NCBI GenBank assembly: GCA_020629235.1
Contig: JAHDDS010000001.1
Span: forward strand, 52,836 to 116,835
Origin: Planktomarina sp.
GTDB lineage: Bacteria > Pseudomonadota > Alphaproteobacteria > Rhodobacterales > Rhodobacteraceae
Reading direction: 5' to 3'
DNA length: 64,000 nt
Positions 1 through 64,000 of this stretch are shown here, in pieces. The notes below the pieces were generated by a model. That model searched no databases. It was not told the DNA's origin and saw only the letters and a program-made list of their open reading frames with translations. How positions within the stretch are numbered: the stretch's first letter is position 1; every line of letters begins with the position of its first letter. The translations under genes were made by a program, and so were the position numbers.

Positions 1-1
1 G

Positions 2-829
2 GATGCCATGGCCCAAGACACAGACCAAAACGATACGGTTGCCGCCGATGACGATTCGCGCGATGAAAGATCCGACGACGTGCCATTCCAAGCCCCCGTT
101 CGCGATGACGTGGTGGCGCGGTACAGGGCGGGCCCGCAGGACGGGTACAACGTCGAATTGCAGTTCGAAGGCGACTGGACACCCCAAGAACAAGCCGCCC
201 TTCTGGCGTCGGCTGATTTTATCAGTGCTTTGATTTTGGAAGATGTGCCCGATGTGGTTGTGGATGGTGAAAACATCGACGATCTGCGCATTTCGGTTTT
301 TCAGGATGATATCGACGGGACCGACCGCACTTTGGCCTATGCCGAAGTTTTGGATGTGCGCACAGACAGCGTTTTGCCAGCCACGGCAAACCTTGTGTTT
401 GACCAAGGGGATATTGACCAACTGTTGCGCACAGGCGGGTGGCAGGGCACAGTCTTGCACGAGATGTTTCACGCCTTGGGGTTTGGCACAGTTTGGGAAG
501 AACAGGGGCTGTCGCGCGTCACGGCCCAAGACGGCGGCCGGTTCACCGGGGTCAATGCCACGGCGGCGTACAAGGACAGTTCAAGTGCCGCAGGCGATCT
601 GCTGGCCATGAACGGCGTGCCCATTCAAGTGGAAGCGGACGGTTTTGCCGAAGGGCACTGGGATGAAGATCGGTTCGGCACAGAATTCATGACGCCCGAG
701 ATTGATGACACAGAAACCGCCGCTGACATATCCATCGCGTCGTTAGAGGACTTGGGCTATGACACCGCTTGGGACGACGTGACCCGCACCGACGATCGCA
801 CTGGCCCCATCCCGATCATTCCAATCTGA
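2..829 (+). CDS. Leishmanolysin-like (M8-type) zinc metallopeptidase, 5' end cut by window
   Basis: The reading frame is open to the left edge, so the ATG at base 8 need not be the true start and any signal peptide would lie outside. Counting from that ATG, residues 151-160 read HEMFHALGFG, the HExxHxxGxG metzincin zinc site with Glu152 as catalytic base. Some 60 residues later GHWDEDRFGTEFMTPE supplies a third ligand (His217) and a Met-turn (Met228). That spacing matches leishmanolysin, which has a long insert before the third His, rather than M10 proteases. The N-terminal stretch is rich in Asp and Glu, as in secreted or surface proteins of marine bacteria. It is probably an extracytoplasmic protease; the substrate is unknown. 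The next gene is 33 bases away and functionally unrelated. Confidence 0.72.
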   Translation, partial: DAMAQDTDQNDTVAADDDSRDERSDDVPFQAPVRDDVVARYRAGPQDGYNVELQFEGDWTPQEQAALLASADFISALILEDVPDVVVDGENIDDLRISVFQDDIDGTDRTLAYAEVLDVRTDSVLPATANLVFDQGDIDQLLRTGGWQGTVLHEMFHALGFGTVWEEQGLSRVTAQDGGRFTGVNATAAYKDSSSAAGDLLAMNGVPIQVEADGFAEGHWDEDRFGTEFMTPEIDDTETAADISIASLEDLGYDTAWDDVTRTDDRTGPIPIIPI

Positions 830-862
830 CACTCTGGCCTTTTTCACCTGACCGGGCATGCT

Positions 863-3313
863 ATGTCCGGACCCATGAAGGTGCCCGCGCAGATCGAAGA
901 CTGGTTCGCCCACAAAGGCTGGACCATCCACCCCCATCAGCGGGACATGGTGGCGCGGGCTGCGGATCCGGCAACTTTGTTGATCGCCCCCACGGGCGGG
1001 GGCAAAACCATGGCGGGGTTTTTGCCCAGCTTGGCGGATTTGGCGCAGAACCGGCACAAGGGGTTGCACACGCTCTATGTGTCGCCGCTGAAGGCTTTGG
1101 CTGCCGACATCAAGCGCAACCTGCGCACGCCCGTGGATGAAATGGGCCTGGATATCCGGATAGAGGATCGAACAGGTGACACCACAGCCACCCAAAAGAA
1201 GCGCCAACGGGTGGACCCGCCGCACATATTGTTGACCACGCCGGAAAGCCTGGCTTTGCTGACGTCTTATGAAGACGCGCCGCGCATGTTTGCCGGGGTG
1301 CAGCGGATCATCATCGATGAAATCCATGCCTTGTCGGAAAGCAAGCGGGGCGATCAGTTGATGTTGGCCTTGGCGGCGGTTCAAACCATGTGCCCCGATC
1401 TGCGTCGGGTGGGCTTGTCTGCCACGGTGGAAGACCCCGCCGCCATTGCCAAGTTTTTGGCCCGGCACCCCGATCCTTGCAACATTGTCCAAGCCGATCC
1501 AGGGCCCGACCCCAACATTCAAATGTTGCACACGCAGGACGCACCGCCGTGGTCTGGGGGCGGGGCGAAATATGCCATTCCTGCTGTCCTGGATCAGGTG
1601 AAGGCGCACAAAACCACGCTGATTTTTCACAACACCCGCGCCCAGGCAGAGCTGTTCTTTCACAACCTGTGGCTGGCCAATGAAGACGGTTTGCCCATTG
1701 GGATTCACCACGGATCACTGTCCAAAGAACAGCGGGCCAAGGTGGAAGCGGCCATGGTGGACGGGTCGCTTCGGGCAATCGTGTGCACAGGCAGTTTAGA
1801 CTTGGGGATCGATTGGGGTGACGTGGATTTGGTGATCCAGATCGGTGCGCCGAAAAACGTCAAACGCTTAGTGCAGCGCATTGGGCGGGCGAACCACCGG
1901 TACAATGCCCCGTCCAAAGCGCTGTTGGTTCCGGCAAACAGGTTCGAAGTGGTGGAATGCATAGCCGCGTTGCAGGCGGTAAAGGCCCACGATTTGGATG
2001 GCGACGGGCGCGGACGCGGGCCGCGCGACGTGGTGTGCCAGCACATCTTGATTGCGGCTGCCGCAGGGCCTTTTTCAGCCGATGACTTGTACCAGGAATT
2101 CACCACGGCAGGGGCGTATCATGATCTGACACGGGCGGAATTTGACGCCTGTTTGGAATTTTGCGCCACCGGGGGATACGCTTTGCGCGCCTATGACAAG
2201 TGGCAGCGTCTGTTGCAGCGTCCCGACGGAATGTGGCAACTGCGCGATCCCCGCGCGGCGCAGCGCATTCGTATGAACATCGGCACAATCCAAGACACAG
2301 ACACGCTGAAAGTGCGGCTGAAGAACCGCGCAGGCGGCAAACCATTGGGCGAGGTGGAAGAAGGCTTCGCCGCCACCCTGACGCCTGGCGATACGTTCCT
2401 AATCGGCGGGCAGATCGTGCGGTACGAAGGCCTGCGCGAAATGACGGTTGAAGTGACCCGTCGCGCCGACAAAAAGCCCAAGGTGGCTACGTTCCTAGGC
2501 ACGAAATTCGCCACGTCCACCCAGTTGTCCGCGCGGATTTTGGACATGTTTCGCCAGGACGATTGGCCGGACTTGCCAGACCACACACGCGACTGGCTGG
2601 CGCTGCAGCGCAAGGTCAGCGAACTGCCGCGCCGTGATCGGTTGCTGATTGAAAGCTTCCCCCATGACGGGCGCGCGCAGACGGTGGTGTACGGCTTTGC
2701 CGGGCGCAACGCGATGCAGACATTGGGGCTGTTGTTGACCAAGGGGATGGAAGGGCAGGGGCTGGGGCCCATGGGCTTTGTGGCCACGGATTATGCCACG
2801 CTGATCTGGTCGCTGGATCCTTTGACGGATCCTTGGTCGCTGTTGACGCCGGACGCCATGCGCGACGGGTTGGACACCTGGTTGGCAGGCAACGCCGTGA
2901 TGAAACGCACGTTCAAGGCCAGCGCGATCATTGCAGGGCTGATCGAACGCAACCTGCCGTCGAACCGCAAAACTGGGCGTCAGGCGACGTTCAGTTCTGA
3001 CATCCTGTACGACACCTTGCACAAATACGACCCCGATCATGTGCTGATGCAGATCACACGGGAAGAAGCGTTGCGCGGTCTGGTGGATTTTGGCCGGATC
3101 GAAGAAATGTTGGCCCGCGTTGGGGACCGGATTGATCTGCGCGAATTGGACCGGGTGACACCCCTGGCGGCACCATTGTTCCTGGAACCTGGGCGTGTGC
3201 CGGTGAAGGGGTTGGCAGAAGAACGTTTGCTGGCGGAAGAAACGGAACGGTTGATGACTGCATCGGGCCTGGACCAGGTGGACGCGCCCAAACGTTGGGC
3301 CGTGCCGTTCTGA
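863..3313 (+). CDS. Ligase-associated DEXH-box DNA helicase (Lhr-core family)
   Basis: 816-residue superfamily 2 helicase of the bacterial Lhr-like type. Motif I is APTGGGKT at about 42-49, motif II is DEIH at 152-155, motif III is GLSAT, and the second RecA domain carries TGSLDLGIDWGDVDLV and QRIGRANHR (motif VI). The remaining half resembles the winged-helix and Lhr-specific DUF4145-like region of this family. This form is typically encoded with an ATP-dependent DNA ligase, an exonuclease and a PdeM-type phosphoesterase, and is thought to serve DNA repair. Here only the phosphoesterase follows; the ligase and nuclease are not visible, and the upstream gene is a peptidase. The ATG at 863 fits the usual N-terminus of the family. 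Confidence 0.88.
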   Translation: MSGPMKVPAQIEDWFAHKGWTIHPHQRDMVARAADPATLLIAPTGGGKTMAGFLPSLADLAQNRHKGLHTLYVSPLKALAADIKRNLRTPVDEMGLDIRIEDRTGDTTATQKKRQRVDPPHILLTTPESLALLTSYEDAPRMFAGVQRIIIDEIHALSESKRGDQLMLALAAVQTMCPDLRRVGLSATVEDPAAIAKFLARHPDPCNIVQADPGPDPNIQMLHTQDAPPWSGGGAKYAIPAVLDQVKAHKTTLIFHNTRAQAELFFHNLWLANEDGLPIGIHHGSLSKEQRAKVEAAMVDGSLRAIVCTGSLDLGIDWGDVDLVIQIGAPKNVKRLVQRIGRANHRYNAPSKALLVPANRFEVVECIAALQAVKAHDLDGDGRGRGPRDVVCQHILIAAAAGPFSADDLYQEFTTAGAYHDLTRAEFDACLEFCATGGYALRAYDKWQRLLQRPDGMWQLRDPRAAQRIRMNIGTIQDTDTLKVRLKNRAGGKPLGEVEEGFAATLTPGDTFLIGGQIVRYEGLREMTVEVTRRADKKPKVATFLGTKFATSTQLSARILDMFRQDDWPDLPDHTRDWLALQRKVSELPRRDRLLIESFPHDGRAQTVVYGFAGRNAMQTLGLLLTKGMEGQGLGPMGFVATDYATLIWSLDPLTDPWSLLTPDAMRDGLDTWLAGNAVMKRTFKASAIIAGLIERNLPSNRKTGRQATFSSDILYDTLHKYDPDHVLMQITREEALRGLVDFGRIEEMLARVGDRIDLRELDRVTPLAAPLFLEPGRVPVKGLAEERLLAEETERLMTASGLDQVDAPKRWAVPF

Positions 3314-3356
3314 ATTTGCCTTGCACGCGGGGGGGCAAGTCTGACATGAACGAACC

Positions 3357-4022
3357 ATGAACAATGCGCTGGACTTTTCCTTTCAATCCACAACCCTGAC
3401 GGCGCGTTCCAGCGGCGCGCTTTGGTGGGCGGATCAACGGGTGTTGTGTGTGTCGGACCTGCACCTGGGGAAATCTGATCGCATCGCGCGGCGCACCGGC
3501 GCGATGCTGCCCCCTTATGAAACCCGCGAAACGCTGGACGCTTTGGCGGTCGAGGTTGAGGCACTGAACCCCGCCACGGTCATATGCTTGGGGGACAGTT
3601 TTGACGATCTGGCCGCGGCCGAAGCCTTGATCGACAGTGACCGGATGTTGATTGCGCGCCTGCAATCGGGCCGCCGTTGGGTGTGGATTGAAGGCAATCA
3701 CGATCCTGGCCCCGTGGAATTTGGCGGCGACCACTTGGCAGATTTGGCCTTGGGACCGCTGGTGTTTCGCCACATCGCGACGGATCAGGTGGGGGAGGTG
3801 TCCGGGCACTATCACCCCAAAGTGCGCCTGCCGGTGCGGGGTCGCATCATCAGCCGCGCTGCCTTTTTGGTGGACGACGTCCGGGTGTTGGTTCCTGCCT
3901 TTGGCACCTATACAGGCGGGCTGTGCACAACGTCACCGGCTTTGTCGGGGTTGATGGCACCTGGCGCGCAGGCCATTCTGACGGGGACCACAGTGACCCA
4001 ACTGCCGATGCCCAGGGGGTAA
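3357..4022 (+). CDS. pdeM: Ligase-associated metallophosphoesterase (PdeM type)
   Basis: 221-residue calcineurin-like phosphoesterase. The metal-binding motifs appear in order: DLHLGK, then GDSFDD (the GD-x-x-D block), GNHD, and a C-terminal SGHYHPK that matches the GHxH motif. Family members of this length are recurrently encoded beside the Lhr-type helicase and ATP-dependent ligase, and are inferred to trim or process DNA ends. It starts 43 bases after the helicase stop in the same direction, so they are probably co-transcribed. The downstream thioesterase begins only 3 bases after the stop. No clear Shine-Dalgarno precedes the chosen ATG, so translation may be coupled. Confidence 0.85.
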   Translation: MNNALDFSFQSTTLTARSSGALWWADQRVLCVSDLHLGKSDRIARRTGAMLPPYETRETLDALAVEVEALNPATVICLGDSFDDLAAAEALIDSDRMLIARLQSGRRWVWIEGNHDPGPVEFGGDHLADLALGPLVFRHIATDQVGEVSGHYHPKVRLPVRGRIISRAAFLVDDVRVLVPAFGTYTGGLCTTSPALSGLMAPGAQAILTGTTVTQLPMPRG

Positions 4023-4025
4023 ACC

Positions 4026-4421
4026 ATGCAACGTATTCAAGACAGTTTTGACCGCCAATCCATGATGTCCACCTTGGGGGCAACGCTGGTGTCTGCGGGC
4101 GACGGCAAGGTGGTGATCGAAGCGCCGATACTCGAAACGTCGCAGCAACAGCACGGGTTTGGCCACGCCGCCCTGACCTTTGCCATCGGCGACAGCGCGT
4201 CGGGATATGCCGCGCTCAGCCTGATGGATGACGGGATGGAGGTGCTGACGGCAGAAATGAAGATCAACCTTTTGGCCCCGGCTGCGAAGGGACCCCTGCG
4301 GGCTGTGGGACAGGTTATAAAGCCCGGGCGCCGGTTGATGGTCACCCAGGCAGAGGTGTTCGACGGTGACACATTGATTGCGATTTTGCAGGGCACGATG
4401 GTGCCGGTGCGCGCGTCATAG
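4026..4421 (+). CDS. PaaI/YigI-type hotdog-fold thioesterase
   Basis: 131-residue single hotdog domain. The run QQQHGFGHAALTFAIGDSASGYAAL corresponds to the helix-containing catalytic segment of PaaI-like thioesterases (HGG-like turn followed by a conserved acidic residue and Ser/Thr), and EMKINLLAPAKGP matches the later core strand. Such enzymes hydrolyse acyl-CoA thioesters, often aromatic or short-chain; the substrate here cannot be read from sequence. A GGGGGT ribosome-binding site sits 7 bases before the ATG. It follows pdeM by 3 bases and overlaps the convergent prepilin peptidase gene by 6 bases at the stop codons. Confidence 0.78.
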   Translation: MQRIQDSFDRQSMMSTLGATLVSAGDGKVVIEAPILETSQQQHGFGHAALTFAIGDSASGYAALSLMDDGMEVLTAEMKINLLAPAAKGPLRAVGQVIKPGRRLMVTQAEVFDGDTLIAILQGTMVPVRAS

Positions 4422-4841
4422 CGCGGCAAGCTGCGCGGCCCAGACCGCCCAAGCCAGCGGAATGCCGAAGGGCAGGGGGCGACCCGCTTGCATCTTTGCC
4501 GCGGCCACGGCCAGACCGGCGCACAAGATGATCAAAGTCACAAACGCGAATGCCCAGTGGTTTGGGGCCACAAACGGCACCAGGGCAGCCGCCAACTTCA
4601 CATCGCCGCCCCCCATACGCCCCAGGTGCCAAAGCCCTGCGCACAGCCCGGCCGCCACAGCACCGGCGGCCAAGCGCACAGCCATTTCGGCCGCGGGTAA
4701 GGTCAGCACTGCCAAAAGGACAAAGACCAAGGCACAGACCAGCACCGTCCCGTTGCGAATTATCCTGTGATGCCAATCATCCCATGTGATCCAGGCCGCA
4801 AGGGGCAGCAGGCCCACAAGCGCCCACGGTGCAAAGCCCAT
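4416..4841 (-). CDS. cpaA: Type IV/Flp prepilin peptidase (CpaA/TadV, A24 family)
   Basis: Short A24A aspartyl prepilin peptidase without the N-terminal methylase part, as in TadV/CpaA. The two catalytic aspartates are visible: the first in the WITWDDWHHRIIRNG segment and the second in MGGGDVKLAAAL, the GxGDxK signature. The remainder is four to five hydrophobic helices. It would cleave the leader of Flp-type pilins at the inner membrane. I chose the ATG at 4841 (141 residues), which places a membrane helix at the N-terminus; the track start at 4883 is a GTG giving 155 residues and is a possible alternative. It lies 114 bases downstream of the TadZ gene on the same strand. Confidence 0.85.
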   Translation of the reverse strand: MGFAPWALVGLLPLAAWITWDDWHHRIIRNGTVLVCALVFVLLAVLTLPAAEMAVRLAAGAVAAGLCAGLWHLGRMGGGDVKLAAALVPFVAPNHWAFAFVTLIILCAGLAVAAAKMQAGRPLPFGIPLAWAVWAAQLAAL

Positions 4842-4955
4842 CACGCGAAGAATGCGCTGATGATCGACCACCCGCTGGTCCACCAGCCGCTGTGTTCAGC
4901 GGCCAGTTTCGGGATCAAATAGTCGGAAAAACTTCCGAAATGCAGCATGGCCTGT

Positions 4956-6146
4956 TTATGCCACCAGGACGCGGCGATCTGCGATCATCGTGGCCATGCG
5001 GAAAATTTCCTGCCCCAAAGCGTTGCTGGGATCCACCGATGACATGGGTGCAAAAGATGTGCTGCTTCCCACGAAGGCCCCACCGTTGGGCAACACCATG
5101 TCCACAGGTTTGCCTGCGGCAACGCTCATCCGGTCCAGTTCCATTTCGGTATGATCCGCTTTGTCGCTGTCCATACGGTTGACAATGAACTGCAGCTTTT
5201 CCAGCGGCAGGCCTTCGCCCAAACAGGTCTGACGGAAGCGATCCAACAAAGCTGCGGATTTGCGACCGGGGGTGACGGGGCAAAACACCGTGTCAGCCCA
5301 ATCAAAGGCAACATGGGTCCAGCCGGACAGGGTTTTTGGCATATCCACCACGACAAAATCAAATTGGGTTTGCGCCAATGCCAACAGCTTGGTCAGCCCG
5401 TCTGTTTTGATGGTGTCCAACGGCACCACATCTTCGGGCGCGGTCAAGACCTGCATGTTGGGGCCAAATGGCGTCAGCGTCGCGTTCAACCAGGCCGGGT
5501 CAATGATGTCGGCATCAAACAGCAGGTCCAAAGCGGCCTCTGAACTGGGCAGGCCCAATTCCACACCGATGGACCCAAATTGTACGTCCAGATCGATCAA
5601 ACACACGGTGCCTTTGTCCAAGGCGGCCAATTCGCGGGCCAGGTTCACGGCCAAAGTGGACGATCCAGCGCCGCCGGAAATTCCTTGAATGGCGAAGACT
5701 TCCCCTTTGGCGGCCTTTTGCACCAGGGATTTGGCCAATTCGGGCGCCAAATCAGACAGGGCGATGGCCAAATCACCTTCTTGCAGTGGATATTCGACAT
5801 GGGGTGTCGCGCCGCACTGCGTCAGCTGATAAATTTCCAGGTCCGTCAAATCCTCGGCCACCAACAATGTGGCCAACCCGACCCGGCGCGCCATGGAAAC
5901 GATTTTTTCCACTTCCAACAAGCCGTTGTCGGTGCGGTCATCTTCGTCGACGGCCACAATCAGCAGGGCCATCGTCGCGGCGATGGGGTCTTTCAAGAAA
6001 TCGGCGGTTTCGTCCAGGGTCAACTCGCCCCAGTTTTCACCCAGTTCTGCATGCAAGTCTTCCACCAAAAGGGAAAATGCGCTTAGGTCACGTGCTGCAA
6101 GACACACTTGCAGCGTCGGGCCCTCGGTGGTCAATCGAGTGTCCAT
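4956..6146 (-). CDS. cpaE: TadZ/CpaE-like pilus assembly ATPase
   Basis: 396-residue protein with an N-terminal receiver-like domain (about 1-140) and a MinD/ParA-like ATPase domain starting FAIQGISGGAGSSTLAVNLA at 151-170, followed by CLIDLDVQFGSIGVELGL and DFVVVDMP. TadZ/CpaE localises the Tad pilus machinery at the cell pole. The P-loop is unusual: both lysines of the deviant Walker A motif (KGGxGKS) are absent, so ATP hydrolysis may be weak. The ORF track extends to 6248, but the ATG at 6146 has AGGAT six bases upstream and begins the conserved part, so I prefer it. It lies between a pilin-like gene and the prepilin peptidase. Confidence 0.85.
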   Translation of the reverse strand: MDTRLTTEGPTLQVCLAARDLSAFSLLVEDLHAELGENWGELTLDETADFLKDPIAATMALLIVAVDEDDRTDNGLLEVEKIVSMARRVGLATLLVAEDLTDLEIYQLTQCGATPHVEYPLQEGDLAIALSDLAPELAKSLVQKAAKGEVFAIQGISGGAGSSTLAVNLARELAALDKGTVCLIDLDVQFGSIGVELGLPSSEAALDLLFDADIIDPAWLNATLTPFGPNMQVLTAPEDVVPLDTIKTDGLTKLLALAQTQFDFVVVDMPKTLSGWTHVAFDWADTVFCPVTPGRKSAALLDRFRQTCLGEGLPLEKLQFIVNRMDSDKADHTEMELDRMSVAAGKPVDMVLPNGGAFVGSSTSFAPMSSVDPSNALGQEIFRMATMIADRRVLVA

Positions 6147-6287
6147 ATCTATATCCTGCCTGATCGGGGCCTTGCCAGCGCTCTCCAACACCGGGTGGCC
6201 TTTTATTTGTGCAAGGGGTGGCACAACAAAAAGGCAAGAATGAGACAATTTGTTAGAAAATGTTAATTTCTTGGATCGATGGGACGT

Positions 6288-6461
6288 TTAGTGTGTGTCG
6301 GCCGTGCTGGTCGGTGTTGCGGTGCCAAAATCCGGGCCGAACACGGTGGACGACACTTGCGACAGGACAACCACCGCCAATCCCACCACGGCGACAGACA
6401 AGATCAACCAGTCCAAGGTAACGGCCCCAGAGGTGTCTTTGATCAATGATTTGCGTGCCAT
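6288..6461 (-). CDS. Flp-like small pilin (type IVb prepilin family)
   Basis: 57-residue protein with a short charged leader (MARKSLIKDTSG), then AVTLDWLILSVAVVGLAVVVLS and a Ser/Thr-rich tail. In Flp prepilins, cleavage follows a Gly and mature residues +5/+6 are Glu-Tyr; here Gly12 is followed by AVTLDW, giving Asp-Trp at +5/+6. Roseobacter genomes carry such divergent pilin-like proteins near Tad genes. The start at 6461 has GGGA at suitable spacing; the longer track ORF begins with an unlikely Pro/Cys-rich stretch. TadZ follows on the same strand, so this is probably the first gene of a three-gene pilus cluster. It may be a minor pilin rather than the major fibre subunit. Confidence 0.7.
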   Translation of the reverse strand: MARKSLIKDTSGAVTLDWLILSVAVVGLAVVVLSQVSSTVFGPDFGTATPTSTADTH

Positions 6462-6629
6462 GTGTTCGGTCCCATCGGATGTGTGCGCCCTTATCGCCAT
6501 CCGTTTTGGGCAGGAATGGGGCAGGGACGGACAGATTCTGCGACAAATCGATGGCTTTGGCGGTGGTGAAGCCCCTAGGCCCAGGTAGGCAAACTGTGCT
6601 ATCGCCAACAAAACAAGAGGATCGAGCAG

Positions 6630-7469
6630 ATGATCACGGCCCTTGCCTTATCTTTGTTGCCGGTGATGGGCCAGGGGCCTGCGCCAGTACCCCCACGCCA
6701 ATTTGACGCGCAACTGGTGCAATTTGCCCCCAGCACACCCGGTGCCCCTGGCAACGCCAGCCCGCGGCGCACGGTGCGCAATGCCTCCCCCACCGTGCGG
6801 GGTACGCGGCGGGCCACAGCGGCAGCACCTGCGCCAGCCGCGCCCACCAGTGCACCGGCACCGGCGACGTCTGGGCCTTACAAAGAAAAATATGCCTGGT
6901 TCTGGGACCGCATTTCCACGGAATACCAAGATGCAAACCCCGCGCGGCTGCGCCTGGCAGAAGCCCTGACTGTGGTGCCGCCCACAGGCGTTACGCCGAT
7001 CCAAGTGCCCCAGGCCGCCACATTGGCCCGCATCGCAAAAGACAACAACGCGGCTTTGCAGGTTGCAGCACAGCAATACAAAGTCAGCCCCGCCTTTGCG
7101 GTGGCGGTGATTTGGGCGGAATCGGGTGGGAACCCCAAAGCGGTCAGCCGCGCAGGGGCCGGGGGGCTGATGCAACTGATGCCCGCCACCGCCGCGCGGT
7201 TTGAAGTGGCAGACCGGTTCAACCCAAGCCAAAACATTCGCGGCGGCATGGAATACCTGTTTGTTTTACTGTCGCTGTTTTCCCAAGATCCGCTGTTGGC
7301 CTTGGCGGGGTACAATGCGGGCGAAGGGGCGGTTTTGCGCTATGATGGCATTCCGCCCTTTGCGGAAACCCGGGACTATGTGCCCAAGGTGGTGGGGGCT
7401 TGGCGCGTGGCCAAAACGTTGTGCACAGTCGCGCCCGCCAAAGTGACGGACGCCTGCGTTTTCAAGTGA
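6630..7469 (+). CDS. Secreted lytic transglycosylase (SLT domain)
   Basis: 279 residues. A short hydrophobic N-terminus (MITALALSLLPVMGQ) suggests a signal peptide, followed by a low-complexity Pro/Ala/Thr linker to about residue 82. The catalytic domain at about 140-250 contains AVIWAESGGNP with catalytic Glu164, AGAGGLMQLMPATAARF and LALAGYNAGEGAV, the three hallmark SLT motifs of family 1 lytic transglycosylases. It should cleave glycan strands of peptidoglycan in the periplasm, producing anhydro-muropeptides. AGAGGATC lies about 8 bases before the ATG. It is divergent from the pilus cluster, so a role in opening the wall for the pilus is possible but unproven. Confidence 0.88.
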   Translation: MITALALSLLPVMGQGPAPVPPRQFDAQLVQFAPSTPGAPGNASPRRTVRNASPTVRGTRRATAAAPAPAAPTSAPAPATSGPYKEKYAWFWDRISTEYQDANPARLRLAEALTVVPPTGVTPIQVPQAATLARIAKDNNAALQVAAQQYKVSPAFAVAVIWAESGGNPKAVSRAGAGGLMQLMPATAARFEVADRFNPSQNIRGGMEYLFVLLSLFSQDPLLALAGYNAGEGAVLRYDGIPPFAETRDYVPKVVGAWRVAKTLCTVAPAKVTDACVFK

Positions 7470-7472
7470 CGT

Positions 7473-8096
7473 TCAGACGAGTGTGGCTTCGGTTGCCGCA
7501 CGCAGGTCGTCTTCGGACACACCTTGCGCGGTTTCCACGATTTGCAAACCACCTGGCACCACGTCCAGAACACCCAAATTGGTGATGATCCGGTCCACCA
7601 CACCTTGTCCCGTCAGGGGCAGGGTGCAGGACTTCAACAGTTTGCTTTCGCCCTTCTTGTTGGTGTGGTCCATCACCACCACCACGCGACCGACGCCCGC
7701 CACCAGGTCCATCGCGCCGCCCATGCCTTTGACCAGCTTGCCCGGGATCATCCAGTTGGCCAGATCACCATTTTCGGCCACTTCCATGGCCCCCAAGATG
7801 GCCATGGCAATCTTGCCGCCGCGGATCATGCCGAAGCTGGTGGCACTGTCGAAATAGGCGGTCTGCGGCAGTTCGGTGATCGTCTGTTTGCCCGCGTTAA
7901 TCAGGTCTGGATCAATGGTATCTTCCGTGGGGAAAGGCCCCATGCCCAGCATGCCGTTTTCCGATTGCAGCGTCACCTCCACCCCTTCGGGAATGTAGTT
8001 GGCCACAAGGGTTGGGATGCCGATGCCCAGATTGACATACGTCCCGTCTTCCAATTCTTGCGCCGCCCGTGCGGCCATTTGGTTGCGATCCCACAT
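7473..8096 (-). CDS. scoB: 3-oxoacid CoA-transferase subunit B
   Basis: 207-residue beta subunit of a family I CoA-transferase. The catalytic glutamate lies in the SENG motif (Glu46 in [14 protein letters not shown]), and [15 protein letters not shown] and [19 protein letters not shown] are conserved family blocks. With the A subunit it moves CoA between succinyl-CoA and acetoacetate (or a related 3-oxoacid), linking ketone or PHB breakdown to central metabolism. The start at 8096 ([15 protein letters not shown]) is the usual family N-terminus; the track start at 8129 lies inside the A-subunit gene. Only four bases separate it from the A-subunit stop, which indicates one transcript. It ends close to the convergent transglycosylase gene. 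Confidence 0.92.
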
Positions 8097-8100
8097 GTTT

Positions 8101-8814
8101 TCAGCCCCCCTGAACCGTACGTTGTTCAATCCGCTTTTCGTGCGTGCCTTGGATCAGGCGGTGCACATAGATGCCCGGCAAGTGAATGCTGTCGGGGTCA
8201 AGTGACCCCACCGGCACGATCTCTTCTACCTCTAGGATGCAGGTCTTGCCGCACATGGCCGCGGGCGGGTTAAAGTTCCGCGCGGTTTTGCGGAAAATGG
8301 CATTGCCGGTCTCATCCGCCTTCCACGCTTTGACGATGGACAGATCGGCAAACATGCCGGTTTCCATGATGTATGTTTCCATGGCGCCATCTTGACCGGT
8401 GGGGAACTCTTTGTGCTCTTTACCTTCGGCGATAACGGTGCCCACACCGGTTTTCGTGTAAAACCCTGGAATGCCGTGGCCTGCAGCCCGCATGCGTTCG
8501 GCCAAGGTGCCTTGGGGGTTGAATTCCAATTCCAATTCACCCGACAAATACTGTCGCATGAATTCGGCGTTTTCCCCCACATAGGACGAGATCATCTTTT
8601 TCACTTGCCGCGTTTGCAGCAAAATGCCGATGCCGAAATCATCCACGCCTGCATTGTTTGACGCAAACGTCAGGTCCTTCGTGCCTGCCTCCTTGATGGC
8701 CTGCAAACACAGTTCTGGAATCCCGCACAGACCAAACCCGCCCGCTGCAATGAACATTCCGTCGAACAGGACGCCGTCCAAGGCATCTGCCGCTGATCCG
8801 TAAATCTTTTTCAT
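8101..8814 (-). CDS. scoA: 3-oxoacid CoA-transferase subunit A
   Basis: 237-residue alpha subunit of the family I CoA-transferase. [12 protein letters not shown], then [20 protein letters not shown] (the glycine-rich CoA-binding signature) and [14 protein letters not shown] are typical, and the length is normal. It is the first gene of a two-gene operon with scoB. It pairs with scoB to form the heterotetrameric enzyme in the cytoplasm. The upstream region (8815-8995) contains a terminator-like hairpin and a copy of the dispersed GAGTATTT element belonging to the end of topA, so the scoAB promoter must lie close to the start codon. Confidence 0.93.
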
Positions 8815-8878
8815 GGCACCCCCGAAAAATAAACTGCCTTGGTTTAGAACGGGTGTGGCCCAAGCGAAAGACCGCAGG

Positions 8879-8900
8879 CTTCTTTTGTTTGTAAATACTC
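8879..8900 (-). repeat. Dispersed GAGTATTT...CAAAAGAAG element, copy 1
   Basis: On the minus strand this reads GAGTATTTACAAACAAAAG plus AAG. It lies downstream of topA, in the same orientation, after two hairpins. The sequence closely matches copies at 39369, 44694 and 61591. Function unknown. Confidence 0.6.
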
Positions 8901-8931
8901 TTGGGGGGATTGAATGCCCTGCAAAGGGCAG

Positions 8932-8954
8932 AAAGGGGGCTGACAGCCCCCTTT
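8932..8954 (-). terminator. Hairpin terminator downstream of topA
   Basis: A nine-base perfect stem (AAAGGGGGC / GCCCCCTTT) with a five-base loop, located about 40 bases past the topA stop. The minus-strand side is followed by TTTCTG and the plus-strand side by TTTTG, so it could act in both directions. A second small dyad (TGCCCT...AGGGCA) follows at about 8912-8931. Confidence 0.7.
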
Positions 8955-8995
8955 TGCATCACAAAAACCACGCGGGCAGCGCCCGCACATTTGGC

Positions 8996-11575
8996 TTAGG
9001 CTTTCTTTTTGGCCGCTGCTTTCTTTTTCGCGGGGGCCTTTTTCTTGGCAACTTTCTTGCCAGATTTTGCCGCCCGTTCGGCGATCAAATCCACGGCTTG
9101 GGCCAGGGTCAAATCCGCGGGCTTCACGGTGTCTGGGATCGTTGCGTTGATCTTTTCCCACTTCACATATGGCCCGTATTTGCCGTCATAGACATTCACT
9201 GGCCCGCCCGCTTCGGGGTGTTCACCCAACTCGTGGATCGGAACAGCGGCCTTGCCGCGGTTGCCGCGGCTGGCCACTTTTTCTGCGATCAACTGCACCG
9301 CGCGGTTCATGCCGACGGTGAACACCTCTTCAATGTTTTCGAGATTGGCGTTCACGCCACCCCGGTCAGACGTGGTTTCGGCGTATTTGATGTATGGCCC
9401 GTACCGTCCAATGTTGGCCCAGACGTTCACGCCGTCTTCAGGGTGGGGGCCGATCAAGCGGGGCAGGGTCAGCAGTTTGACCGCTTGTTCCAGGTCCACT
9501 TCGGCCGGGTTCCATTCTTTGGGGACGGACTGGCGCGGGGGTTTCTTGTTTTCTTCGGTCACGGGTCCGCGCTGGACATAAGGCCCAAAGCGGCCTTTGA
9601 AGACACGGATTTCGTCGCCTGCGTCTTCGCCCAACAGCTTGCCATCGGGGGGGATTGCGCTGCCGTCGTCTTCCGCACCAGGCGGGCCAAAAGCGCGGGT
9701 GAACCGGCATTCAGGATAGTTGGAACACCCGATAAACGCCCCGCCAGATCGCGCTGTGCGGATGGACAAACGTCCGTTGCCGCAGTTTTTGCACTGGCGC
9801 GGGTCCACGCCGGGTTCTTCGACAGGGAACACATGGGGTTCCAAAACTTCGTTAATCTTTTCAAGAACTTCGGTGATGGATCTGTCCATCGCTTCGTCGA
9901 TCGAAACTTTGAAATCCCGCCAAAACCCGTCCAACACCGTCTGGTATTCACGGTCGCCCGCTGACACATCGTCCAACTGATCTTCCAGATTTGCGGTGAA
10001 TTCATATTCCACATAACGTCGGAAGAAATTCGACAGGAATGCCGTCACCAGTCGGCCCTTGTCTTCAGGGATCAGGCGGTTTTTGTCTTTGCGCACGTAT
10101 TCGCGATCCTGGATCGTGGTGACGATGCTGGCATATGTGGATGGGCGACCAATGCCCAATTCTTCCATGCGTTTCACCAGGCTGGCTTCGGTATAGCGCG
10201 GCGGGGGTTGGGTGAAATGTTGTTCGGGCGTCACAGATGATTTCGCCGTGGCATCGCCCTGCAAAATCTGCGGCAAGCGCTTGTCATCGTCATCCACCAC
10301 CACGTCGTCGCGGCCTTCTTCATAGACCCGCAAAAACCCGTCAAACAGCACCACCTGACCTGTCGCGCGCAGGCCCACTTGGCCGTCCGCACTGCCGATG
10401 TCCACGGTGGTGCGTTCCATCCGCGCGCCTTCCATTTGGCTGGCCAAGGTGCGTTTCCAAATCAGATCGTACAGCTTGGCCTGATCGGGATCGGTCACCT
10501 TCAGGTCCTTGGCGGCCCGGGTCATGTCCGTGGGGCGGATACATTCGTGGGCTTCTTGGGCATTTTTGGCTTTGTTTTTGTAAATGCGCGGGCTGCCGGG
10601 CACGTATTCTGCGCCATAACGGGATTTGATCGCGTCCCGGGCTTCTGTGACCGCTTCGGGGGCCATGTCGATGCCGTCCGTCCGCATGTACGTGATGTAT
10701 CCCGCTTCGTACAACCTTTGGGCCGATCCCATGGTTTGGCGCGCGCCAAAGCCGAATTTGCGGCTGGCTTCTTGCTGCAAAGTGGACGTCATGAACGGTG
10801 GGGATGGGTTGCGGCTGGCGGGCTTAGCTTCGACGGACGTGACGGACAAATCGCGCGATCTGATGGCTTGCACCGCCAGTTCGGCTTCGGTTTCGTTGCC
10901 GATGTCAAACTTGTCCAATTTCTTGCCGGACAGGGTCACCAGTTTGGCTTCAAATTCTTGCCCGCGCGGTGTGGACAGGGTGGATTTCACCGACCAGTAC
11001 TCGCGCGCTTTGAACGCCTCGATCTCCATCTCGCGTTCAACGATCAGGCGCAGGCACACCGATTGCACGCGCCCCGCAGATTTGGCCCCTGGCAGACGCC
11101 GCCACAACACGGGCGACAGCTTGAACCCCACCAGATAGTCCAGGGCCCGGCGGGCCAGGTATGCGTCCACCAGTTCTTGGTCCACTTGGCGCGGGTTTTT
11201 CATCGCTTCTGTCACCGCGGACTTGGTGATGGCGTTGAACACCACCCGGCTGACGGGCGTGTCTTTTTTAATGGCTTTGCGTTTGCGCAGCGCTTCTTCC
11301 AGGTGCCAGCTGATGGCTTCCCCTTCGCGGTCGGGGTCCGTGGCCAGGATCAATTCGTTGTCGGTCTTCAAAGCGTCGGCGATGGCTTTGACGTGCTTTT
11401 TGCTGTCGGACGCCACTTCCCAAAGCATGTCGAAATTATTGTCTGGATCGACAGATCCGTCTTTGGGGGGCAAATCCCGCACGTGCCCGTACGAGGCAAG
11501 AACGGTATAGTCCGATCCCAAATATTTGTTGATTGTCTTAGCCTTAGCCGGCGATTCTACGACAACAACTGCCAT
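8996..11575 (-). CDS. topA: DNA topoisomerase I
   Basis: 859-residue type IA topoisomerase. The N-terminal TOPRIM domain shows VVVESPAKAKTINKYLG and ATDPDREGEAISWHL; the active-site tyrosine is in AGYITYMRTDGIDM at about residue 300. One C4 zinc ribbon is visible (CKNCGNGRLSIR...FIGCSNYPEC), followed by repeated GRYGPYIK-type topo-C repeats and a lysine-alanine tail (AKKKAPAKKKAAAKKKA) that probably binds DNA, as in other alphaproteobacteria. It relaxes negative supercoils. I prefer the ATG at 11575, though the track uses a GTG three codons upstream at 11584. dprA lies just upstream on the same strand, with about 90 bases between them. Confidence 0.96.
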   Translation of the reverse strand: MAVVVVESPAKAKTINKYLGSDYTVLASYGHVRDLPPKDGSVDPDNNFDMLWEVASDSKKHVKAIADALKTDNELILATDPDREGEAISWHLEEALRKRKAIKKDTPVSRVVFNAITKSAVTEAMKNPRQVDQELVDAYLARRALDYLVGFKLSPVLWRRLPGAKSAGRVQSVCLRLIVEREMEIEAFKAREYWSVKSTLSTPRGQEFEAKLVTLSGKKLDKFDIGNETEAELAVQAIRSRDLSVTSVEAKPASRNPSPPFMTSTLQQEASRKFGFGARQTMGSAQRLYEAGYITYMRTDGIDMAPEAVTEARDAIKSRYGAEYVPGSPRIYKNKAKNAQEAHECIRPTDMTRAAKDLKVTDPDQAKLYDLIWKRTLASQMEGARMERTTVDIGSADGQVGLRATGQVVLFDGFLRVYEEGRDDVVVDDDDKRLPQILQGDATAKSSVTPEQHFTQPPPRYTEASLVKRMEELGIGRPSTYASIVTTIQDREYVRKDKNRLIPEDKGRLVTAFLSNFFRRYVEYEFTANLEDQLDDVSAGDREYQTVLDGFWRDFKVSIDEAMDRSITEVLEKINEVLEPHVFPVEEPGVDPRQCKNCGNGRLSIRTARSGGAFIGCSNYPECRFTRAFGPPGAEDDGSAIPPDGKLLGEDAGDEIRVFKGRFGPYVQRGPVTEENKKPPRQSVPKEWNPAEVDLEQAVKLLTLPRLIGPHPEDGVNVWANIGRYGPYIKYAETTSDRGGVNANLENIEEVFTVGMNRAVQLIAEKVASRGNRGKAAVPIHELGEHPEAGGPVNVYDGKYGPYVKWEKINATIPDTVKPADLTLAQAVDLIAERAAKSGKKVAKKKAPAKKKAAAKKKA

Positions 11576-11665
11576 GCGTGACACCCAATTCTGCGCTGCT
11601 CAATGGACCGTCAAAATGGCGGCAGTCCCCGGATTGTCAATGTAGCGTCTGGTGATTTGGCCAAA

Positions 11666-12829
11666 TTAGTTGCGGGGAATTTTTGTGACGGTACCGCCGG
11701 GTTGGCGTTCGACCGTGCCGTCAAGCTCTAACTCCACCAGGGCGCTGGCGACTTGCGCGGGTGGCACTTTCAGGTCGCGCACCAGTTGGTCTTCGGCCGT
11801 GGGGGCGGGTCCCAATCGGTCCAATATTTTTTGGTGCAAGTGCGCGGCTGCGGCCAAGGGTTTTTGGAAAAACGTTCGTGGTGCTTCAGCTGCAATTTGA
11901 ACCACATGTGCGGGTTGGGGCAGGGCGTGCTGCGTGTCCAACAGGGCGATGATGTCGTCGGTCCCGCGCACCAAAGTGGCCCCGTCGCGGATCAGCATAT
12001 TGCAGCCTGCGGCCCTGGCATCGACGGGGTGACCCGGCACCGCCAGCACGTCGCGCCCTTGATCCAAGGCTTGGCGTGCGGTGATCAGCGTTCCGGATTT
12101 TGCCGCGGCTTCCACCACCACCACGGCTTGGGCCAGGCCCGAAATGATGCGATTGCGCTGTGGAAAGTGCCGGGCTTGGGCAATCAGACCGATGGGTTGT
12201 TCGGACACCCGTGCCCCTTGGGACAAAATATCTTTGCCCAAATGCGCGTTTTCTTCGGGGTATACGTGATCCACGCCGCCGGCCAAGACGGCCACGGTGC
12301 CGTGGGACAGGCTGGCGATATGCGCTGCTGTATCAATTCCCCGCGCCAAGCCAGACACGACAGTAAATCCCGCTTCGGCCAATTCGCCCGCCAACCGTTT
12401 GGCCATGCGCGTGCCGTTCGATGATGCGTTGCGCGCGCCCACTAAGGCCACCATGGGGCGGTGCAAAACGTCCCCATTGCCCATGGCCCAGATCAAAGGT
12501 GGGGCATCGGCGATGTCAGCCAAGGAAGATGGATAATCCAACGCGTGTTGCACCAACAATCGCGCGCCCAGTTTGCATCCCAGGTCGTATTCGGCCTTGG
12601 CCGCCGCCCAAGTACACGCGCGATATCCGCGCACGCCCCGATCTGCGGCGATGTCTGGCAAAGCTGCCACGGCAGCTTCAGGGGACCCGTGTTCAGAAAT
12701 CAATCGGTGAAATGTGGCTGGTCCCACCCGGCGGGACCGTAAGAGGCGAAGCCGCGCAACCAGATCGGCTTCCGAAGTGGGTGGGAGTGGGGGGTGACCG
12801 GAAGAAGAATTCAATCCGTTCATGCGCAA
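11666..12829 (-). CDS. dprA: DNA-processing protein DprA (Smf)
   Basis: 387 residues. The Rossmann-like DprA core contains GLARGIDTAAHIASLSHGTVAVLAGG, VYPEEN, SEQPIG, FPQRNRIISGLAQAVVVVEA and SGTLITARQALDQGRDVLAVPG, all signature segments. A C-terminal winged-helix-like part (about 310-387) ends the protein. DprA protects incoming single-stranded DNA and loads RecA during natural transformation; it is also kept in species not known to be competent. The dprA-topA order on one strand is common in Rhodobacteraceae. A second ATG lies two codons in, at 12823. Confidence 0.93.
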   Translation of the reverse strand: MRMNGLNSSSGHPPLPPTSEADLVARLRLLRSRRVGPATFHRLISEHGSPEAAVAALPDIAADRGVRGYRACTWAAAKAEYDLGCKLGARLLVQHALDYPSSLADIADAPPLIWAMGNGDVLHRPMVALVGARNASSNGTRMAKRLAGELAEAGFTVVSGLARGIDTAAHIASLSHGTVAVLAGGVDHVYPEENAHLGKDILSQGARVSEQPIGLIAQARHFPQRNRIISGLAQAVVVVEAAAKSGTLITARQALDQGRDVLAVPGHPVDARAAGCNMLIRDGATLVRGTDDIIALLDTQHALPQPAHVVQIAAEAPRTFFQKPLAAAAHLHQKILDRLGPAPTAEDQLVRDLKVPPAQVASALVELELDGTVERQPGGTVTKIPRN

Positions 12830-12921
12830 CCTCGCCGTCTTACCCTTTCACCCTAAAGTTGAAATGGTTAACAGAAGTTAAAGACAGTCAGAAAAATGCG
12901 AATAAAATTCACAGCACCAAA

Positions 12922-14340
12922 TTAACCCGCGCCGCCCACGGTCAGGTTGCCGATCAAAAGCGACGGCTGGCCCACGCCCACGGGGACCCATTGCCCTTGT
13001 TTGCCGCAGTTGCCCAGACCCGCATCCAGGGCCATGTCGTTGCCGATCCCGCGGATGTGTTTCAGCGCCGTGGCCCCGTCCCCAATCAAGGTGGCCCCTT
13101 TGATGGGCGCGCCTTTCACGCCGTTTTCCACGCGGTAGGCTTCTGTGCAGCTGAAGACAAATTTACCGCTGGTGATGTCCACCTGTCCGCCGCCAAAGCC
13201 CACGGCGTAAATCCCGTCTTTGATGTCTGCCACCAGGTCGGACGGGTTGGCGTCGCCCCCCAGCATATAGGTGTTGGTCATGCGCGGCATGGGGGCATGG
13301 GCATGGCTTTCGCGCCGTCCGTTGCCCGTGGGGGCAACGTCCATCAGCCGTGCGTTTTGGCGGTCTTGCATATATCCCACCAAGATGCCGTCTTCGATCA
13401 AAGTGTTTTTGGCAGACGGCGTTCCTTCATCGTCCACGGTAATGGACCCGCGCCGGTCTGGAATTGTGCCATCGTCCAACACTGTCACCCCGGGCGACGC
13501 GACGCGCTGTCCCATCAACCCTGCAAAGGCAGACGTGCCGCGACGGTTATAGTCGCCTTCCAAACCGTGGCCCACTGCTTCGTGCAGCAAAATGCCGGGC
13601 CAACCCGGGCCAAGCGCCACGTCCATCACGCCAGCGGGGGCCGGCACTGCGTCCAAGTTCAAGACTGCAATGCGCAAAGCTTCATCCACCACGGGCTTCC
13701 AGTGTGCAGCGTCCATCAACCCGGTCAGGCCATACCGCCCGCCGCCGCCGACATATCCGGTTTCGCGCCGCCCGTCCTGGTCCACAATAATGGACACATT
13801 CAGCCGCACCATGGGGCGTGTGTCAGACACAGCATCGCCGTCAGCGCGCAATATGGCCACTTCTTGGTGGGACGCGGCAATGGTGGCCGAACACTGCACC
13901 ACGCGGGGGTCTGACGCGCGGGCATAGGCGTCGATCTGCTGCAAAAGGTCGATCTTGCCCGCAAAGGGCGCGTCGGTCAGGGGGTTGTGGTCCGAATACA
14001 GCCGCTGGTTGGTTTTGGCGGGACCGGGGGCCATAACGCCGCCCCCGTCGCCGATGGCAAGGCGCACTGTGCCAACGGCCCGCGATATCGCGCCTTCGGA
14101 AATGTCTGACGCATGGGCGTAGGACACTTGTTCGCCTTTCACAGCACGCAAGCCGAACCCTTCGGTGGCGTTGTAACTGGCGGTGCGCACCCGGCCATCG
14201 TCAAAGGCGATCACTTCCGTCTTGTTGCGTTCCAGGAATAATTCGCCGTCGTCGGCGCCTGTCAGGGCATCGCGCAAGATTCGCCGCGTGGCGTCCAGAT
14301 CAAGGTGCGTTTCAAACGGAGTGAATGCCTGTTCAGCCAT
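12922..14340 (-). CDS. tldD: Metalloprotease TldD
   Basis: 472-residue TldD/PmbA-family protein. The zinc motif HEAVGHGLEGD is at 253-263 (HExxxH, His253 and His258), and a conserved cysteine appears in FVFSCTEAYRVENG. TldD works with TldE (PmbA) as a protease acting on modified peptides and CcdA-type antitoxins; TldE is not in this window. The gene is divergent from ctaC with a 165-base intergenic region. tldD directly upstream of the cta operon is a recurrent arrangement in Rhodobacterales. The 92-base gap to dprA holds no recognisable element beyond an imperfect TTAA-N6-TTAA. Confidence 0.94.
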   Translation of the reverse strand: MAEQAFTPFETHLDLDATRRILRDALTGADDGELFLERNKTEVIAFDDGRVRTASYNATEGFGLRAVKGEQVSYAHASDISEGAISRAVGTVRLAIGDGGGVMAPGPAKTNQRLYSDHNPLTDAPFAGKIDLLQQIDAYARASDPRVVQCSATIAASHQEVAILRADGDAVSDTRPMVRLNVSIIVDQDGRRETGYVGGGGRYGLTGLMDAAHWKPVVDEALRIAVLNLDAVPAPAGVMDVALGPGWPGILLHEAVGHGLEGDYNRRGTSAFAGLMGQRVASPGVTVLDDGTIPDRRGSITVDDEGTPSAKNTLIEDGILVGYMQDRQNARLMDVAPTGNGRRESHAHAPMPRMTNTYMLGGDANPSDLVADIKDGIYAVGFGGGQVDITSGKFVFSCTEAYRVENGVKGAPIKGATLIGDGATALKHIRGIGNDMALDAGLGNCGKQGQWVPVGVGQPSLLIGNLTVGGAG

Positions 14341-14449
14341 GGTAAGGTCCCCGGGGAATGGTTTTTTGGCCCATGGCGTCTCTTTGACGCGGCATAACCA
14401 ATTGCGTGTTATGGCGTGATATGGTTCATGGCAGCGAAAAGCAAATATG

Positions 14450-14465
14450 CGACGGTATACCGTCG
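14450..14465. promoter_or_regulatory. Perfect 16-bp palindrome upstream of ctaC
   Basis: CGACGGTATACCGTCG is self-complementary over all 16 bases. It sits 41 bases before the ctaC start, between divergent tldD and ctaC, where an operator would be expected. The cognate regulator is unknown. Confidence 0.4.
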
Positions 14466-14505
14466 TGCGACTGACATCGAATGCTGTGCTTGGAAAGGTT
14501 CACAC

Positions 14506-15363
14506 ATGCGGATTTCGAAACTGCCTTTGGCGCTCTCTTTTGTGGCCTTGCCGGGTTTTGCCCTGGCACAAGACGGCATCACCGGATTGGAAACCTTGGG
14601 CAAGCCCGAACCTGCGGGCATCGGGTTTCAAGCCCCCGCCACGGAACTGATGCGCGACATCATCTTCCTGGACAATTTCTTGTTGGTGATCATCACGTTG
14701 ATCTCTGTGTTTGTGACGGCGCTTCTGGCCTATGCCTGCTGGAAATTCGCAGAAAACCGCAACAAGGTGCCTGCAAAATTCACCCACCATTCGTTGTTGG
14801 AAATCACCTGGACCTTGGTGCCCGTGGCGATCTTGGTGGTGATCGGGGCCGTATCGCTGCCCATCTTGTTCAAACAGCAAACCATCCCAGAAGCGGATTT
14901 GACCATCAAGACCACGGGGTATCAGTGGTACTGGGGGTATGAATACGTGGATGAAGGCTTCGGGTTCGACAGTATCATGCTGGCGAAAGAGGAACTGGCC
15001 GAATTTGGCTATGCCGAAGATGAATATTTGCTGGCCACCGACACCGCGATGGTTGTCCCCGTCAATAAAACAGTTGTGGTGCAAGTCACCGGCGCGGACG
15101 TGATCCATTCGTGGACCATCCCGGCCTTTGGCGTGAAGCAAGACGGCGTGCCTGGGCGCATCGCGGAACTGTGGTTCAAAGCGGAAAAAGAAGGCGTGTA
15201 TTTTGGTCAGTGTTCGGAGCTGTGCGGCAAAGATCACGCGTACATGCCCATCACGGTCAAAGTGGTCAGCCAAGACCAATACGACGCGTGGTTGGCACGG
15301 GCCAAGGCGGAATTTGCTGGCATTCAGGTTGATCCCGCCGATCTTCAATTGGCATCAAACTAG
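14506..15363 (+). CDS. ctaC: Cytochrome c oxidase subunit II
   Basis: 285 residues. A signal peptide ends near ALAQDG (residue 22), followed by two transmembrane helices (about 55-78 and 102-122) and a periplasmic cupredoxin domain. The binuclear CuA site is complete: Cys236, Cys240, His244 and Met247 in FGQCSELCGKDHAYMP, plus the upstream His in VIHSW. The aromatic patch YQWYWGYEY, which receives electrons from cytochrome c, is present. I place the start at 14506 (MRISKLPL), with AAAGG seven bases upstream; the track ORF begins 90 bases earlier in non-conserved sequence. It is the first gene of the aa3-type oxidase operon. Subunit I is not in this window. Confidence 0.96.
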   Translation: MRISKLPLALSFVALPGFALAQDGITGLETLGKPEPAGIGFQAPATELMRDIIFLDNFLLVIITLISVFVTALLAYACWKFAENRNKVPAKFTHHSLLEITWTLVPVAILVVIGAVSLPILFKQQTIPEADLTIKTTGYQWYWGYEYVDEGFGFDSIMLAKEELAEFGYAEDEYLLATDTAMVVPVNKTVVVQVTGADVIHSWTIPAFGVKQDGVPGRIAELWFKAEKEGVYFGQCSELCGKDHAYMPITVKVVSQDQYDAWLARAKAEFAGIQVDPADLQLASN

Positions 15364-15375
15364 GGCCGGGTTCTG

Positions 15376-16314
15376 ATGACCGACGTAAGCCTTAACGCCC
15401 CAGAATACGACGCCACTTTCGGCGACTTCTGGGCCCTGCTGAAACCACGGGTGATGACACTCGTGGTTTTCACGGCTTTTGTCGGCTTGTTGGCAGCACC
15501 TGGGTCTTTGCATCCAGTGGAAGCGTTTTGCGCGGTCTTGTTCATCGCTATGGGTGGCGGTGCAGCGGGTGCGCTGAACATGTGGTGGGAATCTGACCTG
15601 GACGCTGTGATGAAGCGCACCCAAAAGCGGCCGATCCCATCAGGGCGTGTGACCCGCGACGCCGCATTGGCGCTTGGCGTTGCCTTGGCCGGGTTCAGCG
15701 TCGTGATGCTGGGTTTGGCCACCAATTGGGCCGCAGCCGGGTGGTTGGCCTTTACCATCTTCTTTTACGCCGTGATTTATACCATGTGGCTGAAGCGCAG
15801 CACGCCGCAAAACATCGTGATCGGTGGGGCCGCTGGTGCGTTCCCGCCGCTGGTGGGCTGGGTTGCCGCGACGGGCAGCGTGTCGCTGGAAGCGGTGCTG
15901 ATGTTTGCTTTGATCTTCTTGTGGACGCCCCCGCACTTCTGGGCCTTGGCGCTGTTCACGCGCATGGACTATGACAATGCGCAGGTGCCAATGCTGACCG
16001 TAACGCACGGACGCCCGGCCACCCGCAAACACATCCTGGTCTATACCATCATCCTGTCGGTCTTTGCCTTGGCTGCCGCTTTTGTTGGGCTGGGGGGGAT
16101 TGTCTATTTGATCACAGCCATCGTTTGCACCGTGATTTTCATGCGCGACGCGATCCGCATTTCCAAACGTGACGAGGTCGTGGCGGAGGCGGACGGATAC
16201 GCTGTGGAAAAGGCGTTCTTCAAATTTTCGCTGCTCTATCTTGCCCTGCTGTTTGGCGCGATCCTGATTGGCAGCCTGATCGGCCCATTGGGCATGTTCG
16301 GGGGCTGGCTATGA
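15376..16314 (+). CDS. ctaB: Protoheme IX farnesyltransferase (heme O synthase)
   Basis: 312-residue UbiA-family prenyltransferase with about eight or nine membrane helices. The first aspartate-rich motif is in NMWWESDLDAVMKRTQKRPIPSGRV, and YTMWLKRSTPQNIVIGGAAGAFPPLVGW is the second signature. It farnesylates heme b to heme O, the precursor of heme A needed by subunit I. It starts 12 bases after ctaC and overlaps the following small ORF by four bases (ATGA), so the genes are translationally coupled. Confidence 0.96.
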   Translation: MTDVSLNAPEYDATFGDFWALLKPRVMTLVVFTAFVGLLAAPGSLHPVEAFCAVLFIAMGGGAAGALNMWWESDLDAVMKRTQKRPIPSGRVTRDAALALGVALAGFSVVMLGLATNWAAAGWLAFTIFFYAVIYTMWLKRSTPQNIVIGGAAGAFPPLVGWVAATGSVSLEAVLMFALIFLWTPPHFWALALFTRMDYDNAQVPMLTVTHGRPATRKHILVYTIILSVFALAAAFVGLGGIVYLITAIVCTVIFMRDAIRISKRDEVVAEADGYAVEKAFFKFSLLYLALLFGAILIGSLIGPLGMFGGWL

Positions 16315-16496
16315 GTTTTGCGAAGCAAAGTGATCTGCACCAGCGTCGCCAAGGCCGGAACACTGCTGTGGCCCTGTGCCTGGTGGGATTGATGGTGCTT
16401 TTGGTAACCCTCAGCCTTGTGAAACTGCGCAACGCGGGACCCGTGGAAGGATTTGACCACGTGGTGCGGCCCGCTTTGGAAGGGCAGGGATCATGA
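16311..16496 (+). CDS. Small single-span membrane protein of the cta operon
   Basis: 61-residue protein with a basic N-terminus (KQSDLHQRRQGR), one hydrophobic helix at about 18-41 (TAVALCLVGLMVLLVTLSLVKL) and a short tail. It overlaps ctaB by four bases and ctaG by four bases, so it is clearly translated as part of the operon. A small ORF of this kind sits between ctaB and ctaG in many Rhodobacterales, sometimes called CoxF or left hypothetical. A role in oxidase assembly is inferred only from position and membrane topology. Confidence 0.75.
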   Translation: MSFAKQSDLHQRRQGRNTAVALCLVGLMVLLVTLSLVKLRNAGPVEGFDHVVRPALEGQGS

Positions 16497-17065
16497 CGGG
16501 CGTGCAAAAAACATTGGCCCAAACACTGGGCGTTGTGGTGCTGATGGGCGGCTTGGCCTGGGCGTCTGTTCCGTTTTACGATTGGTTTTGCCGGGTCACC
16601 GGGTTTTCCGGGATCACTGGCGTGGCAGAAGACGCCAGCGACGTTGTGTTGGATCAAGAAATCACCATTCGCTTTGACGCGTCTTTGGATCGGGGCATGC
16701 CCTGGCAATTCGCCCCGCCGGAAGACCGGACCATGAAGCTGAAAATTGGTGAAACGGGCCTGGCCTTTTACGAGGCATACAACCCCACGGACCGCCCCAT
16801 CGCAGGGTCGGCCAGTTACAACGTTACGCCGTATCAAGCAGGCGGTTTTTTCAGCAAGATCGACTGCTTTTGCTTCCAAGAACAAGTGCTGCAACCTGGT
16901 GAACGGGTGCAGATGCCGGTGACTTTCTTTGTCGATCCTGAAATCGTCGACGACAGCGAAGGCCAGTACATCCACACCATCACGCTGAGTTATACATTCT
17001 ATGAAATTGACCTGCCCGAAGAAACCGCGCAGATCGAAACCGACCCACAGACCCGACTGAACTAA
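16493..17065 (+). CDS. ctaG: Cytochrome c oxidase assembly protein CtaG/Cox11
   Basis: 190 residues: one N-terminal membrane helix (about 10-28), then a periplasmic immunoglobulin-like domain. Copper ligands are visible as Cys33 ([10 protein letters not shown]) and the CFCF motif at 125-128 ([11 protein letters not shown]). Cox11 delivers Cu(I) to the CuB site of subunit I. It overlaps the small upstream ORF by four bases, and ctaE follows after 17 bases. All key residues are present, so it should be functional. Confidence 0.96.
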
Positions 17066-17082
17066 GTCCAAAGAGGCCCACT

Positions 17083-17928
17083 ATGGCACATGAAAAAAAC
17101 CACGATTACCACATCCTCGCCCCGTCTGTTTGGCCCTTGGCCGGTGCAGTCGCCGCGTTCTTGATGTTGTTTGGCGCCGTTGCATGGATGTCCAGCGCCG
17201 ACATGACCATCTTCTTTGGCAGCATCACCTTTTCCGGGCCCTGGTTGTTCCTGATTGGCTTGGCGGGCGTGCTGTACGTTATGTTTGCTTGGTGGTCTGA
17301 AACGGTTGCCGAAAACCAAGTGGGCGATCACACCCCGGTGGTGCGCATCGGTCTGCGGTACGGGTTTATCCTGTTCATCATGTCCGAAGTGATGTTCTTT
17401 TCCGCCTGGTTCTGGTCCTTCTTCAAGCACCAGTTGTACCCCATGTACGAATACGTGGGCACGGAATATGTGAAGCCGGAATACCACACCGTGAACCCGT
17501 TTGAATTGCCCCTGATCAACACGCTTTTGCTGTTGCTGTCGGGGTGTGCGGCCACATGGGCGCACCACGCATTGGTGCACGGCAACAACCGTTTGGACCT
17601 GCGCAACGGGCTGATCGCGGCAATTGTTCTGGGGGTGATTTTCACCGGCTTTCAGGCATACGAATACCGCGAACTGATCGTGGTGGATGGCTGGACCTTC
17701 TCGGGCGAAATTGACTTCGCGAACTTCTTTATGGCCACGGGGTTCCACGGGTTCCACGTTCTGGTGGGCACAATCTTCCTGACGGTCTGCTTGCTGCGGG
17801 TTTTGAAAAACCACTTCAAACCGGACGATCACATCGGGTTCGAAGCGGCTGCCTGGTACTGGCACTTCGTTGACGTGGTTTGGTTGTTCTTGTTCGCAGC
17901 CGTGTATCTGTGGGGCGGGTCCCACTGA
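17083..17928 (+). CDS. ctaE: Cytochrome c oxidase subunit III
   Basis: 281-residue protein with seven predicted helices. Diagnostic segments include [12 protein letters not shown] near the N-terminus, [23 protein letters not shown] with the conserved glutamate, [16 protein letters not shown], and [16 protein letters not shown] at the end. The length and start are typical. It stabilises subunit I and binds lipids. It is followed by a 65-base gap containing a strong hairpin and then surf1. Confidence 0.97.
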
Positions 17929-17952
17929 TTTGAACGCCATATGATTGTTTCG

Positions 17953-17974
17953 AAGGGTGGCTGCGGCCACCCTT
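17953..17974 (+). terminator. Hairpin between ctaE and surf1
   Basis: Nine-base perfect stem AAGGGTGGC / GCCACCCTT with a TGCG loop, 25 bases past the ctaE stop. Only a weak T run follows (TGCAGTTT), so it may attenuate or stabilise the message rather than fully terminate it, since surf1 and thrC continue in the same direction. Confidence 0.5.
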
Positions 17975-17993
17975 TGCAGTTTGGGGGGCAAGC

Positions 17994-18665
17994 ATGCGTG
18001 CAATTGGGGTTGGGCTTTTGGGCCTTATCGGGGTGGTGATTTTGCTGTCTTTGGGGTTCTGGCAGGTGCAGCGCCTGGCTTGGAAAGAAACCGTCCTGGG
18101 CGACATCACAGGGCGCATCACCGCCGCACCTGTGGCCGTTCCTGCCCAGCCTGATCCCACATCCGACCGGTTCTTACCTGTGCGCGCAACGGGGCAATTT
18201 ATCCCAGGCCCAGTGCGCGTGCTGGTGTCCCAAAAACGGGTGGGGGCGGGGTATCGTTTGATCAACGCGTTTCAGACCGAAGACGGACGGCGCATCATGG
18301 TGGACCGGGGCTTTGTCACGGTGCAAAGCAGTCAAACACCGTCCGCACCCCAGGGGACCACAACGGTCACGGGCAACCTTCATTGGCCGCAAGAGGTGGA
18401 CAGTTTCACCCCCGACAACGACCTGGCGGCGAATATCTGGTTCGCGCGCGACGTGCCAACTTTGGCAGATCACTTGCAGGCCGATCCGATTTTGATCATC
18501 GCCCGGACGGTGGACGGCGACGATGGGGTGGCCCCTTTGCCCGTGGGCACCGATGGAATCCCCAACGATCACCTGCAATATGCCATCACCTGGTTTTCGC
18601 TGGCGGGGATTTGGCTTTTCATGACCCTCTATTTCCTCTACCGACAGCGCCAACGACAGGCGTAA
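17994..18665 (+). CDS. surf1: SURF1 family cytochrome oxidase biogenesis protein
   Basis: 223 residues with one helix at each end (about 4-22 and 196-215) enclosing a periplasmic domain, the classical SURF1 topology. Conserved motifs include LGFWQVQRLAWKE, then GAGYRLINAFQTEDGRRIMVDRGFV and the C-terminal NDHLQYAITWFSLAG. SURF1 binds heme a and helps insert it into subunit I. A GGGGGGC tract about 6 bases before the ATG serves as ribosome-binding site. thrC begins 11 bases after the stop. Confidence 0.93.
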   Translation: MRAIGVGLLGLIGVVILLSLGFWQVQRLAWKETVLGDITGRITAAPVAVPAQPDPTSDRFLPVRATGQFIPGPVRVLVSQKRVGAGYRLINAFQTEDGRRIMVDRGFVTVQSSQTPSAPQGTTTVTGNLHWPQEVDSFTPDNDLAANIWFARDVPTLADHLQADPILIIARTVDGDDGVAPLPVGTDGIPNDHLQYAITWFSLAGIWLFMTLYFLYRQRQRQA

Positions 18666-18676
18666 GGACCGTGCCG

Positions 18677-20062
18677 ATGGACTATGTCTCAACCCGGGGA
18701 CAGGCCCCGCAATTGACTTTCGAAGATGCGATGTTGACCGGGTTGGCCCGGGACGGGGGCCTGTATGTGCCAGCGACCGTGCCGACCTTGTCCCATGCTG
18801 ACATCGCGGCCATGGCAGGTCTGCAGTACGAAGACATCGCGTTTCGCGTCATGCGCCCTTTCGTGGGCGACACCTTCACCGACAGTGAATTCGGCGATGT
18901 GATCGAAAAGGCATATGCAGGCTTCGGCCACGCCGCACGCGCCCCTTTGAAACAACTTGGCCCCAACCATCACCTGTTGGAACTGTTCCACGGGCCCACT
19001 TTGGCGTTCAAAGATTTCGCCATGCAACTGATCGGCCAAATGTTCCAAGTGGCGCTGTCGCGGCGTGGCGACCGGGTGACCATCGTTGGGGCCACGTCGG
19101 GCGACACCGGATCAGCGGCGATTGAGGCGTTCAAGGGCCTGGACGCCGTGGACGTGTTCATCATGTTCCCCAATGGCCGCGTGTCTGAAGTGCAGCGCCG
19201 CCAGATGACCACGCCGGTCGATGCCAACGTGCACGCCCTGGCCGTGGACGGCAGTTTTGACACCTGCCAAGCCCGCCTAAAAGACATGTTCAACGACCTG
19301 GATTTTCGCGACGGCGTGAAACTGGCCGGGGTCAATTCCATCAACTGGGCGCGGGTTTTGGCCCAGGTGGTGTACTACTTCAGCGCCGCCACGGCCCTTG
19401 GCGCACCGCATCGGTCCGTCAGCTTCACCGTGCCCACGGGCAATTTCGGCGACATCTTCGCGGGATATATCGCCAAGCGCATGGGCCTGCCCATCGACCG
19501 GCTGGTGATCGCCACCAACCACAATGACATTTTGGACCGTGCCATGAAGACCGCACGGTATGATACGGGCGACGTGCTGCCCAGCATTTCGCCGTCGATG
19601 GATATCCAAGTGTCGTCCAATTTTGAGCGGGCGTTGTTTGATGCATACGACCGCGACGGGGCCGCCGTGCGGGCCTTGATGGACGACCTGAAGGGGGGCG
19701 GTTTCAAGATCAGCCAAGGGGCCATGCAAGCGCTTCGAGATCACTTCGACAGCGGGCGCTGCGACGAAGACGCCACGTCCGCGGCCATTGCGTCCGCCTT
19801 GGCCAATACTGGCGAATTGCTGTGTCCCCATTCGGCCATCGGGTACCATGTGGCGGAGGAAAACCTGGGCACCAGCCCCATGGTAACCTTGGCCACTGCG
19901 CATCCCGCCAAATTCCCGGATGCTGTGGAAGCGGCGACAAAAATTCGTCCGCCCCTTCCCCCACGCATGGGGGACCTTTATGACAGACCAGAACGGATGA
20001 CCGAGGTCGCGGACGATCTGGGCCAATTGCAAGCATTGATTAAGGACCGGATCGCCTCGTGA
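18677..20062 (+). CDS. thrC: Threonine synthase
   Basis: 461-residue PLP enzyme, class of long bacterial/fungal threonine synthases. MDYVSTRGQAP, LARDGGLYVP, HGPTLAFKDFAMQL (PLP lysine at 112), GATSGDTGSAAIEAF and PTGNFGDIFAGY are all typical. It converts O-phosphohomoserine to threonine in the cytoplasm. The track ORF runs 98 codons further upstream through surf1; the ATG at 18677 with AAGGA eight bases before it is the right start. Its stop overlaps the GTG start of the M16 peptidase. Its position after the cta operon is conserved in Rhodobacterales but has no obvious functional link. The aspartate kinase gene lysC, which feeds the same pathway, is at 28.3-29.6 kb. Confidence 0.95.
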   Translation: MDYVSTRGQAPQLTFEDAMLTGLARDGGLYVPATVPTLSHADIAAMAGLQYEDIAFRVMRPFVGDTFTDSEFGDVIEKAYAGFGHAARAPLKQLGPNHHLLELFHGPTLAFKDFAMQLIGQMFQVALSRRGDRVTIVGATSGDTGSAAIEAFKGLDAVDVFIMFPNGRVSEVQRRQMTTPVDANVHALAVDGSFDTCQARLKDMFNDLDFRDGVKLAGVNSINWARVLAQVVYYFSAATALGAPHRSVSFTVPTGNFGDIFAGYIAKRMGLPIDRLVIATNHNDILDRAMKTARYDTGDVLPSISPSMDIQVSSNFERALFDAYDRDGAAVRALMDDLKGGGFKISQGAMQALRDHFDSGRCDEDATSAAIASALANTGELLCPHSAIGYHVAEENLGTSPMVTLATAHPAKFPDAVEAATKIRPPLPPRMGDLYDRPERMTEVADDLGQLQALIKDRIAS

Positions 20063-21321
20063 GTGTTCAAATACATCGTCTGTCCAATGGTATGCGGATC
20101 GTGACCGAAAACATGCCGGGCATGAAATCCGCCTCTGTCGGGATATGGGTGAACGCGGGCGGACGCCACGAAGCGGAAGCGCAAAACGGGATTGCGCATT
20201 TTCTAGAACACATGGCCTTCAAAGGCACCAAGCGCCGCAACGCGCTTCAAATCGCTGAAGCCATTGAAAATGTGGGCGGGTATATCAACGCCTATACCAG
20301 CCGGGAAATGACCGCGTATTATGCGCGGGTTTTGGAAGATGACGTGGCCTTGGCCCTGGACGTAATTTCCGACATTTTGCTGAACCCTGTGTTTGACCCG
20401 CGCGAGATCGAGGTGGAACGCGGCGTGATTTTGCAAGAAATCGGCCAGGCCCTGGACACCCCAGACGACATTGTTTTCGATTGGCTGCAAGAAGTGTCCT
20501 ACCCAGACCAACCCCTGGGGCGCACGATTTTGGGCCCGGCAGAACGGGTTTCCAACTTCACCCGGCAGGACTTGGCGGGTTTTGTCGAAGACAACTACAA
20601 CCCCGACCAGATGGTGCTGGCGGCTGCGGGCAGTGTTGATCATGACGCCATCGTGGCCCAGGCCGAAGCCTTGTTTGGCGACCGCGCGAAACGGCAGCAG
20701 CCCCAGTTTGTGCCAGGCAAGTTCCAAGCCGGTGAACGGTTGGAAGTGAAGGACCTGGAACAGGCCCATTTTACTTTGGCGTTCGAAGGGCCAAATTATC
20801 AGTCCAAAGACATTTACGCCGCGCAGATTTTTTCCACCGCGTTTGGTGGGGGCATGTCATCGCGATTGTTCCAAGAAGTGCGCGAAAAGCGGGGCCTGTG
20901 TTACACGATCTTTTCGTCAGCTGGGGCCTATACCGACACAGGGACTGTCACGCTTTATGCAGGCACGTCTGGCGAACAGGTGCCTGGGCTGGCCGAAATC
21001 ACCATGGACGAATTGAAGCGCGCTGCGGATGATATGTCCGAAGATGAAGTGGCCCGCGCCCGCGCCCAGATGAAGGCGGGTTTGCTGATGGGGCTGGAAA
21101 GCCCTGCGTCCCGCGCCGAACGCTTGGCCCGCATGGTGGCCATCTGGGACCGGGTCCCCGAACTGGACGAAGTCATTACACACGTCGACAATGTGGACAA
21201 ACAAATGGTGCGCGATTTTGCCGGTGGCCTGGTGGACGCCCCGGCCATGGCAATGGCGGTGTACGGCCCCGTGGACCAGGGGTTCAGCGTCCGTGATTTG
21301 CAGGCACGCCTTGCGGCGTGA
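20059..21321 (+). CDS. M16 family zinc peptidase (mitochondrial processing peptidase-like)
   Basis: 420 residues. The inverted zinc motif HFLEH is at 47-51 (HxxEH, in GIAHFLEHMAFKGT), with the downstream Glu in IEVERGVILQEIGQ completing the site. The C-terminal half is a second M16 domain lacking the metal motif, as usual (EKRGLCYTIFSSAGAYTDTGTVTLYAGTS). The sequence is close to the beta subunit of mitochondrial processing peptidase, an alphaproteobacterial heritage. Start is the GTG overlapping the thrC stop (GTGA). Its substrate in bacteria is not established. Confidence 0.92.
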   Translation: MSVQIHRLSNGMRIVTENMPGMKSASVGIWVNAGGRHEAEAQNGIAHFLEHMAFKGTKRRNALQIAEAIENVGGYINAYTSREMTAYYARVLEDDVALALDVISDILLNPVFDPREIEVERGVILQEIGQALDTPDDIVFDWLQEVSYPDQPLGRTILGPAERVSNFTRQDLAGFVEDNYNPDQMVLAAAGSVDHDAIVAQAEALFGDRAKRQQPQFVPGKFQAGERLEVKDLEQAHFTLAFEGPNYQSKDIYAAQIFSTAFGGGMSSRLFQEVREKRGLCYTIFSSAGAYTDTGTVTLYAGTSGEQVPGLAEITMDELKRAADDMSEDEVARARAQMKAGLLMGLESPASRAERLARMVAIWDRVPELDEVITHVDNVDKQMVRDFAGGLVDAPAMAMAVYGPVDQGFSVRDLQARLAA

Positions 21322-21905
21322 TGATTTTCCGGCGGCGACGGATAACCCTTACGTCTGACCGGCTGTTGCTGCGCGCGCCCGTCCACAAGGATTTTGTGGA
21401 TTGGACCAAGCTGCGGACCCAAAACCGAGATTTCTTGGAACCTTGGGACCCGGTCTGGGCCAAGGATCACCTGACCCGCAAGAATTTCACCAACCGGGTG
21501 TATTGGTCCCAACGGGCCATCGCGTCGGGCACGGCGCTGCCTTTGTTCGTGTTCCTGAAGGACAGCGACACACTGGTGGGGGCGGTGACGTTGGACAACA
21601 TCCGCCGCGGCCCCATGCAGATGGGAACGCTGGGATATTGGATGGCTGAAGACCACACCCGCCAGGGGATCATGCGCGAATCCATCGCTTTGGTGCGCGA
21701 CTATGCCTTTGAAACGCTTGGCCTCAGCCGGATAGAGGCGGCGTGTTTGCCCGAAAACCAAGCGTCGCGTGGGTTGTTGGAAAGTTCTGGGTTCAAGTAC
21801 GAAGGTGTGGCGCAAAGCTATCTTCAGATAAAAGGGCGGTGGCGCACCCACGTGCTGTACGCCAGCTTGCGCCATGACAGGCGCGGGCGCGCAGATACGG
21901 ACTGA
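21318..21905 (+). CDS. GNAT acetyltransferase, RimJ/RimL type
   Basis: 195 residues. ITLTSDRLLLRAPVHKDFVDWTKLR is the typical start of the RimJ/RimL (Acetyltransf_3) family, and GTLGYWMAEDHTRQGIMRESIALVRDYAFETLGLSRIEAACLPENQASRGLLESSGFKYEG carries the acetyl-CoA loop and the conserved Asn-x-x-S tail. Family members acetylate N-termini of ribosomal proteins or other amines. The gene overlaps the M16 peptidase by four bases (GTGA/TGATG); either the GTG at 21318 or the ATG at 21321 could be used. It is the last gene of the thrC operon. Confidence 0.87.
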   Translation: MMIFRRRRITLTSDRLLLRAPVHKDFVDWTKLRTQNRDFLEPWDPVWAKDHLTRKNFTNRVYWSQRAIASGTALPLFVFLKDSDTLVGAVTLDNIRRGPMQMGTLGYWMAEDHTRQGIMRESIALVRDYAFETLGLSRIEAACLPENQASRGLLESSGFKYEGVAQSYLQIKGRWRTHVLYASLRHDRRGRADTD

Positions 21906-21954
21906 CGGTTCCGACACGGCGTGACAAATTCTGCGCGCGCGTTATCCTTTGGCT

Positions 21955-22764
21955 ATGCGTATATTAATCCTGTCGATTTTTCTAATGCTGCCCGGGATGG
22001 CCTGGGGGCAAGCTGGGGTCAGCCAGTGTTTTGCCATTGCGGGTGATCCCCCCCAACCGCGCGTTATCCGGGCCAAGTATTCGGACCCATTGGACATCGC
22101 ACAGGTGCGCATCAGCTATGTCGATCATGCGATGTTTTTGATCCAAGGGGGCGGCGCGTCGGCAGCCACAGATTACACCGGGTTCTTGGGTATGGTGGAT
22201 TTTGTGCCCGACATCGTCACCATGAACAACGCCCACGAAACCCATTGGACCAGCCTTCCAGACGCCAGAATTCCCCACATCTTGCGCGGTTGGCCCCAAG
22301 GCCCGCAGCCCGCTTTGCATTGGATCAAAGTGGACGACATGGTGGTGCGCAACGTTACATCGGACACGCGTTCGCCCTTTGGCGGCCCGGTGCGACGGCA
22401 CGGGAATTCCATTTTCATCTTTGAAGTGGCGGGTCTGTGCATCGCGCATTTGGGGCATTTGCACCACGACCTGACGGATGAACAATACGCTTTGATGGGG
22501 CACATGGATGTGGTGATGGTGCCGGTGGACGGCGGTGCGACGCTGCCCCATGCCACGGTCATCAACATCATGAAACGCCTTCAGGCCAAAGTGGTGATCC
22601 CGATGCATTGGTTTTCCATCGGCGGGCGAGAGTTGTTTTTGGACGCCCTGGCGGACGATTTTGCCATCGACCGCACGGATGCATCGGCCATCACCCTGTC
22701 CGCGCGAACGTTGCCCAAAACCCCCACTGTGATGGTGATGCGATCTGAATTTTTGCGCGATTGA
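21955..22764 (+). CDS. Secreted MBL-fold (UlaG-like) hydrolase with degenerate metal motif
   Basis: 269 residues. A signal peptide is clear (MRILILSIFLMLPGMAWGQA). The core looks like a Beta-lactamase_2/UlaG-type fold: VRISYVDHAMFLIQGGG, NNAHETHWTSLPD, LCIAHLGHLHHDLTDEQ, VVMVPVDGGATL and KVVIPMHWFSIGG. The usual HxHxDH metal motif is replaced by AHETHW, so the first metal site is altered, while the later His and Asp positions are present. It may be an atypical hydrolase or a binding protein. The ATG at 21955 is preferred over the TTG two codons upstream in the track. It converges on apt. Confidence 0.7.
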   Translation: MRILILSIFLMLPGMAWGQAGVSQCFAIAGDPPQPRVIRAKYSDPLDIAQVRISYVDHAMFLIQGGGASAATDYTGFLGMVDFVPDIVTMNNAHETHWTSLPDARIPHILRGWPQGPQPALHWIKVDDMVVRNVTSDTRSPFGGPVRRHGNSIFIFEVAGLCIAHLGHLHHDLTDEQYALMGHMDVVMVPVDGGATLPHATVINIMKRLQAKVVIPMHWFSIGGRELFLDALADDFAIDRTDASAITLSARTLPKTPTVMVMRSEFLRD

Positions 22765-22773
22765 AGGGGCTGA

Positions 22774-23304
22774 CTAAAGCCCGTCGAAGGCGCACAGAAC
22801 GTGGGTTTTGACGCCCATATCGTCCAGCACTTTGCGGCCCCCCAATTCCGGAAGGTCAATGATGAACCCGCACCCCAGAACGTCTGCCCCCAACCGTTCC
22901 AGCAATTTCAGCCCCGCCACGGCCGTGCCGCCGGTGGCCAGCAAATCATCCACCACCAAAACCTTTTCGCCGGGGTCTATGGCGTCCACGTGCACTTCCA
23001 CTGTGGCTTCACCGTATTCCAGGGTATAATCCTGGGCAAAGGTTTCACCGGGCAACTTGCCTGCTTTGCGAATGGGCACAAAGCCTGCGGTCAACTGGTG
23101 GGCAATGGCCCCGCCCAAAATAAACCCGCGCGCTTCAAGGCCCACGACTTTGTCGATTTCTTGCCCCGCCCATGGGTGCAGCATCTGGTCGATGGCCATG
23201 CGAAACCCACGGGGGTCTGCAAACAGCGTGGTGACATCGCGGAACATGATCCCGTCGTGGGGGAAGTCTGGGATGGTGCGGATATAGTCTTGCACGGTTT
23301 TCAT
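22774..23304 (-). CDS. apt: Adenine phosphoribosyltransferase
   Basis: 176-residue type I phosphoribosyltransferase. The PRPP-binding loop [14 protein letters not shown], the N-terminal [24 protein letters not shown] and [15 protein letters not shown] are signature segments. It makes AMP from adenine and PRPP. It is the last gene of the mtnP - DUF218 - apt operon (one base from the previous stop), where MtnP releases the adenine that Apt recycles. The length is normal and all motifs are intact. Confidence 0.96.
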
Positions 23305-23305
23305 A

Positions 23306-23896
23306 TCATGTCCCTTCGTCGGTGGGATAAAGGTTCAAAAGAACACCCCAGATCAGCGCGGCTTCGCGAATCCACCGCCCCGTGCGCACGCGCAGGGTGG
23401 TCCAGGTGCCAAGCCAGGCCCGGTCGCTGTGGTCCGCCGCCACAAACTGAGCATCTAGGCCATAGCGCGCGCAATGCAATGCAATGCGGGGCAAGTGGAA
23501 TTTCTGGCTGACGAAAATGACCGACCGTGGGTCTTGTCGTGCGGCTTCGGCCTTGCAGGTGTCGGGGGTGCGGATGGCGGTGGTGTCCATGGCAATGGCG
23601 TCGGCGGGAACGTTCTGCGCTTCCAGATACTTTTGCATGGTGCGTGCCGCAGAAGGCGCGTTGGACACCACCAGTGTTTTCACCGTCCCGCGCCGCCACA
23701 GGGCCACGCCCGTGTCCAACCGTTCGCGGTGCAGCGGGCTGATTTGGCCGCCCCGCACCACTGCACCAAAGATCAATGCCGCATCTGCAGATGTGGCACC
23801 TTTGAAGGTTGTGATGGGCGTGCTTAGGGTTTGCCACACCCAAGGTGCCGCAAAGACCGCGCCCGACAGAACTAAAGTGACCAACAGTTTGCGCAT
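23306..23896 (-). CDS. DUF218/YdcF-SanA family membrane-anchored protein
   Basis: 196 residues with an N-terminal membrane anchor ([21 protein letters not shown]) and a DUF218 domain: [50 protein letters not shown] and [27 protein letters not shown]. SanA and YdcF relatives are linked to envelope integrity; the biochemical activity is not settled. It lies between mtnP and apt in a tight operon, but no link to adenine salvage can be read from the sequence. Confidence 0.82.
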
Positions 23897-23923
23897 CGCA
23901 CCGGACCGAATGACGTGCCTGTC

Positions 23924-24796
23924 TTAAAGCATTCTTCCCGCGACGGCGTCCAGCTTGGAAACCAAGGCAGGGTCGCGTTTTTCTGGGGCGGTCAGAATGG
24001 CAAATTCCAAGGCCTTGTCGCAGCCGTGGGGACAGTCTTCGCGGTCGGGTCCCAGCAGGTCGGGCAGGCGGGCCACCATGCCGCGCGCGTTGTCGGCGTT
24101 GCCCATCAGGGTTTTGATGATCTCGGTCACGTCCACTTCCCCGTGATCGGGGTGCCAACTGTCATAGTCGGTGATCATCGCCACGGACGCATAGCACAGC
24201 TCCGCCTCGCGGGCCAATTTTGCTTCGGGCATGTTGGTCATGCCGATCACGTCACAGCCCCACACTTCGCGGTACAGTTTTGATTCCGCCAGGGTCGAAA
24301 ACTGCGGCCCTTCCATGGCCAGGTATGTCCCGCCGCGGTGCACGGTGATGCCCTGGGCTGTGGCGGCGGTTTCGCAGGCATCCGACAGGCGTGGGCAGGT
24401 GGGGTGCGCCACGCTGACGTGGGCCACGCATCCATCGCCAAAGAAGGATTTTTCCCGCGCAAACGTGCGGTCGATGAATTGATCCACCACCACGAAATGC
24501 CCCGGCGCCATGTCTTCACGGAATGACCCGCAGGCCGACACGGAAATCACGTCTGTTACGCCAACGCGCTTTAACGCATCAATATTGGCGCGATACGGCA
24601 CGGTGGTGGGGCTGTGGATGTGGCCACGGCCATGGCGGGGCAGGAACGCCATCTTCACGCCGTTCAAGCGCCCCACCATAATTTCGTCCGACGGGGTGCC
24701 CCAGGGACTGTCTACGGTTGTCCATGTGGCATCTTCCAGACCGTCAATTTCATACAGGCCCGATCCGCCGATGACGCCGATCATTGTTTCGCCCAT
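23924..24796 (-). CDS. mtnP: S-methyl-5'-thioadenosine phosphorylase
   Basis: 290 residues of the PNP/MTAP family. GVIGGSGLYEIDGLEDATW, then FLPRHGRGHIHSPTTVPYRANIDALKRVGVTDVISVSACGSFREDMAPGHFVVVDQFIDRT and GMTNMPEAKLAREAELCYA are characteristic. It splits methylthioadenosine with phosphate into adenine and methylthioribose-1-phosphate. It is the first gene of the operon that ends in apt. The start may be 24796 or the internal ATG four codons in (24784, MIGVIGGSG); the latter gives the more typical N-terminus. Confidence 0.94.
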   Translation of the reverse strand: MGETMIGVIGGSGLYEIDGLEDATWTTVDSPWGTPSDEIMVGRLNGVKMAFLPRHGRGHIHSPTTVPYRANIDALKRVGVTDVISVSACGSFREDMAPGHFVVVDQFIDRTFAREKSFFGDGCVAHVSVAHPTCPRLSDACETAATAQGITVHRGGTYLAMEGPQFSTLAESKLYREVWGCDVIGMTNMPEAKLAREAELCYASVAMITDYDSWHPDHGEVDVTEIIKTLMGNADNARGMVARLPDLLGPDREDCPHGCDKALEFAILTAPEKRDPALVSKLDAVAGRML

Positions 24797-24857
24797 GGGG
24801 TGTCTCCTTTGTCAGTTTTGCGCAGATTGCCACAGGGGCGGCGCGGCAAACAGGGCG

Positions 24858-25463
24858 TTATTCGCCCGGTCGCTTTAAGGTGAACACATTGTCCACCACG
24901 CTGTAATCGCGATAGCCCAGCCGGGCTAAGGGTTTGAACCGGGTGACATCGAAAATGCCGTCCACCAAGCAGTCATCGCGCAGGTGCACGCCGGTGACTT
25001 CCCCCACCACCAAAAAGTTTTCGGCCCCGCGAATTTTGTGAATGTCCACCACTTCGCATTCCAAGGACGCTGGTGCGTCAGTCACGCGCGAACACGCAAT
25101 GGTGCTGCAATTGGTGCGGGGCAATTGGGCCAAATCGAATTCATCCACGTCCTTGGGCCACGGTCCCGCCGTGGCGTTCATGACGTCGCGCGCGGCACTT
25201 TCCACAATATTCACGCAAAATACCCCGGTGTCGCGAATGTTGGCCACGGTGTCCTTGGTGTCGCCGCGATCTGGTTTCGCACTGGTGGACGCGAACATCA
25301 CTTGCGGCGGCACGTAAGCCACGGCGTTAAAAAAGCTGTAGGGTGCCAGGTTTTCTGACCCATCGCTGCCGCGCGTTGAAATCCAGCCAATGGGGCGGGG
25401 TGTCACGATGGCGTTGAACGGATTGTGGGGCAACCCGTGGCCGTTTTTGGGTTCATAGAACAT
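24858..25463 (-). CDS. Flavin reductase-like domain protein
   Basis: 201 residues. FNAIVTPRPIGWISTRGSDGSENLAPYSFFNAVAYVPPQVMFAS is the FMN-binding split-barrel signature of the flavin reductase-like family, followed by DTVANIRDTGVFCVNIV. The C-terminal part (FLVVGEVTGVHLRDDCLVDGIFD) fits too. Members bind FMN and may act as flavin:NAD(P)H reductases or oxygen-sensing flavoproteins; the substrate is unclear. It lies 61 bases upstream of mtnP on the same strand and is divergent from the GNAT gene at 25478 with only 14 bases between starts. Confidence 0.85.
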   Translation of the reverse strand: MFYEPKNGHGLPHNPFNAIVTPRPIGWISTRGSDGSENLAPYSFFNAVAYVPPQVMFASTSAKPDRGDTKDTVANIRDTGVFCVNIVESAARDVMNATAGPWPKDVDEFDLAQLPRTNCSTIACSRVTDAPASLECEVVDIHKIRGAENFLVVGEVTGVHLRDDCLVDGIFDVTRFKPLARLGYRDYSVVDNVFTLKRPGE

Positions 25464-25477
25464 CGCAGGGGGCTTTC

Positions 25478-26038
25478 GTGATGATTTACCGCGACCCTAC
25501 GACCATGCTAGGGCGGCCTCAAGCCAAAGTGGGGCAGGGTGCCGTGGACAAGTTGCGCCAAGAAACAGATGCAGATGGGCCGGCAATCGAAGCCCTGTAT
25601 GACCTGTGCTTTTCGCCGCAGCGCCACAGCTTATCGTCCTATCAATTTCGGACGGGCGTTCATCCCATCGCCGATTTGTGCCAAGTGGCCCATGACCCAT
25701 CTGGGGCCTTGGTGGGGGCCATTCGGTACTGGCCCGTGACCGTTGGCCAACAGGCCGCCTTGCTGTTGGGCCCCATCGCAGTGCATCCCGACCGGCAAGG
25801 CACAGGCGTGGGGCGGTTGTTGATCGGGCAGACCGTGCCCCAAGCGCAATCCTTGGGATGGGCGCGGATCATGTTGGTGGGGGATCAACCCTACTATGGG
25901 CGGTTTGGTTTTGCCGTGTTGCCGGGTGTTGTAATGCCCGCACCCACAGATCCTGCGCGCGTTTTGGGATTTACCCGCGACACGGATGCCTGGTCCGGCG
26001 TTACAGGCACCGTGCGCAAGGTCACGCCTGGTCTTTGA
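25478..26038 (+). CDS. GNAT acetyltransferase (YhbS-like)
   Basis: 186 residues. The acetyl-CoA-binding motif is in LGPIAVHPDRQGTGVGRLLIG (Q/RxxGxG/A), followed by GWARIMLVGDQPYYGRFGFA. The region before it (PAIEALYDLCFSPQRHSLSSYQFR) is typical of the YhbS-type family. The target is unknown. The last 17 bases overlap the end of the convergent ptsP gene. The true start may be the second methionine. Confidence 0.85.
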   Translation: MMIYRDPTTMLGRPQAKVGQGAVDKLRQETDADGPAIEALYDLCFSPQRHSLSSYQFRTGVHPIADLCQVAHDPSGALVGAIRYWPVTVGQQAALLLGPIAVHPDRQGTGVGRLLIGQTVPQAQSLGWARIMLVGDQPYYGRFGFAVLPGVVMPAPTDPARVLGFTRDTDAWSGVTGTVRKVTPGL

Positions 26039-28265
26039 TCCAGGCTGTTACGTCGCGCCGGATGCTTTGGGCCCCAGCGTTGCGGGTGTCGTCGATCACG
26101 GTTTTCAGGTCCTGAAGGTTCAGCCGCCGCAGCATATGTTTCACCGGACCAATGGACGCCGGACGCATGGACAGCGTGGGCATGCCCAGGGCCGCAAAGC
26201 AGGCTGCTTCCACCGGGCGGCCCGCGTCTTCCCCGCAAAACGACAGGCGGGTGTTGCTTTCCCGGCAGCGCCCGACGATCATTTCCAGGAAATTCATGAA
26301 GCTGGTGTTCAGCGTGTCATAACGCCGGCGGACCCGTTCGTTTTCGCGGTCGGCCGCAAAGAAGAATTGCTTAAGATCATTGCCGCCGATGGACAAGAAA
26401 TCCACGTCGTCAAAAAACTGCTTTGGCGCAAAGGCCAGCGACGGCGTTTCCAACATGGCCCCCACTTCGATGGACGGCGGCAACGGGTGCCCCAGGCGTT
26501 CTTCGCGCGCCACCGCTTTGTCCAATTGCGCCTTGGCCGCGTGGAATTCTTCCAGCTGCGCCACAAACGGGAACATGATGGACAAGGGTCGCCCTTTGGC
26601 CGCGCGCAGAAACGCCTGCAACTGCATGCGCAGGATGCCTGGCTTGTCCAATCCCACCCGCACCGCGCGCCACCCCATGGCGGGGTTCGGTTCGTCCTCT
26701 GGCTTCATATAGGGCAGCACTTTGTCGGACCCGATGTCCAATGTGCGAAAGGCCACCCGTTTGCCATGGGCCGCATTCAAGACCCGGTCGTATTGCGCCG
26801 ACAATTCCGCCCGTTTGGGCATGGAATTGGCCACCAGAAATTGAAGCTCTGTCCGAAACAGGCCCACGCCTTCCGCGCCCGAACTGTCCAGAGATGGCAA
26901 ATCCGCCATAACGCCCGCGTTCATGTGCAATTCCACGCGCGTGCCGCACAGGCCCTGGGCGGGTTTGTCGCGCAAATCGGCGTACCGTGTGGCGGCTTGG
27001 CGCTGCATGGCGATTTTGTCACGAAACGCGGTGCGAATGGTTTCGTCCGGGCGCAGGTGCACAACGCCCGCATCGCCGTCCACCATCACCTCGTCCCCGT
27101 TCAGCGCTTCGGTGGTGATGCGCGCGACGTTGATCAACAAAGGAATGGCCAAGGCCCGCGCCACAATGGCGGCGTGCGATCCCACCGATCCTTCTTCCAA
27201 GACGATACCGCGCAGCGACCGGCCGTAATCCAGCAATTCCCCCGGGCCGATGTTGCGGGCCACCAGGATCGGGTCTTCGGGCAGGTCTGCCCCAGTGTCT
27301 GACCCTTGGCCCGTCAAAATGCGCAGAAGCTTGTTGGACAGATCGTCCAGGTCGTGCAGGCGTTCGCGCAGGTAAACGTCGCCCACCTGTTCCATACGCA
27401 CGCGGGCTGCGGACTGTTCCTTTTCCACGGCCGCTTCGGCAGACAAGCCGCGCGCGATGTCTTCTTCCATGCGCCGCCGCCAGCCCTTGGAATTGGCGAA
27501 CATGCGATACGCTTCCAGAATGTCCAGTTGATCTTTGTCACCGGTGCGCGCGTCCGCCAGCATTTGATCCACGCCCACCCGCAAGGTGTCCAGCGCATCG
27601 TTCAACCGGGTCAATTCCACATCGGGATCGTCAGCCACAGGGTTGGTAACCACCACGCGCGGTTCATGCAGCCACACCCGGCCTTGCGCCACGCCTTCTT
27701 GCCCAACGCCGCCGGACAGATTTGCGGGCCGTTGGTGCAGGGCTTCCAAGGCAGCGCCTTCGCCAACAAAGGCCCCAAGTTCGGTCATTTCGGCCAAGAC
27801 CATGGCCACGACTTCCAAGGCATAGACCTCGTCACCCGAATATTCGCGCGCCTCTTTCGATTGGACCACCAGAACACCCAGGGTTTCGCCCAAGCGTTGG
27901 ATCGGCACACCCAGGAACGATGAAAAGCTTTCTTCGCCCGTTTCGGGCATAAAGCGGAACCCGCGGGCGTTGGGGGCGTCTGCGGTGTTGACGATCCGGT
28001 TGCGCCGGGCCACGCGGCCCACCAGGCCTTCCCCGATGCGCATACGGGTTTGGTGCACGGCTTCAGCGTTCAAGCCTTCGGTGGCGCACAGTTCCAACGT
28101 GTCGGCATCGCGAAACAGATAGATAGAGCAGACTTCCGTGCCCATGGAAACAGCCGTCAGTTGGACGATTTTGTCCAACCGCGCTTGTCCCGCGCTGTCT
28201 TCCGCCATGGCGTCGCGCAGGGCCACCAGCAATTTGCGGCTTTCACTTTCGGTTGCTTGTGCCAC
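26022..28265 (-). CDS. ptsP: Phosphoenolpyruvate-protein phosphotransferase, nitrogen PTS enzyme I
   Basis: 747 residues from the GTG at 28265. An N-terminal GAF domain (about 20-155) is followed by the PEP-utilising enzyme domains: the phospho-histidine motif is in EGSVGSHAAIVARALAIPLL, the PEP-binding barrel contains GVGLFRTELQF, RTLDIGSDK and LSIGGNDLKQFFFAADREN, and CGEDAGRP. EI-Ntr passes phosphate from PEP to NPr and then EIIA-Ntr, regulating potassium, nitrogen and envelope functions. The track start (28280) is a TTG; the GTG has GGGGGG seven bases upstream and is better. The ptsP-lysC order is conserved in Rhodobacteraceae. The end overlaps the convergent GNAT by 17 bases. Confidence 0.95.
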   Translation of the reverse strand: MAQATESESRKLLVALRDAMAEDSAGQARLDKIVQLTAVSMGTEVCSIYLFRDADTLELCATEGLNAEAVHQTRMRIGEGLVGRVARRNRIVNTADAPNARGFRFMPETGEESFSSFLGVPIQRLGETLGVLVVQSKEAREYSGDEVYALEVVAMVLAEMTELGAFVGEGAALEALHQRPANLSGGVGQEGVAQGRVWLHEPRVVVTNPVADDPDVELTRLNDALDTLRVGVDQMLADARTGDKDQLDILEAYRMFANSKGWRRRMEEDIARGLSAEAAVEKEQSAARVRMEQVGDVYLRERLHDLDDLSNKLLRILTGQGSDTGADLPEDPILVARNIGPGELLDYGRSLRGIVLEEGSVGSHAAIVARALAIPLLINVARITTEALNGDEVMVDGDAGVVHLRPDETIRTAFRDKIAMQRQAATRYADLRDKPAQGLCGTRVELHMNAGVMADLPSLDSSGAEGVGLFRTELQFLVANSMPKRAELSAQYDRVLNAAHGKRVAFRTLDIGSDKVLPYMKPEDEPNPAMGWRAVRVGLDKPGILRMQLQAFLRAAKGRPLSIMFPFVAQLEEFHAAKAQLDKAVAREERLGHPLPPSIEVGAMLETPSLAFAPKQFFDDVDFLSIGGNDLKQFFFAADRENERVRRRYDTLNTSFMNFLEMIVGRCRESNTRLSFCGEDAGRPVEAACFAALGMPTLSMRPASIGPVKHMLRRLNLQDLKTVIDDTRNAGAQSIRRDVTAWIKDQA

Positions 28266-28334
28266 CGTTTTGCCCCCCAAAGGTTGCGTTCAGTGTATCG
28301 AAGCTTGCCCGCCAGGGAAACCGGAACTGTGTGT

Positions 28335-29573
28335 TTAGGCGGCTTTGTCCAAATCAAACACGTCGTGCAGCGCTTGAACCGCCAGGTCCATGTACTTGCG
28401 TTCGATCAGAACGGAAATTTTGATTTCCGACGTTGTGATGATTTTGATGTTGATGCCGTTGTCGGCCAGGGTCTTGAACATCTTTGCGGCCACACCTGCG
28501 GCAGACCGCATGCCGATCCCCACCACAGACACTTTCGCCACGGCTTCGTCCGCCACGACATCGTGGAAGTTAATCTCGCCCCGGTCCTTGGCGTCTTTCA
28601 TGGCTGTTTCGGCCAGCAGGACCTGGTCGGCGGGGCACGAAAAGGTCATGTCCGTGCGGCCTTCCTCTGAAATATTTTGAACGATCATATCCACATTCAC
28701 CCCGGCATCAGACAGGGGCGTGAAGATGGCGGCTGCGATGCCCGGGCGGTCCGCCACGGAAATCAGGGTCATCTTTGCTTCGTCTTTGCTGAAGGCCACA
28801 CCGGCCACGACATTGCTTTCCATGATTTCCTCCTCTGAACACACCAGCGTGCCGGCGGTGTCTGACATTTCTTCGAACGAGCTGAGCACCCGCAATTTTA
28901 CTTTGTACCGCATGGCCAGTTCAACGGACCGGGTTTGCAGGACCTTGGCCCCCAAGGACGCCAGTTCCAGCATTTCTTCGAATGCAATCTTGTCCAGTTT
29001 GCGGGCTTTGTCGCAGACCCGTGGGTCTGTGGTGTAAACCCCATCCACGTCGGTATAAATATCGCAGCGGTCCGCTTCAAACGCGGCGGCAAAGGCCACG
29101 GCGGTGGTGTCTGACCCGCCGCGTCCCAAAGTGGTGATGCGGCCATCGGGGCTGACGCCTTGGAAACCCGCCACCACGGCCACCTTGTTGCCCGCCGCAA
29201 AGGCTGCGTCCAGATTGGCTGTCGGGATATCTTCAATCCGGGCGCGTTCGTGCTTTTCTGTGGTCAAGACCGGCACCTGCCAGCCCTGCCAACTGCGGGC
29301 GGGCACGTCCATTTCTTGCAACGTCAGGGCCATCAATCCGGCGGTGACATTTTCGCCAGAACTGACCACCGCGTCGTATTCCGCACTGTCATAAAGCTTG
29401 GATGTTTCGCGCACCCACCCCACCATTTCGTTGGTTTTGCCGGACATGGCCGACACGATCACGATCACCTCGTACCCTTTGGCCACCTCTGCGCCCACGC
29501 GCTTGGCGGCCCGGCGGATGCGGTCGATGTTGGCAACGGATGTGCCGCCGAATTTCATCACAAGGCGTGGCAT
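28335..29573 (-). CDS. lysC: Aspartate kinase
   Basis: 412 residues. The catalytic amino-acid kinase domain starts MPRLVMKFGGTSVANIDRI and contains GRGGSDTTAVAFAAAFEADRCDIYTDVDGVYTTDPR; two ACT domains (about 265-410) for allosteric feedback follow (MTLISVADRPGIAAAIFTPLSDAGVNVDMIVQN, ISVLIERKYMDLAVQALHDVF). It phosphorylates aspartate, opening lysine, threonine and methionine synthesis. The track ORF begins 84 bases earlier; the ATG at 29573 preceded by GGGGAA gives the conserved start. Confidence 0.96.
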   Translation of the reverse strand: MPRLVMKFGGTSVANIDRIRRAAKRVGAEVAKGYEVIVIVSAMSGKTNEMVGWVRETSKLYDSAEYDAVVSSGENVTAGLMALTLQEMDVPARSWQGWQVPVLTTEKHERARIEDIPTANLDAAFAAGNKVAVVAGFQGVSPDGRITTLGRGGSDTTAVAFAAAFEADRCDIYTDVDGVYTTDPRVCDKARKLDKIAFEEMLELASLGAKVLQTRSVELAMRYKVKLRVLSSFEEMSDTAGTLVCSEEEIMESNVVAGVAFSKDEAKMTLISVADRPGIAAAIFTPLSDAGVNVDMIVQNISEEGRTDMTFSCPADQVLLAETAMKDAKDRGEINFHDVVADEAVAKVSVVGIGMRSAAGVAAKMFKTLADNGINIKIITTSEIKISVLIERKYMDLAVQALHDVFDLDKAA

Positions 29574-29673
29574 ACGCATATTCCCCGGTGTGGTCCGCGC
29601 GCGACTTAGGCGGTTCAGCACGCAGGTGCAACCGTCAAACCCAGGGTCCAAGGCCAACTGTGGCCCCGCGTCG

Positions 29674-30297
29674 TCAGTACGGGTGGGGGCGTCCGTCCCA
29701 GGTTAAAAATTCGCCCGTGGTCGTCAACGACAAGGCGTCAAACCGCGCCATCATTCCGTCGGCGCTTTCGTCCACGCTGATATCGGCAGTACCCCCGCCC
29801 ATATCCGTGCGCACCCACCCGGGATGATAAATGCCCACAGCAATGCCATCGGGCTGCAAATCCGTGGACAAATTGCGTCCCACGTTCAGAACCGCCGCCT
29901 TGCTGGCACGATAGATATAGCTTCCCCCGGGCGCGCGGTCCTGGCTGGCCATTTGCGACGACATGATTGCGATTTTTGCACCATCCGTCGCCCGCAGCGC
30001 AGGCAAACACGCTTGAATGGTCAAAAACGCGCCGGTGACGTTCACGGCAAAAGCCTGTGCCCAGTCGTCCGCAGGAAAGCCTGTGTCCAAGGTCTGGCCC
30101 GCGTCAGGAAAAATTCCCGCGTTGCACACCAACAGATCCAGCCGCGACAGGCGCGCGCAATAGGCGCGGATCGCGGCAGGTTCTTCCATGGGCAGGTCTT
30201 TGCGGCCCGGTGCCAGAACGCGTGCGCCACGGGCCGCAAACCGCGCCGCCAACGCGGCACCAATCCCGCGCGTGCCGCCGGTGATTAAAACGTCCAT
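29674..30297 (-). CDS. Short-chain dehydrogenase/reductase
   Basis: 207-residue SDR. The cofactor motif TGGTRGIGAALAARFAARGARVL (TGxxxGxG), CNAGIF, and the catalytic SYIYRASKAAVLNVGRNL (YxxxK with the preceding Ser) are present. The short C-terminus is close to the C-factor/CsgA-like subfamily. The substrate cannot be assigned. It shares one base with the end of the DUF1178 gene, so both come from one transcript. Confidence 0.88.
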   Translation of the reverse strand: MDVLITGGTRGIGAALAARFAARGARVLAPGRKDLPMEEPAAIRAYCARLSRLDLLVCNAGIFPDAGQTLDTGFPADDWAQAFAVNVTGAFLTIQACLPALRATDGAKIAIMSSQMASQDRAPGGSYIYRASKAAVLNVGRNLSTDLQPDGIAVGIYHPGWVRTDMGGGTADISVDESADGMMARFDALSLTTTGEFLTWDGRPHPY

Positions 30298-30722
30298 CAG
30301 TTGGTCTTTCGCTTGGGCACAAAGGGCAGGGGGGCAACGGGCACGCCGTCTTCGATCAGGGATTTGGCCTCTTCCGGCTTGGCTTCGCCGTATATGGCGC
30401 GGTGTTCCTTGTCGCCGTCGTGCATGGCGCGCGCCTCAGACGCGAAGTTCAGGCCCACGTATTCGGAATTGTCTTCCACATCTTTGCGCATGGCGGCCAG
30501 GGCTTTTTCGGTGTCGGACTTTGCATCGCGCAGGGCGGCTGCGGCTTCGGCTTTGCGGGCCGTGCGCACTTTGGGGGCCATCAGGGTTTTTGCCACATCA
30601 TCGCTGCCGCACTGGGGGCAAGTGACCATGCCCGCTGCCCGGACTTTTTCGAAATCGTCTGACGACCCGAACCAGCTTTCAAATGCGTGGTCTTCGCTGC
30701 ATTTCAAATTGAATTTGATCAT
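30297..30722 (-). CDS. DUF1178 family protein with zinc ribbon
   Basis: 141 residues. MIKFNLKCSEDHAFESWFGSSDDFEKVRAAGMVTCPQCGSDDVAKTLMAPKV is the hallmark of DUF1178, an FmdB-like zinc ribbon (Cys8 and CPQC). The rest is a charged helix and a KR-rich C-terminus. The family is common in alphaproteobacteria and its function is unknown. It sits between the Nudix hydrolase gene upstream (46 bases) and the SDR gene. Confidence 0.88.
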   Translation of the reverse strand: MIKFNLKCSEDHAFESWFGSSDDFEKVRAAGMVTCPQCGSDDVAKTLMAPKVRTARKAEAAAALRDAKSDTEKALAAMRKDVEDNSEYVGLNFASEARAMHDGDKEHRAIYGEAKPEEAKSLIEDGVPVAPLPFVPKRKTN

Positions 30723-30768
30723 TGCGGATCCCCAAAGCCGACCAGCAGAACTATGCGATGCCAGCGTC

Positions 30769-31242
30769 CTATTTCAAGTGCTTGGGGCGGAAGGTACGGA
30801 TCAATTTCTTAAGTTCTGGTTCCTGCACCCGCGCCGCCGCTTCTTTGCGCGACAGCCACTTGCGTCTGCGTTGCGCACTTTCGGGATAGTCTTTGACCGT
30901 CTTTTGCACATCCACGGGGTACACCATGGCCAGGCAGGGCAAAGGATCGCCGTCGCCCACGTCTTTTTCATAGGAAAAAATACCCAGGCACTGATCAAAA
31001 GCTTTGCCCTTCACACCCGCTTCTTCCCAAGCTTCGCGCGCGGCGCATTGGCTGGGGGTCAACCCGTCTTCCGGCCAACCCTTGGGCACGATCCAGCGTT
31101 TGGTGCGCCGACTGGTGACCAACAATATCTGGGTTTTTCCGTCCTTCACGCGAAAACACAGCGCCGCGAATTGCGACCGTGAATCCCGCTTTGATCCGTC
31201 AGCAACGGAAATTGGAAGTTGTACGGGCTTTGAAATGCCCAT
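30769..31242 (-). CDS. Nudix hydrolase (DIPP-like)
   Basis: 157 residues. The Nudix box reads GWPEDGLTPSQCAAREAWEEAGVKG. Compared with GX5EX7REUXEEXGU, the first Glu is replaced by Leu while REAWEE, which holds the metal, is intact; this variant is frequent in diphosphoinositol polyphosphate phosphohydrolase-like alphaproteobacterial enzymes. WIVPKGWP upstream fits that group. Likely substrates are nucleoside or inositol di- and polyphosphates; this is inference. It is the first gene of the cluster with DUF1178 and SDR. Confidence 0.85.
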   Translation of the reverse strand: MGISKPVQLPISVADGSKRDSRSQFAALCFRVKDGKTQILLVTSRRTKRWIVPKGWPEDGLTPSQCAAREAWEEAGVKGKAFDQCLGIFSYEKDVGDGDPLPCLAMVYPVDVQKTVKDYPESAQRRRKWLSRKEAAARVQEPELKKLIRTFRPKHLK

Positions 31243-31326
31243 GGGTCTGCCTGCTTTTTTGTTTTGTTGTTAACGCGAATATAGGCGATTTGTTACCCGA
31301 TTGCAAAATTCGCCCTGCGCGGCGCG

Positions 31327-32427
31327 TCAAAACCCCTGGGGAAATGCATCCTGGTTCATGGCCAAGACGTATCCCACGCCAGCCGCCAGCAACAACCCCA
31401 GCACCACGGCGAAGAATATTTTCCAGAAGGAATAGGGGCGTTCCCCTTGGACCCGCCCGGTGCGCCCATTCACCACAAAGCGAAAGGTTTTGCCCCGGTA
31501 CTTATAAGCCGCCAGCCACACGGGCAGAAGGATGTGCTTGAAGGTCACGTCCGACACATCCGTTTTCACATTGCTGATGCGTTGTTCATCACCGCCGATA
31601 TCAAAACGAATGTCGCGCAAGATGATTTGGTGCATTTTTGCGCGGGCATCGTCGTATCCGTCCACCAGTTCCACGGTGTACCCTTCAGCGCGAAACCCGG
31701 CCAGAAATTCAGGATTATAGGGGCGCATTTCCGCCAAATCCCACGGTTCCAAGCTTTCGGTGAATTTGCGCGGCAGCGATTTGGACGCCAGCACCAACAC
31801 GTCGTCAAACCACCGCGCCACCCGTCCACGCACGTTGCGCCACCGGGTCTTGCGCACACGGACCGTTTGGCGCTTGCCGTCGCGCATGACCGTGCGGTTT
31901 TCATAATAATGCGTGCCGCGCTGCCCAGTATAGGCGGACTTCGTGTCGGCATCGAACGTCCAATAGGGGACGTATATCCCGCTTAACTTGCGGCCTTTGC
32001 GGGCGTATTCCTGCAACCCGTTGGGGGCAAACCACAGACTGCCCAGCCAATCGGTCATGGCCGTGCGCGCGGTGCGTTCGTCAAAGGCAAAGGGCAACAG
32101 GCCCTTGGGTTTGATGTGGCGGTGCGCGCCCGTGTCCGTCACCACCGGGGTGGCGCAAAACGGGCATTCTGCAGAATGGACGTCGGCGTTGAATTCCACC
32201 TGGGCGCCGCAGTTGGGGCATCCGGCAACGCGGGTTTCTTCCATTTCTGCTTCTGGCAATTTGGCCTGGACCGCGCGGCGAAAATCAAGTTCCACCACCG
32301 CGTCGCCCCCGGGCACGATGGTGTCTGTGTTGCCGCAGTGATCGCACGTCAACGTGCCAGCCGTCGGATCAAACCGCAGGTCCGACCCGCAGGCATCACA
32401 GGGGAAACGATGTTCTTCAATGGGCAT
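31327..32427 (-). CDS. Zinc-ribbon membrane protein (TFIIB-type double zinc finger)
   Basis: 366 residues. Two zinc ribbons at the N-terminus (CDACGSDLRFDPTAGTLTCDHCG, then CPNCGAQVEFNADVHSAECPFC) precede an uncharacterised beta-rich middle (YVPYWTFDADTKSAYTGQRG, VLVLASKSLP, HILLPVWLAAYKYRGKTFRFVVNGRTG) and one C-terminal membrane helix (about 338-358). Genome annotations often label relatives as a primosomal N' -like protein, which is misleading since no helicase motif is present. I place the start at 32427 (MPIEEHRF). B. subtilis YdjG, encoded with PspA and an SPFH-type protein, has a similar layout. That suggests a functional link to the SPFH/TelA cluster 1.2 kb away, but this is inference. 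Confidence 0.72.
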   Translation of the reverse strand: MPIEEHRFPCDACGSDLRFDPTAGTLTCDHCGNTDTIVPGGDAVVELDFRRAVQAKLPEAEMEETRVAGCPNCGAQVEFNADVHSAECPFCATPVVTDTGAHRHIKPKGLLPFAFDERTARTAMTDWLGSLWFAPNGLQEYARKGRKLSGIYVPYWTFDADTKSAYTGQRGTHYYENRTVMRDGKRQTVRVRKTRWRNVRGRVARWFDDVLVLASKSLPRKFTESLEPWDLAEMRPYNPEFLAGFRAEGYTVELVDGYDDARAKMHQIILRDIRFDIGGDEQRISNVKTDVSDVTFKHILLPVWLAAYKYRGKTFRFVVNGRTGRVQGERPYSFWKIFFAVVLGLLLAAGVGYVLAMNQDAFPQGF

Positions 32428-32493
32428 GGGCGGATTCTTTCGACCTTGGGTCAGCGGTTGCGTCTTCTTAACATTTGGGAAACCATAAGCGCC

Positions 32494-33048
32494 ATGAAAA
32501 GTGCCCCCGCCATTTTCGCCGCGTTCTTGTTTTGGCTGCCAAGCTTTGGCATCGCTGACCCCGCCACATATGTGTTCACCTGGCAGGGGGCGGGCGGATA
32601 CCGGATGGACGGGGCCGTGCGGTTTCAAAACAACGCGCCCACCCCGATCTGGACCCAAGATGACGTTCAGTGTTTCGAGGTGTTCGGCTATCGCGACGAC
32701 GCATCCGTGGGGCAGTGGTTTTTGTCCAACCGCACGCCCGATACCACCTGGGTATTGAACTTCGACCCGTCCAGGTCCGCGTTCGTGGTGGTGGGCGATA
32801 TCGCAGGTTTGGGGATGCCCCAAGCCTGGAACATGGACGGTTTTGGGTACAACTGCGGCCCCAATGGGTTTGGCTTCAACCTGGCCAGCTTTGCCCAAGA
32901 TCTGTGCATCGACGGGGATTTGATCGAAGAAAGCCAAGTCCCCCCGCCGCAACCTTTGCCCGCAACGCTGGTGCAATCGCACGACTTTACCGACCCTGAT
33001 TGCGCAGGGCCTTTGATGCTAAGCGGTTTACGTCACAACCAGCGGTGA
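32494..33048 (+). CDS. Secreted protein of unknown function
   Basis: 184 residues with a clear signal peptide (MKSAPAIFAAFLFWLPSFGIADPA). The mature part opens TYVFTWQGAGGYRMDGAVRF and later includes FNLASFAQDLCIDGDLI; four cysteines could form disulfides. I do not recognise the family, though small roseobacter secreted proteins with this opening are known to me as hypothetical. The true start is the ATG at 32494; the 310-residue track ORF overlaps the divergent zinc-ribbon gene and is not real upstream of it. The last 16 bases overlap the convergent cytochrome b gene. Confidence 0.65.
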   Translation: MKSAPAIFAAFLFWLPSFGIADPATYVFTWQGAGGYRMDGAVRFQNNAPTPIWTQDDVQCFEVFGYRDDASVGQWFLSNRTPDTTWVLNFDPSRSAFVVVGDIAGLGMPQAWNMDGFGYNCGPNGFGFNLASFAQDLCIDGDLIEESQVPPPQPLPATLVQSHDFTDPDCAGPLMLSGLRHNQR

Positions 33049-33578
33049 AACCAACGCGGGACCATGATGCGCAAAGCGTTGTCGCGCAGCTTGACGTGTC
33101 GCCAGATGTGAAAGCTTGCATGGGCCAGGATGATCAGGCCCAGAAGATAAAACTCAAATATATGAATCTTGCCGATGATGTCGTTGGCATGGGCCCAGTT
33201 CAGGGGCGGTGCGATGGGCAAAAAGCCACCGGCTTTCAGAAGTTTGTGGGACGTCAGCCCCAACAGAAACCCCGTTAAGGCCACCCCAAACAGGCCCCAT
33301 ATAATCGTCTTGTGAACAGCCTGGTGAAAGACCCGCGCCCAGCCAGTCAGTTTGGGGCCGGGGCGGCTGGCCAAACCGCGTCGCCAATAATCTGCGGTCC
33401 ACAGCAGGCAGATCGTCACGAACAAAAGCGCCACATTGGAATGCACAAGAAACGCGGTGCGCCCGCCGAAATTCAACGCCACCTCTGGGGTCACCAAAAC
33501 GAACCAGATCATCAAGGGCACCATGGACCAATGCACCACTTTCAACACGCTGCGTCGGCTGGGGCGTTTTGCGAACAT
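33033..33578 (-). CDS. Cytochrome b561-like diheme membrane protein
   Basis: 181 residues with four to five membrane helices. Histidines suited to axial heme binding appear in LKVVHWSMVP, FLVHSNVAL, KIHIFEFYLLGLIILAHASFHIWRHVKLRDNALRIMVPRWFHRWL. The pattern fits the bacterial cytochrome b561/Ni-hydrogenase b-type superfamily, which transfers electrons between the quinone pool and a partner. No partner redox gene lies beside it. The ATG at 33578 with AAAGG about eight bases upstream is better than the track start at 33617, which falls beside the terminator. Confidence 0.78.
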   Translation of the reverse strand: MFAKRPSRRSVLKVVHWSMVPLMIWFVLVTPEVALNFGGRTAFLVHSNVALLFVTICLLWTADYWRRGLASRPGPKLTGWARVFHQAVHKTIIWGLFGVALTGFLLGLTSHKLLKAGGFLPIAPPLNWAHANDIIGKIHIFEFYLLGLIILAHASFHIWRHVKLRDNALRIMVPRWFHRWL

Positions 33579-33618
33579 GGGCGGACCTTTCAGCAATGGT
33601 GGTTTCCATTTACCCACG

Positions 33619-33655
33619 AAAAAACGGCGCGGAAAGTTTCACCGCGCCGTTTTTT
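33619..33655 (-). terminator. Strong bidirectional terminator after the SPFH gene
   Basis: AAAAAACGGCGCGG and CCGCGCCGTTTTTT form a perfect GC-rich stem with a nine-base loop, flanked by A6 and T6, so it has a U tract on either strand. It lies 15 bases past the SPFH stop and marks the end of the TerC - TelA - SPFH operon. Confidence 0.88.
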
Positions 33656-33669
33656 GGGATGTGAAATTT

Positions 33670-34788
33670 TCAGGCCCCCGGCGGCGGCGGTGGCAGAACC
33701 GTGAACAATTGGGCCAGTTCTTGAATGTCTTCGGCTTTCAACCAACCGTCTTGCCCGGCTGTCCACAAAAACGTTTCGCGCGTCAGCTTGCCGTCGGCCA
33801 CCATGCGCCCAAGATCGGCCTTGGAAAACGGACCTTTGGTTTTGCCTTTTTCTGCAATGTGCCAGATGTGTTCCACCGGTGGTGGCGGCGGTGGGGCCGG
33901 TTGCGCGGCTGCAGGGGCAGCCCCCCAAGGCCCGCCCTGCGACATTTGGCTGGCCATGGCCATGCCCATTCCCATGCCAAGCCCGGCCCCCATGCCGCCG
34001 CCCCCGTTGGGGTTGCTGGCGGATGCAGTCATGGCTTCAGCGGCGGAATACTGCGTGAAGCGGTTCAAATCACCCGCAATGCCCACCGACGTGCGTTTGT
34101 CCAAAGCGGCTTCCACTGCGGGTGGAAGCGAGATGTTTTCGACATAAAGTTCCGGCAGGCTTAACCCATAGTCCGCGATGTTTTCGGAAATCGCTTCTGC
34201 CAACATCTTGCCCAAATCATGGGTGTTGGCGGCCATGTCCAAAACAGGGATACCGCAGCCTGCGATCAAGCGCGAAAAGTCCTGGACGATGATGTTGCGG
34301 ATTTGAAAGCTGATTTCATCCATGGTGAATTCGCCGTCCGTGCCCACCACTTCGGTCATGAAGCGGGCAGGGTCCGTCACCTTCACGGAATAAGTCCCAA
34401 AGGCGCGCAGGCGCACCGGTCCAAATTCAGGGTCGCGGCACATGATGGGATTTTTGGTGCCCCACTTCAGGTTCGAAAACCGCGTTGTGTTCACGAAATA
34501 GATTTCGGATTTGAACGGCGATTTGAAGCCGTGGTCCCAGTGGTTCAACGTGGTCAGGATCGGCATGTTGTTGGTTTCCAACATGTACAGCCCAGGGGTG
34601 AACACGTCTGCCATCTGGCCTTCGTGGATGAACACCGCCGCCTGGCCTTCGCGCACGGTCAGCTTTGCGCCGTACTTTATTTCATGCCCTTCGCGTTCGA
34701 AGCGCCACACCATCGTGTCGCGCGTGTCGTCGACCCAATGGATCACGTCGATGAATTCGCCGGTCAGAAAATCAAAAATGCCCATCAT
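33670..34788 (-). CDS. SPFH (band 7/virion core-like) protein with C-terminal GYF_2 domain
   Basis: 372 residues. The N-terminal two thirds (about 1-240) match the YdjI/virion-core-like SPFH group: FDFLTGEFIDVIHWVDDTRDTMVWRFERE, AVFIHEGQMADVFTPGLYML, TKNPIMCRDPEFGPVRLRAFGTYSVKV and DYGLSLPELYVENISLPPAVEAALDKRTSVG. A Gly/Met-rich linker (GMGAGLGMGMGMAMA) and a proline run lead to a GYF_2-type domain (IWHIAEKGKTKGPFSKADLGRMVADGKLTRETFLWTAGQDGWLKAEDI), then PPPPPGA. SPFH proteins form membrane scaffolds; the GYF domain should bind proline-rich peptides, perhaps its own tail. It is encoded 50 bases after telA and closed by a strong terminator. Confidence 0.85.
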   Translation of the reverse strand: MMGIFDFLTGEFIDVIHWVDDTRDTMVWRFEREGHEIKYGAKLTVREGQAAVFIHEGQMADVFTPGLYMLETNNMPILTTLNHWDHGFKSPFKSEIYFVNTTRFSNLKWGTKNPIMCRDPEFGPVRLRAFGTYSVKVTDPARFMTEVVGTDGEFTMDEISFQIRNIIVQDFSRLIAGCGIPVLDMAANTHDLGKMLAEAISENIADYGLSLPELYVENISLPPAVEAALDKRTSVGIAGDLNRFTQYSAAEAMTASASNPNGGGGMGAGLGMGMGMAMASQMSQGGPWGAAPAAAQPAPPPPPPVEHIWHIAEKGKTKGPFSKADLGRMVADGKLTRETFLWTAGQDGWLKAEDIQELAQLFTVLPPPPPGA

Positions 34789-34838
34789 ATCCCTCCGTCA
34801 GATGCGGTGGGGCTGCGGTCGGTGCAGCCCCGAAAAGT

Positions 34839-36029
34839 TCAGCCGTCCACCGACGTGCCAACAGCATAACCTGACGCGGTGCCGGACGCTTTGGCCGCCG
34901 ACAGTTTTTCGCGCAGTTCTGTTTCCATCTCTTGCAAGGCGCTTTCCGCTTCGGCGCGCTTGCGCTTGCCTTCGTCGGCGATTTGCAAACTGTCTTCGAT
35001 GGTGCCGATCAGTTGGGCGTTGGCCTGCTTGATGGCTTCGATGTCGAAGACGCCGCGCTCCATCTCTTCGCGGACGATCTTGTTGGTTTCGCGCAGGTTT
35101 TCAGCGTTGGCCGTCAACAATTCGTTGGTCAGATCGTTGGCTTCGCGGATGGCGGTGGCCGCTTCTTTGGACCGCTGTATGGTCACGGCCTGGGCCAGCT
35201 GCGTTTCCCACAGCGGCACTGTGTTCACCAAGGTGGAATTGATCTTGGTCACCAAGGATTTGTCGTTTTCCTGCACCAAGCGGATGGACGGCAGGGACTG
35301 CATGGTCACCTGGCGCGTCAGTTTCAGATCGTGGACCCGGCGTTCCAAATCGTCGCGCGCTGCGCGCAGATCGCGCAGTTCTTGGGCCTTCATCACCTTG
35401 TTCTTTTCGGCGGCCTTTTCGACGGCGGCTTCTGCTTTGGGGATGTCCTTGTCATTCACCAGCTTCAGCTTTTCTTCGCCCGCTGCGATGTAAATCGCCA
35501 GTTCGTCGTAAAAATCCAGCGTCTTTTCATAGAGAACATCCAAGCTTTCGATGTCTTTGAGAAGCTTGTGTTCATGATCCAGCAGATTGTCTGTGATGTT
35601 GTCGATCTGACCTTGCACCGTTTCGTACCGGGCATAGAATTTTGCCAAAGGGGCGGCCTTACCGGTCAGCTTTTCCCACCAGCTGCGTTCGCGGCGCATG
35701 TCCAATTCGCTGACGGAAAAGCCGCGGATGGTGGTGACCATGTTGCGCAAACTGTCGCCTGCGGGGCCCACGTCTTTGTTGCGCACGCCCGACAACATGG
35801 ATTGGGAAATCACCTGCAGTTCCGCTTGGGCCGCGGACCCGAACGATATGATGGACTGGGTGTCGCCCATGTCCAATTCTTTGATGCGCTTGCGAATTTC
35901 CGCTGTTGTAGGTTTGTCGGCGGCTTCCAGCGGCACCAATTCGGTGGATGGTTCGCGCAGTGTCAGCGCGGTGATTTTTTCCACTTCAGCAACGGCCGCT
36001 TCGGCCTTTTGACGAATATCCTCTGACAT
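34839..36029 (-). CDS. telA: TelA/KlaA family toxic anion resistance protein
   Basis: 396 residues, almost entirely helical with long coiled coils, as in the TelA (PF05816) family. Useful segments are RIKELDMGDTQSIISFGSAAQAELQVISQSMLSGVRNKDVGPAGDSL, ERSWWEKLTGKAAPLAKFYARYETVQGQIDNITDNLLDHEHKLLKDI and QTVPLWETQLAQAVTIQRSKEAATAIREANDLTNELL. Members are linked to tellurite and cell-envelope stress, but the mechanism is unknown. It follows the XpaC-like gene by 16 bases and precedes the SPFH gene, the order expected for a Ter-type stress module. Confidence 0.9.
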   Translation of the reverse strand: MSEDIRQKAEAAVAEVEKITALTLREPSTELVPLEAADKPTTAEIRKRIKELDMGDTQSIISFGSAAQAELQVISQSMLSGVRNKDVGPAGDSLRNMVTTIRGFSVSELDMRRERSWWEKLTGKAAPLAKFYARYETVQGQIDNITDNLLDHEHKLLKDIESLDVLYEKTLDFYDELAIYIAAGEEKLKLVNDKDIPKAEAAVEKAAEKNKVMKAQELRDLRAARDDLERRVHDLKLTRQVTMQSLPSIRLVQENDKSLVTKINSTLVNTVPLWETQLAQAVTIQRSKEAATAIREANDLTNELLTANAENLRETNKIVREEMERGVFDIEAIKQANAQLIGTIEDSLQIADEGKRKRAEAESALQEMETELREKLSAAKASGTASGYAVGTSVDG

Positions 36030-36045
36030 AGACTATCCCTTTCTA

Positions 36046-36930
36046 TCAGTCTGTTTGCAGCCCTTCACGGGCCAGACGGTCGCGCAGGACTTTCATTTCG
36101 ATGTCCAGGTCGGTTTTGTTGTTGGCCAAAAGCGTGTCTGTTTTGGCGGTGAAGTTGCCTTCCAGGTCGTCCAGGAAGGTCAGAAAATCTTGGCGCGATT
36201 TTGGATCGCGTTTGTTGGCGTAAAGGCCCGCGAATTTCTGCGTCGCGTCTTTGGCCCCTGTCAAATAGACGGACAGGTACTTGCGCGCTGCGGTCAAATC
36301 GCTGGGGTCTTCTTCCACGCGGCGAAACAGGGTGCGCGCTGTGGCTTGGAAATCTTCCACGCGCGCCTGAACCGTCCGATCGCCCAGGTTTTCAACGGTG
36401 GCTTGCATGATGGCCAGGGTGCCTTCGGCATCGTCGACGACCCGCGCCACACGGTCTTGTTGAAACTGATCAACGCCGTCGAAGCCTTTGTTGCGCATTG
36501 GATCGGGGCCAAATGCAAACAGGTGCAGGGCGGTGCCGGCCAGTCCAGGGACCACTGCGGCCAGGCCCATTTCCGAAAAGCCCGCGGCTGTCAGACCCGC
36601 GCCGGTCACCACAGCGCCAGCGATTTTGCGGGGAAATGCCGGTTTGCGGGCGACTTTGCGGGCATCATAAGCTTCGTGCGCCAGAATGCCTTCGCGGGTC
36701 AGCCAGGCCGCCAGCAACAAAAGACCCAAAGCCACCAGCGCCAGACCAAAGCCCGCCGCGCCGCCGCCGGAAAACATCGCGAATATCAGGGGCAGGGGGG
36801 CGACGAACAGCAGGTTGACTTGAAATCCCACCTTGGACGCCTTCGCCCCGCCATAGGGCCGCTTTTCCACATAGGTTACATCTGCATCCGTCCCGTCAGG
36901 ACTGTATTTTCCACCAAACCGTTTGGCCAT
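36046..36930 (-). CDS. XpaC-like membrane protein (5-bromo-4-chloroindolyl phosphate hydrolysis family)
   Basis: 294 residues. The N-terminus is basic and cytoplasmic, followed by hydrophobic helices at about 38-75 and 95-125, then a helical C-terminal domain (DQFQQDRVARVVDDAEGTLAIMQATVENLGD... RTLFRRVEEDPSDLTAARKYLSVYLTGAKDATQKFAGLY). That last part matches the XpaC family, which pairs with TelA in Firmicutes and proteobacteria. The family name comes from a substrate effect and does not describe a proven activity. Start ATG lies 3 bases after the stop of the 27-residue micro-ORF, so translation is probably coupled. Confidence 0.84.
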   Translation of the reverse strand: MAKRFGGKYSPDGTDADVTYVEKRPYGGAKASKVGFQVNLLFVAPLPLIFAMFSGGGAAGFGLALVALGLLLLAAWLTREGILAHEAYDARKVARKPAFPRKIAGAVVTGAGLTAAGFSEMGLAAVVPGLAGTALHLFAFGPDPMRNKGFDGVDQFQQDRVARVVDDAEGTLAIMQATVENLGDRTVQARVEDFQATARTLFRRVEEDPSDLTAARKYLSVYLTGAKDATQKFAGLYANKRDPKSRQDFLTFLDDLEGNFTAKTDTLLANNKTDLDIEMKVLRDRLAREGLQTD

Positions 36931-36933
36931 GGA

Positions 36934-37017
36934 TCAAAGCCCCCCAAACAGGGACATGGTGAAGATCAAAATGATCAAAATGACATAGGCCACCCGTTGC
37001 AGCGCGGTTCCTGACAT
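36934..37017 (-). CDS. 27-residue membrane micro-protein upstream of xpaC
   Basis: This ORF is too short for the track. It reads MSGTALQRVAYVILIILIFTMSLFGGL: a short polar start with one Arg, then one transmembrane-length hydrophobic segment (about 10-27). A GGGGGA ribosome-binding site lies 5 bases before the ATG, and the stop is 3 bases before the xpaC ATG, both of which argue for real translation. It would insert into the inner membrane beside TerC and the XpaC-like protein. Its function is unknown; it may be a regulatory micro-peptide or simply a leader that couples translation. Confidence 0.6.
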   Translation of the reverse strand: MSGTALQRVAYVILIILIFTMSLFGGL

Positions 37018-37079
37018 TTTGTTCCCCCGAATTGCCAGCCCCCACAACATGGGCAGGAACTGGCAAAATTGCTAGACCT

Positions 37080-37946
37080 TTAGTGCGGACGCTCTTGATT
37101 TGCGCTGCGTTCCATTTCCAGCTTGCGGCGATATCCGGACTGCAAGATCTCCACCACGAACAGCACGATGACCGAAAAGTAGAACGTGGTTTTGGACATT
37201 GGCACCAATTCATACCCGAAGATTCGGATGGCCAGATCGTTATCATGGGCGGCGTGGCTGCCTGTGGTCAGTGCTGCATTGGTGGTTTCAGCGGCGTGGG
37301 CTGCGGCAACACCGGCTTCCCCGATCAGCACGACACCGACGATCAACAAGATGAACAGGCCCAGAACTTCATACATGCGGTTGCGTTGAATGAATTCCGT
37401 CACGCTGTCGGCCAGCAAAAGCATGGCAGCGCCGGACAGCAAAATGGCAGTGGCCAAGATCGGGAACACGTCCGTGATGGCCAGGGCCGACAAGACGGAA
37501 TCAAAGCTGAAGATCAGGTTCATCAGCACGATCAAAAACACCACCTGAAACGCCGATTTGCCGGATTTGGCTTCCACGTCTGTGTGCAAATGATGCACCG
37601 ACAACAGGTGCCCGATTTCCTTGACTGCGGTGTACATAATGAACACCCCGCCGAACAAGAACACGATTGTGGCAAAGTTGACCCCACCGGTCAAAATGCC
37701 GGGATAGTCAAAGATAAAGAAAGGTTCCGACAGACCGTCGATCAACCGGATCATGGCAAACAGCAACACCACCCGCAGGGCCACGGCAACGATGATGCCC
37801 CAAAACCGAACCGCCCGCTGGCTGGCCACGGGCGCGCGCTGGCTTTCGATAGAGATGTACAGAAGGTTGTCGAACCCCAGAACGGCCTGCAAAAAGCACA
37901 GCATAAGCAGGTTGCCCAGGTTTTCGAGTGTGATCAGATCGGCCAT
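37080..37946 (-). CDS. terC: TerC family integral membrane protein
   Basis: 288 residues with about seven helices. The two conserved acidic motifs appear as LGFDNLLYISI near the N-terminus and NLIFSFDSVLSAL in the middle, corresponding to the (G)xDN and FSxDS motifs of TerC. Relatives export manganese or take part in tellurite resistance and metal loading of membrane proteins. A loop at about 215-245 is rich in His and Ala (AAHAAETTNAALTTGSHAAHD). The gene heads the micro-ORF - xpaC - telA - SPFH series, 62 bases upstream of the micro-ORF. It starts 54 bases after the end of the pseudouridine synthase gene. Confidence 0.9.
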   Translation of the reverse strand: MADLITLENLGNLLMLCFLQAVLGFDNLLYISIESQRAPVASQRAVRFWGIIVAVALRVVLLFAMIRLIDGLSEPFFIFDYPGILTGGVNFATIVFLFGGVFIMYTAVKEIGHLLSVHHLHTDVEAKSGKSAFQVVFLIVLMNLIFSFDSVLSALAITDVFPILATAILLSGAAMLLLADSVTEFIQRNRMYEVLGLFILLIVGVVLIGEAGVAAAHAAETTNAALTTGSHAAHDNDLAIRIFGYELVPMSKTTFYFSVIVLFVVEILQSGYRRKLEMERSANQERPH

Positions 37947-38000
37947 ATCTAGGCTCCCCTACGATTTCATCCGCAAGATTTACCAAAGGTTCAGGGGAAT

Positions 38001-38798
38001 TCAACGCTGTGGATTGGGTTTTCTGCGGCGGTTGCGGGGGGAAAGTTTGGGCTTTTGCGACCAGCCCATCTGATCTTTCAGCACCCGCTGCTTCACTTCT
38101 TCGACGTCGCCCTGCTTCAAGTCCCGCAGTTGGAACGGGCCATAGGACACGCGGATCAAGCGGTTCACGGTCAGGTCCAGCGATGCCATGGCGCGGCGGA
38201 TTTCGCGGTTTTTGCCTTCGCGCAGCCCCACTGTCAGCCAAGCGTTGGCCCCTTGTTGGCGGTCCAGGACCACTTCCATGGCCAGGTATTTGACCCCGTC
38301 CACCACCATGTCGCGGCGTAGCGGTTCCAATCTGTCGTCCGACACCCGTCCATTGACCCGGACCCTGTACCGGCGCTTCCACCCGGTGCTGGGCAGTTCC
38401 AGCGTGCGTTTCAGCCCGCCGTCATTGGTCAAAAGCAGCAAGCCTTCGGAATTCATATCCAGCCGCCCCACGGACATCACCCGCGGCATGGTGTCGGGCA
38501 GGGCGTCAAAGACGGTGCTGCGTCCCTTTTCATCGCGTTCTGTCGTCACCAGGCCCGTGGGTTTGTGGTACAGCCACAGGCGCGGCACGTCCGCCGCCGC
38601 GATGGGTTTCCCGTCCACCAAGATTTTGTCGGTGTCTGTCACGGTCAGGGCAGGGGACGACAGGGTTTTGCCGTTCACTTGCACCCGGCCCGCGTCGATC
38701 ATGCGTTCTGCTTCGCGTCGGCTGGCCACGCCTGCGCGCGACAGCACTTTGGCGATGCGGTCGCCCTTTGGGGCTGCAATGTCAGGTGATTTGGCCAT
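38001..38798 (-). CDS. rluB: 23S rRNA pseudouridine synthase, RluB/RsuA family
   Basis: 265 residues. An S4 RNA-binding domain (IAKVLSRAGVASRREAERMIDAGRVQVNGK) is followed by the RsuA/RluB catalytic signature GRLDMNSEGLLLLTNDG, with the catalytic Asp in it, and RMVSYGPF-like RLIRVSYGPFQLRDLKQGDVEEV. A basic tail (RNRRRKPNPQR) is present. It would modify uridine in helix 89 of 23S rRNA, if RluB. The start is the ATG at 38798 (MAKSPDIAAPKG); the track extends 42 bases more. RluE/RluF-type specificity cannot be fully excluded. Confidence 0.88.
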   Translation of the reverse strand: MAKSPDIAAPKGDRIAKVLSRAGVASRREAERMIDAGRVQVNGKTLSSPALTVTDTDKILVDGKPIAAADVPRLWLYHKPTGLVTTERDEKGRSTVFDALPDTMPRVMSVGRLDMNSEGLLLLTNDGGLKRTLELPSTGWKRRYRVRVNGRVSDDRLEPLRRDMVVDGVKYLAMEVVLDRQQGANAWLTVGLREGKNREIRRAMASLDLTVNRLIRVSYGPFQLRDLKQGDVEEVKQRVLKDQMGWSQKPKLSPRNRRRKPNPQR

Positions 38799-38849
38799 GG
38801 GTGTGCCATAAGCCTTGCAAGCCGCGCTGCCAAGCGGCAAGCAAAGGCC

Positions 38850-39302
38850 ATGTGGACATCACCGCACATGGATTTGGCGCTGAACGCCGCCCGGGCCGCC
38901 GCTGCAGCGGACGAGGTGCCGGTGGGTGCCATCATCACAGATGCAGCAGGCACGGTCCTGGCCACGGCCCAAAACCGCACCCGGCGCGACAATGATCCCA
39001 CCGCCCACGCCGAAGTCCTGGCCATACGGCAGGCCGCTGCGGCCTTGGGCCAAGACCGTTTGAACGGATGCACGTTGCATGTGACGCTGGAACCCTGTGC
39101 CATGTGCGCGGGCGCCATTGCCCATGCGCGCCTGGACAGGGTTGTCTATGGCGCGGGCGATCCCAAATCGGGCGGCACCGATCACGGCGCGCGGGTGTTC
39201 GATCACCCACAATCCCACCACCAGCCGGAAGTGGTGTCAGGCGTGATGGAAGCTGAAGCCACCGCCTTGCTGCAAGATTTCTTCGCGTCCAAACGCAGTT
39301 GA
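38850..39302 (+). CDS. tadA: tRNA-specific adenosine deaminase
   Basis: 150-residue cytidine-deaminase-fold enzyme. HAEVLAI (His and catalytic Glu) and TLEPCAMCAGAI (two zinc cysteines) form the zinc site; NDPTAHAEV and YGAGDPKSGG are TadA-type segments. It converts adenosine-34 to inosine in tRNA-Arg(ACG). It is divergent from rluB with 51 bases between the starts. A hairpin and a dispersed repeat copy follow the stop. Confidence 0.93.
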   Translation: MWTSPHMDLALNAARAAAAADEVPVGAIITDAAGTVLATAQNRTRRDNDPTAHAEVLAIRQAAAALGQDRLNGCTLHVTLEPCAMCAGAIAHARLDRVVYGAGDPKSGGTDHGARVFDHPQSHHQPEVVSGVMEAEATALLQDFFASKRS

Positions 39303-39336
39303 GGTGTCCGCGCGGACGCGCGGGCGCGATTGTTTT

Positions 39337-39356
39337 GGGGAAGGCCAGCCTTCCCC
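39337..39356 (+). terminator. Hairpin downstream of tadA
   Basis: GGGGAAGG / CCTTCCCC, eight-base stem with a four-base loop, 34 bases past the tadA stop. No U tract follows; instead the GAGGTATTT element begins 12 bases later, as at the other copies of that element. Confidence 0.5.
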
Positions 39357-39368
39357 CGACCCCCATCC

Positions 39369-39391
39369 GAGGTATTTGGGGCAAAATGAAG
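39369..39391 (+). repeat. Dispersed GAGTATTT element, copy 2 (divergent)
   Basis: GAGGTATTTGGGGCAAAATG then AAG, the most diverged of the four copies, oriented with tadA and following its hairpin. Similar spacing and end (CAAAA-nGAAG) as the others. Confidence 0.5.
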
Positions 39392-39449
39392 CGGCAGTCA
39401 CAATCTGTTCTGGCTTGATCGGTTCGGCGGGGTGGGGCACCAAGGCGCC

Positions 39450-40112
39450 ATGGATTTTCACGCGCAAATGGACGTGTACTGTGAACGCACGGACCTGAGT
39501 TATTGGGCGGAACCGCTGAACGCTGTGACCAACGGGTCGTTTCTGGTGTTCGCCGTGGTGATGTTTTTGCGCCTGCGCGGCAGCGGATTGATTGGCGGCC
39601 ATGTTTTAACGGGTCTGCTGGCGGCCATCGGGGTGGGATCATTTTTGTTTCACACCCACGCCACCACCTGGGCGATGTTGGCGGATGTCATTCCCATCGG
39701 ACTGTTCATCCTGGTGTATCTGTTTTTGGTGTCGCGGGATTTTTTGAACTTGCCGGTTTGGGTATCGGTTGCGGTGACGTTGGCCTTTGTTCCCTATGCC
39801 GCCGCGATGGTGCCGCTGTTGAACGCTGTGCCGTTTTTCAAAATCTCTAACTTCTATTGGACCGTGCCGATTTTGCTGTGCGCCTTTGCGCCGTTTGTGG
39901 CGCGCCAATCCGCGGCCACGGCGCGCGGGATGGTGGGGGGCGCTGCGATCTTGGCCATATCCATCACCCTGCGATCTTTGGACATGCCGCTGTGCGATGT
40001 GTTCCCCATTGGCACGCATATCTTCTGGCACCTGCTGAACGGTGCGATGTTGGGGTGGATGATTGAAGTTTACCGCCGCCACATGCTTGGCAAGGGGCAC
40101 GCTTCGGTTTAA
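39450..40112 (+). CDS. Ceramidase-superfamily (CREST) membrane protein
   Basis: 220 residues and seven hydrophobic helices. YCERTDLSYWAEPLNAVTNGSF, GVGSFLFHTHATTWAMLADVIPI and GTHIFWHLLNGAMLGWMIEVYRR carry the Ser/His/Asp residues of the alkaline ceramidase (PF05875, CREST) superfamily. These proteins hydrolyse amide bonds in lipids, through a zinc site. The bacterial substrate is unknown and could be an ornithine-type or other aminolipid. The chosen start is the ATG at 39450; an upstream GTG at 39432 is possible. Confidence 0.82.
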   Translation: MDFHAQMDVYCERTDLSYWAEPLNAVTNGSFLVFAVVMFLRLRGSGLIGGHVLTGLLAAIGVGSFLFHTHATTWAMLADVIPIGLFILVYLFLVSRDFLNLPVWVSVAVTLAFVPYAAAMVPLLNAVPFFKISNFYWTVPILLCAFAPFVARQSAATARGMVGGAAILAISITLRSLDMPLCDVFPIGTHIFWHLLNGAMLGWMIEVYRRHMLGKGHASV

Positions 40113-40144
40113 GCCGCCCAAAAGCACTGGACGGAGGCTGTTCC

Positions 40145-40432
40145 ATGGCCATTGACACCCAAACCGCGGCCCGCGTTGCAAAGCTGGCCCGGATTAAAGT
40201 TGAAGACGACCAATTGCCCGCTTTGGCCGAAGAGTTTTCAGCCATTCTGGGCTTCATCGAACAGTTGAACGAGGTGGACGTCGACGGCGTTGAACCCATG
40301 ACATCCGTGACGCCCATGCGCCTGTACCGCCGCGACGATGTGGTGACCGACGGGGACCAGCCCGATGCCGTATTGAAGAACGCGCCCGATGCCCGTGAAG
40401 GGTTCTTTGCTGTGCCAAAGGTGGTGGAATAA
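40145..40432 (+). CDS. gatC: Aspartyl/glutamyl-tRNA amidotransferase subunit C
   Basis: 95 residues, ordinary length for Gat[55 protein letters not shown] and the C-terminal [17 protein letters not shown] are signature sequence. It stabilises the GatA-GatB complex that amidates misacylated Glu-tRNA(Gln). Its stop shares one base with the gatA start. gatB is not in this window. Confidence 0.95.
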
Positions 40433-41916
40433 TGTCTGACTTGATGAACCTGACCCTGGCCGGGGCCCGTGATGCCTTGCGCAAGGGCGACACATCTTCT
40501 GTGGAATTGACCGAAGCATCGCTTGCTGCGGTGGGGGCGTCCAAACCGCTGAACGCGTTTGTCCACGACACCAGCGAAATCGCCATGGACCAAGCCAAAG
40601 CCGCCGATGCACGCATCCAAGCGGGGGATGCCCCCGACATGTGCGGCATTCCCATTGGGATGAAAGATTTGTTTTGCACCAAAGGTGTGAACAGCCAAGC
40701 TGCCAGCGCCATCTTGAATGGGTTCAAGCCCGAATATGAATCCACCGTCAGCCAGAAGTTGTTCGACGCGGGCGCTGTGATGGTGGGCAAGTTGAACATG
40801 GACGAATTCGCCATGGGATCGTCCAATGAAACGTCCACCTATGGCAATGTGGTGAACCCCTGGAAAGTGGGCAGCGATGACTTGACCCCAGGCGGGTCGT
40901 CCGGTGGGTCGTCCGCCGCCGTTGCCGCGCGCACCTGTTTTGGGGCCACGGGCACCGACACGGGCGGGTCCATCCGTCAGCCTGCGGCGTTCACGGGCAT
41001 CACTGGGATTAAGCCCACATACGGGCGCTGTTCGCGGTGGGGGATTGTGGCCTTCGCGTCCAGCCTGGACCAAGCCGGCCCCATGACCCGGGACGTGCGC
41101 GATTGCGCCATCATGCTGGAAGCGATGTGCGGGTTTGACCCCAAAGACAGCACGTCGGCCGACCTGGCCGTCCCGAATTTTGAGGCGGCCCTGACGGGGG
41201 ACATCAAAGGCAAGACCATCGGTATTCCCCGCGAATACCGTATGGACGGCATGGCGGACGAAATTGAAAAACTGTGGGCCGACGGCACCGCCATGTTGAA
41301 AGACGCGGGCGCCAAAATCGTCGACATCAGCTTGCCCCACACGAAATACGCACTTCCCGCATACTATGTCATTGCCCCTGCAGAAGCATCGTCCAACTTG
41401 GCGCGGTATGACGGGGTGCGCTTTGGCCACCGCGCGACGTTGGATGCGGGCGACGGCATCACGGAAATGTACGAAAAGACCCGCGCCGAAGGCTTCGGGG
41501 CCGAAGTGCAGCGCCGGGTGATGATCGGGACCTATGTGTTGTCGGCGGGCTTTTATGACGCGTATTACAACCGCGCGCGGCGGGTCCGGGCCTTGATCAA
41601 GCAAGACTTTGATCAGGTGTTTGCAGATGGGGTGGATGCGATCCTGACCCCAGCCACGCCGTCGTCCGCCTTTGAATTGGGCAAAGACGTGTCGGATCCC
41701 GTGGAAATGTATCTGAACGATGTGTTCACCGTCACGGTCAACTTGGCGGGCCTGCCGGGCATTTCTGTGCCCGCGGGGCTGGATGCCAAGGGGCTGCCCT
41801 TGGGGTTGCAGCTGATCGGCAAACCCTGGGAAGAAGCGGATTTGCTGAACACAGCCTTTGCCCTGGAACAAGCGTGCGGGTTTGAGGGGCAGCCGCAAAA
41901 CTGGTGGTCCGCCTGA
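40432..41916 (+). CDS. gatA: Aspartyl/glutamyl-tRNA amidotransferase subunit A
   Basis: 494-residue amidase-signature enzyme. The Ser-cisSer-Lys triad is visible: Lys in [14 protein letters not shown], cis-Ser in [14 protein letters not shown] and the nucleophile Ser in [15 protein letters not shown]. It hydrolyses glutamine to feed ammonia to GatB. The C-terminus ([18 protein letters not shown]) is normal. The overlap with gatC shows coupled translation. Confidence 0.96.
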
Positions 41917-42010
41917 TCGCCACTGTTACAAACATGAAAGAAAGTTTGGCTTTTTAGGGGGCCGGATTTCCTTTATACAGGCGAAAAATAAGACGGATCG
42001 AGGCTCGGCT

Positions 42011-42721
42011 ATGAAATTTATTGCATTGGTTTGCACCGCCCTGGTGGTGTCGGGCTGCGTGGTGGTGCCCAACGATTCCGCCAGCGCACGGCGTGATCGC
42101 ATGTTGGAAACACGCCAAACCACCCAGCCTGTGGCCCCGGCCCCCGTGGGGGCGCCGATCCAGACGCAACCGGCCGCAGCACCTGTGCAGCGCCAGCCCA
42201 TCACACCTGTGCAAACCCGCACTGTGCAGACGCAACCCGTGCAGCCGGTTCAGACGCAAACGGTACAGCCTGGGCCGGTCGAAGCGTCCCCCAACAATCC
42301 TGCGCCACAAATCGTATCGACGCCCGCGGGCAACGGGCGGATTTCGGACGAACAGGACTTTGAAGCGGTGTCCGAACGCCAATCCATCGAAAGCGATGCA
42401 CAGCGTATTGAAACGAACCGGTCGCGCTATACCGTGATTCAACCGACAGAACTGCCGTCCCGCACAGGCAACACGCCCAACATCGTGGACTATGCCCTGA
42501 AGACCAACAATCCCGTCGGTGTGAAGCTGTACCGTCGGATTTTGGGCAATGAAGGCCGGGCTGCGCGCAAATGTGCGGGCTTTGCAACGTCCGATATCGC
42601 CCAGCAGGAATTCCTGGCCCGGGGTGGTCCAATCCGCGACCCCATGGGCGTGGACCCCGACGGGGACGGCTTTGCGTGTCGGTGGGACCCCACACCGTTC
42701 CGCCAAGCGGTGCGCGGCTGA
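42011..42721 (+). CDS. Lipoprotein with Excalibur-like calcium-binding C-terminus
   Basis: 236 residues. A lipobox ends the signal peptide (LVVSGC, Cys16). A Pro/Gln/Thr-rich low-complexity stretch follows (PVQTRTVQTQPVQPVQTQTVQ, about residues 35-95), and the C-terminus carries CAGF...GVDPDGDGFACRWDPTPFR, close to the Excalibur motif (DxDxDGxxC). It is probably an outer-membrane or periplasmic lipoprotein with a stalk and a small metal-binding head. The start at 42011 has GGATCGAGG upstream; the track ORF begins in the gatA tail. The downstream amidase suggests a role in the cell wall. Confidence 0.72.
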   Translation: MKFIALVCTALVVSGCVVVPNDSASARRDRMLETRQTTQPVAPAPVGAPIQTQPAAAPVQRQPITPVQTRTVQTQPVQPVQTQTVQPGPVEASPNNPAPQIVSTPAGNGRISDEQDFEAVSERQSIESDAQRIETNRSRYTVIQPTELPSRTGNTPNIVDYALKTNNPVGVKLYRRILGNEGRAARKCAGFATSDIAQQEFLARGGPIRDPMGVDPDGDGFACRWDPTPFRQAVRG

Positions 42722-43392
42722 TCTGGCATCCAAGCCCGAACTTTGGGCCGCGCAAAGGCGGCCTGCGCCCCACATTGATCGTGGTGCACTATACCGCCAT
42801 GGACAGTGCCGAAGCCGCGCTTGATCGCTTGTGTGATCCGGAATTTGAAGTGTCCGCCCACTATCTGATCGCCCAAGACGGGCGGGTGGTGCAGATGGTG
42901 GCCGAAGACATGCGCGCCTGGCACGCAGGGGCTGGCGCATGGGGCGGGGTCACGGATGTGAATTCTGCCAGCATCGGGATTGAGCTGTGCAATCGGGGCG
43001 ATCACGCCTTCCCAGACCCGCAAATTGATGCCCTGGTGCCGCTGTTGGCCGCAGTGCGATCCAGGTGGGGCATTCCCAAGGAACGGGTCATCGGACATTC
43101 CGATATGGCGCCGGCCCGCAAACAGGACCCTGGGCGATTTTTCCCGTGGCCCAGGTTGGCCCAGGCGGGCCAGGCGGTATTTCGGGGGCAAGGCGGGGGC
43201 GATGTGATCGATTTCCAGGCCGCTGCTGTGCGGTTCGGATACCCAGACACTGCCAGCCACGACGCGGTCTTGGACGCGTTCCGCCAGCGGTTCCGGCCCG
43301 ATGCCGTTGGTCCATTGGACCCCGAAGACGCCCGCATTCTGTCCGACCTGGCGCAGACCTGGCCCGTTGACGCGGCGACGGCGGGGGCGTAA
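42682..43392 (+). CDS. N-acetylmuramoyl-L-alanine amidase (amidase_2, AmiD/AmpD type)
   Basis: The catalytic domain is clear: PTLIVVHYTAMDSAEAALDRL (first zinc His), VSAHYLIAQDGRVVQMVAEDMRAWHAG (second His), SIGIELCN, RVIGHSDMAPARKQDPGRFFPW (third ligand). A C-terminal helical domain resembling a peptidoglycan-binding type 1 repeat follows. It should cut the amide between muramic acid and the stem peptide. Homology seems to begin at IWHPSPNFGPR, where there is no ATG, GTG or TTG. Options are the GTG used here (42682, 236 residues), a GTG at 42676, or a CTG at 42718 overlapping the lipoprotein stop (CTGA). No signal peptide is visible. Confidence 0.82.
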   Translation: MGPHTVPPSGARLIWHPSPNFGPRKGGLRPTLIVVHYTAMDSAEAALDRLCDPEFEVSAHYLIAQDGRVVQMVAEDMRAWHAGAGAWGGVTDVNSASIGIELCNRGDHAFPDPQIDALVPLLAAVRSRWGIPKERVIGHSDMAPARKQDPGRFFPWPRLAQAGQAVFRGQGGGDVIDFQAAAVRFGYPDTASHDAVLDAFRQRFRPDAVGPLDPEDARILSDLAQTWPVDAATAGA

Positions 43393-43400
43393 CCCAGACC

Positions 43401-43768
43401 CACGCGGGGGGCTGGGCGGTCGCGGCACGCAGGTGCCGAGGAAAGTCCGGACTCCCTGAAACAAGGGTGCCGGGTAACGCCCGGCGGGGGCAACCCCAGG
43501 GACAGCGCCACAGAGAACAGACTGCCACGCATGCGCGGCACAGGTGAAACGGTGGGGTAAAAGCCCACCGCGGGGGTGGTAACACAACCGGCGACGGCAA
43601 GCCCCACCCGGAGCAATGCCAAATAGGGGCCGCACCGTGGCGCGTTTCACGCCCTGCAGGTCCGGGTTGGCAGCTTGACCGTTGGGGCAATCCAACGGCC
43701 AGATGAATGATCGCCCAGGGGCATACGCCCTGGACAGGATCCGGCTTATAGGCCCCCCGCGTGTTTTT
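43401..43768 (+). ncRNA. rnpB: RNase P RNA (alphaproteobacterial A type)
   Basis: The conserved cores are present: GCCGAGGAAAGTCCGGACTCC near the 5' end, CACAGAGAACAGACTGCC in the middle, AGATGAATGATCGCC and GGATCCGGCTTATAGGCC at the 3' end. The ends CACGCGGGGGGC and GCCCCCCGCGTG pair as helix P1, and TTTTT follows directly as an intrinsic terminator. It is the catalytic RNA that trims tRNA 5' leaders. It lies between the amidase gene (same strand) and a convergent GNAT gene. No open reading frame of note runs through it. Confidence 0.96.
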
Positions 43769-43770
43769 AC

Positions 43771-44289
43771 CTAAAGATACAAGACTTTGTGCACCCGCCC
43801 CACCACGCGCCCGTCGGACAAGGGGACGTTGTCGGTTTGGGCCACATCTTTGAACCCGCACCGGCTGTAATACGCCAGGCCGGGCACATTGTCGGCGCGG
43901 ATGGTGGCCTCTATCCCGCGCACCCCTTTGGCGCGGGCGACAGCCATGGTTTCAACAATCATCGCGCTGCCGATGCCGCGGGCTTGGGTGTCGATCCGGG
44001 CAAAACTGGCGATGGATGCGATCCCAGCCGGGTCGGTCAAAAACGGAAGTTTCGCTGGGTCAGTGGCGAACAGGCCCTGAAATCCTTCCACAGATTGGCC
44101 CATTTCCGCCACCACGCAGGACAGGACATGGTCGCCAGAAACATAGTGTTGGGTCATTGTGTCCGACGTGAACGGGGTCCCATAGGCTGTGGTGTCGCCC
44201 AAAGCGATGATGGGGTTGATGATGGCGCACATGGCGTCGGCATCTTCTGGTCGGGCTTGGCGCAGGGTCAGGGGGGTGGTCAGTGTCAT
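43771..44289 (-). CDS. GNAT acetyltransferase (phosphinothricin acetyltransferase-like)
   Basis: 172 residues. LRQARPEDADAMCAIINPIIALGDTTAYG is a typical opening for the PAT/RimI-like group, and FARIDTQARGIGSAMIVETMAVARAKGVRGIEATIRADNVPGLAYYSRCGFKDVAQ contains the acetyl-CoA loop (QARGIGS) and motif B. The substrate is unknown. The stop codon is three bases beyond the rnpB terminator on the opposite strand, so the two transcripts meet there. Its promoter is shared with the divergent rpmG region. Confidence 0.87.
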   Translation of the reverse strand: MTLTTPLTLRQARPEDADAMCAIINPIIALGDTTAYGTPFTSDTMTQHYVSGDHVLSCVVAEMGQSVEGFQGLFATDPAKLPFLTDPAGIASIASFARIDTQARGIGSAMIVETMAVARAKGVRGIEATIRADNVPGLAYYSRCGFKDVAQTDNVPLSDGRVVGRVHKVLYL

Positions 44290-44341
44290 GACGGGTGGGT
44301 AATTTGCACCATCCCGATGCGCAAGTCTGGACCGGAATCGG

Positions 44342-44370
44342 TTGACAGCAGGTCAGGTCTGACTAAAAGG
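44342..44370 (+). promoter_or_regulatory. Possible sigma-70 promoter for rpmG
   Basis: TTGACA at 44342-44347, a perfect -35 hexamer, is followed 17 bases later by AAAAGG, a poor -10. It lies 53 bases before the rpmG ATG. Only the -35 is convincing. Confidence 0.3.
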
Positions 44371-44422
44371 CAGGCTTCAGGATGTTCGGCCCCCTTCGGG
44401 TCGCCCGCGAGGAGCAAGAACA

Positions 44423-44590
44423 ATGGCGAAGCCAACCACGATCAAAATCCGTCTGAATTCCACAGCGGACACAGGCCACTTCTATGTGACCAAGAAAAAC
44501 GCCCGGACCATGACCGAAAAAATGGTTGTCCGGAAGTACGACCCCGTTGCCCGCAAGCACGTGGAATACAAAGAAGGCAAAATCAAATAA
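44423..44590 (+). CDS. rpmG: 50S ribosomal protein L33
   Basis: 55-residue protein too short for the supplied track. It reads [26 protein letters not shown] and ends [13 protein letters not shown], a standard L33 of the type lacking the zinc cysteines. GAGGAG lies 8 bases before the ATG, a strong ribosome-binding site. A rho-independent terminator follows 22 bases after the stop. L33 sits near the E site of the large ribosomal subunit. Confidence 0.96.
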
Positions 44591-44612
44591 GCCACCGCTT
44601 ATTGATTGAATG

Positions 44613-44637
44613 AAAGGCCGCCTTCGGGCGGCTTTTT
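44613..44637 (+). terminator. Rho-independent terminator of rpmG
   Basis: GCCGCC TTCG GGCGGC with flanking AAG/CTT pairs and a TTTTT tract. A very stable UUCG tetraloop hairpin. Confidence 0.92.
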
Positions 44638-44693
44638 GCGTTTTGGGGTCCCGCAGGCGCTTGGGGCGCGGTGCGGTATTCCGCCTTCGGCGG

Positions 44694-44714
44694 GAGTATT
44701 TTGAACAAAAGAAG
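44694..44714 (+). repeat. Dispersed GAGTATTT element, copy 3
   Basis: GAGTATTTTGAACAAAAGAA plus G, preceded immediately by a CCGCC-TTC-GGCGG hairpin at 44681-44693, 57 bases beyond the rpmG terminator and in the direction of rpmG. Its GAAG end is followed by GGCGGGTCGG and the ATG of a 48-residue ORF. Confidence 0.62.
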
Positions 44715-44724
44715 GGCGGGTCGG

Positions 44725-44871
44725 ATGGCCGCACGGGTAACTTTCAAGGGCTTGCAGGCGGATTACGGGGCGGGTTCGGACCGTGCGCTGGGATTGGCTG
44801 GGGCCCATGGGCTGGGGCAGATGGGATGCTGGTTCATGCGCACAGCCTATGACGATTGGCGGTCGCTGTGA
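44725..44871 (+). CDS. Possible 48-residue protein coupled to the downstream P-loop gene
   Basis: The ORF reads MAARVTFKGLQADYGAGSDR... and ends WFMRTAYDDWRSL. GAAGGG is about 8 bases before the ATG, and its TGA overlaps the ATG of the next gene (TGATG), which favours real translation or a leader function. The sequence has no family I recognise, no signal peptide and no obvious membrane helix. It could be a short hypothetical protein or just a coupling leader. Confidence 0.4.
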   Translation: MAARVTFKGLQADYGAGSDRALGLAGAHGLGQMGCWFMRTAYDDWRSL

Positions 44872-45377
44872 TGGTGAACCGTATCATGATTATCGGCGGG
44901 CCTGGGTCGGGCAAAAGCACCCTGGCGCGGCGGCTGGGGGACCAGACCGGTTTGCCGGTGCATCACATCGACAAAATTCACTTTTTGCCGGGTTGGGTCG
45001 AACGGCCCCATGATGACAGGGAACGCATGTTGGCGGCGATCCATCAAAGCGATCAGTGGATTCTGGAGGGCAATTATTCCCGCACTTGGCCAGACCGGCT
45101 GGCCCGCGCCGATGTGGCAGTGTTTCTGGACGTGCCGATCTGGACGCGGTTGTGGCGCATTTTGCTGCGCACATGGCGCACGCGGGGACAGGTGCGCCCC
45201 GACCTGGCAGATGGCTGCCCAGAGGTGTTGGGCTGGCAAACCATCGCCTTCATGTGGTGGGTGTTTCGGCACCGCAAGGCGCACCAGATGGGGCCATTGG
45301 TGAAAGCCAAGCCGTTCGCCAAAACGTTTGTCTGCGTGTCTGATGCCAAGACGTGGACCCTGTCTGACCTGCCGTAA
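44871..45377 (+). CDS. P-loop kinase-like protein (DNA topology modulation/FlaR-like family)
   Basis: 168 residues. Walker A is MIIGGPGSGKSTLARRLG (about 6-22), then LPVHHIDKIHFLPGW and WILEGNYSRTW, a pattern found in adenylate-kinase-like small ATPases annotated as topology modulation or FlaR proteins. A hydrophobic RADVAVFLDVPIWTRLWRILLRTW with LID-like arginines follows. The substrate is unknown. The ATG at 44871 overlaps the stop of the 48-residue ORF; the track start (44856) is within that ORF. Confidence 0.8.
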   Translation: MVNRIMIIGGPGSGKSTLARRLGDQTGLPVHHIDKIHFLPGWVERPHDDRERMLAAIHQSDQWILEGNYSRTWPDRLARADVAVFLDVPIWTRLWRILLRTWRTRGQVRPDLADGCPEVLGWQTIAFMWWVFRHRKAHQMGPLVKAKPFAKTFVCVSDAKTWTLSDLP

Positions 45378-45445
45378 CACCCGCACATATCATGGATGGG
45401 CTTGGGGATGATTGGCCCGCGAATCGCGCAGGGCCCATGGGCCGG

Positions 45446-45460
45446 TTAACCCTTCTTTAA
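45446..45460. promoter_or_regulatory. CtrA-box-like TTAA-N7-TTAA
   Basis: TTAACCCTTCTTTAA matches the CtrA full site (TTAA-N7-TTAA) known from alphaproteobacteria. Its position between convergent genes is odd for a promoter element. Confidence 0.35.
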
Positions 45461-45580
45461 GGCACCGACCGCTGGGTGGTTGACTGTGTAACCTCAGTGA
45501 CTTGCACCCCAATTGTTTCGCGTGCGAAACATTTTTGGCTGGGCGATTGGGCTGCTGTCTGCCCCCTGGCATGCCATAAA

Positions 45581-45606
45581 AAAGGCCGGGACAAAGCCCG
45601 GCCTTT
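45581..45606 (-). terminator. Rho-independent terminator of the Bax-inhibitor-1 gene
   Basis: On the minus strand AAAGGCCGGG and CCCGGCCTTT form a ten-base stem with a six-base loop, followed by TTTTTTA overlap, 22 bases past the stop codon. Confidence 0.88.
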
Positions 45607-45628
45607 CAGTATTCGTTTGTGGGACAGA

Positions 45629-46408
45629 CTATTCCTGCTGGCCCATGAACATCAGCAGGAACTGGAACATGTTCAGGAAGTCCAAATACAGGTTCAGCGC
45701 GCCGCTGATGGCGGATTTGTCCAACCATTCCTGGTCGCCATAGTGGGCGTGGGCCAGATAGGTGTTTTTGATGTTTTGCGTGTCATAGGCTGTCAGCGCC
45801 GCAAAGATCAGCACGCCGATGCCAGAGATGGCAAACATCAGGGCAGGGGACTGCAGGAAGATGTTGATGATCATCGCCACCAGCAGGCCGATCACACCCA
45901 TGATCAAGAAGCTGCCCCAACCGGAGATGTCTTTCTTGGTGGTGTACCCCCACAGCGACAGGCCCGCGAAGGCGATGGCTGTCACCAGGAAGGTCTGGGT
46001 GATGGAAAACCCGGTGTACCGGATGAAGATCGAGCTGAGCGACAGGCCGATCAGCGCTGCGAAACCATAGAAGAAGATTTGCGCTGTGGCCGCCGTGGCT
46101 TTGCGCATGACGGCGCCGAAGCCGAAGAACAGGATGGCCAATGGCGCAAACATGATCACCCACCGCAGGGGCGAGATATAGATTGCTTGGCCGAACGATG
46201 TCAGCAGCGTGCCGTTTTGCAACTGCACTGTGGCTTGCGATGGATCGGTCGTTGTGGCCAGGCCGGCAAAGGCCCAGGCCGCAGCCGCCGTGATCACCAT
46301 GCCGATGGACATGGTGGCGTAAACTTTGTTCATGTGGGCCCGGAGACCCGCATCGACCGCCGCCGAGCGTGCGCCCGTTTGTGCGGTCATTGTGTTGTAG
46401 TCTGCCAT
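45629..46408 (-). CDS. Bax inhibitor-1/YccA family membrane protein
   Basis: 259 residues with seven predicted helices. HMNKVYATMSIGMVITAAAAWAFAGL, the C-terminal half with FAISGIGVLIFAALTAYDTQNIKNTYLAH (the conserved acidic pair of the pore) and ALNLYLDFLNMFQFLLMFMG are typical of the TMBIM/YccA family. In bacteria, YccA-like proteins interact with FtsH or act as pH-sensitive calcium leak channels. The ATG at 46408 has a perfect GGAGGT six bases upstream; the track start at 46438 is not needed. Confidence 0.94.
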   Translation of the reverse strand: MADYNTMTAQTGARSAAVDAGLRAHMNKVYATMSIGMVITAAAAWAFAGLATTTDPSQATVQLQNGTLLTSFGQAIYISPLRWVIMFAPLAILFFGFGAVMRKATAATAQIFFYGFAALIGLSLSSIFIRYTGFSITQTFLVTAIAFAGLSLWGYTTKKDISGWGSFLIMGVIGLLVAMIINIFLQSPALMFAISGIGVLIFAALTAYDTQNIKNTYLAHAHYGDQEWLDKSAISGALNLYLDFLNMFQFLLMFMGQQE

Positions 46409-46520
46409 TGTTAACCTCCGAATGGGTTGAGGGTCCAAAATTTCCCTTGGTGGGTAATATTGTGGGTCTTGGCCCTTTTTTCAACCCAAACTACCGGTAT
46501 CCGACCGCGATAATTTGTCG

Positions 46521-46754
46521 TTATTTTCCGCGTTTTCCGGCCAGCAGCCATTGGGCGGGGACATCCCACGCCGCGCGACGGCTTTCGCGGGATTGATCGT
46601 CGCGATCCAGGCCCAGGTCGGCCAACTGATCGGCGCTTAGACGGGCCAGGGCGGCCCGTTCGGCGCGGATGGACAGCATCAGGGCAAAGGACTGGCGCCA
46701 AGACCGAACGGCAGGGGCGGATTGGGCAGCGGTGTGGAAGGTGGCGTCGGTCAT
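46521..46754 (-). CDS. DUF1127 small basic protein
   Basis: 77 residues. The C-terminal half RAERAALARLSADQLADLGLDRDDQSRESRRAAWDVPAQWL is the YjiS/DUF1127 domain (arginine-rich, with DxG(L/I)xR core). Small DUF1127 proteins in alphaproteobacteria influence RNA turnover and phosphate or stress responses, and are often strongly induced. It is divergent from the LysR gene, with 106 bases between the starts, a recurrent Rhodobacteraceae arrangement that suggests regulation by that LysR protein. Confidence 0.88.
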   Translation of the reverse strand: MTDATFHTAAQSAPAVRSWRQSFALMLSIRAERAALARLSADQLADLGLDRDDQSRESRRAAWDVPAQWLLAGKRGK

Positions 46755-46860
46755 GATGATCTCCGAATCTGATGGAATGGGCGTGAAGGATGTCTTGATG
46801 TGATAAATAGACTTGACCCCTGCATTTTAAAAATGAATGTTTGTGAGGTAATGCATCACG

Positions 46861-47748
46861 GTGGCGAATATGAAGCGAAACTTGGATATGGCAACGTTGC
46901 GCAGCTTCACGGCCGTTGCAGAACAAGGCGGCGTAACCCGGGCGGCGGCCAGTTTGCACCTGACGCAATCGGCGGTGTCGATGCAGATCAAGCGGCTGGA
47001 AGACCAATTGGACATGAAATTGTTCGAACGCCACAATCGCACCTTGTCGTTGCTGCCGGCCGGGGAACAGCTGTTGTCTTATGCCCGCCGCATTTTGCAG
47101 ATGAACGACGAAGCCGTGTCACGTCTGACCGATGAAGCCTTCGAGGGTGAGCTGACGCTGGGCGTGCCACACGACATAGTCTATCCCACCATCCCGCGGG
47201 TGTTGCGCGATGTGGCGGCGCGGTTTCCACGGCTGAAGTTGAATTTGGTGTCGTCCTATACCTCTGCCTTGCACGAAGCCTTTGCCCAAGGCGAATGCGA
47301 CCTGATCCTGACAACCGAACAAACGCTGCACAGCGGTGGGGTCACGCTGGTGGAATTGCCCTTGGTGTTTGTGGGGGCGCCCCAAGGGACGGCGTGGCGC
47401 GAACGCCCGCTGCGTCTGGCCTTTGAAAACCGCTGCATCTTTCGGCCCCGGGTCCAGGCGGCTTTGGACGATGCAGGGATCGTGTGGGACATGGCCGTGC
47501 AATCCAAGTCCACCCGCACCGTCGAAGCCACGGTCAGCGCCGACCTGGCCGTGCATGCCATGATTGCAGGCACCATGCGGGGGGATCTGTGCCAAGTGGA
47601 TCATGGCGGGGCGCTGCCGGATCTGGGGATGCAAAAGATCAACCTGTACACCGGCGCGGATTGTTCTGGCCCAGTGGCCCAGGGGGTGATCCGCCGGTTG
47701 CGCGATGAATTTGCCAACCTGTCGGGCGGGGCCAGCCAGGCGGCTTAA
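46861..47748 (+). CDS. LysR family transcriptional regulator
   Basis: 295 residues. The N-terminal winged helix (LDMATLRSFTAVAEQGGVTRAAASLHLTQSAVSMQIKRLEDQLDMKLFERHNRTLSLLPAGEQLLSYARRIL) is a canonical LysR HTH, followed by a linker and the periplasmic-binding-like effector domain (about 95-290). The start is a GTG with GAGG 13 bases upstream; the ATG at 46870 is an alternative. Divergence from the DUF1127 gene suggests autoregulation and control of that gene. The effector is unknown. Confidence 0.92.
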   Translation: MANMKRNLDMATLRSFTAVAEQGGVTRAAASLHLTQSAVSMQIKRLEDQLDMKLFERHNRTLSLLPAGEQLLSYARRILQMNDEAVSRLTDEAFEGELTLGVPHDIVYPTIPRVLRDVAARFPRLKLNLVSSYTSALHEAFAQGECDLILTTEQTLHSGGVTLVELPLVFVGAPQGTAWRERPLRLAFENRCIFRPRVQAALDDAGIVWDMAVQSKSTRTVEATVSADLAVHAMIAGTMRGDLCQVDHGGALPDLGMQKINLYTGADCSGPVAQGVIRRLRDEFANLSGGASQAA

Positions 47749-48710
47749 TCCCCCATGGTGATGACGACTTTGCCGGTGGACTTGCGCTGTTCCAGAAAAT
47801 CAAGGGCATCCAGGGCGTTTTCAAACGGGAAAGTATGGCGCACGTCGGGGCGCAATTGGCCCGCGTCCATCATGGCAAAGACGTCGGCCAAACTGTCCAT
47901 GACCTTGGCAGGTGCGTATTTCAAAACACCCCCCCAATAAAACCCTTGGACCGTCAGGTTCTTGACCAACAGTATATTGGCCGGGATTTGGGGGACGTCG
48001 CCGCTGGCAAAGCCGATGGCCAGGTACCGTGCCTCTGGCGCGCAGGCGCGCAGGCACGGTTTGAACAAATCCCCCCCCACAGCATCATAGACAATTTGCG
48101 CGCCGCCCAGGTCCTTCAGTTTGGCGGTCAAGTCTGGGTCTTCGCTGCTGATGGCGATCTGGGCCCCCGCCGCTTTGGCGGTGTCCAGCTTTTCAGGGCC
48201 ACGGGCAATGGCCACGACGCGGGCCCCTTTGGCGGCCGCAATTTCAACGGCCGTCAATCCGACACCGCCTGCAGCGCCTGTGACGATCACAGTGTCACCC
48301 TGTTGCAAACCCGCCCGGTCCATCAAGGCCAGATGGGACGTGCCGTAAGCCACCAAAACACCGGCCGCTTCAGCGTCCGACAGGCTGTGGGGCACCTTTA
48401 TGCAGCGGTCGGCGGGAAAAACGCCTTCGGTGGCAAACCCACCAGACCCTGCAAAAATGGCCACCCGGTCGCCCAAGGCCAAATCAGCAACGCCAGCCCC
48501 GACTTCACAAATCCGCCCGCACAATTCCAAGCCTGGGATAAATGGCAGGGGGGGCATATCTTGGTACTTTCCGCGAATCATAAGCAGATCAGCAAAGTTC
48601 AAAGCGCATGCCGCGATCTGAACTCGGACCTGACCATGCGTTATCTTTTCAGGCGACCTGTCCAAAAGGACAGGTTTCTCCCCAAAGTTGTGAACTTGGT
48701 ACGCTCGCAT
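47745..48710 (-). CDS. Zinc-free quinone oxidoreductase (MDR superfamily)
   Basis: 321 residues. The GroES-like N-terminal domain (PFIPGLELCGRICEVGAGVADLALGDRVA) and the Rossmann motif VTGAAGGVGLTAVEIAAAKGARVVAIARGPEKL are those of NADPH:quinone oxidoreductases (QOR/ZTA1 group). Zinc-ligand cysteines of alcohol dehydrogenases are absent. It reduces quinones or unsaturated carbonyls with NADPH. AAAGGGG precedes the ATG. Its end touches the convergent LysR gene (four-base overlap). Confidence 0.9.
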   Translation of the reverse strand: MRAYQVHNFGEKPVLLDRSPEKITHGQVRVQIAACALNFADLLMIRGKYQDMPPLPFIPGLELCGRICEVGAGVADLALGDRVAIFAGSGGFATEGVFPADRCIKVPHSLSDAEAAGVLVAYGTSHLALMDRAGLQQGDTVIVTGAAGGVGLTAVEIAAAKGARVVAIARGPEKLDTAKAAGAQIAISSEDPDLTAKLKDLGGAQIVYDAVGGDLFKPCLRACAPEARYLAIGFASGDVPQIPANILLVKNLTVQGFYWGGVLKYAPAKVMDSLADVFAMMDAGQLRPDVRHTFPFENALDALDFLEQRKSTGKVVITMGD

Positions 48711-49022
48711 GGTTACCCCTTTTGGTATTTTGGTTCACGAATTCGACAGATTTTAGCGGGTATTGTAAGAAATGTAATGGCCAAAATGCACGTGTTTTCG
48801 ATCCAATGAAAATCCATAAATATCTGTTATATATAGAAAAAACTCGCTTTCGGCGACCAAGCTGCAGCAAGTCTGATCACACCGTCATCTCAAAACTGAC
48901 GCGTTTTTCCATGATTTCCCGTTTTATGTGCCACGGCGTTCCATGCTAGCACCCTTATAGTTGAGTTGGGGCGCGTGTCGTTACAGCCTCTGGTTGGACA
49001 AAAAGCAAAGGAGTTTGCATCG
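48711..49022. other. AT-rich intergenic region between divergent genes
   Basis: 312 bases with AT-rich runs (ATAAATATCTGTTATATATAG at about 48814-48834) between the quinone oxidoreductase and the XRE regulator. It should hold both promoters. No ORF, RNA gene or repeat is supported; a GGTATTTTGG string at 48723 only weakly resembles the dispersed element. Confidence 0.5.
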
Positions 49023-49385
49023 ATGAAACATCCAGTAGATGTGCATGTGGGCAAACGGATCAGACATCGTCGGTGGTTGGTGGGGATGACCCAGCAGCAG
49101 TTGGCGGAACAGGTTGGGATCAAATTCCAGCAGATCCAAAAGTATGAAACCGGTATGAACCGGGTCAGTGCGTCCCGTCTTTGGGATATCTCTGAAGTGT
49201 TGCAAGTTCCGGTCAGTTTCTTCTTCGAAGGTTTGAATGCGGCCAATGGCGCGCAAGACGAAACTTCCAAGGACCTGCTGGCGGACAAGGAGGCGTTGGA
49301 ACTGGTGCGGTCGTACTATTCCATGCCGGAAAACCAGCGTAAACGCTTGTTTGAATTGGCGCGGGTCCTCAGCGACGCGGCCTGA
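49023..49385 (+). CDS. XRE-family HTH transcriptional regulator
   Basis: 120 residues. The helix-turn-helix is VGKRIRHRRWLVGMTQQQLAEQVGIKFQQIQKYETGMNRVSASRLWDISEVLQVPVSFFFEG (about 8-70), very close to a set of conserved roseobacter and rhizobial regulators. The C-terminal part is helical (DKEALELVRSYYSMPENQRKRLFELARVLSDAA). The start is the ATG at 49023 with AAAGGAG eight bases upstream; the track ORF starts 57 bases earlier. The regulon is unknown. Confidence 0.9.
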   Translation: MKHPVDVHVGKRIRHRRWLVGMTQQQLAEQVGIKFQQIQKYETGMNRVSASRLWDISEVLQVPVSFFFEGLNAANGAQDETSKDLLADKEALELVRSYYSMPENQRKRLFELARVLSDAA

Positions 49386-49461
49386 AAAGACGGCGGGTTG
49401 CTTGACGAAGGCGACCTGTGACAACTAGGTGGGTGGTGCAGCCTTTGGATTGGAACCGCCC

Positions 49462-50271
49462 ATGGCTTTTTCCACATCAGATATTGCCCACCTGACCGCG
49501 CTTGCGTGTCAAGCGGCCGACGCCGCGGCGGTTGAAACGCTGCGGCATTTTCGTGGTGCGGATTTGTCGGCGGACAACAAACGCACCAGCGGGTTTGATC
49601 CCGTCACTGTGGCAGACCGCGCAGCCGAAGCGGCCATTCGCGCCGTGGTGGAAGACGCCCGCCCCAACGATGCGATTTTGGGGGAAGAAGAAGCGGGCAA
49701 AGCGGGCACAAGCGGTGTGCAATGGGTGATCGACCCCATTGATGGCACGCGCGGTTACATCAGTGGCACGCCGACGTGGGGCACCCTTATCGCTGTGTCT
49801 GACGATGACGGCCCCCAGATCGGCTTGGTGGACCAACCTTATATTGGCGAACGGTTCATCGGCACACCCGACGGGGCAGTCATGGTGCGCCACGGGGCAG
49901 AGATCCCCTTGGCGGTCAGCCCCACACGGGCCCTTGAAGACGCCATTTTGTTCAGCACGTTTCCCGAAGTTGGCAGCCAAGGTGAACGCACCGGCTTTGA
50001 AGCCGTGGCACAGCGCTGCAAATTGGTGCGCTTTGGGATGGATTGTTATGCCCACGCCCTGTTGGCTGCGGGCCATGTCGATCTGGTGATCGAAGCGGGA
50101 TTGGCGCCCTATGACGTGGGTGCGCCCATCGCGTTGGTGAAGGCGGCGGGCGGCATTGCCACCAATTGGGCGGGCGATGATGCGCACCACGGCGGGCAGT
50201 TGATTTTGGCCGCCACCCCAGACCTGCACCGCGCGGCCTTGGACATTTTGCGCCCCTTTGCCCATGGCTGA
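49462..50271 (+). CDS. hisN: Histidinol-phosphatase-like inositol monophosphatase
   Basis: 269 residues of the inositol monophosphatase fold. Metal ligands are visible: GEEEAG (Glu) and WVIDPIDGTRGYISGTPTWGTLIAV (DPxDGT), then GLAPYDVGAPIALVKAAGGIATNWAGDD. The GTRGYISGxPxWG variant is the form found in HisN-type histidinol phosphate phosphatases, the enzyme class used by many alphaproteobacteria. The specific substrate should be checked. The ATG at 49462 is preferred to the track start at 49429. The last bases overlap the next gene. Confidence 0.82.
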   Translation: MAFSTSDIAHLTALACQAADAAAVETLRHFRGADLSADNKRTSGFDPVTVADRAAEAAIRAVVEDARPNDAILGEEEAGKAGTSGVQWVIDPIDGTRGYISGTPTWGTLIAVSDDDGPQIGLVDQPYIGERFIGTPDGAVMVRHGAEIPLAVSPTRALEDAILFSTFPEVGSQGERTGFEAVAQRCKLVRFGMDCYAHALLAAGHVDLVIEAGLAPYDVGAPIALVKAAGGIATNWAGDDAHHGGQLILAATPDLHRAALDILRPFAHG

Positions 50272-51610
50272 TTTGCTGATCCAAAATGCGGATGCCCTGG
50301 TGACGATGGATCAGACCCGCCGGGTTCTGCGCGGGGCGGATGTGTTGATCCGGGGCAATCTGATCGTGGGCGTGGGTGTCGGACTGCAAGCACCTGGGGC
50401 CGATATTTTGAACGCAGCGGGCTGCGTTGTGACGCCCGGCTTGGTGAACACGCACCATCACATGTATCAAACCCTGACCCGCGCGGTGCCTGCGGCCCAG
50501 GATGCGTCCCTGTTTGGATGGTTGCAGACCCTGTACCCCATTTGGGCGCAGATGAACGCCCAGGATGTGGAAGTTGCCACCTCGGTCGCTATGGCGGAAT
50601 TGGCGCTGTCGGGGTGCACGCTGACGTCCGATCATCTGTATCTGTTTCCAGGCGGCACCCGGCTGGAAGACACCTTCGCCGCTGCTGCCGACATCGGCAT
50701 TCGCTTCCATGCCACGCGCGGGGCCATGTCCATCGGTGAAAGCGCGGGCGGCTTGCCCCCCGACAGCCTGGTGGAGGCGGAACCCGCGATCCTGGAAGAC
50801 ATGATCCGCGTGATCGACGGGTGGCACGATGCCAGCTTCGGCGCGATGCTGCGTGTGGGCGTGGCCCCGTGCAGCCCGTTTTCCGTCAGCCGCGAATTGA
50901 TGCGCGATGCCGCCGTCTTGGCCCGCGACAAAGGCGTGATGATGCATACGCATCTGGCGGAAAATGACGAAGACGTGGCCTATTCCCTGGAAAAATTCGG
51001 ATGCCGCCCGGGGGAATATGCCCAGGATCTAGGATGGGTGGGCGACGACGTTTGGCACGCCCACTGCGTCAAGTTGGACGGTGCGGAAATTGACCTGTTT
51101 GCCCACACCCGCACGGGTGTGGCGCACTGTCCGTGTTCCAATTGCCGCTTGGCATCGGGCATCGCCCCCGTGCGGGCCATGCGGGACGCAGGCGTGCCGG
51201 TGGGCTTGGGTGTCGATGGATCGGCCAGCAACGATCGCGGCAACCTGATGGCCGAAACGCGCCAAGCCATGTTGCTGCAACGGGTGTCCCAAGGCCCCGG
51301 TGCCATGTCCGCGATGGAAGCGCTGGAAATCGCCACCTTGGGCGGGGCGCAGGTGCTGGGGCGCGGCGATGATTGCGGATCCATCGAAGTGGGAAAATGC
51401 GCCGACCTTGTCCTTTGGGACGTGTCAGACATAGAAAGTGCGGGGTCATGGGACCCAGCCGCGCTGGCCTTGGCGGGGCCGGATCGGGCGCGCGATGTGT
51501 TCGTGAATGGCCAGCTGATTGTCAACGACGGCCAATTGGTCCGGGTGGATCAGCGCGGCTTGGCGGCCCGCCAAACCGCAAATCTGCACGCACTGATGGA
51601 CCGGGTTTAA
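50264..51610 (+). CDS. 8-oxoguanine deaminase-like amidohydrolase
   Basis: 448 residues of the amidohydrolase superfamily. Zinc site: VNTHHHMYQTLTRAVP near the N-terminus, MMHTHLAENDEDVAYSLEKFG, DVWHAHCVKLDGAEID and GLGVDGSASNDRGNLMAE with the catalytic Asp. The VDGSASND variant and overall layout fit the 8-oxoguanine deaminase branch related to AtzB and cytosine-type deaminases. It would convert 8-oxoguanine to uric acid; related substrates such as hydroxytriazines are possible. It starts inside the hisN end and ends overlapping the convergent aldehyde dehydrogenase by four bases. guaD lies beyond that gene. Confidence 0.75.
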   Translation: MADLLIQNADALVTMDQTRRVLRGADVLIRGNLIVGVGVGLQAPGADILNAAGCVVTPGLVNTHHHMYQTLTRAVPAAQDASLFGWLQTLYPIWAQMNAQDVEVATSVAMAELALSGCTLTSDHLYLFPGGTRLEDTFAAAADIGIRFHATRGAMSIGESAGGLPPDSLVEAEPAILEDMIRVIDGWHDASFGAMLRVGVAPCSPFSVSRELMRDAAVLARDKGVMMHTHLAENDEDVAYSLEKFGCRPGEYAQDLGWVGDDVWHAHCVKLDGAEIDLFAHTRTGVAHCPCSNCRLASGIAPVRAMRDAGVPVGLGVDGSASNDRGNLMAETRQAMLLQRVSQGPGAMSAMEALEIATLGGAQVLGRGDDCGSIEVGKCADLVLWDVSDIESAGSWDPAALALAGPDRARDVFVNGQLIVNDGQLVRVDQRGLAARQTANLHALMDRV

Positions 51611-53307
51611 CCGCGCAACGCCTCCCAAAAAATCTTGGGAATTTTCAGCCAACTGGGGCGGTGTTGAAACGCGGTCAACAGCCGCCCCAAAGCATGTGCC
51701 CGTTTGTTGGTGATGAACCAAGGCGGACGCGGCAACAGACTGAAATCGCCCGACAAAATGCCGCGCGGGAAGGGGCGGAAGGGCGCTTCGATCACCGCGC
51801 GTTCTGCTTGGGCAATCATAAAGGTGTTGTGCACTTGCCCGATGCCCGATTGCACGTCGTCCAACCTGTGGCCGGGGAATGCGCCCCAGGGTGTTACAGT
51901 TAACAAAAAACCCACCCCAGCCCATGTGTTCACGGCAATGCAGCCGTATTTGAAATCAGCCAACAGGGCGTCAAACCGGTCGCGCCCCATGGCGCGGATG
52001 GTGGCGGGGTGGATGATGATGTTGCCCCCCAATGTGCCGTACAGCGTGTCGTTGGCCCACGCGATGGCGGCCTTCAGAAATCCTTCTGCATCGCTGTGGG
52101 CCATGCGGTGCAACGACAGGGCGGGGGCGAAAACCTCTGCCCGTGTCAGGGCCGGGGGCGTGGTTGGGGCAAGGATGCAATCGGGGGCATCGCCGCGATT
52201 GATGGGGGTTGCGGTTTCGGCCGCCATTTCAAATTCTGTGCAGCGATCTTGCGCGCCGGGATAGTACGCGGGCCGCTGGTTTTGGGCGATGGTCTTGGTG
52301 ATGGCCGTCACAAGCGGGTCGGTTTTGTCCCAGCCATCTGGCACGACCAAGACCTGACAGGCGATGCAGTTGAACCCGGAATTGTGCAGCTTTTGCGTTG
52401 CGATGTTTTCGGCTTGAAACGCGATGTCCGCGTCAGACCACGGCCCCGGCACAACGATGGTGGGGCACACCGCCCCCAGTTCCGACGTCATGGGCCGGGG
52501 ATTTTTGGGGGTGCCAGCCGCCTTGTTGGCCGCACCTTCCGGCCCGGTTCCCCAAACAATCGCATCGTGGGTCGCCCCTGCGCCGGTGATATGCAGTGTT
52601 TCCACCAGCGGGTGGTCGCACAGCCAGGCCCCAAGATCGCCGCCACCCCGGACGATGCGCAGGGCATCGACGTCGATCAACGGCTTCAATGCAGCTTCCA
52701 GAAACGGGGCAAGATAGGCGTTGACCGGGTTCATTTTAAGGATCACCACCTCATCTTCTGCGAACAGTTTTTGAAACACATCCAAAGGCGGGATGGCGGC
52801 GATATTGCCCGCCCCCAACACCAAAGCCACTTTGCCCTGTCGCGTTGCGCGCTCGGCTTTCAACGGGGCCGCAATCTGGTGCGGCACATCTTGGGCCGTC
52901 ACGGCAGGGTCCATCCACACGTCTGCTGTCACACCGGACAGCAACAGCCGGTCCCACAGGGTGTAGGGCAGCACTTTCACCGCCTGTTGCCCATGGGCCA
53001 AAGTGCGTTGGGGCAGGGTCAGGGTCCCGTTCTGGGCCCTGCGCAGGGTGGCCATCAAATTGTTGCAGGTGGACATCACGGCATAGGGGCCAGACAACCA
53101 TTCTTCCCCCGCCAACGGGCCGTCCGGGTCCAAACCCTTGGCCTGTGCCGCGGCCCGGGCCCAATCCTGGGCGATGGGGGCCAGGGCGTCCTTGATCTGT
53201 TCCAAAAGGGTGATGCGGTCGGGGATGGGCGTCTGGGCCCAGGCATGTTTGGCGCGGTCCAGGGTGGCCAAATCTGCGTCGACGGCTGCATGGTTTTCCT
53301 GGGTCAT
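51607..53307 (-). CDS. Long aldehyde dehydrogenase-superfamily protein
   Basis: 566 residues, longer than the usual 490-500. ALDH-fold segments are seen: VALVLGAGNIAAIPPLDVFQKLFAEDEVVILKMNP (cofactor region), LHITGAGATHDAIVWG, TSELGAVCPTIVVPG (the E-L-G position) and LHNSGFNCIACQVLVVP with the likely catalytic Cys. The C-terminus is unusually basic and proline-rich. The subfamily is unassigned. Its start overlaps the guaD stop by four bases (ATGA), so it is translated with guaD, which suggests a purine-linked or general aldehyde role that I cannot specify. Confidence 0.75.
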   Translation of the reverse strand: MTQENHAAVDADLATLDRAKHAWAQTPIPDRITLLEQIKDALAPIAQDWARAAAQAKGLDPDGPLAGEEWLSGPYAVMSTCNNLMATLRRAQNGTLTLPQRTLAHGQQAVKVLPYTLWDRLLLSGVTADVWMDPAVTAQDVPHQIAAPLKAERATRQGKVALVLGAGNIAAIPPLDVFQKLFAEDEVVILKMNPVNAYLAPFLEAALKPLIDVDALRIVRGGGDLGAWLCDHPLVETLHITGAGATHDAIVWGTGPEGAANKAAGTPKNPRPMTSELGAVCPTIVVPGPWSDADIAFQAENIATQKLHNSGFNCIACQVLVVPDGWDKTDPLVTAITKTIAQNQRPAYYPGAQDRCTEFEMAAETATPINRGDAPDCILAPTTPPALTRAEVFAPALSLHRMAHSDAEGFLKAAIAWANDTLYGTLGGNIIIHPATIRAMGRDRFDALLADFKYGCIAVNTWAGVGFLLTVTPWGAFPGHRLDDVQSGIGQVHNTFMIAQAERAVIEAPFRPFPRGILSGDFSLLPRPPWFITNKRAHALGRLLTAFQHRPSWLKIPKIFWEALRG

Positions 53308-54596
53308 GGTTGCACCCTTTGGCCCGCGACCCAGACATCAGCGATGGCCCGATCATCCCCCATCATGATTGTGGGGAAGGTGGCGTCCCAGATATCGCCC
53401 GCCCGCGCAGCCCGCTGCGCGATGGCCGGGGTGGATGCCAAATCCAGGACAGCCAAGTCAGCCTCATACCCCGGTGCCAGGGTGCCGATCTTGTCGCCCA
53501 CGTGCAACGTGCGCGCGCCGCCTGCGGTGGCCAGCCAAAGCAATTGCATCGGGTGCAGGGCGGTCTGATCGCGCAGCATCGCGATCTCGTAACAGGCGGC
53601 CATGGTGCGCAGCATCGAAAAACTGGACCCGCCGCCTGTGTCTGTGCCCAGCCCAATTCCAACACCGCGGCCTGCCAAACCCGACACATCGCACAGGCCC
53701 GACCCGATAAAGCTGTTGGACGTGGGGCAGTGGGCAATCGCAGCCCCCGCATCGGACAAAGCGCCGATTTCGCGATCGGTCAGGTGGATGGCATGGCCAT
53801 AAACCCCGCGCGCGCCCAACAGCCCGAATTTTTCATACACAGACAGGTAATCGGGGGCATCTGGGAACAGCTTGGCCATCCATGCCAGTTCTTGCGTCTG
53901 TTCGGACAAATGGGTTTGCATCAGGCAGTCCGGGTGGTCCCGCCACAACGCACCAAGGGCGTCCATCTGATCGGGCGTTGACGTGGGCGCAAAGCGCGGT
54001 GTGATCACGTAAGACAAACGATCCACCCCGTGCCAGCGTTTCAGCAGCGCCAAACTTTCGTCATAGGCGCGGGTGGCCGTGTCGCACAGCCCGTCTGGGG
54101 CGTTGCGGTCCATGCATGTTTTGCCCGCAAAGGCGCGCAAGCTTCGGTCTTGGGCGGCCTGCATGAACGCCGTCACAGACGCGGGCGCACTGGTGGCAAA
54201 GCTGCACATGGTGGTGATGCCGTGGGACAGGGCCAAATCGCAGTAAACCCCAGCAATTTCAGCGCCATAGCTTGGGTCAGCCAGGCGCATTTCTTCGGGG
54301 AAGGTGAAGGTGTTCAACCAGTCCACCAAAGTCTTGCCCCAACTGTTGACGATCCCGGTTTGTGGGTAATGGACATGGGTGTCCACAAAGCCGGGCAGGA
54401 TTAAATGCGCCCCGTAATCCAGCGTTTCGGCATCGGGATGGCGCGCCGCCAAGTCCGCGCCGTCCCCCACTTCTGTGATCGTGCCATTTTCCAACAGCAC
54501 CCCGCCTTGGGTGGTGTGGGTGTACGCGTCCTGCCAGGGGGTGGAAAACGGGTCCGCCCGCCAGGTCAAGGTTTGTCCCTTCAGCAGAGTTTTCAC
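53304..54596 (-). CDS. guaD: Guanine deaminase
   Basis: 430 residues of the amidohydrolase superfamily. Signature segments: LILPGFVDTHVHYPQTGIVNSWG, FAGKTCMDRNAPDGLCD (the Asn/Asp block of GuaD), MQTHLSEQTQELAWM, GVYGHAIHLTDREIGALSDAGAAIAHCPTSNSFIGSGL and GIGLGTDTGGGSSFSML. It deaminates guanine to xanthine. The track ORF of 568 residues extends 138 codons into the mgtE antisense region; I choose the GTG at 54596, with GGGGA six bases upstream. It forms an operon with the aldehyde dehydrogenase and is divergent from mgtE. Confidence 0.92.
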   Translation of the reverse strand: MKTLLKGQTLTWRADPFSTPWQDAYTHTTQGGVLLENGTITEVGDGADLAARHPDAETLDYGAHLILPGFVDTHVHYPQTGIVNSWGKTLVDWLNTFTFPEEMRLADPSYGAEIAGVYCDLALSHGITTMCSFATSAPASVTAFMQAAQDRSLRAFAGKTCMDRNAPDGLCDTATRAYDESLALLKRWHGVDRLSYVITPRFAPTSTPDQMDALGALWRDHPDCLMQTHLSEQTQELAWMAKLFPDAPDYLSVYEKFGLLGARGVYGHAIHLTDREIGALSDAGAAIAHCPTSNSFIGSGLCDVSGLAGRGVGIGLGTDTGGGSSFSMLRTMAACYEIAMLRDQTALHPMQLLWLATAGGARTLHVGDKIGTLAPGYEADLAVLDLASTPAIAQRAARAGDIWDATFPTIMMGDDRAIADVWVAGQRVQP

Positions 54597-54638
54597 AGAA
54601 TGTCCCCGTTTTGCCGTGCGGTTCACCTTGTCACGGTC

Positions 54639-54647
54639 GGGGGGGGG
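54639..54647 (+). repeat. G9 homopolymer tract between guaD and mgtE
   Basis: Nine consecutive G residues lie in the 67-base divergent gap, 17-25 bases before the mgtE ATG. Such a tract could change promoter spacing or slip during replication; it may also simply be chance. Confidence 0.3.
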
Positions 54648-54663
54648 CCGTAAATCCTCTTGT

Positions 54664-56028
54664 ATGTTGGACACGCCCCAAGACCCGCAGATCGACCTGG
54701 AACCCACCCGAACCGCTGATGTTTTGGCCGCGGTCACGGCGCGGGACGCGCCTGCTTTGCACAGGCTTTTGGACCCATTGCACCCGGCCGACGTGGCGGA
54801 TTTGTTGGAACAGATTTCTGACGTGCAGCGCGGCGAACTGATGGCCCTGTGGCAGGGGGCCATCGACGGCGAAGTGCTGTCAGAATTGGACGAAAGCATC
54901 CGCGAAGATGTGATCGACGCCATGGAACCGGCGGCCCTGGCCGAAGCTGTGCGGGACCTGGAATCCGACGACGTTGTGGATCTTGTGGAAGATTTGGACG
55001 CCGCGCGCACCGAAGCCGTTCTGGACGCGTTGAATGATGCCGACCGGGCGGTGGTGGAACAATCGCTGTCTTATCCCGAAGATTCTGCTGGGCGTCTGAT
55101 GCAGCGCGAAGTGGTGATGGCCCCGGAACACTGGACCGTGGGCCAAGCCATCGATCATTTGCGCACCCAAGATGATCTGCCGGAACAGTTTTACCACCTG
55201 ATCTTGGTGGACCCCCGCCTGAAACCCACCGGATATGTCAGCCTTGGCCGCTTGCTGGGGTCCAAGCGGGACGTGGAATTGGCCGGGTTGTCCGAAGACG
55301 GGTTTCGCACTTTCCAGGCCGAAGCCCCGGAAGAGGACGTGGCCTATCAATTCAACCAATATCACCTGATCAGTGCGCCGGTCGTGGACCACAACGAACG
55401 CTTGGTGGGGGTGATCACCATCGATGACGCCATGATCGTTTTGGACGAAGAACACGAAGAAGACATCTTGCGCTTGGCGGGGGTCGGCGAAGGGTCTTTG
55501 ACCGACCGTGTGGTGGAAACCACCAAGCGACGCTTTCCTTGGTTGGCCGTCAACTTGGTGACGGCCATTTTGGCGTCCATGGTGATTGCCCTGTTTGAAG
55601 ACACGATCGCCACCGTCGTGGCCTTGGCCGTGCTGATGCCCATCGTCGCGTCCATGGGCGGCAATGCAGGCACGCAGTCGTTGACCGTGGCGGTCCGGTC
55701 CATCGCCACCAAGGACTTGACCACCGCAAACGTCTGGCGCGTGATCCGCCGAGAGGTGTTGGTGGGACTGGTAAACGGGCTGGCGTTTGCCATCATTATC
55801 GCCATCGTCGGTGTGATCTGGTTTGGCAGCCCAGTTCTGGGCATCGTGCTGTTCTTGGCCATGGTCATCAACATGGTGGTGGCGGGGCTTGCAGGCACTG
55901 TGATCCCGGTGATCTTGGATAAGTTGAAAATCGACCCGGCCTTGGCGTCGGGGGCGTTTGTCACCACGGTCACGGACATCGTCGGCTTCTTTGCCTTCCT
56001 GGGATTGGCCGCGGTGATGTTGTTATGA
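54664..56028 (+). CDS. mgtE: Magnesium transporter MgtE
   Basis: 454 residues. The cytosolic N-domain (LHPADVADLLEQISDVQRGELMALW, then ESDDVVDLVEDLDAARTEAVLDAL) and two CBS domains (about 140-260) precede five membrane helices. The pore motif is in VLMPIVASMGGNAGTQSLTVAVR and the C-terminal VTTVTDIVGFFAFLGLAAV. CBS and N-domains sense Mg and gate the channel. I place the start at ATG 54664; there is no strong ribosome-binding site. No M-box riboswitch was found in the short upstream region. It is the first gene of a long operon; its stop overlaps the next start. Confidence 0.93.
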   Translation: MLDTPQDPQIDLEPTRTADVLAAVTARDAPALHRLLDPLHPADVADLLEQISDVQRGELMALWQGAIDGEVLSELDESIREDVIDAMEPAALAEAVRDLESDDVVDLVEDLDAARTEAVLDALNDADRAVVEQSLSYPEDSAGRLMQREVVMAPEHWTVGQAIDHLRTQDDLPEQFYHLILVDPRLKPTGYVSLGRLLGSKRDVELAGLSEDGFRTFQAEAPEEDVAYQFNQYHLISAPVVDHNERLVGVITIDDAMIVLDEEHEEDILRLAGVGEGSLTDRVVETTKRRFPWLAVNLVTAILASMVIALFEDTIATVVALAVLMPIVASMGGNAGTQSLTVAVRSIATKDLTTANVWRVIRREVLVGLVNGLAFAIIIAIVGVIWFGSPVLGIVLFLAMVINMVVAGLAGTVIPVILDKLKIDPALASGAFVTTVTDIVGFFAFLGLAAVMLL

Positions 56029-56585
56029 CTTTGGAAAATCGAAAGTCAGCGGCGCGTCAGGCGGCATTCATTCGCCGTAAAGTTGCATTTACCGAACAAA
56101 TGCCCGGCGCCTGTGGAAAACTGTCAGAGGTGTTGGCAGGGCATCGCGGCGTCCCGTTGGCAGGCTTCATGCCCATCAACACCGAAATCGACCCCAGGCC
56201 CGCCATGGCGGAAGCGGCGGCCCACGGCCCCGTGGGTGTGCCCGTCATTCAGGCGGCAGCAACGCCTTTGGACTTTGCCCAGTGGACGCCCGATACGGCC
56301 ATGGTGGACGGGGCGTTCAAGGCCAAAATCCCCGCGCAAATTACGTGGATGGTGCCCGAAATTGTCATCGTGCCGTTGGTGGCGTTCGACCTGGCGGGTG
56401 GCCGACTGGGGTACGGCGGTGGATTTTATGACCGAACCTTGGAAGGTTTGCGGGCGCGGGGGCCGGTCTTGGCCATCGGCTTTGCTTTCGATGCGCAACA
56501 GGCCGAAGACTTGCCGCTGGAACCCACCGATCAACCCTTGGACATGGTGGTGACGGAAACCCGCGTCTTGGACATTCCGCGATGA
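56025..56585 (+). CDS. 5-formyltetrahydrofolate cyclo-ligase
   Basis: 186 residues. KSAARQAAFIRRKVAF is the basic N-terminus, MPINTEIDPRPAM and AFDLAGGRLGYGGGFYDRTLEGLRARGPVLAIGFAFDAQQAEDLPLEPTDQPLDMVVTE are the hallmark segments, with the conserved GYGGGFYDR. It converts 5-formyl-THF to 5,10-methenyl-THF with ATP. It overlaps mgtE by four bases and the OsmC gene by four bases (ATGA). Confidence 0.93.
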   Translation: MTLENRKSAARQAAFIRRKVAFTEQMPGACGKLSEVLAGHRGVPLAGFMPINTEIDPRPAMAEAAAHGPVGVPVIQAAATPLDFAQWTPDTAMVDGAFKAKIPAQITWMVPEIVIVPLVAFDLAGGRLGYGGGFYDRTLEGLRARGPVLAIGFAFDAQQAEDLPLEPTDQPLDMVVTETRVLDIPR

Positions 56586-57046
56586 CGCACCGCCATTCGT
56601 TTCACAGCCGCATCCAGTGGACGGGCAACACTGGACAAGGCAACGCGACCTATCACGGGTATGACCGATTGTGGCGTGTGGCGACCGACGGCAAACCGGT
56701 GATCGAATGTTCCAACGATCCGCTGTTGGGTGGGGATCCGTCGCTGCACAACCCAGAAGACCTGCTGATCAACGCGGTCGCGGCGTGCCATATGCTGTGG
56801 TATTTGCACTTGGCGTTTGAAGCGGGTGTGCGGGTGACAGCCTATGAAGATACGCCAGAAGGCATCGGCGAATCTGAACCTTCGGGTGCGGGCCGGTTTG
56901 TCAAAGCGATCCTGCGGCCGCAAATCACCTTGGGTCCAGGCATGGACGTGGTCCAGGCCGATGCTGTGCACGGGCGCATCCATGGAGTGTGTTTTATCGC
57001 CCGGTCGGTCAATTTTCCCATCGAAATTCAAGCCACCTATCTTTGA
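56582..57046 (+). CDS. OsmC family protein
   Basis: 154 residues of the OsmC/Ohr superfamily. WTGNTGQGNATYHGYDRLWRVATDGKPVIECSNDPLLGGDPSLHNPEDLLINAVAACHMLWYLHLAFEAGVRVTAYEDTPEG is typical; one redox Cys lies in AACHMLW, while the first peroxide-reducing Cys position of Ohr is occupied by CSNDP. It probably detoxifies or binds organic hydroperoxides or related compounds. Its start overlaps the previous gene by four bases. Confidence 0.85.
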   Translation: MTHRHSFHSRIQWTGNTGQGNATYHGYDRLWRVATDGKPVIECSNDPLLGGDPSLHNPEDLLINAVAACHMLWYLHLAFEAGVRVTAYEDTPEGIGESEPSGAGRFVKAILRPQITLGPGMDVVQADAVHGRIHGVCFIARSVNFPIEIQATYL

Positions 57047-57096
57047 CAGCCGGGGTGCGGATTGCATCACAGCGGTGAACATCCCATACGGGGTGG

Positions 57097-57909
57097 ATGA
57101 AAATTCTGTATCTTGGCGATGTTGTGGGGCGGTCCGGGCGCGATGCCATCGCACAGCGCTTGCCCGCGCTGCGTGACCGTTTGAAATTGGATTTTGTCGT
57201 GGTGAATGGGGAAAATGCCACCAGCGGTATGGGCTTGTCTGGGGCCCATGCACAGGTGATTTTGGCGGCTGGCGCTGATGTGATCACATTGGGGGACCAT
57301 GCCTTTGATCAAAAAGACATGCTCAGCTTTATTGAACAAGAACCGCGCATTGTTCGTCCTGTGAATTTTTCCAAATCCGCACCGGGGCGGGGCGCCGCGG
57401 TGTTTGAGGCAACACGCGGGCGCAAAGTGCTGGTGGCCCAAGTCCTGGGGCAGGTCTTTATGAAACGCCCGTTCGACGATCCGTTTCACCACATCGACCA
57501 AATCTTAACGCGTCATCCCCGGGGTGGCCAAGTGGCGGCCAGTTTGGTGGACATTCATTGCGAAGCCACGTCTGAAAAAATGGCCATGGGTCACTTCTGC
57601 GACGGACGCGCCAGCGTGGTGGTGGGCAGCCACACCCATGTGCCCACAGCCGACGCGATGATCTTGCCCAAAGGAACGGCGTTTCAGTCGGACGCTGGCA
57701 TGTGCGGCGATTACAATTCGGTCATCGGGATGGACAAAGCCGAACCGCTGCGCCGCTTTGTCACCGGCATGCCCAAAGGGCGCTTTGAACCTGCCAAAGG
57801 CGAAGCGACCTTGTCGGGATTATTGGTGGAAACCGACGATATGACAGGGGCTGCAAAATCCGTGCAGATGTTCCGCGACGGTGGGGCGCTTCAAGGCACC
57901 CATCCATGA
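57097..57909 (+). CDS. YmdB/TIGR00282 family metallophosphoesterase
   Basis: 270 residues. LGDVVGRSGRDAIAQRLPALRD, VNGENATSGMGLS, GADVITLGDHAFDQKD, and VGSHTHVPTADAMILPKGTAFQSDAGMCGDYNSVIGMDK are the YmdB-type metal-site motifs. Homologues hydrolyse cyclic nucleotides (cAMP, 2',3'-cyclic forms) and affect biofilm formation. It is encoded with the 5-formyl-THF cyclo-ligase, as in many alphaproteobacteria. The ATG overlaps the DUF1176 gene by four bases at its end. Confidence 0.9.
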   Translation: MKILYLGDVVGRSGRDAIAQRLPALRDRLKLDFVVVNGENATSGMGLSGAHAQVILAAGADVITLGDHAFDQKDMLSFIEQEPRIVRPVNFSKSAPGRGAAVFEATRGRKVLVAQVLGQVFMKRPFDDPFHHIDQILTRHPRGGQVAASLVDIHCEATSEKMAMGHFCDGRASVVVGSHTHVPTADAMILPKGTAFQSDAGMCGDYNSVIGMDKAEPLRRFVTGMPKGRFEPAKGEATLSGLLVETDDMTGAAKSVQMFRDGGALQGTHP

Positions 57910-58928
57910 GGGCCCTTTTGACGGCGCTGTTGTGCTTGGCTGGCACTGTCAACGCGCAAGAGACCAGCCAATTTTATCTCAAAGACTGGGATGTGGTGTG
58001 CGACAATACCCTGACGTGCCGGGCGGTTGGATACAGCGACCAAAGCGTGGATTTCACAGAATTGTCTTTGGCCTTGAAATTGACCCGCCATGCCGGACCG
58101 GAGGCTTCAGTTGCGGCGGAAATTCAGGTGCACAGCCTGTTGCCCGAAGAAATCCAAAACATCGACGCGCCCTATGATTTTGTCATTGACGGGTCGGTGG
58201 TGGCGCAGGTGGCATTGGACTTGAACAAAGCCCCTTTGCCCCAAACGGCGGTGGCGAAATTGATCGCTGCCCTGTCGAGGAACAGCCAAATTTCCCTGGA
58301 ACGCGACGGCGTGGTGCGCCGTCTGTCTGATGCGGGCAGCACAGCTGCGCTGTTGTTCATGGATGATGTTCAAGGACGGGTCGGATCCAAGTCCGCTTTG
58401 GTGCGCCCAGGCAATGCCAACGACCCCCAGGTCCGCGCTTCTTTGCCGGCCCCGGTTGTGGCACTTGGCGAAATCAAGTCAGATTTGCCTGCCAATCACG
58501 GCGTTGTTTTGGGCCGATCTGTTGACGCTGCACTGCCAATGATCCGAACAGATGAAGGGTGCAACCTGGTGCCGGTTGATGCAGCAGCTGCGGCAAAAGA
58601 AGTCTGGTCCGAACCTTTGGACGACGCCCATTTCCTTTTGATCGTTCCCTGTTGGTTGGCCGCGTACAACGCTGGCACAGCCGTGTTTTTGGTGAACACA
58701 AACAGCCCAGACGCACCGCAGCTCATCACCACCTCTGCCACATTTGTAAAGAACGGCGTCATCGACGAAATCCACAAAGGCCGCGGCCTTGGGGATTGTT
58801 TTGGGGGACGCAGCTATGTCTGGACCGGAAAGACCATGGCGCTGCAGGCGGATTGGACCACGGGGTCGTGCCGTGGGTTTCTGGGCGGCGCATGGCAGTT
58901 GCCCCGCTTTGTCAGCACAGCACATTAA
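57906..58928 (+). CDS. DUF1176 secreted protein
   Basis: 340 residues with a signal peptide (MRALLTALLCLAGTVNAQ). FYLKDWDVVCDNTLTCRAVGYSDQ is the DUF1176 signature (Cys pair), and the C-terminal GRGLGDCFGGRSYVWTGKTMALQADWTTGSCRGFLGGAW is also conserved. The function is unknown; it is likely periplasmic. It overlaps the YmdB gene by four bases and is followed directly (no gap) by the DMT transporter. Confidence 0.83.
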   Translation: MRALLTALLCLAGTVNAQETSQFYLKDWDVVCDNTLTCRAVGYSDQSVDFTELSLALKLTRHAGPEASVAAEIQVHSLLPEEIQNIDAPYDFVIDGSVVAQVALDLNKAPLPQTAVAKLIAALSRNSQISLERDGVVRRLSDAGSTAALLFMDDVQGRVGSKSALVRPGNANDPQVRASLPAPVVALGEIKSDLPANHGVVLGRSVDAALPMIRTDEGCNLVPVDAAAAAKEVWSEPLDDAHFLLIVPCWLAAYNAGTAVFLVNTNSPDAPQLITTSATFVKNGVIDEIHKGRGLGDCFGGRSYVWTGKTMALQADWTTGSCRGFLGGAWQLPRFVSTAH

Positions 58929-59831
58929 ATGCCCGCGATCATCCCATACCTGTGGCTGATCACCCTTGGCGCCGGTTGGGGGGCCACGTTGCCCCTCACC
59001 AAAGTTGCGGTCAGCACGGGCTACGGGCATTTTGGTCTGATCTTTTGGCAAGCGATCATCGGCATTTTGGTCCTGGGGGTGGTGCAGTTGATCCGCCGTC
59101 GCCCCATGCCGTTGGGGCGCGCGGTTTGGTTTTACGTCGCCATTGCCTTTATCGGGACGTTGATCCCCAACACCGCCAGCTTTCAGGCGATGGCGGTCCT
59201 GCCGTCCGGCATCGTGTCGATTTTGCTGTCCATTATCCCGATGCTGGCGTTTCCCATCGCCCTTGGCCTGGGGGTGGACCGCTTCAGTCTGCGCCGCTTT
59301 GCAGGTTTGACCCTGGGCTTGGGGGCCGTTTTGATGATCGTCGGACTGCCCGATGCCCTGCCAGACGCGGCCATGTTGGCCTTTATTCCCATCGGTTTGA
59401 TTGCACCGATGATGTATGCGTTCGAAGGCAATTTCGTGGCCCGTTGGGGCACAGGCGGGGCAGGGCCGCTTCAACTGTTGCTGGGGGCATCCGTTGTGGC
59501 AGCCATCGTGTCTTTGCCTTTGGCGGTTGGCACTGGCCAGTTTATTGATCCCCGCCAGCCCTGGGGTGCACCCGAATGGGCGCTGGTGGGGTCATCGGTC
59601 ATCCATGCAGTGGTCTATTCCACCTATGTCCATTTGATACGCCTTTATGGATCGGTATTTTCGGTGCAAGTCAGCTATCTTGTGACCACCTTCGGCCTGA
59701 TCTGGGCCATGGTGTTCTTAGGAGAGCGGTATTCAGGCCCGATATGGCTTGCCTTGGGGCTGATGTTCGCGGGAATATACCTTGTGCGCCCACGAAAGGC
59801 CCAAGATGGACGTGATCCAATATCTGACTGA
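58929..59831 (+). CDS. EamA/DMT-family permease
   Basis: 300 residues with ten hydrophobic helices in two EamA halves. LWLITLGAGWGATLPLTKVAVS in the first half and PLQLLLGASVVAAIVSLPLAVG in the second mark the repeats; the C-terminus LGERYSGPIWLALGLMFAGIYLV closes it. It likely exports a metabolite (amino acid or nucleoside type), the identity of which is not seen here. It starts at the base after the DUF1176 stop and overlaps the SLC13 gene by 26 bases. Confidence 0.88.
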   Translation: MPAIIPYLWLITLGAGWGATLPLTKVAVSTGYGHFGLIFWQAIIGILVLGVVQLIRRRPMPLGRAVWFYVAIAFIGTLIPNTASFQAMAVLPSGIVSILLSIIPMLAFPIALGLGVDRFSLRRFAGLTLGLGAVLMIVGLPDALPDAAMLAFIPIGLIAPMMYAFEGNFVARWGTGGAGPLQLLLGASVVAAIVSLPLAVGTGQFIDPRQPWGAPEWALVGSSVIHAVVYSTYVHLIRLYGSVFSVQVSYLVTTFGLIWAMVFLGERYSGPIWLALGLMFAGIYLVRPRKAQDGRDPISD

Positions 59832-61587
59832 CACCCAAGCCGCACTGGCCACTTTGGCAGTGGTGGGGCTGATGTTTGTTCTGTTCCTGCGCGAAGCCTT
59901 CCCGGTCGAAGTCACTGCCCTGATCGGGGCCGCCTTGCTGTTGGGGACCGGGCTGTTGCCCTATGACGCGGCTTTGGCGGTGCTGTCGAACCCCGCGCCG
60001 TGGACCATTGCGGCCATGTTCATTGTTATGGGGGCCTTGGTGCGCACCGGGGCCTTGGATGCCTTCACCAAACTGGCCGACGCCCAAGCCAAGACCCGCC
60101 CAAAGGTGGCTATTGTCATGTTGATGGCGTTTGTGGTGGTGGCCTCTGCCTTTGTGTCCAACACGCCCGTTGTGGTGGTGATGATCCCGGTCTTTGTGCA
60201 ACTGGCCAAGACCCTTGGCACCAAGCCGTCGAAACTGCTGATCCCCCTCAGCTATGCCGCGATCCTGGGCGGCACGCTGACGCTGATCGGCACCTCCACC
60301 AACCTGCTGGTGGACGGTGTGGCGCGCGCCCAAGGGCTGAGGCCATTCACCATCTTTGAAGTCACGCCCCTGGGTCTGATTTTGGTGGCCTGGGGCATGG
60401 TCTATCTGCGGTTCGTGGCCCCCCGCCTTCTGCCGGATCGTTCCAGCCTGGCATCCATGTTGGGCGACAAGTCCAAAAAGAAGTTCTTTTCAGAAGCGGT
60501 GATCCCGCCGGAATCCAACCTTGTGGGCCGCGAAGTCACGGGCGTGCAATTGTTCAAGCGCCCCGGCGTGCGCCTGGTGGATGTGATCCGTGGTGACCAG
60601 TCTTTGCGGCGGCGGCTGAAAGGCGTGACCCTGCAAGTGGGCGACCGGGTGGTGCTGCGCACAGAAATGACCGAACTTCTCAGCCTGCAGCAGACCAAAT
60701 CGCTCAAACGTGTGGACCAGGTGTCGGCGGTGGAAACCACCACTGTCGAAAGCCTGATCAGCCCAGGGTGTAAAATGATCGGGCGCACCATGGGCAGCTT
60801 GCGGTTGCGCCGCCGGTACGGGGTGTATCCATTGGCGGTGCATCGGCGGGATCAAAACCTGACCGGCCAGATGGACGATGTGGTGGTGCGTGTGGGCGAC
60901 ACGTTGCTGTTGGAAGGGGCGGGCGAAGATATCGCGCGCCTGGCCCAAGACATGAACATGGTGGAAGTCAACGCCCCAAGCGGGCGGGCTTTCCGGCGCG
61001 ACCGCAGCTTGATCGCAATCCTGGCGCTTTTGGCCATCGTGGGGCTTGCCGCCTTCAACGTGGCCCCGATTTTACTGTTGGCCATTTTGGCCGTGGCCTT
61101 GGTGTTCGCCACGCGCTGCATCGACGGGGAAGAAGCCTTCGCCGCCGTCGACGGGCGTTTGCTGGTGCTGATCTTTTCGATGTTGGGGATTGGGGCTGCG
61201 CTGGATGCCACAGGGGCCGTGGCCCTGATCGCAGACGCGGTGGCGCCCTTGCTGACCCAACTGCCGCCGTTCTTGATCATCTGGGCGATTTATCTGCTGA
61301 CATCTGTCCTGACAGAGCTGGTGTCCAACAATGCCGTGGCGGTGGTGGTCACGCCCATTGCAATCGGCATCGCCACCACGTTGGGCATCGACCCGCGCCC
61401 TTTGGTGGTGGCGGTTATGGTGGCGGCCTCTGCCAGTTTTGCAACGCCGATTGGATACCAAACCAACACATTGGTCTTTGGCCCGGGCGGCTATAAATTC
61501 GCTGATTACTTGCGGGTGGGGGTTCCACTGAACCTGTCCATTGGCCTTTTGGCGTCTGCGGTCATACCCTTTATCTGGCCGCTATAG
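59806..61587 (+). CDS. SLC13/CitT-type permease with TrkA-C domains (first of two)
   Basis: 593 residues. Eleven or so helices are interrupted by two cytosolic TrkA_C (RCK C) domains in the middle (about 205-400, for example GREVTGVQLFKRPGVRLVDVIRGDQ and IGRTMGSLRLRRRYGVYPLAVHRR). TLIGTSTNLLVDG and SNNAVAVVVTPIAIGIATTLG match the SNT-type helical hairpins of the divalent anion:sodium symporter family. It may transport sulfate, dicarboxylate or similar anions. The ATG at 59806 has AAAGG six bases upstream. A second homologue converges on it. Confidence 0.86.
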   Translation: MDVIQYLTDTQAALATLAVVGLMFVLFLREAFPVEVTALIGAALLLGTGLLPYDAALAVLSNPAPWTIAAMFIVMGALVRTGALDAFTKLADAQAKTRPKVAIVMLMAFVVVASAFVSNTPVVVVMIPVFVQLAKTLGTKPSKLLIPLSYAAILGGTLTLIGTSTNLLVDGVARAQGLRPFTIFEVTPLGLILVAWGMVYLRFVAPRLLPDRSSLASMLGDKSKKKFFSEAVIPPESNLVGREVTGVQLFKRPGVRLVDVIRGDQSLRRRLKGVTLQVGDRVVLRTEMTELLSLQQTKSLKRVDQVSAVETTTVESLISPGCKMIGRTMGSLRLRRRYGVYPLAVHRRDQNLTGQMDDVVVRVGDTLLLEGAGEDIARLAQDMNMVEVNAPSGRAFRRDRSLIAILALLAIVGLAAFNVAPILLLAILAVALVFATRCIDGEEAFAAVDGRLLVLIFSMLGIGAALDATGAVALIADAVAPLLTQLPPFLIIWAIYLLTSVLTELVSNNAVAVVVTPIAIGIATTLGIDPRPLVVAVMVAASASFATPIGYQTNTLVFGPGGYKFADYLRVGVPLNLSIGLLASAVIPFIWPL

Positions 61588-61590
61588 TCA

Positions 61591-61612
61591 CTTCTTTTGT
61601 TCAAAAATACTC
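61591..61612 (-). repeat. Dispersed GAGTATTT element, copy 4
   Basis: On the minus strand GAGTATTTTTGAACAAAAGA plus AG, directly after a TGCC-TTC-GGCA mini hairpin and 4 bases from the stop of the convergent SLC13 gene. It is downstream of and co-oriented with the second SLC13 gene. Best match to copy 3. Confidence 0.62.
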
Positions 61613-61625
61613 TTGCCGAAGGCAT

Positions 61626-61674
61626 CGCACCCGGGGACCGGGTGCGCACCATACTGCGCGGGCCCATGGCCCGC
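61626..61674 (-). terminator. Tandem hairpins between convergent SLC13 genes
   Basis: Two perfect dyads: CGCACCCGG/CCGGGTGCG with a three-base loop (61626-61646) and GCGGGCC/GGCCCGC with a CAT loop (61658-61674). They lie just after the stop of the minus-strand SLC13 gene and precede the dispersed element. No U tract is present, so they may block transcription or stabilise 3' ends. Confidence 0.5.
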
Positions 61675-61696
61675 ACCGATCAAGAAAACGCCCAGA

Positions 61697-63472
61697 TCAC
61701 AGGGGCCAGAACACCAAGATGGCAGGGATGGACACGGCCACCACCAGAATTTCCAACGGCAGGCCCATCCGCCAGTAGTCGCCAAAGGAATATCCGCCCG
61801 GCCCCAAAATCAACGTGTTGTTTTTGTGCCCTATGGGGGTCAAGAACGCTGCGGATGCTGAAATGGCCACGGCCATCAAGAACGGGTCGGGGTTCACCCC
61901 CAAAGTCTGCGCCATCTGAATGCCGATGGGGGCGGCGACGATGGTGGTGGCGGTGTTGTTCAACACGTCAGACAGCGTCATGGTCACCACCATCAGCACC
62001 GTCAAAATCATCCAGGGGGCCAGGCCGTCCGTCAATTCCACCAACGCGCCCGCGATCAATTCGGTGCCGCCGCTGGCTTCCAAGGCCGCCCCAAGGGGGA
62101 TCATGGATCCCAGCAACACCACCACCGGCCATTCGATGTGATCGTAAAGCTGGTGCAACGGAATGATGCCCGTCAGGACATAGGCCACCACCACAATCCC
62201 AAGGGCGATGGGCAAATAGATCAACCCGACGCTGGCGGCCACCACGGCCCCGACAAACAAGCCGATGGCCAGCCACACTTTGTGGTCCGCCGTCACCTGC
62301 AACCCGCGATCAGCCAAGGGCAGGCATCCCAACCAGGACACCACGTCTTCTGCGGCGTCTTGGGGTGTCAGCAAAAGCAGGATGTCACCCGGACGCAGAA
62401 CCGTTTTGCGCAGCTGTTTGGTGATGCGCTTGCCTTCGCGGGATACGCCCATCAGCACTGTGCGCTGCCGCCAGGTCAGGCCCACCGCCTGGGCCGTGCG
62501 CCCGTTCAGCCGGGACGTGTCTGTGACCACGCATTCCACCATGGCCAGCCCGTCACCGTCGGCTTTCAGTTGCGCTTCGCGTTCTTGGTCCGCAAAGGTC
62601 AGTTTCAGCGCCGTGCGAAATTCATCCAAGGCATCGGGCGTGGCTTCGATGCGCAGGGCGTCGCCCGCTTCAATCGCTGCGTTTTTCGCGGTGCCGTACA
62701 GCTTCTTGCCGTCCCGGATCAGGCCCAAGATGGCCACGTCGTTCTTTTCTGCATCTTCGTACAAATCGGCGACCTTTTCACCCACCAACTTGCTGCCGTC
62801 CGGCACGGTCAGTTCCGCCAAATACTGCCCCAAATCATCCAGGTTGCTGGCGCTGGTGGCGTCGCGTTGGGGGATCAAACGCCAGCCGATCAAGGCCACA
62901 AAGGCCAAACCCGCCAGGGCGGCCACACCGCCCACGGGGGCAAAGTCAAACATGCGGAACGGTTCGCCCAAAGCATCTTCGCGGATGGCGGCGATGATGA
63001 TGTTTGGCGGGGTGCCGATCAGCGTCACCATGCCCCCCAGGATTGTTGCAAAAGACAAGGGCATCAACGACAGCCCCACCGCCCGCCCGGCTTTGCGCGC
63101 GGTTTGAATGTCCACTGGCATCAGCAATGCCAGGGCCGCGACGTTGTTCATGAAGGCAGACAGTACCCCGCCAATGGCCCCCATCAGGGCAATGTGGGCG
63201 CCTAAGCTGCGGCTGGCATCCACCAATGTGCGCGTAATCAAATAAACCGCGCCGGATCGCACCAAGCCTGCACTGACCACCAACACCAAGGCCACCACCA
63301 AAGTGGCCGGGTGCCCAAAGCCCGCGAAGGCGTCTTTCGCTTCCACCAGGCCCAAAACAACGGCCACCATCAACGCGGAAAACGCCACCAAATCATACCG
63401 GAAGCGGCCCCAGATCAGCAGGGCAAAGACAAGGCCAAACAGGGAAAACAGCAGGATTTGATCAGGGGTCAT
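61697..63472 (-). CDS. SLC13/CitT-type permease with TrkA-C domains (second of two)
   Basis: 591 residues with the same plan as the previous permease: N-terminal helices, two TrkA_C-like domains (about 210-380), then C-terminal helices. TLIGTPPNIIIAAI and LNNTATTIVAAPIGIQMAQTLG match the two SNT-type motifs, and LGPGGYSFGDYWRMGLPLEIL parallels GPGGYKFADYLRVGVPLNLS in the other copy. The two are paralogues but clearly diverged, so the convergent pair is old. The substrate is unknown; anions such as sulfate or dicarboxylates are plausible. Confidence 0.85.
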   Translation of the reverse strand: MTPDQILLFSLFGLVFALLIWGRFRYDLVAFSALMVAVVLGLVEAKDAFAGFGHPATLVVALVLVVSAGLVRSGAVYLITRTLVDASRSLGAHIALMGAIGGVLSAFMNNVAALALLMPVDIQTARKAGRAVGLSLMPLSFATILGGMVTLIGTPPNIIIAAIREDALGEPFRMFDFAPVGGVAALAGLAFVALIGWRLIPQRDATSASNLDDLGQYLAELTVPDGSKLVGEKVADLYEDAEKNDVAILGLIRDGKKLYGTAKNAAIEAGDALRIEATPDALDEFRTALKLTFADQEREAQLKADGDGLAMVECVVTDTSRLNGRTAQAVGLTWRQRTVLMGVSREGKRITKQLRKTVLRPGDILLLLTPQDAAEDVVSWLGCLPLADRGLQVTADHKVWLAIGLFVGAVVAASVGLIYLPIALGIVVVAYVLTGIIPLHQLYDHIEWPVVVLLGSMIPLGAALEASGGTELIAGALVELTDGLAPWMILTVLMVVTMTLSDVLNNTATTIVAAPIGIQMAQTLGVNPDPFLMAVAISASAAFLTPIGHKNNTLILGPGGYSFGDYWRMGLPLEILVVAVSIPAILVFWPL

Positions 63473-63512
63473 AACGGTCTATGCTCTTATAAGCGGAAGG
63501 GATTGGTGCTCT

Positions 63513-64000
63513 ATGTCCATCAGAATGAAGCGTTTTTTCAAGGCCTTAGCGGTCAGCACCCTAACACTCTACGGTGTCGGGGCAGCGGCTGCAACGTGTG
63601 TGGGATTGGAAAACGCGCGGACACATCGCGATTTTCTGGCCTTTGTACAATCCCATGACCCAGGCGACCTGGCCAACAAGGATCAAATCGCCCTGATGGA
63701 GGGGTTTCGGTTCCTGCAAGGGCAGCTTTTTCGGATCCGAAAGACACGGTTTCAGCGCAATGTGAAAGCGGTGGCGGGCGTGCCGGGCGACCGGGCTGCG
63801 ATTTCCAAAGCCATGCGGGCCGGGGACGGCCGGGCGTTTGTGGCCGCAGCACAGGGTCTGTCCAGCGCCAACGTTTTGATGGCCTTGGGCGAGGTGTATT
63901 GGTTCAGCGGCTGTCCCACCCTGGCACGGGCGGCATTCACCGAATTGGCCCGTACCCATCCCAACACGTTGCGCTCGCATGTCCTGGTACGGATCATGGG
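63513..64000 (+). CDS. Secreted helical-repeat protein of unknown function, 3' end cut by window
   Basis: This frame has no stop before the right edge, so the track omits it. The visible 162 codons read MSIRMKRFFKALAVSTLTLYGVGAAAATC (signal peptide), then a mostly helical part including FLQGQLFRIRKTRFQRNVKAV and ANVLMALGEVYWFSGCPTLARAAFTELARTHPN, which looks like tetratricopeptide-style packing. I cannot name the family. GGAAGGGA lies 14 bases before the ATG. The start is only 40 bases from the divergent SLC13 start, so they share a short regulatory region. Confidence is limited because the end is missing. Confidence 0.65.
   Translation, partial: MSIRMKRFFKALAVSTLTLYGVGAAAATCVGLENARTHRDFLAFVQSHDPGDLANKDQIALMEGFRFLQGQLFRIRKTRFQRNVKAVAGVPGDRAAISKAMRAGDGRAFVAAAQGLSSANVLMALGEVYWFSGCPTLARAAFTELARTHPNTLRSHVLVRIM

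Follow-up and report, generated by a model that had tools for sequence, protein, structure and literature searches.

Introduction

Several described systems frame the locus studied here. KdpF, with 29 aa, is a small subunit of the potassium pump KdpFABC, and AcrZ is encoded apart from the gene of its partner. XpaC and TelA are widespread and have been linked to envelope stress and to nisin or tellurite tolerance. Cytochrome bd oxidase contains a 37-aa subunit, CydX (PMC4325964). In Lactococcus, a transcriptome study on the overproduction of membrane proteins and on CesSR, an envelope-stress system, reports changes of 10.3-fold for the xpaC-like gene llmg_1115 and 3.44-fold for telA1 (PMC3139573), and a Listeria paper cites TelA as a contributor to nisin resistance (PMC12791056). 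In Bacillus subtilis, an SPFH protein together with operon-encoded membrane proteins keeps PspA at the membrane (PMC8581546).

Here, we analyse a micro-ORF located immediately before xpaC in a 64,000-nt stretch of Planktomarina sp. DNA (hereafter, the window). The micro-ORF is a real and conserved gene. It belongs to a known functional class and has no entry in the libraries of protein families that were searched (Pfam and NCBIfam); we consider it probable that the gene encodes a 27-residue single-pass inner-membrane protein that is an obligate small subunit of XpaC.

Results

A 27-codon ORF abuts xpaC

The original prediction placed a 27-residue ORF before xpaC and left its strand unstated. 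The ORF is borne out exactly, on the minus strand (the plus strand of the same interval reads SKPPKQGHG..., other than the microprotein sequence in Table 1). Specifically, it starts with ATG at 37017-37015, runs for 27 codons, and ends with TGA at 36936-36934; 3 nt, TCC, separate the stop from the xpaC ATG at 36930, the spacing that had been claimed. The predicted GGGGGA ribosome-binding site is in place, and the transmembrane-length hydrophobic stretch corresponds to one predicted TM helix at about residues 9-26. A longer form starting from an in-frame upstream ATG at 37050 (38 aa) was rejected, having no good ribosome site and no conservation.

Table 1. Features of the micro-ORF locus in the window.
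Feature	Position	Strand	Basis or remark
Micro-ORF, 27 aa, MSGTALQRVAYVILIILIFTMSLFGGL + TGA	36934..37017	minus	sequence, homologues, selection tests
Shine-Dalgarno GGGGGA of micro-ORF	37023..37028	minus	5 nt before ATG; from sequence
GGGGGG, codons Gly25-Gly26 of microprotein and likely xpaC Shine-Dalgarno	36940..36945	minus	9 nt before xpaC ATG
xpaC, PF10112 Halogen_Hydrol, 294 aa	36046..36930	minus	Pfam E 8.8e-21; AlphaFold2 model
telA, PF05816 toxic anion resistance protein	34839..36029	minus	Pfam match
SPFH (Band_7_1) protein with GYF_2 domain, conserved operon member	33670..34788	minus	Pfam match
Zinc-ribbon protein, C-terminal TM helix (MPIEEHRFPCDACGS...)	31327..32433	minus	weak zinc-ribbon matches only
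terC-family gene	37080..37946	minus	upstream of micro-ORF, 62 nt apart

A scan of 36900-37200 revealed no promoter- or terminator-like site, and an Rfam search of 36000-38900 gave no match. The spacer between terC and the micro-ORF contains a hairpin of about 14 bp (window 37025-37066, minus strand), with counterparts at about 3117-3153 of locus L023 and about 5866-5893 of locus L024 (10 bp in the latter). The hairpins of the three closest species differ in stem sequence, have similar loops (CAUGUU/CAUAUA), and carry no U-tract. The hairpin was rejected as a family-wide element, as it is not general in the family.

The neighbouring genes encode an XpaC-TelA gene set

The products of xpaC and telA score above the curated Pfam cut-offs (75.2 bits vs 29.8 for PF10112 and 359 bits vs 30 for PF05816). 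The hydrophobic N-terminal half of XpaC is predicted to be membrane-spanning and is followed by a helical domain. An AlphaFold2 model of XpaC (mean pLDDT 74) begins with 30 disordered residues, continues with a hydrophobic, helical region as far as about residue 140, and has a domain of long helices beyond residue 150; a Foldseek search with this model returned no match below E 0.001 and thus no functional hint.

Among the 80 named loci, telA lies directly 3′ of xpaC in all 80, the SPFH gene is present in 78, and the terC-family gene, a variable neighbour, in 20. The usual operon order is microprotein-xpaC-telA-DUF2927-SPFH/GYF-zinc-ribbon TM protein; the DUF2927 gene is missing between telA and SPFH in the window and is present there in another genus (L030). 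The zinc-ribbon TM protein is likely a further member of the xpaC-telA gene set. Between the SPFH and zinc-ribbon TM genes, the window also carries a small membrane protein gene (33033-33617) that has no Pfam match and whose product is, by eye, cytochrome b561-like.

The micro-ORF is conserved in place across the family

A search of 61 genomes with XpaC revealed that a short hydrophobic ORF immediately precedes xpaC at the loci of family members; the alignment consensus is MSxTGLQKxAxVLLLxLILxVxxxGGL. A TM small ORF precedes xpaC in 79/79 usable named family loci (80 loci from the genome collection, of which 79 reach far enough upstream; L069 is counted after correction of its xpaC start). The distance from the micro-ORF stop to the xpaC start ranges from -1 to +5 nt, and the -1 arrangement, a TGATG overlap, is the commonest (41/93). 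In a broader set of 199 family genomes (198 genera), XpaC is present in 175 and a microprotein profile match in 156, and the two are adjacent on one strand in 134 of the 136 genomes with both places listed. We also retrieved twelve genomes in which XpaC has no profile match beside it; each of the 12 contains a small TM ORF at the same position, diverged in sequence and in most cases of a longer two-helix type. The microprotein is conserved in about 150 or more genera, in single copy and in one fixed place in most genomes.

As a chance background, we applied an automated test for a small TM ORF ending next to a start to other ORFs of at least 250 aa in the same DNA as the xpaC loci. The test was passed by 12/780, of which 5 are xpaC genes missed by a text filter and 3 precede an xpaC-like paralogue, giving a corrected background of about 4/775. 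The micro-ORF is a real protein-coding gene, beyond chance.

At one locus (L018 of G023, 1394-1498), the only small ORF before xpaC is lipoprotein-signal-like (MRWLAFAVLSVVVLAASC...) and looks unrelated to the usual helix, an exception that weighs against the subunit reading. Long open frames in G190 and G067, considered as natural microprotein-XpaC fusions, proved to be merely upstream read-through of the frame.

The peptide is constrained at the protein level

The original prediction proposed a search upstream of xpaC in relatives with counts of synonymous and non-synonymous substitutions, and named as the outcome against it a frame that is not conserved beside freely drifting flanks. The search found the ORF at every usable locus, and the counts, taken over 34 disjoint pairs of relatives, gave 368.6 synonymous differences per 773 sites and 228.4 non-synonymous differences per 1951 sites (pS 0.477, pN 0.117, omega about 0.17), with pN below pS in 34/34 pairs. 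Third codon positions take 356/597 differences, and placing the same substitutions at random yields an expected 397 (sd 10) non-synonymous differences vs the 228 observed. With the last four codons left out, omega is 0.166 and pN is still below pS in all 34 pairs. In a set of 48 27-residue forms, L14 and L17 never vary.

When the window is compared with its nearest relative, 13 synonymous and 3 non-synonymous differences fall in the peptide, and xpaC itself is similar (pS 0.61, pN 0.095). The upstream spacer, in contrast, diverges freely: the 80 nt upstream of the micro-ORF are hardly alignable between the two. Judged by these substitution patterns, which bear the prediction out, the microprotein is under purifying selection as a protein.

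The C-terminal Gly-Gly doubles as the xpaC ribosome site

The C-terminal Gly-Gly of the microprotein is nearly invariant, and 70/70 relatives use GGG or GGA for the first of the two glycines; among xpaC glycine codons, GGC makes up 55%. A strong Shine-Dalgarno is present within the last 22 nt before xpaC in 73/77 loci. Given this codon bias and the strong Shine-Dalgarno, the Gly-Gly codons therefore double as the xpaC ribosome site, a dual coding that explains the glycines and not the remaining residues of the microprotein. The overlap of Gly-Gly and Shine-Dalgarno points to translational coupling of the micro-ORF and xpaC.

The microprotein, XpaC and TelA are co-inherited

In the genus of the window, 4/20 genomes contain the microprotein together with XpaC and TelA, and 16/20 lack all three. 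The microprotein matches in the 4 congeners have E 1e-10 or better; matches elsewhere are weak (E 0.03-0.07, chance level). The unit is missing from these 16 genomes though nearly universal in the family, and its absence in the genus suggests lineage loss.

A second xpaC-like gene stands in tandem before xpaC at four loci (L036, 4829; L046, 4974; L102, 4999; and L022 of G021). Its product matches XpaC in BLASTP down to 1.8e-20 (three tested) and falls below the Pfam cut-off. This paralogue is preceded by its own two-helix small ORF, with a similar end helix (for example ...ARVAFAALWVLIFALSYM), and has no telA of its own after it. From these arrangements, the microprotein and XpaC seem to behave as a paired module.

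Among 93 loci, the length forms are 27 residues (51 loci, 26-28 pooled), 29 residues (31 loci), and two-helix forms of 61-82 residues (9 loci). The 27/29 split clusters strongly when mapped on the XpaC tree, where the two-helix forms need at least 4 changes. The loop of the two-helix forms, as read from the sequences, is mostly net positive, and the second, conserved helix would therefore keep the N-in orientation of the one-helix form.

Outside the family, tiny TM ORFs precede long XpaC genes in f131 (38 aa, two genomes), f162 (31 aa), f57 (26 aa), f36 (27 aa), and, in another class of the phylum, f220 (27 aa), with a sequence similarity too low to call homology. Exceptions are G437, with a candidate 68 nt from the gene, and G333, with no candidate. 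Short XpaC proteins (f42, f174, and others) have no small TM ORF before the gene. We advance tentatively, and at somewhat below even confidence, the generalization that all long-type, membrane-anchored XpaC proteins of Pseudomonadota have an obligatory one- or two-helix partner encoded just ahead. If true, XpaC-TelA is an at least three-part membrane-stress complex, the smallest part of which has been overlooked as gene finders skip it.

Conserved positions define a candidate packing face

A K or R is present at residue 7 or 8 in 78/83 homologues, and a charged residue past residue 10 in 1/83; the 16-residue hydropathy is at least 2.0 in the homologues scored. The conserved positions L14, L17, V21, and G25 (in the 29-residue form, G20 and G24) recur with helical periodicity (p 0.014 and 0.03), the pattern that a packing face should produce.

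Discussion

We propose that the ribosome would translate the microprotein and then re-initiate on xpaC through the Gly-Gly/Shine-Dalgarno overlap, a coupling that would give matched amounts of the two proteins in one place. The microprotein helix would insert N-in/C-out, because of the conserved K/R at residue 8 and the lack of charge afterwards, and its conserved face (A10, L14, L17, V21, and G25 or G24) may pack on the membrane-embedded N-terminal half of XpaC, which it would stabilise or tune. XpaC would then join TelA and the SPFH protein in a complex that acts in envelope stress, and the microprotein is probably a built-in part of the XpaC–TelA machinery. The earlier suggestion that the peptide modulates the membrane protein next door fits the strict xpaC linkage, the co-loss, and the paralogous pair.

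The rival explanations differ widely in probability. That the micro-ORF is a spurious chance frame between terC and xpaC we regard as having virtually no chance of being right: it has just 27 codons and is absent from family libraries, but its spread over genera, its purifying selection, and an adjacency far above background speak against chance. A toxin-like, membrane-active peptide or a signalling peptide that acts apart from the operon proteins would likewise be small and hydrophobic; the empty Rfam search, with no antisense RNA or other RNA family there, and the single copy in one fixed place, strictly tied to xpaC, make this very improbable. Slightly better placed, and still improbable, is a leader ORF whose translation matters only for ribosome coupling onto xpaC, the peptide itself being functionless. 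The stop that overlaps or nearly abuts the xpaC start would fit such a leader, and the Shine-Dalgarno-like Gly-Gly codons explain part of the C-terminal conservation; however, residues far from the ribosome site are equally constrained, as the omega value lacking the last four codons and the invariant L14 and L17 attest.

The micro-ORF could also encode a genuine small membrane protein that partners mainly TelA, the SPFH/GYF protein, the zinc-ribbon protein, or else the lipid bilayer, xpaC adjoining only for co-expression, which we regard as unlikely while giving it appreciable weight. telA and the SPFH gene accompany xpaC at all or nearly all named loci, so that linkage alone names no partner; operon linkage and co-loss also fit TelA or the SPFH protein as partner; and in B. 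subtilis the SPFH protein YdjI depends on operon-encoded membrane proteins (PMC8581546). Two observations speak against this: the microprotein gene directly precedes xpaC in every case, and the second xpaC-like paralogue has its own small ORF but no telA of its own after it. A role as a subunit of XpaC is the reading we prefer.

If the microprotein is such a subunit, XpaC-TelA purifications, structures, or knock-outs that leave out the micro-ORF may miss a component. A translationally coupled third component in nearly all XpaC-bearing Rhodobacteraceae would offer a concrete handle on the XpaC-TelA mechanism. The gene is near-universal in a large bacterial family, yet absent from the protein-family libraries searched: searches of Pfam, NCBIfam, and PDB sequences with the microprotein came back empty, and a search of the open-access literature found no paper on a small protein adjoining xpaC.

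Among known systems, the B. subtilis pspA-ydjGHI operon resembles the present one in combining an SPFH protein and membrane proteins as one envelope-stress complex, and SPFH and zinc-ribbon proteins are shared by both operons; here, in contrast, XpaC-TelA replaces PspA, and no counterpart of the tiny helix is described there (PMC8581546). AcrZ (PMC7267776), also a small TM protein, binds a larger membrane protein and tunes it, as the microprotein may do by analogy, but AcrZ has no sequence match to the microprotein. CydX is, like the microprotein, single-helix and operon-encoded, with few conserved residues and a tie to one structural type of large partner (PMC4325964); unlike the microprotein, it is encoded after its partner, which is unrelated, and the sequences do not match. 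KdpF is similar in layout, with about 27-30 residues, one TM helix, and a gene directly upstream of, and overlapping or abutting, that of a large membrane protein, whereas XpaC is no transporter subunit of that kind. A search of Pfam and NCBIfam at E up to 1, in which HMMER filters can drop very weak short-query matches, gave no match to either the KdpF or the CydX family. With regard to the class of operon-encoded single-TM small accessory subunits, the microprotein has fewer than about 50 residues and one hydrophobic helix (27 aa; some relatives have 61-82 aa and two helices), is fixed beside one large membrane protein, and is selected as a protein. By analogy, the microprotein is most likely similar to KdpF or CydX in action and a separate family.
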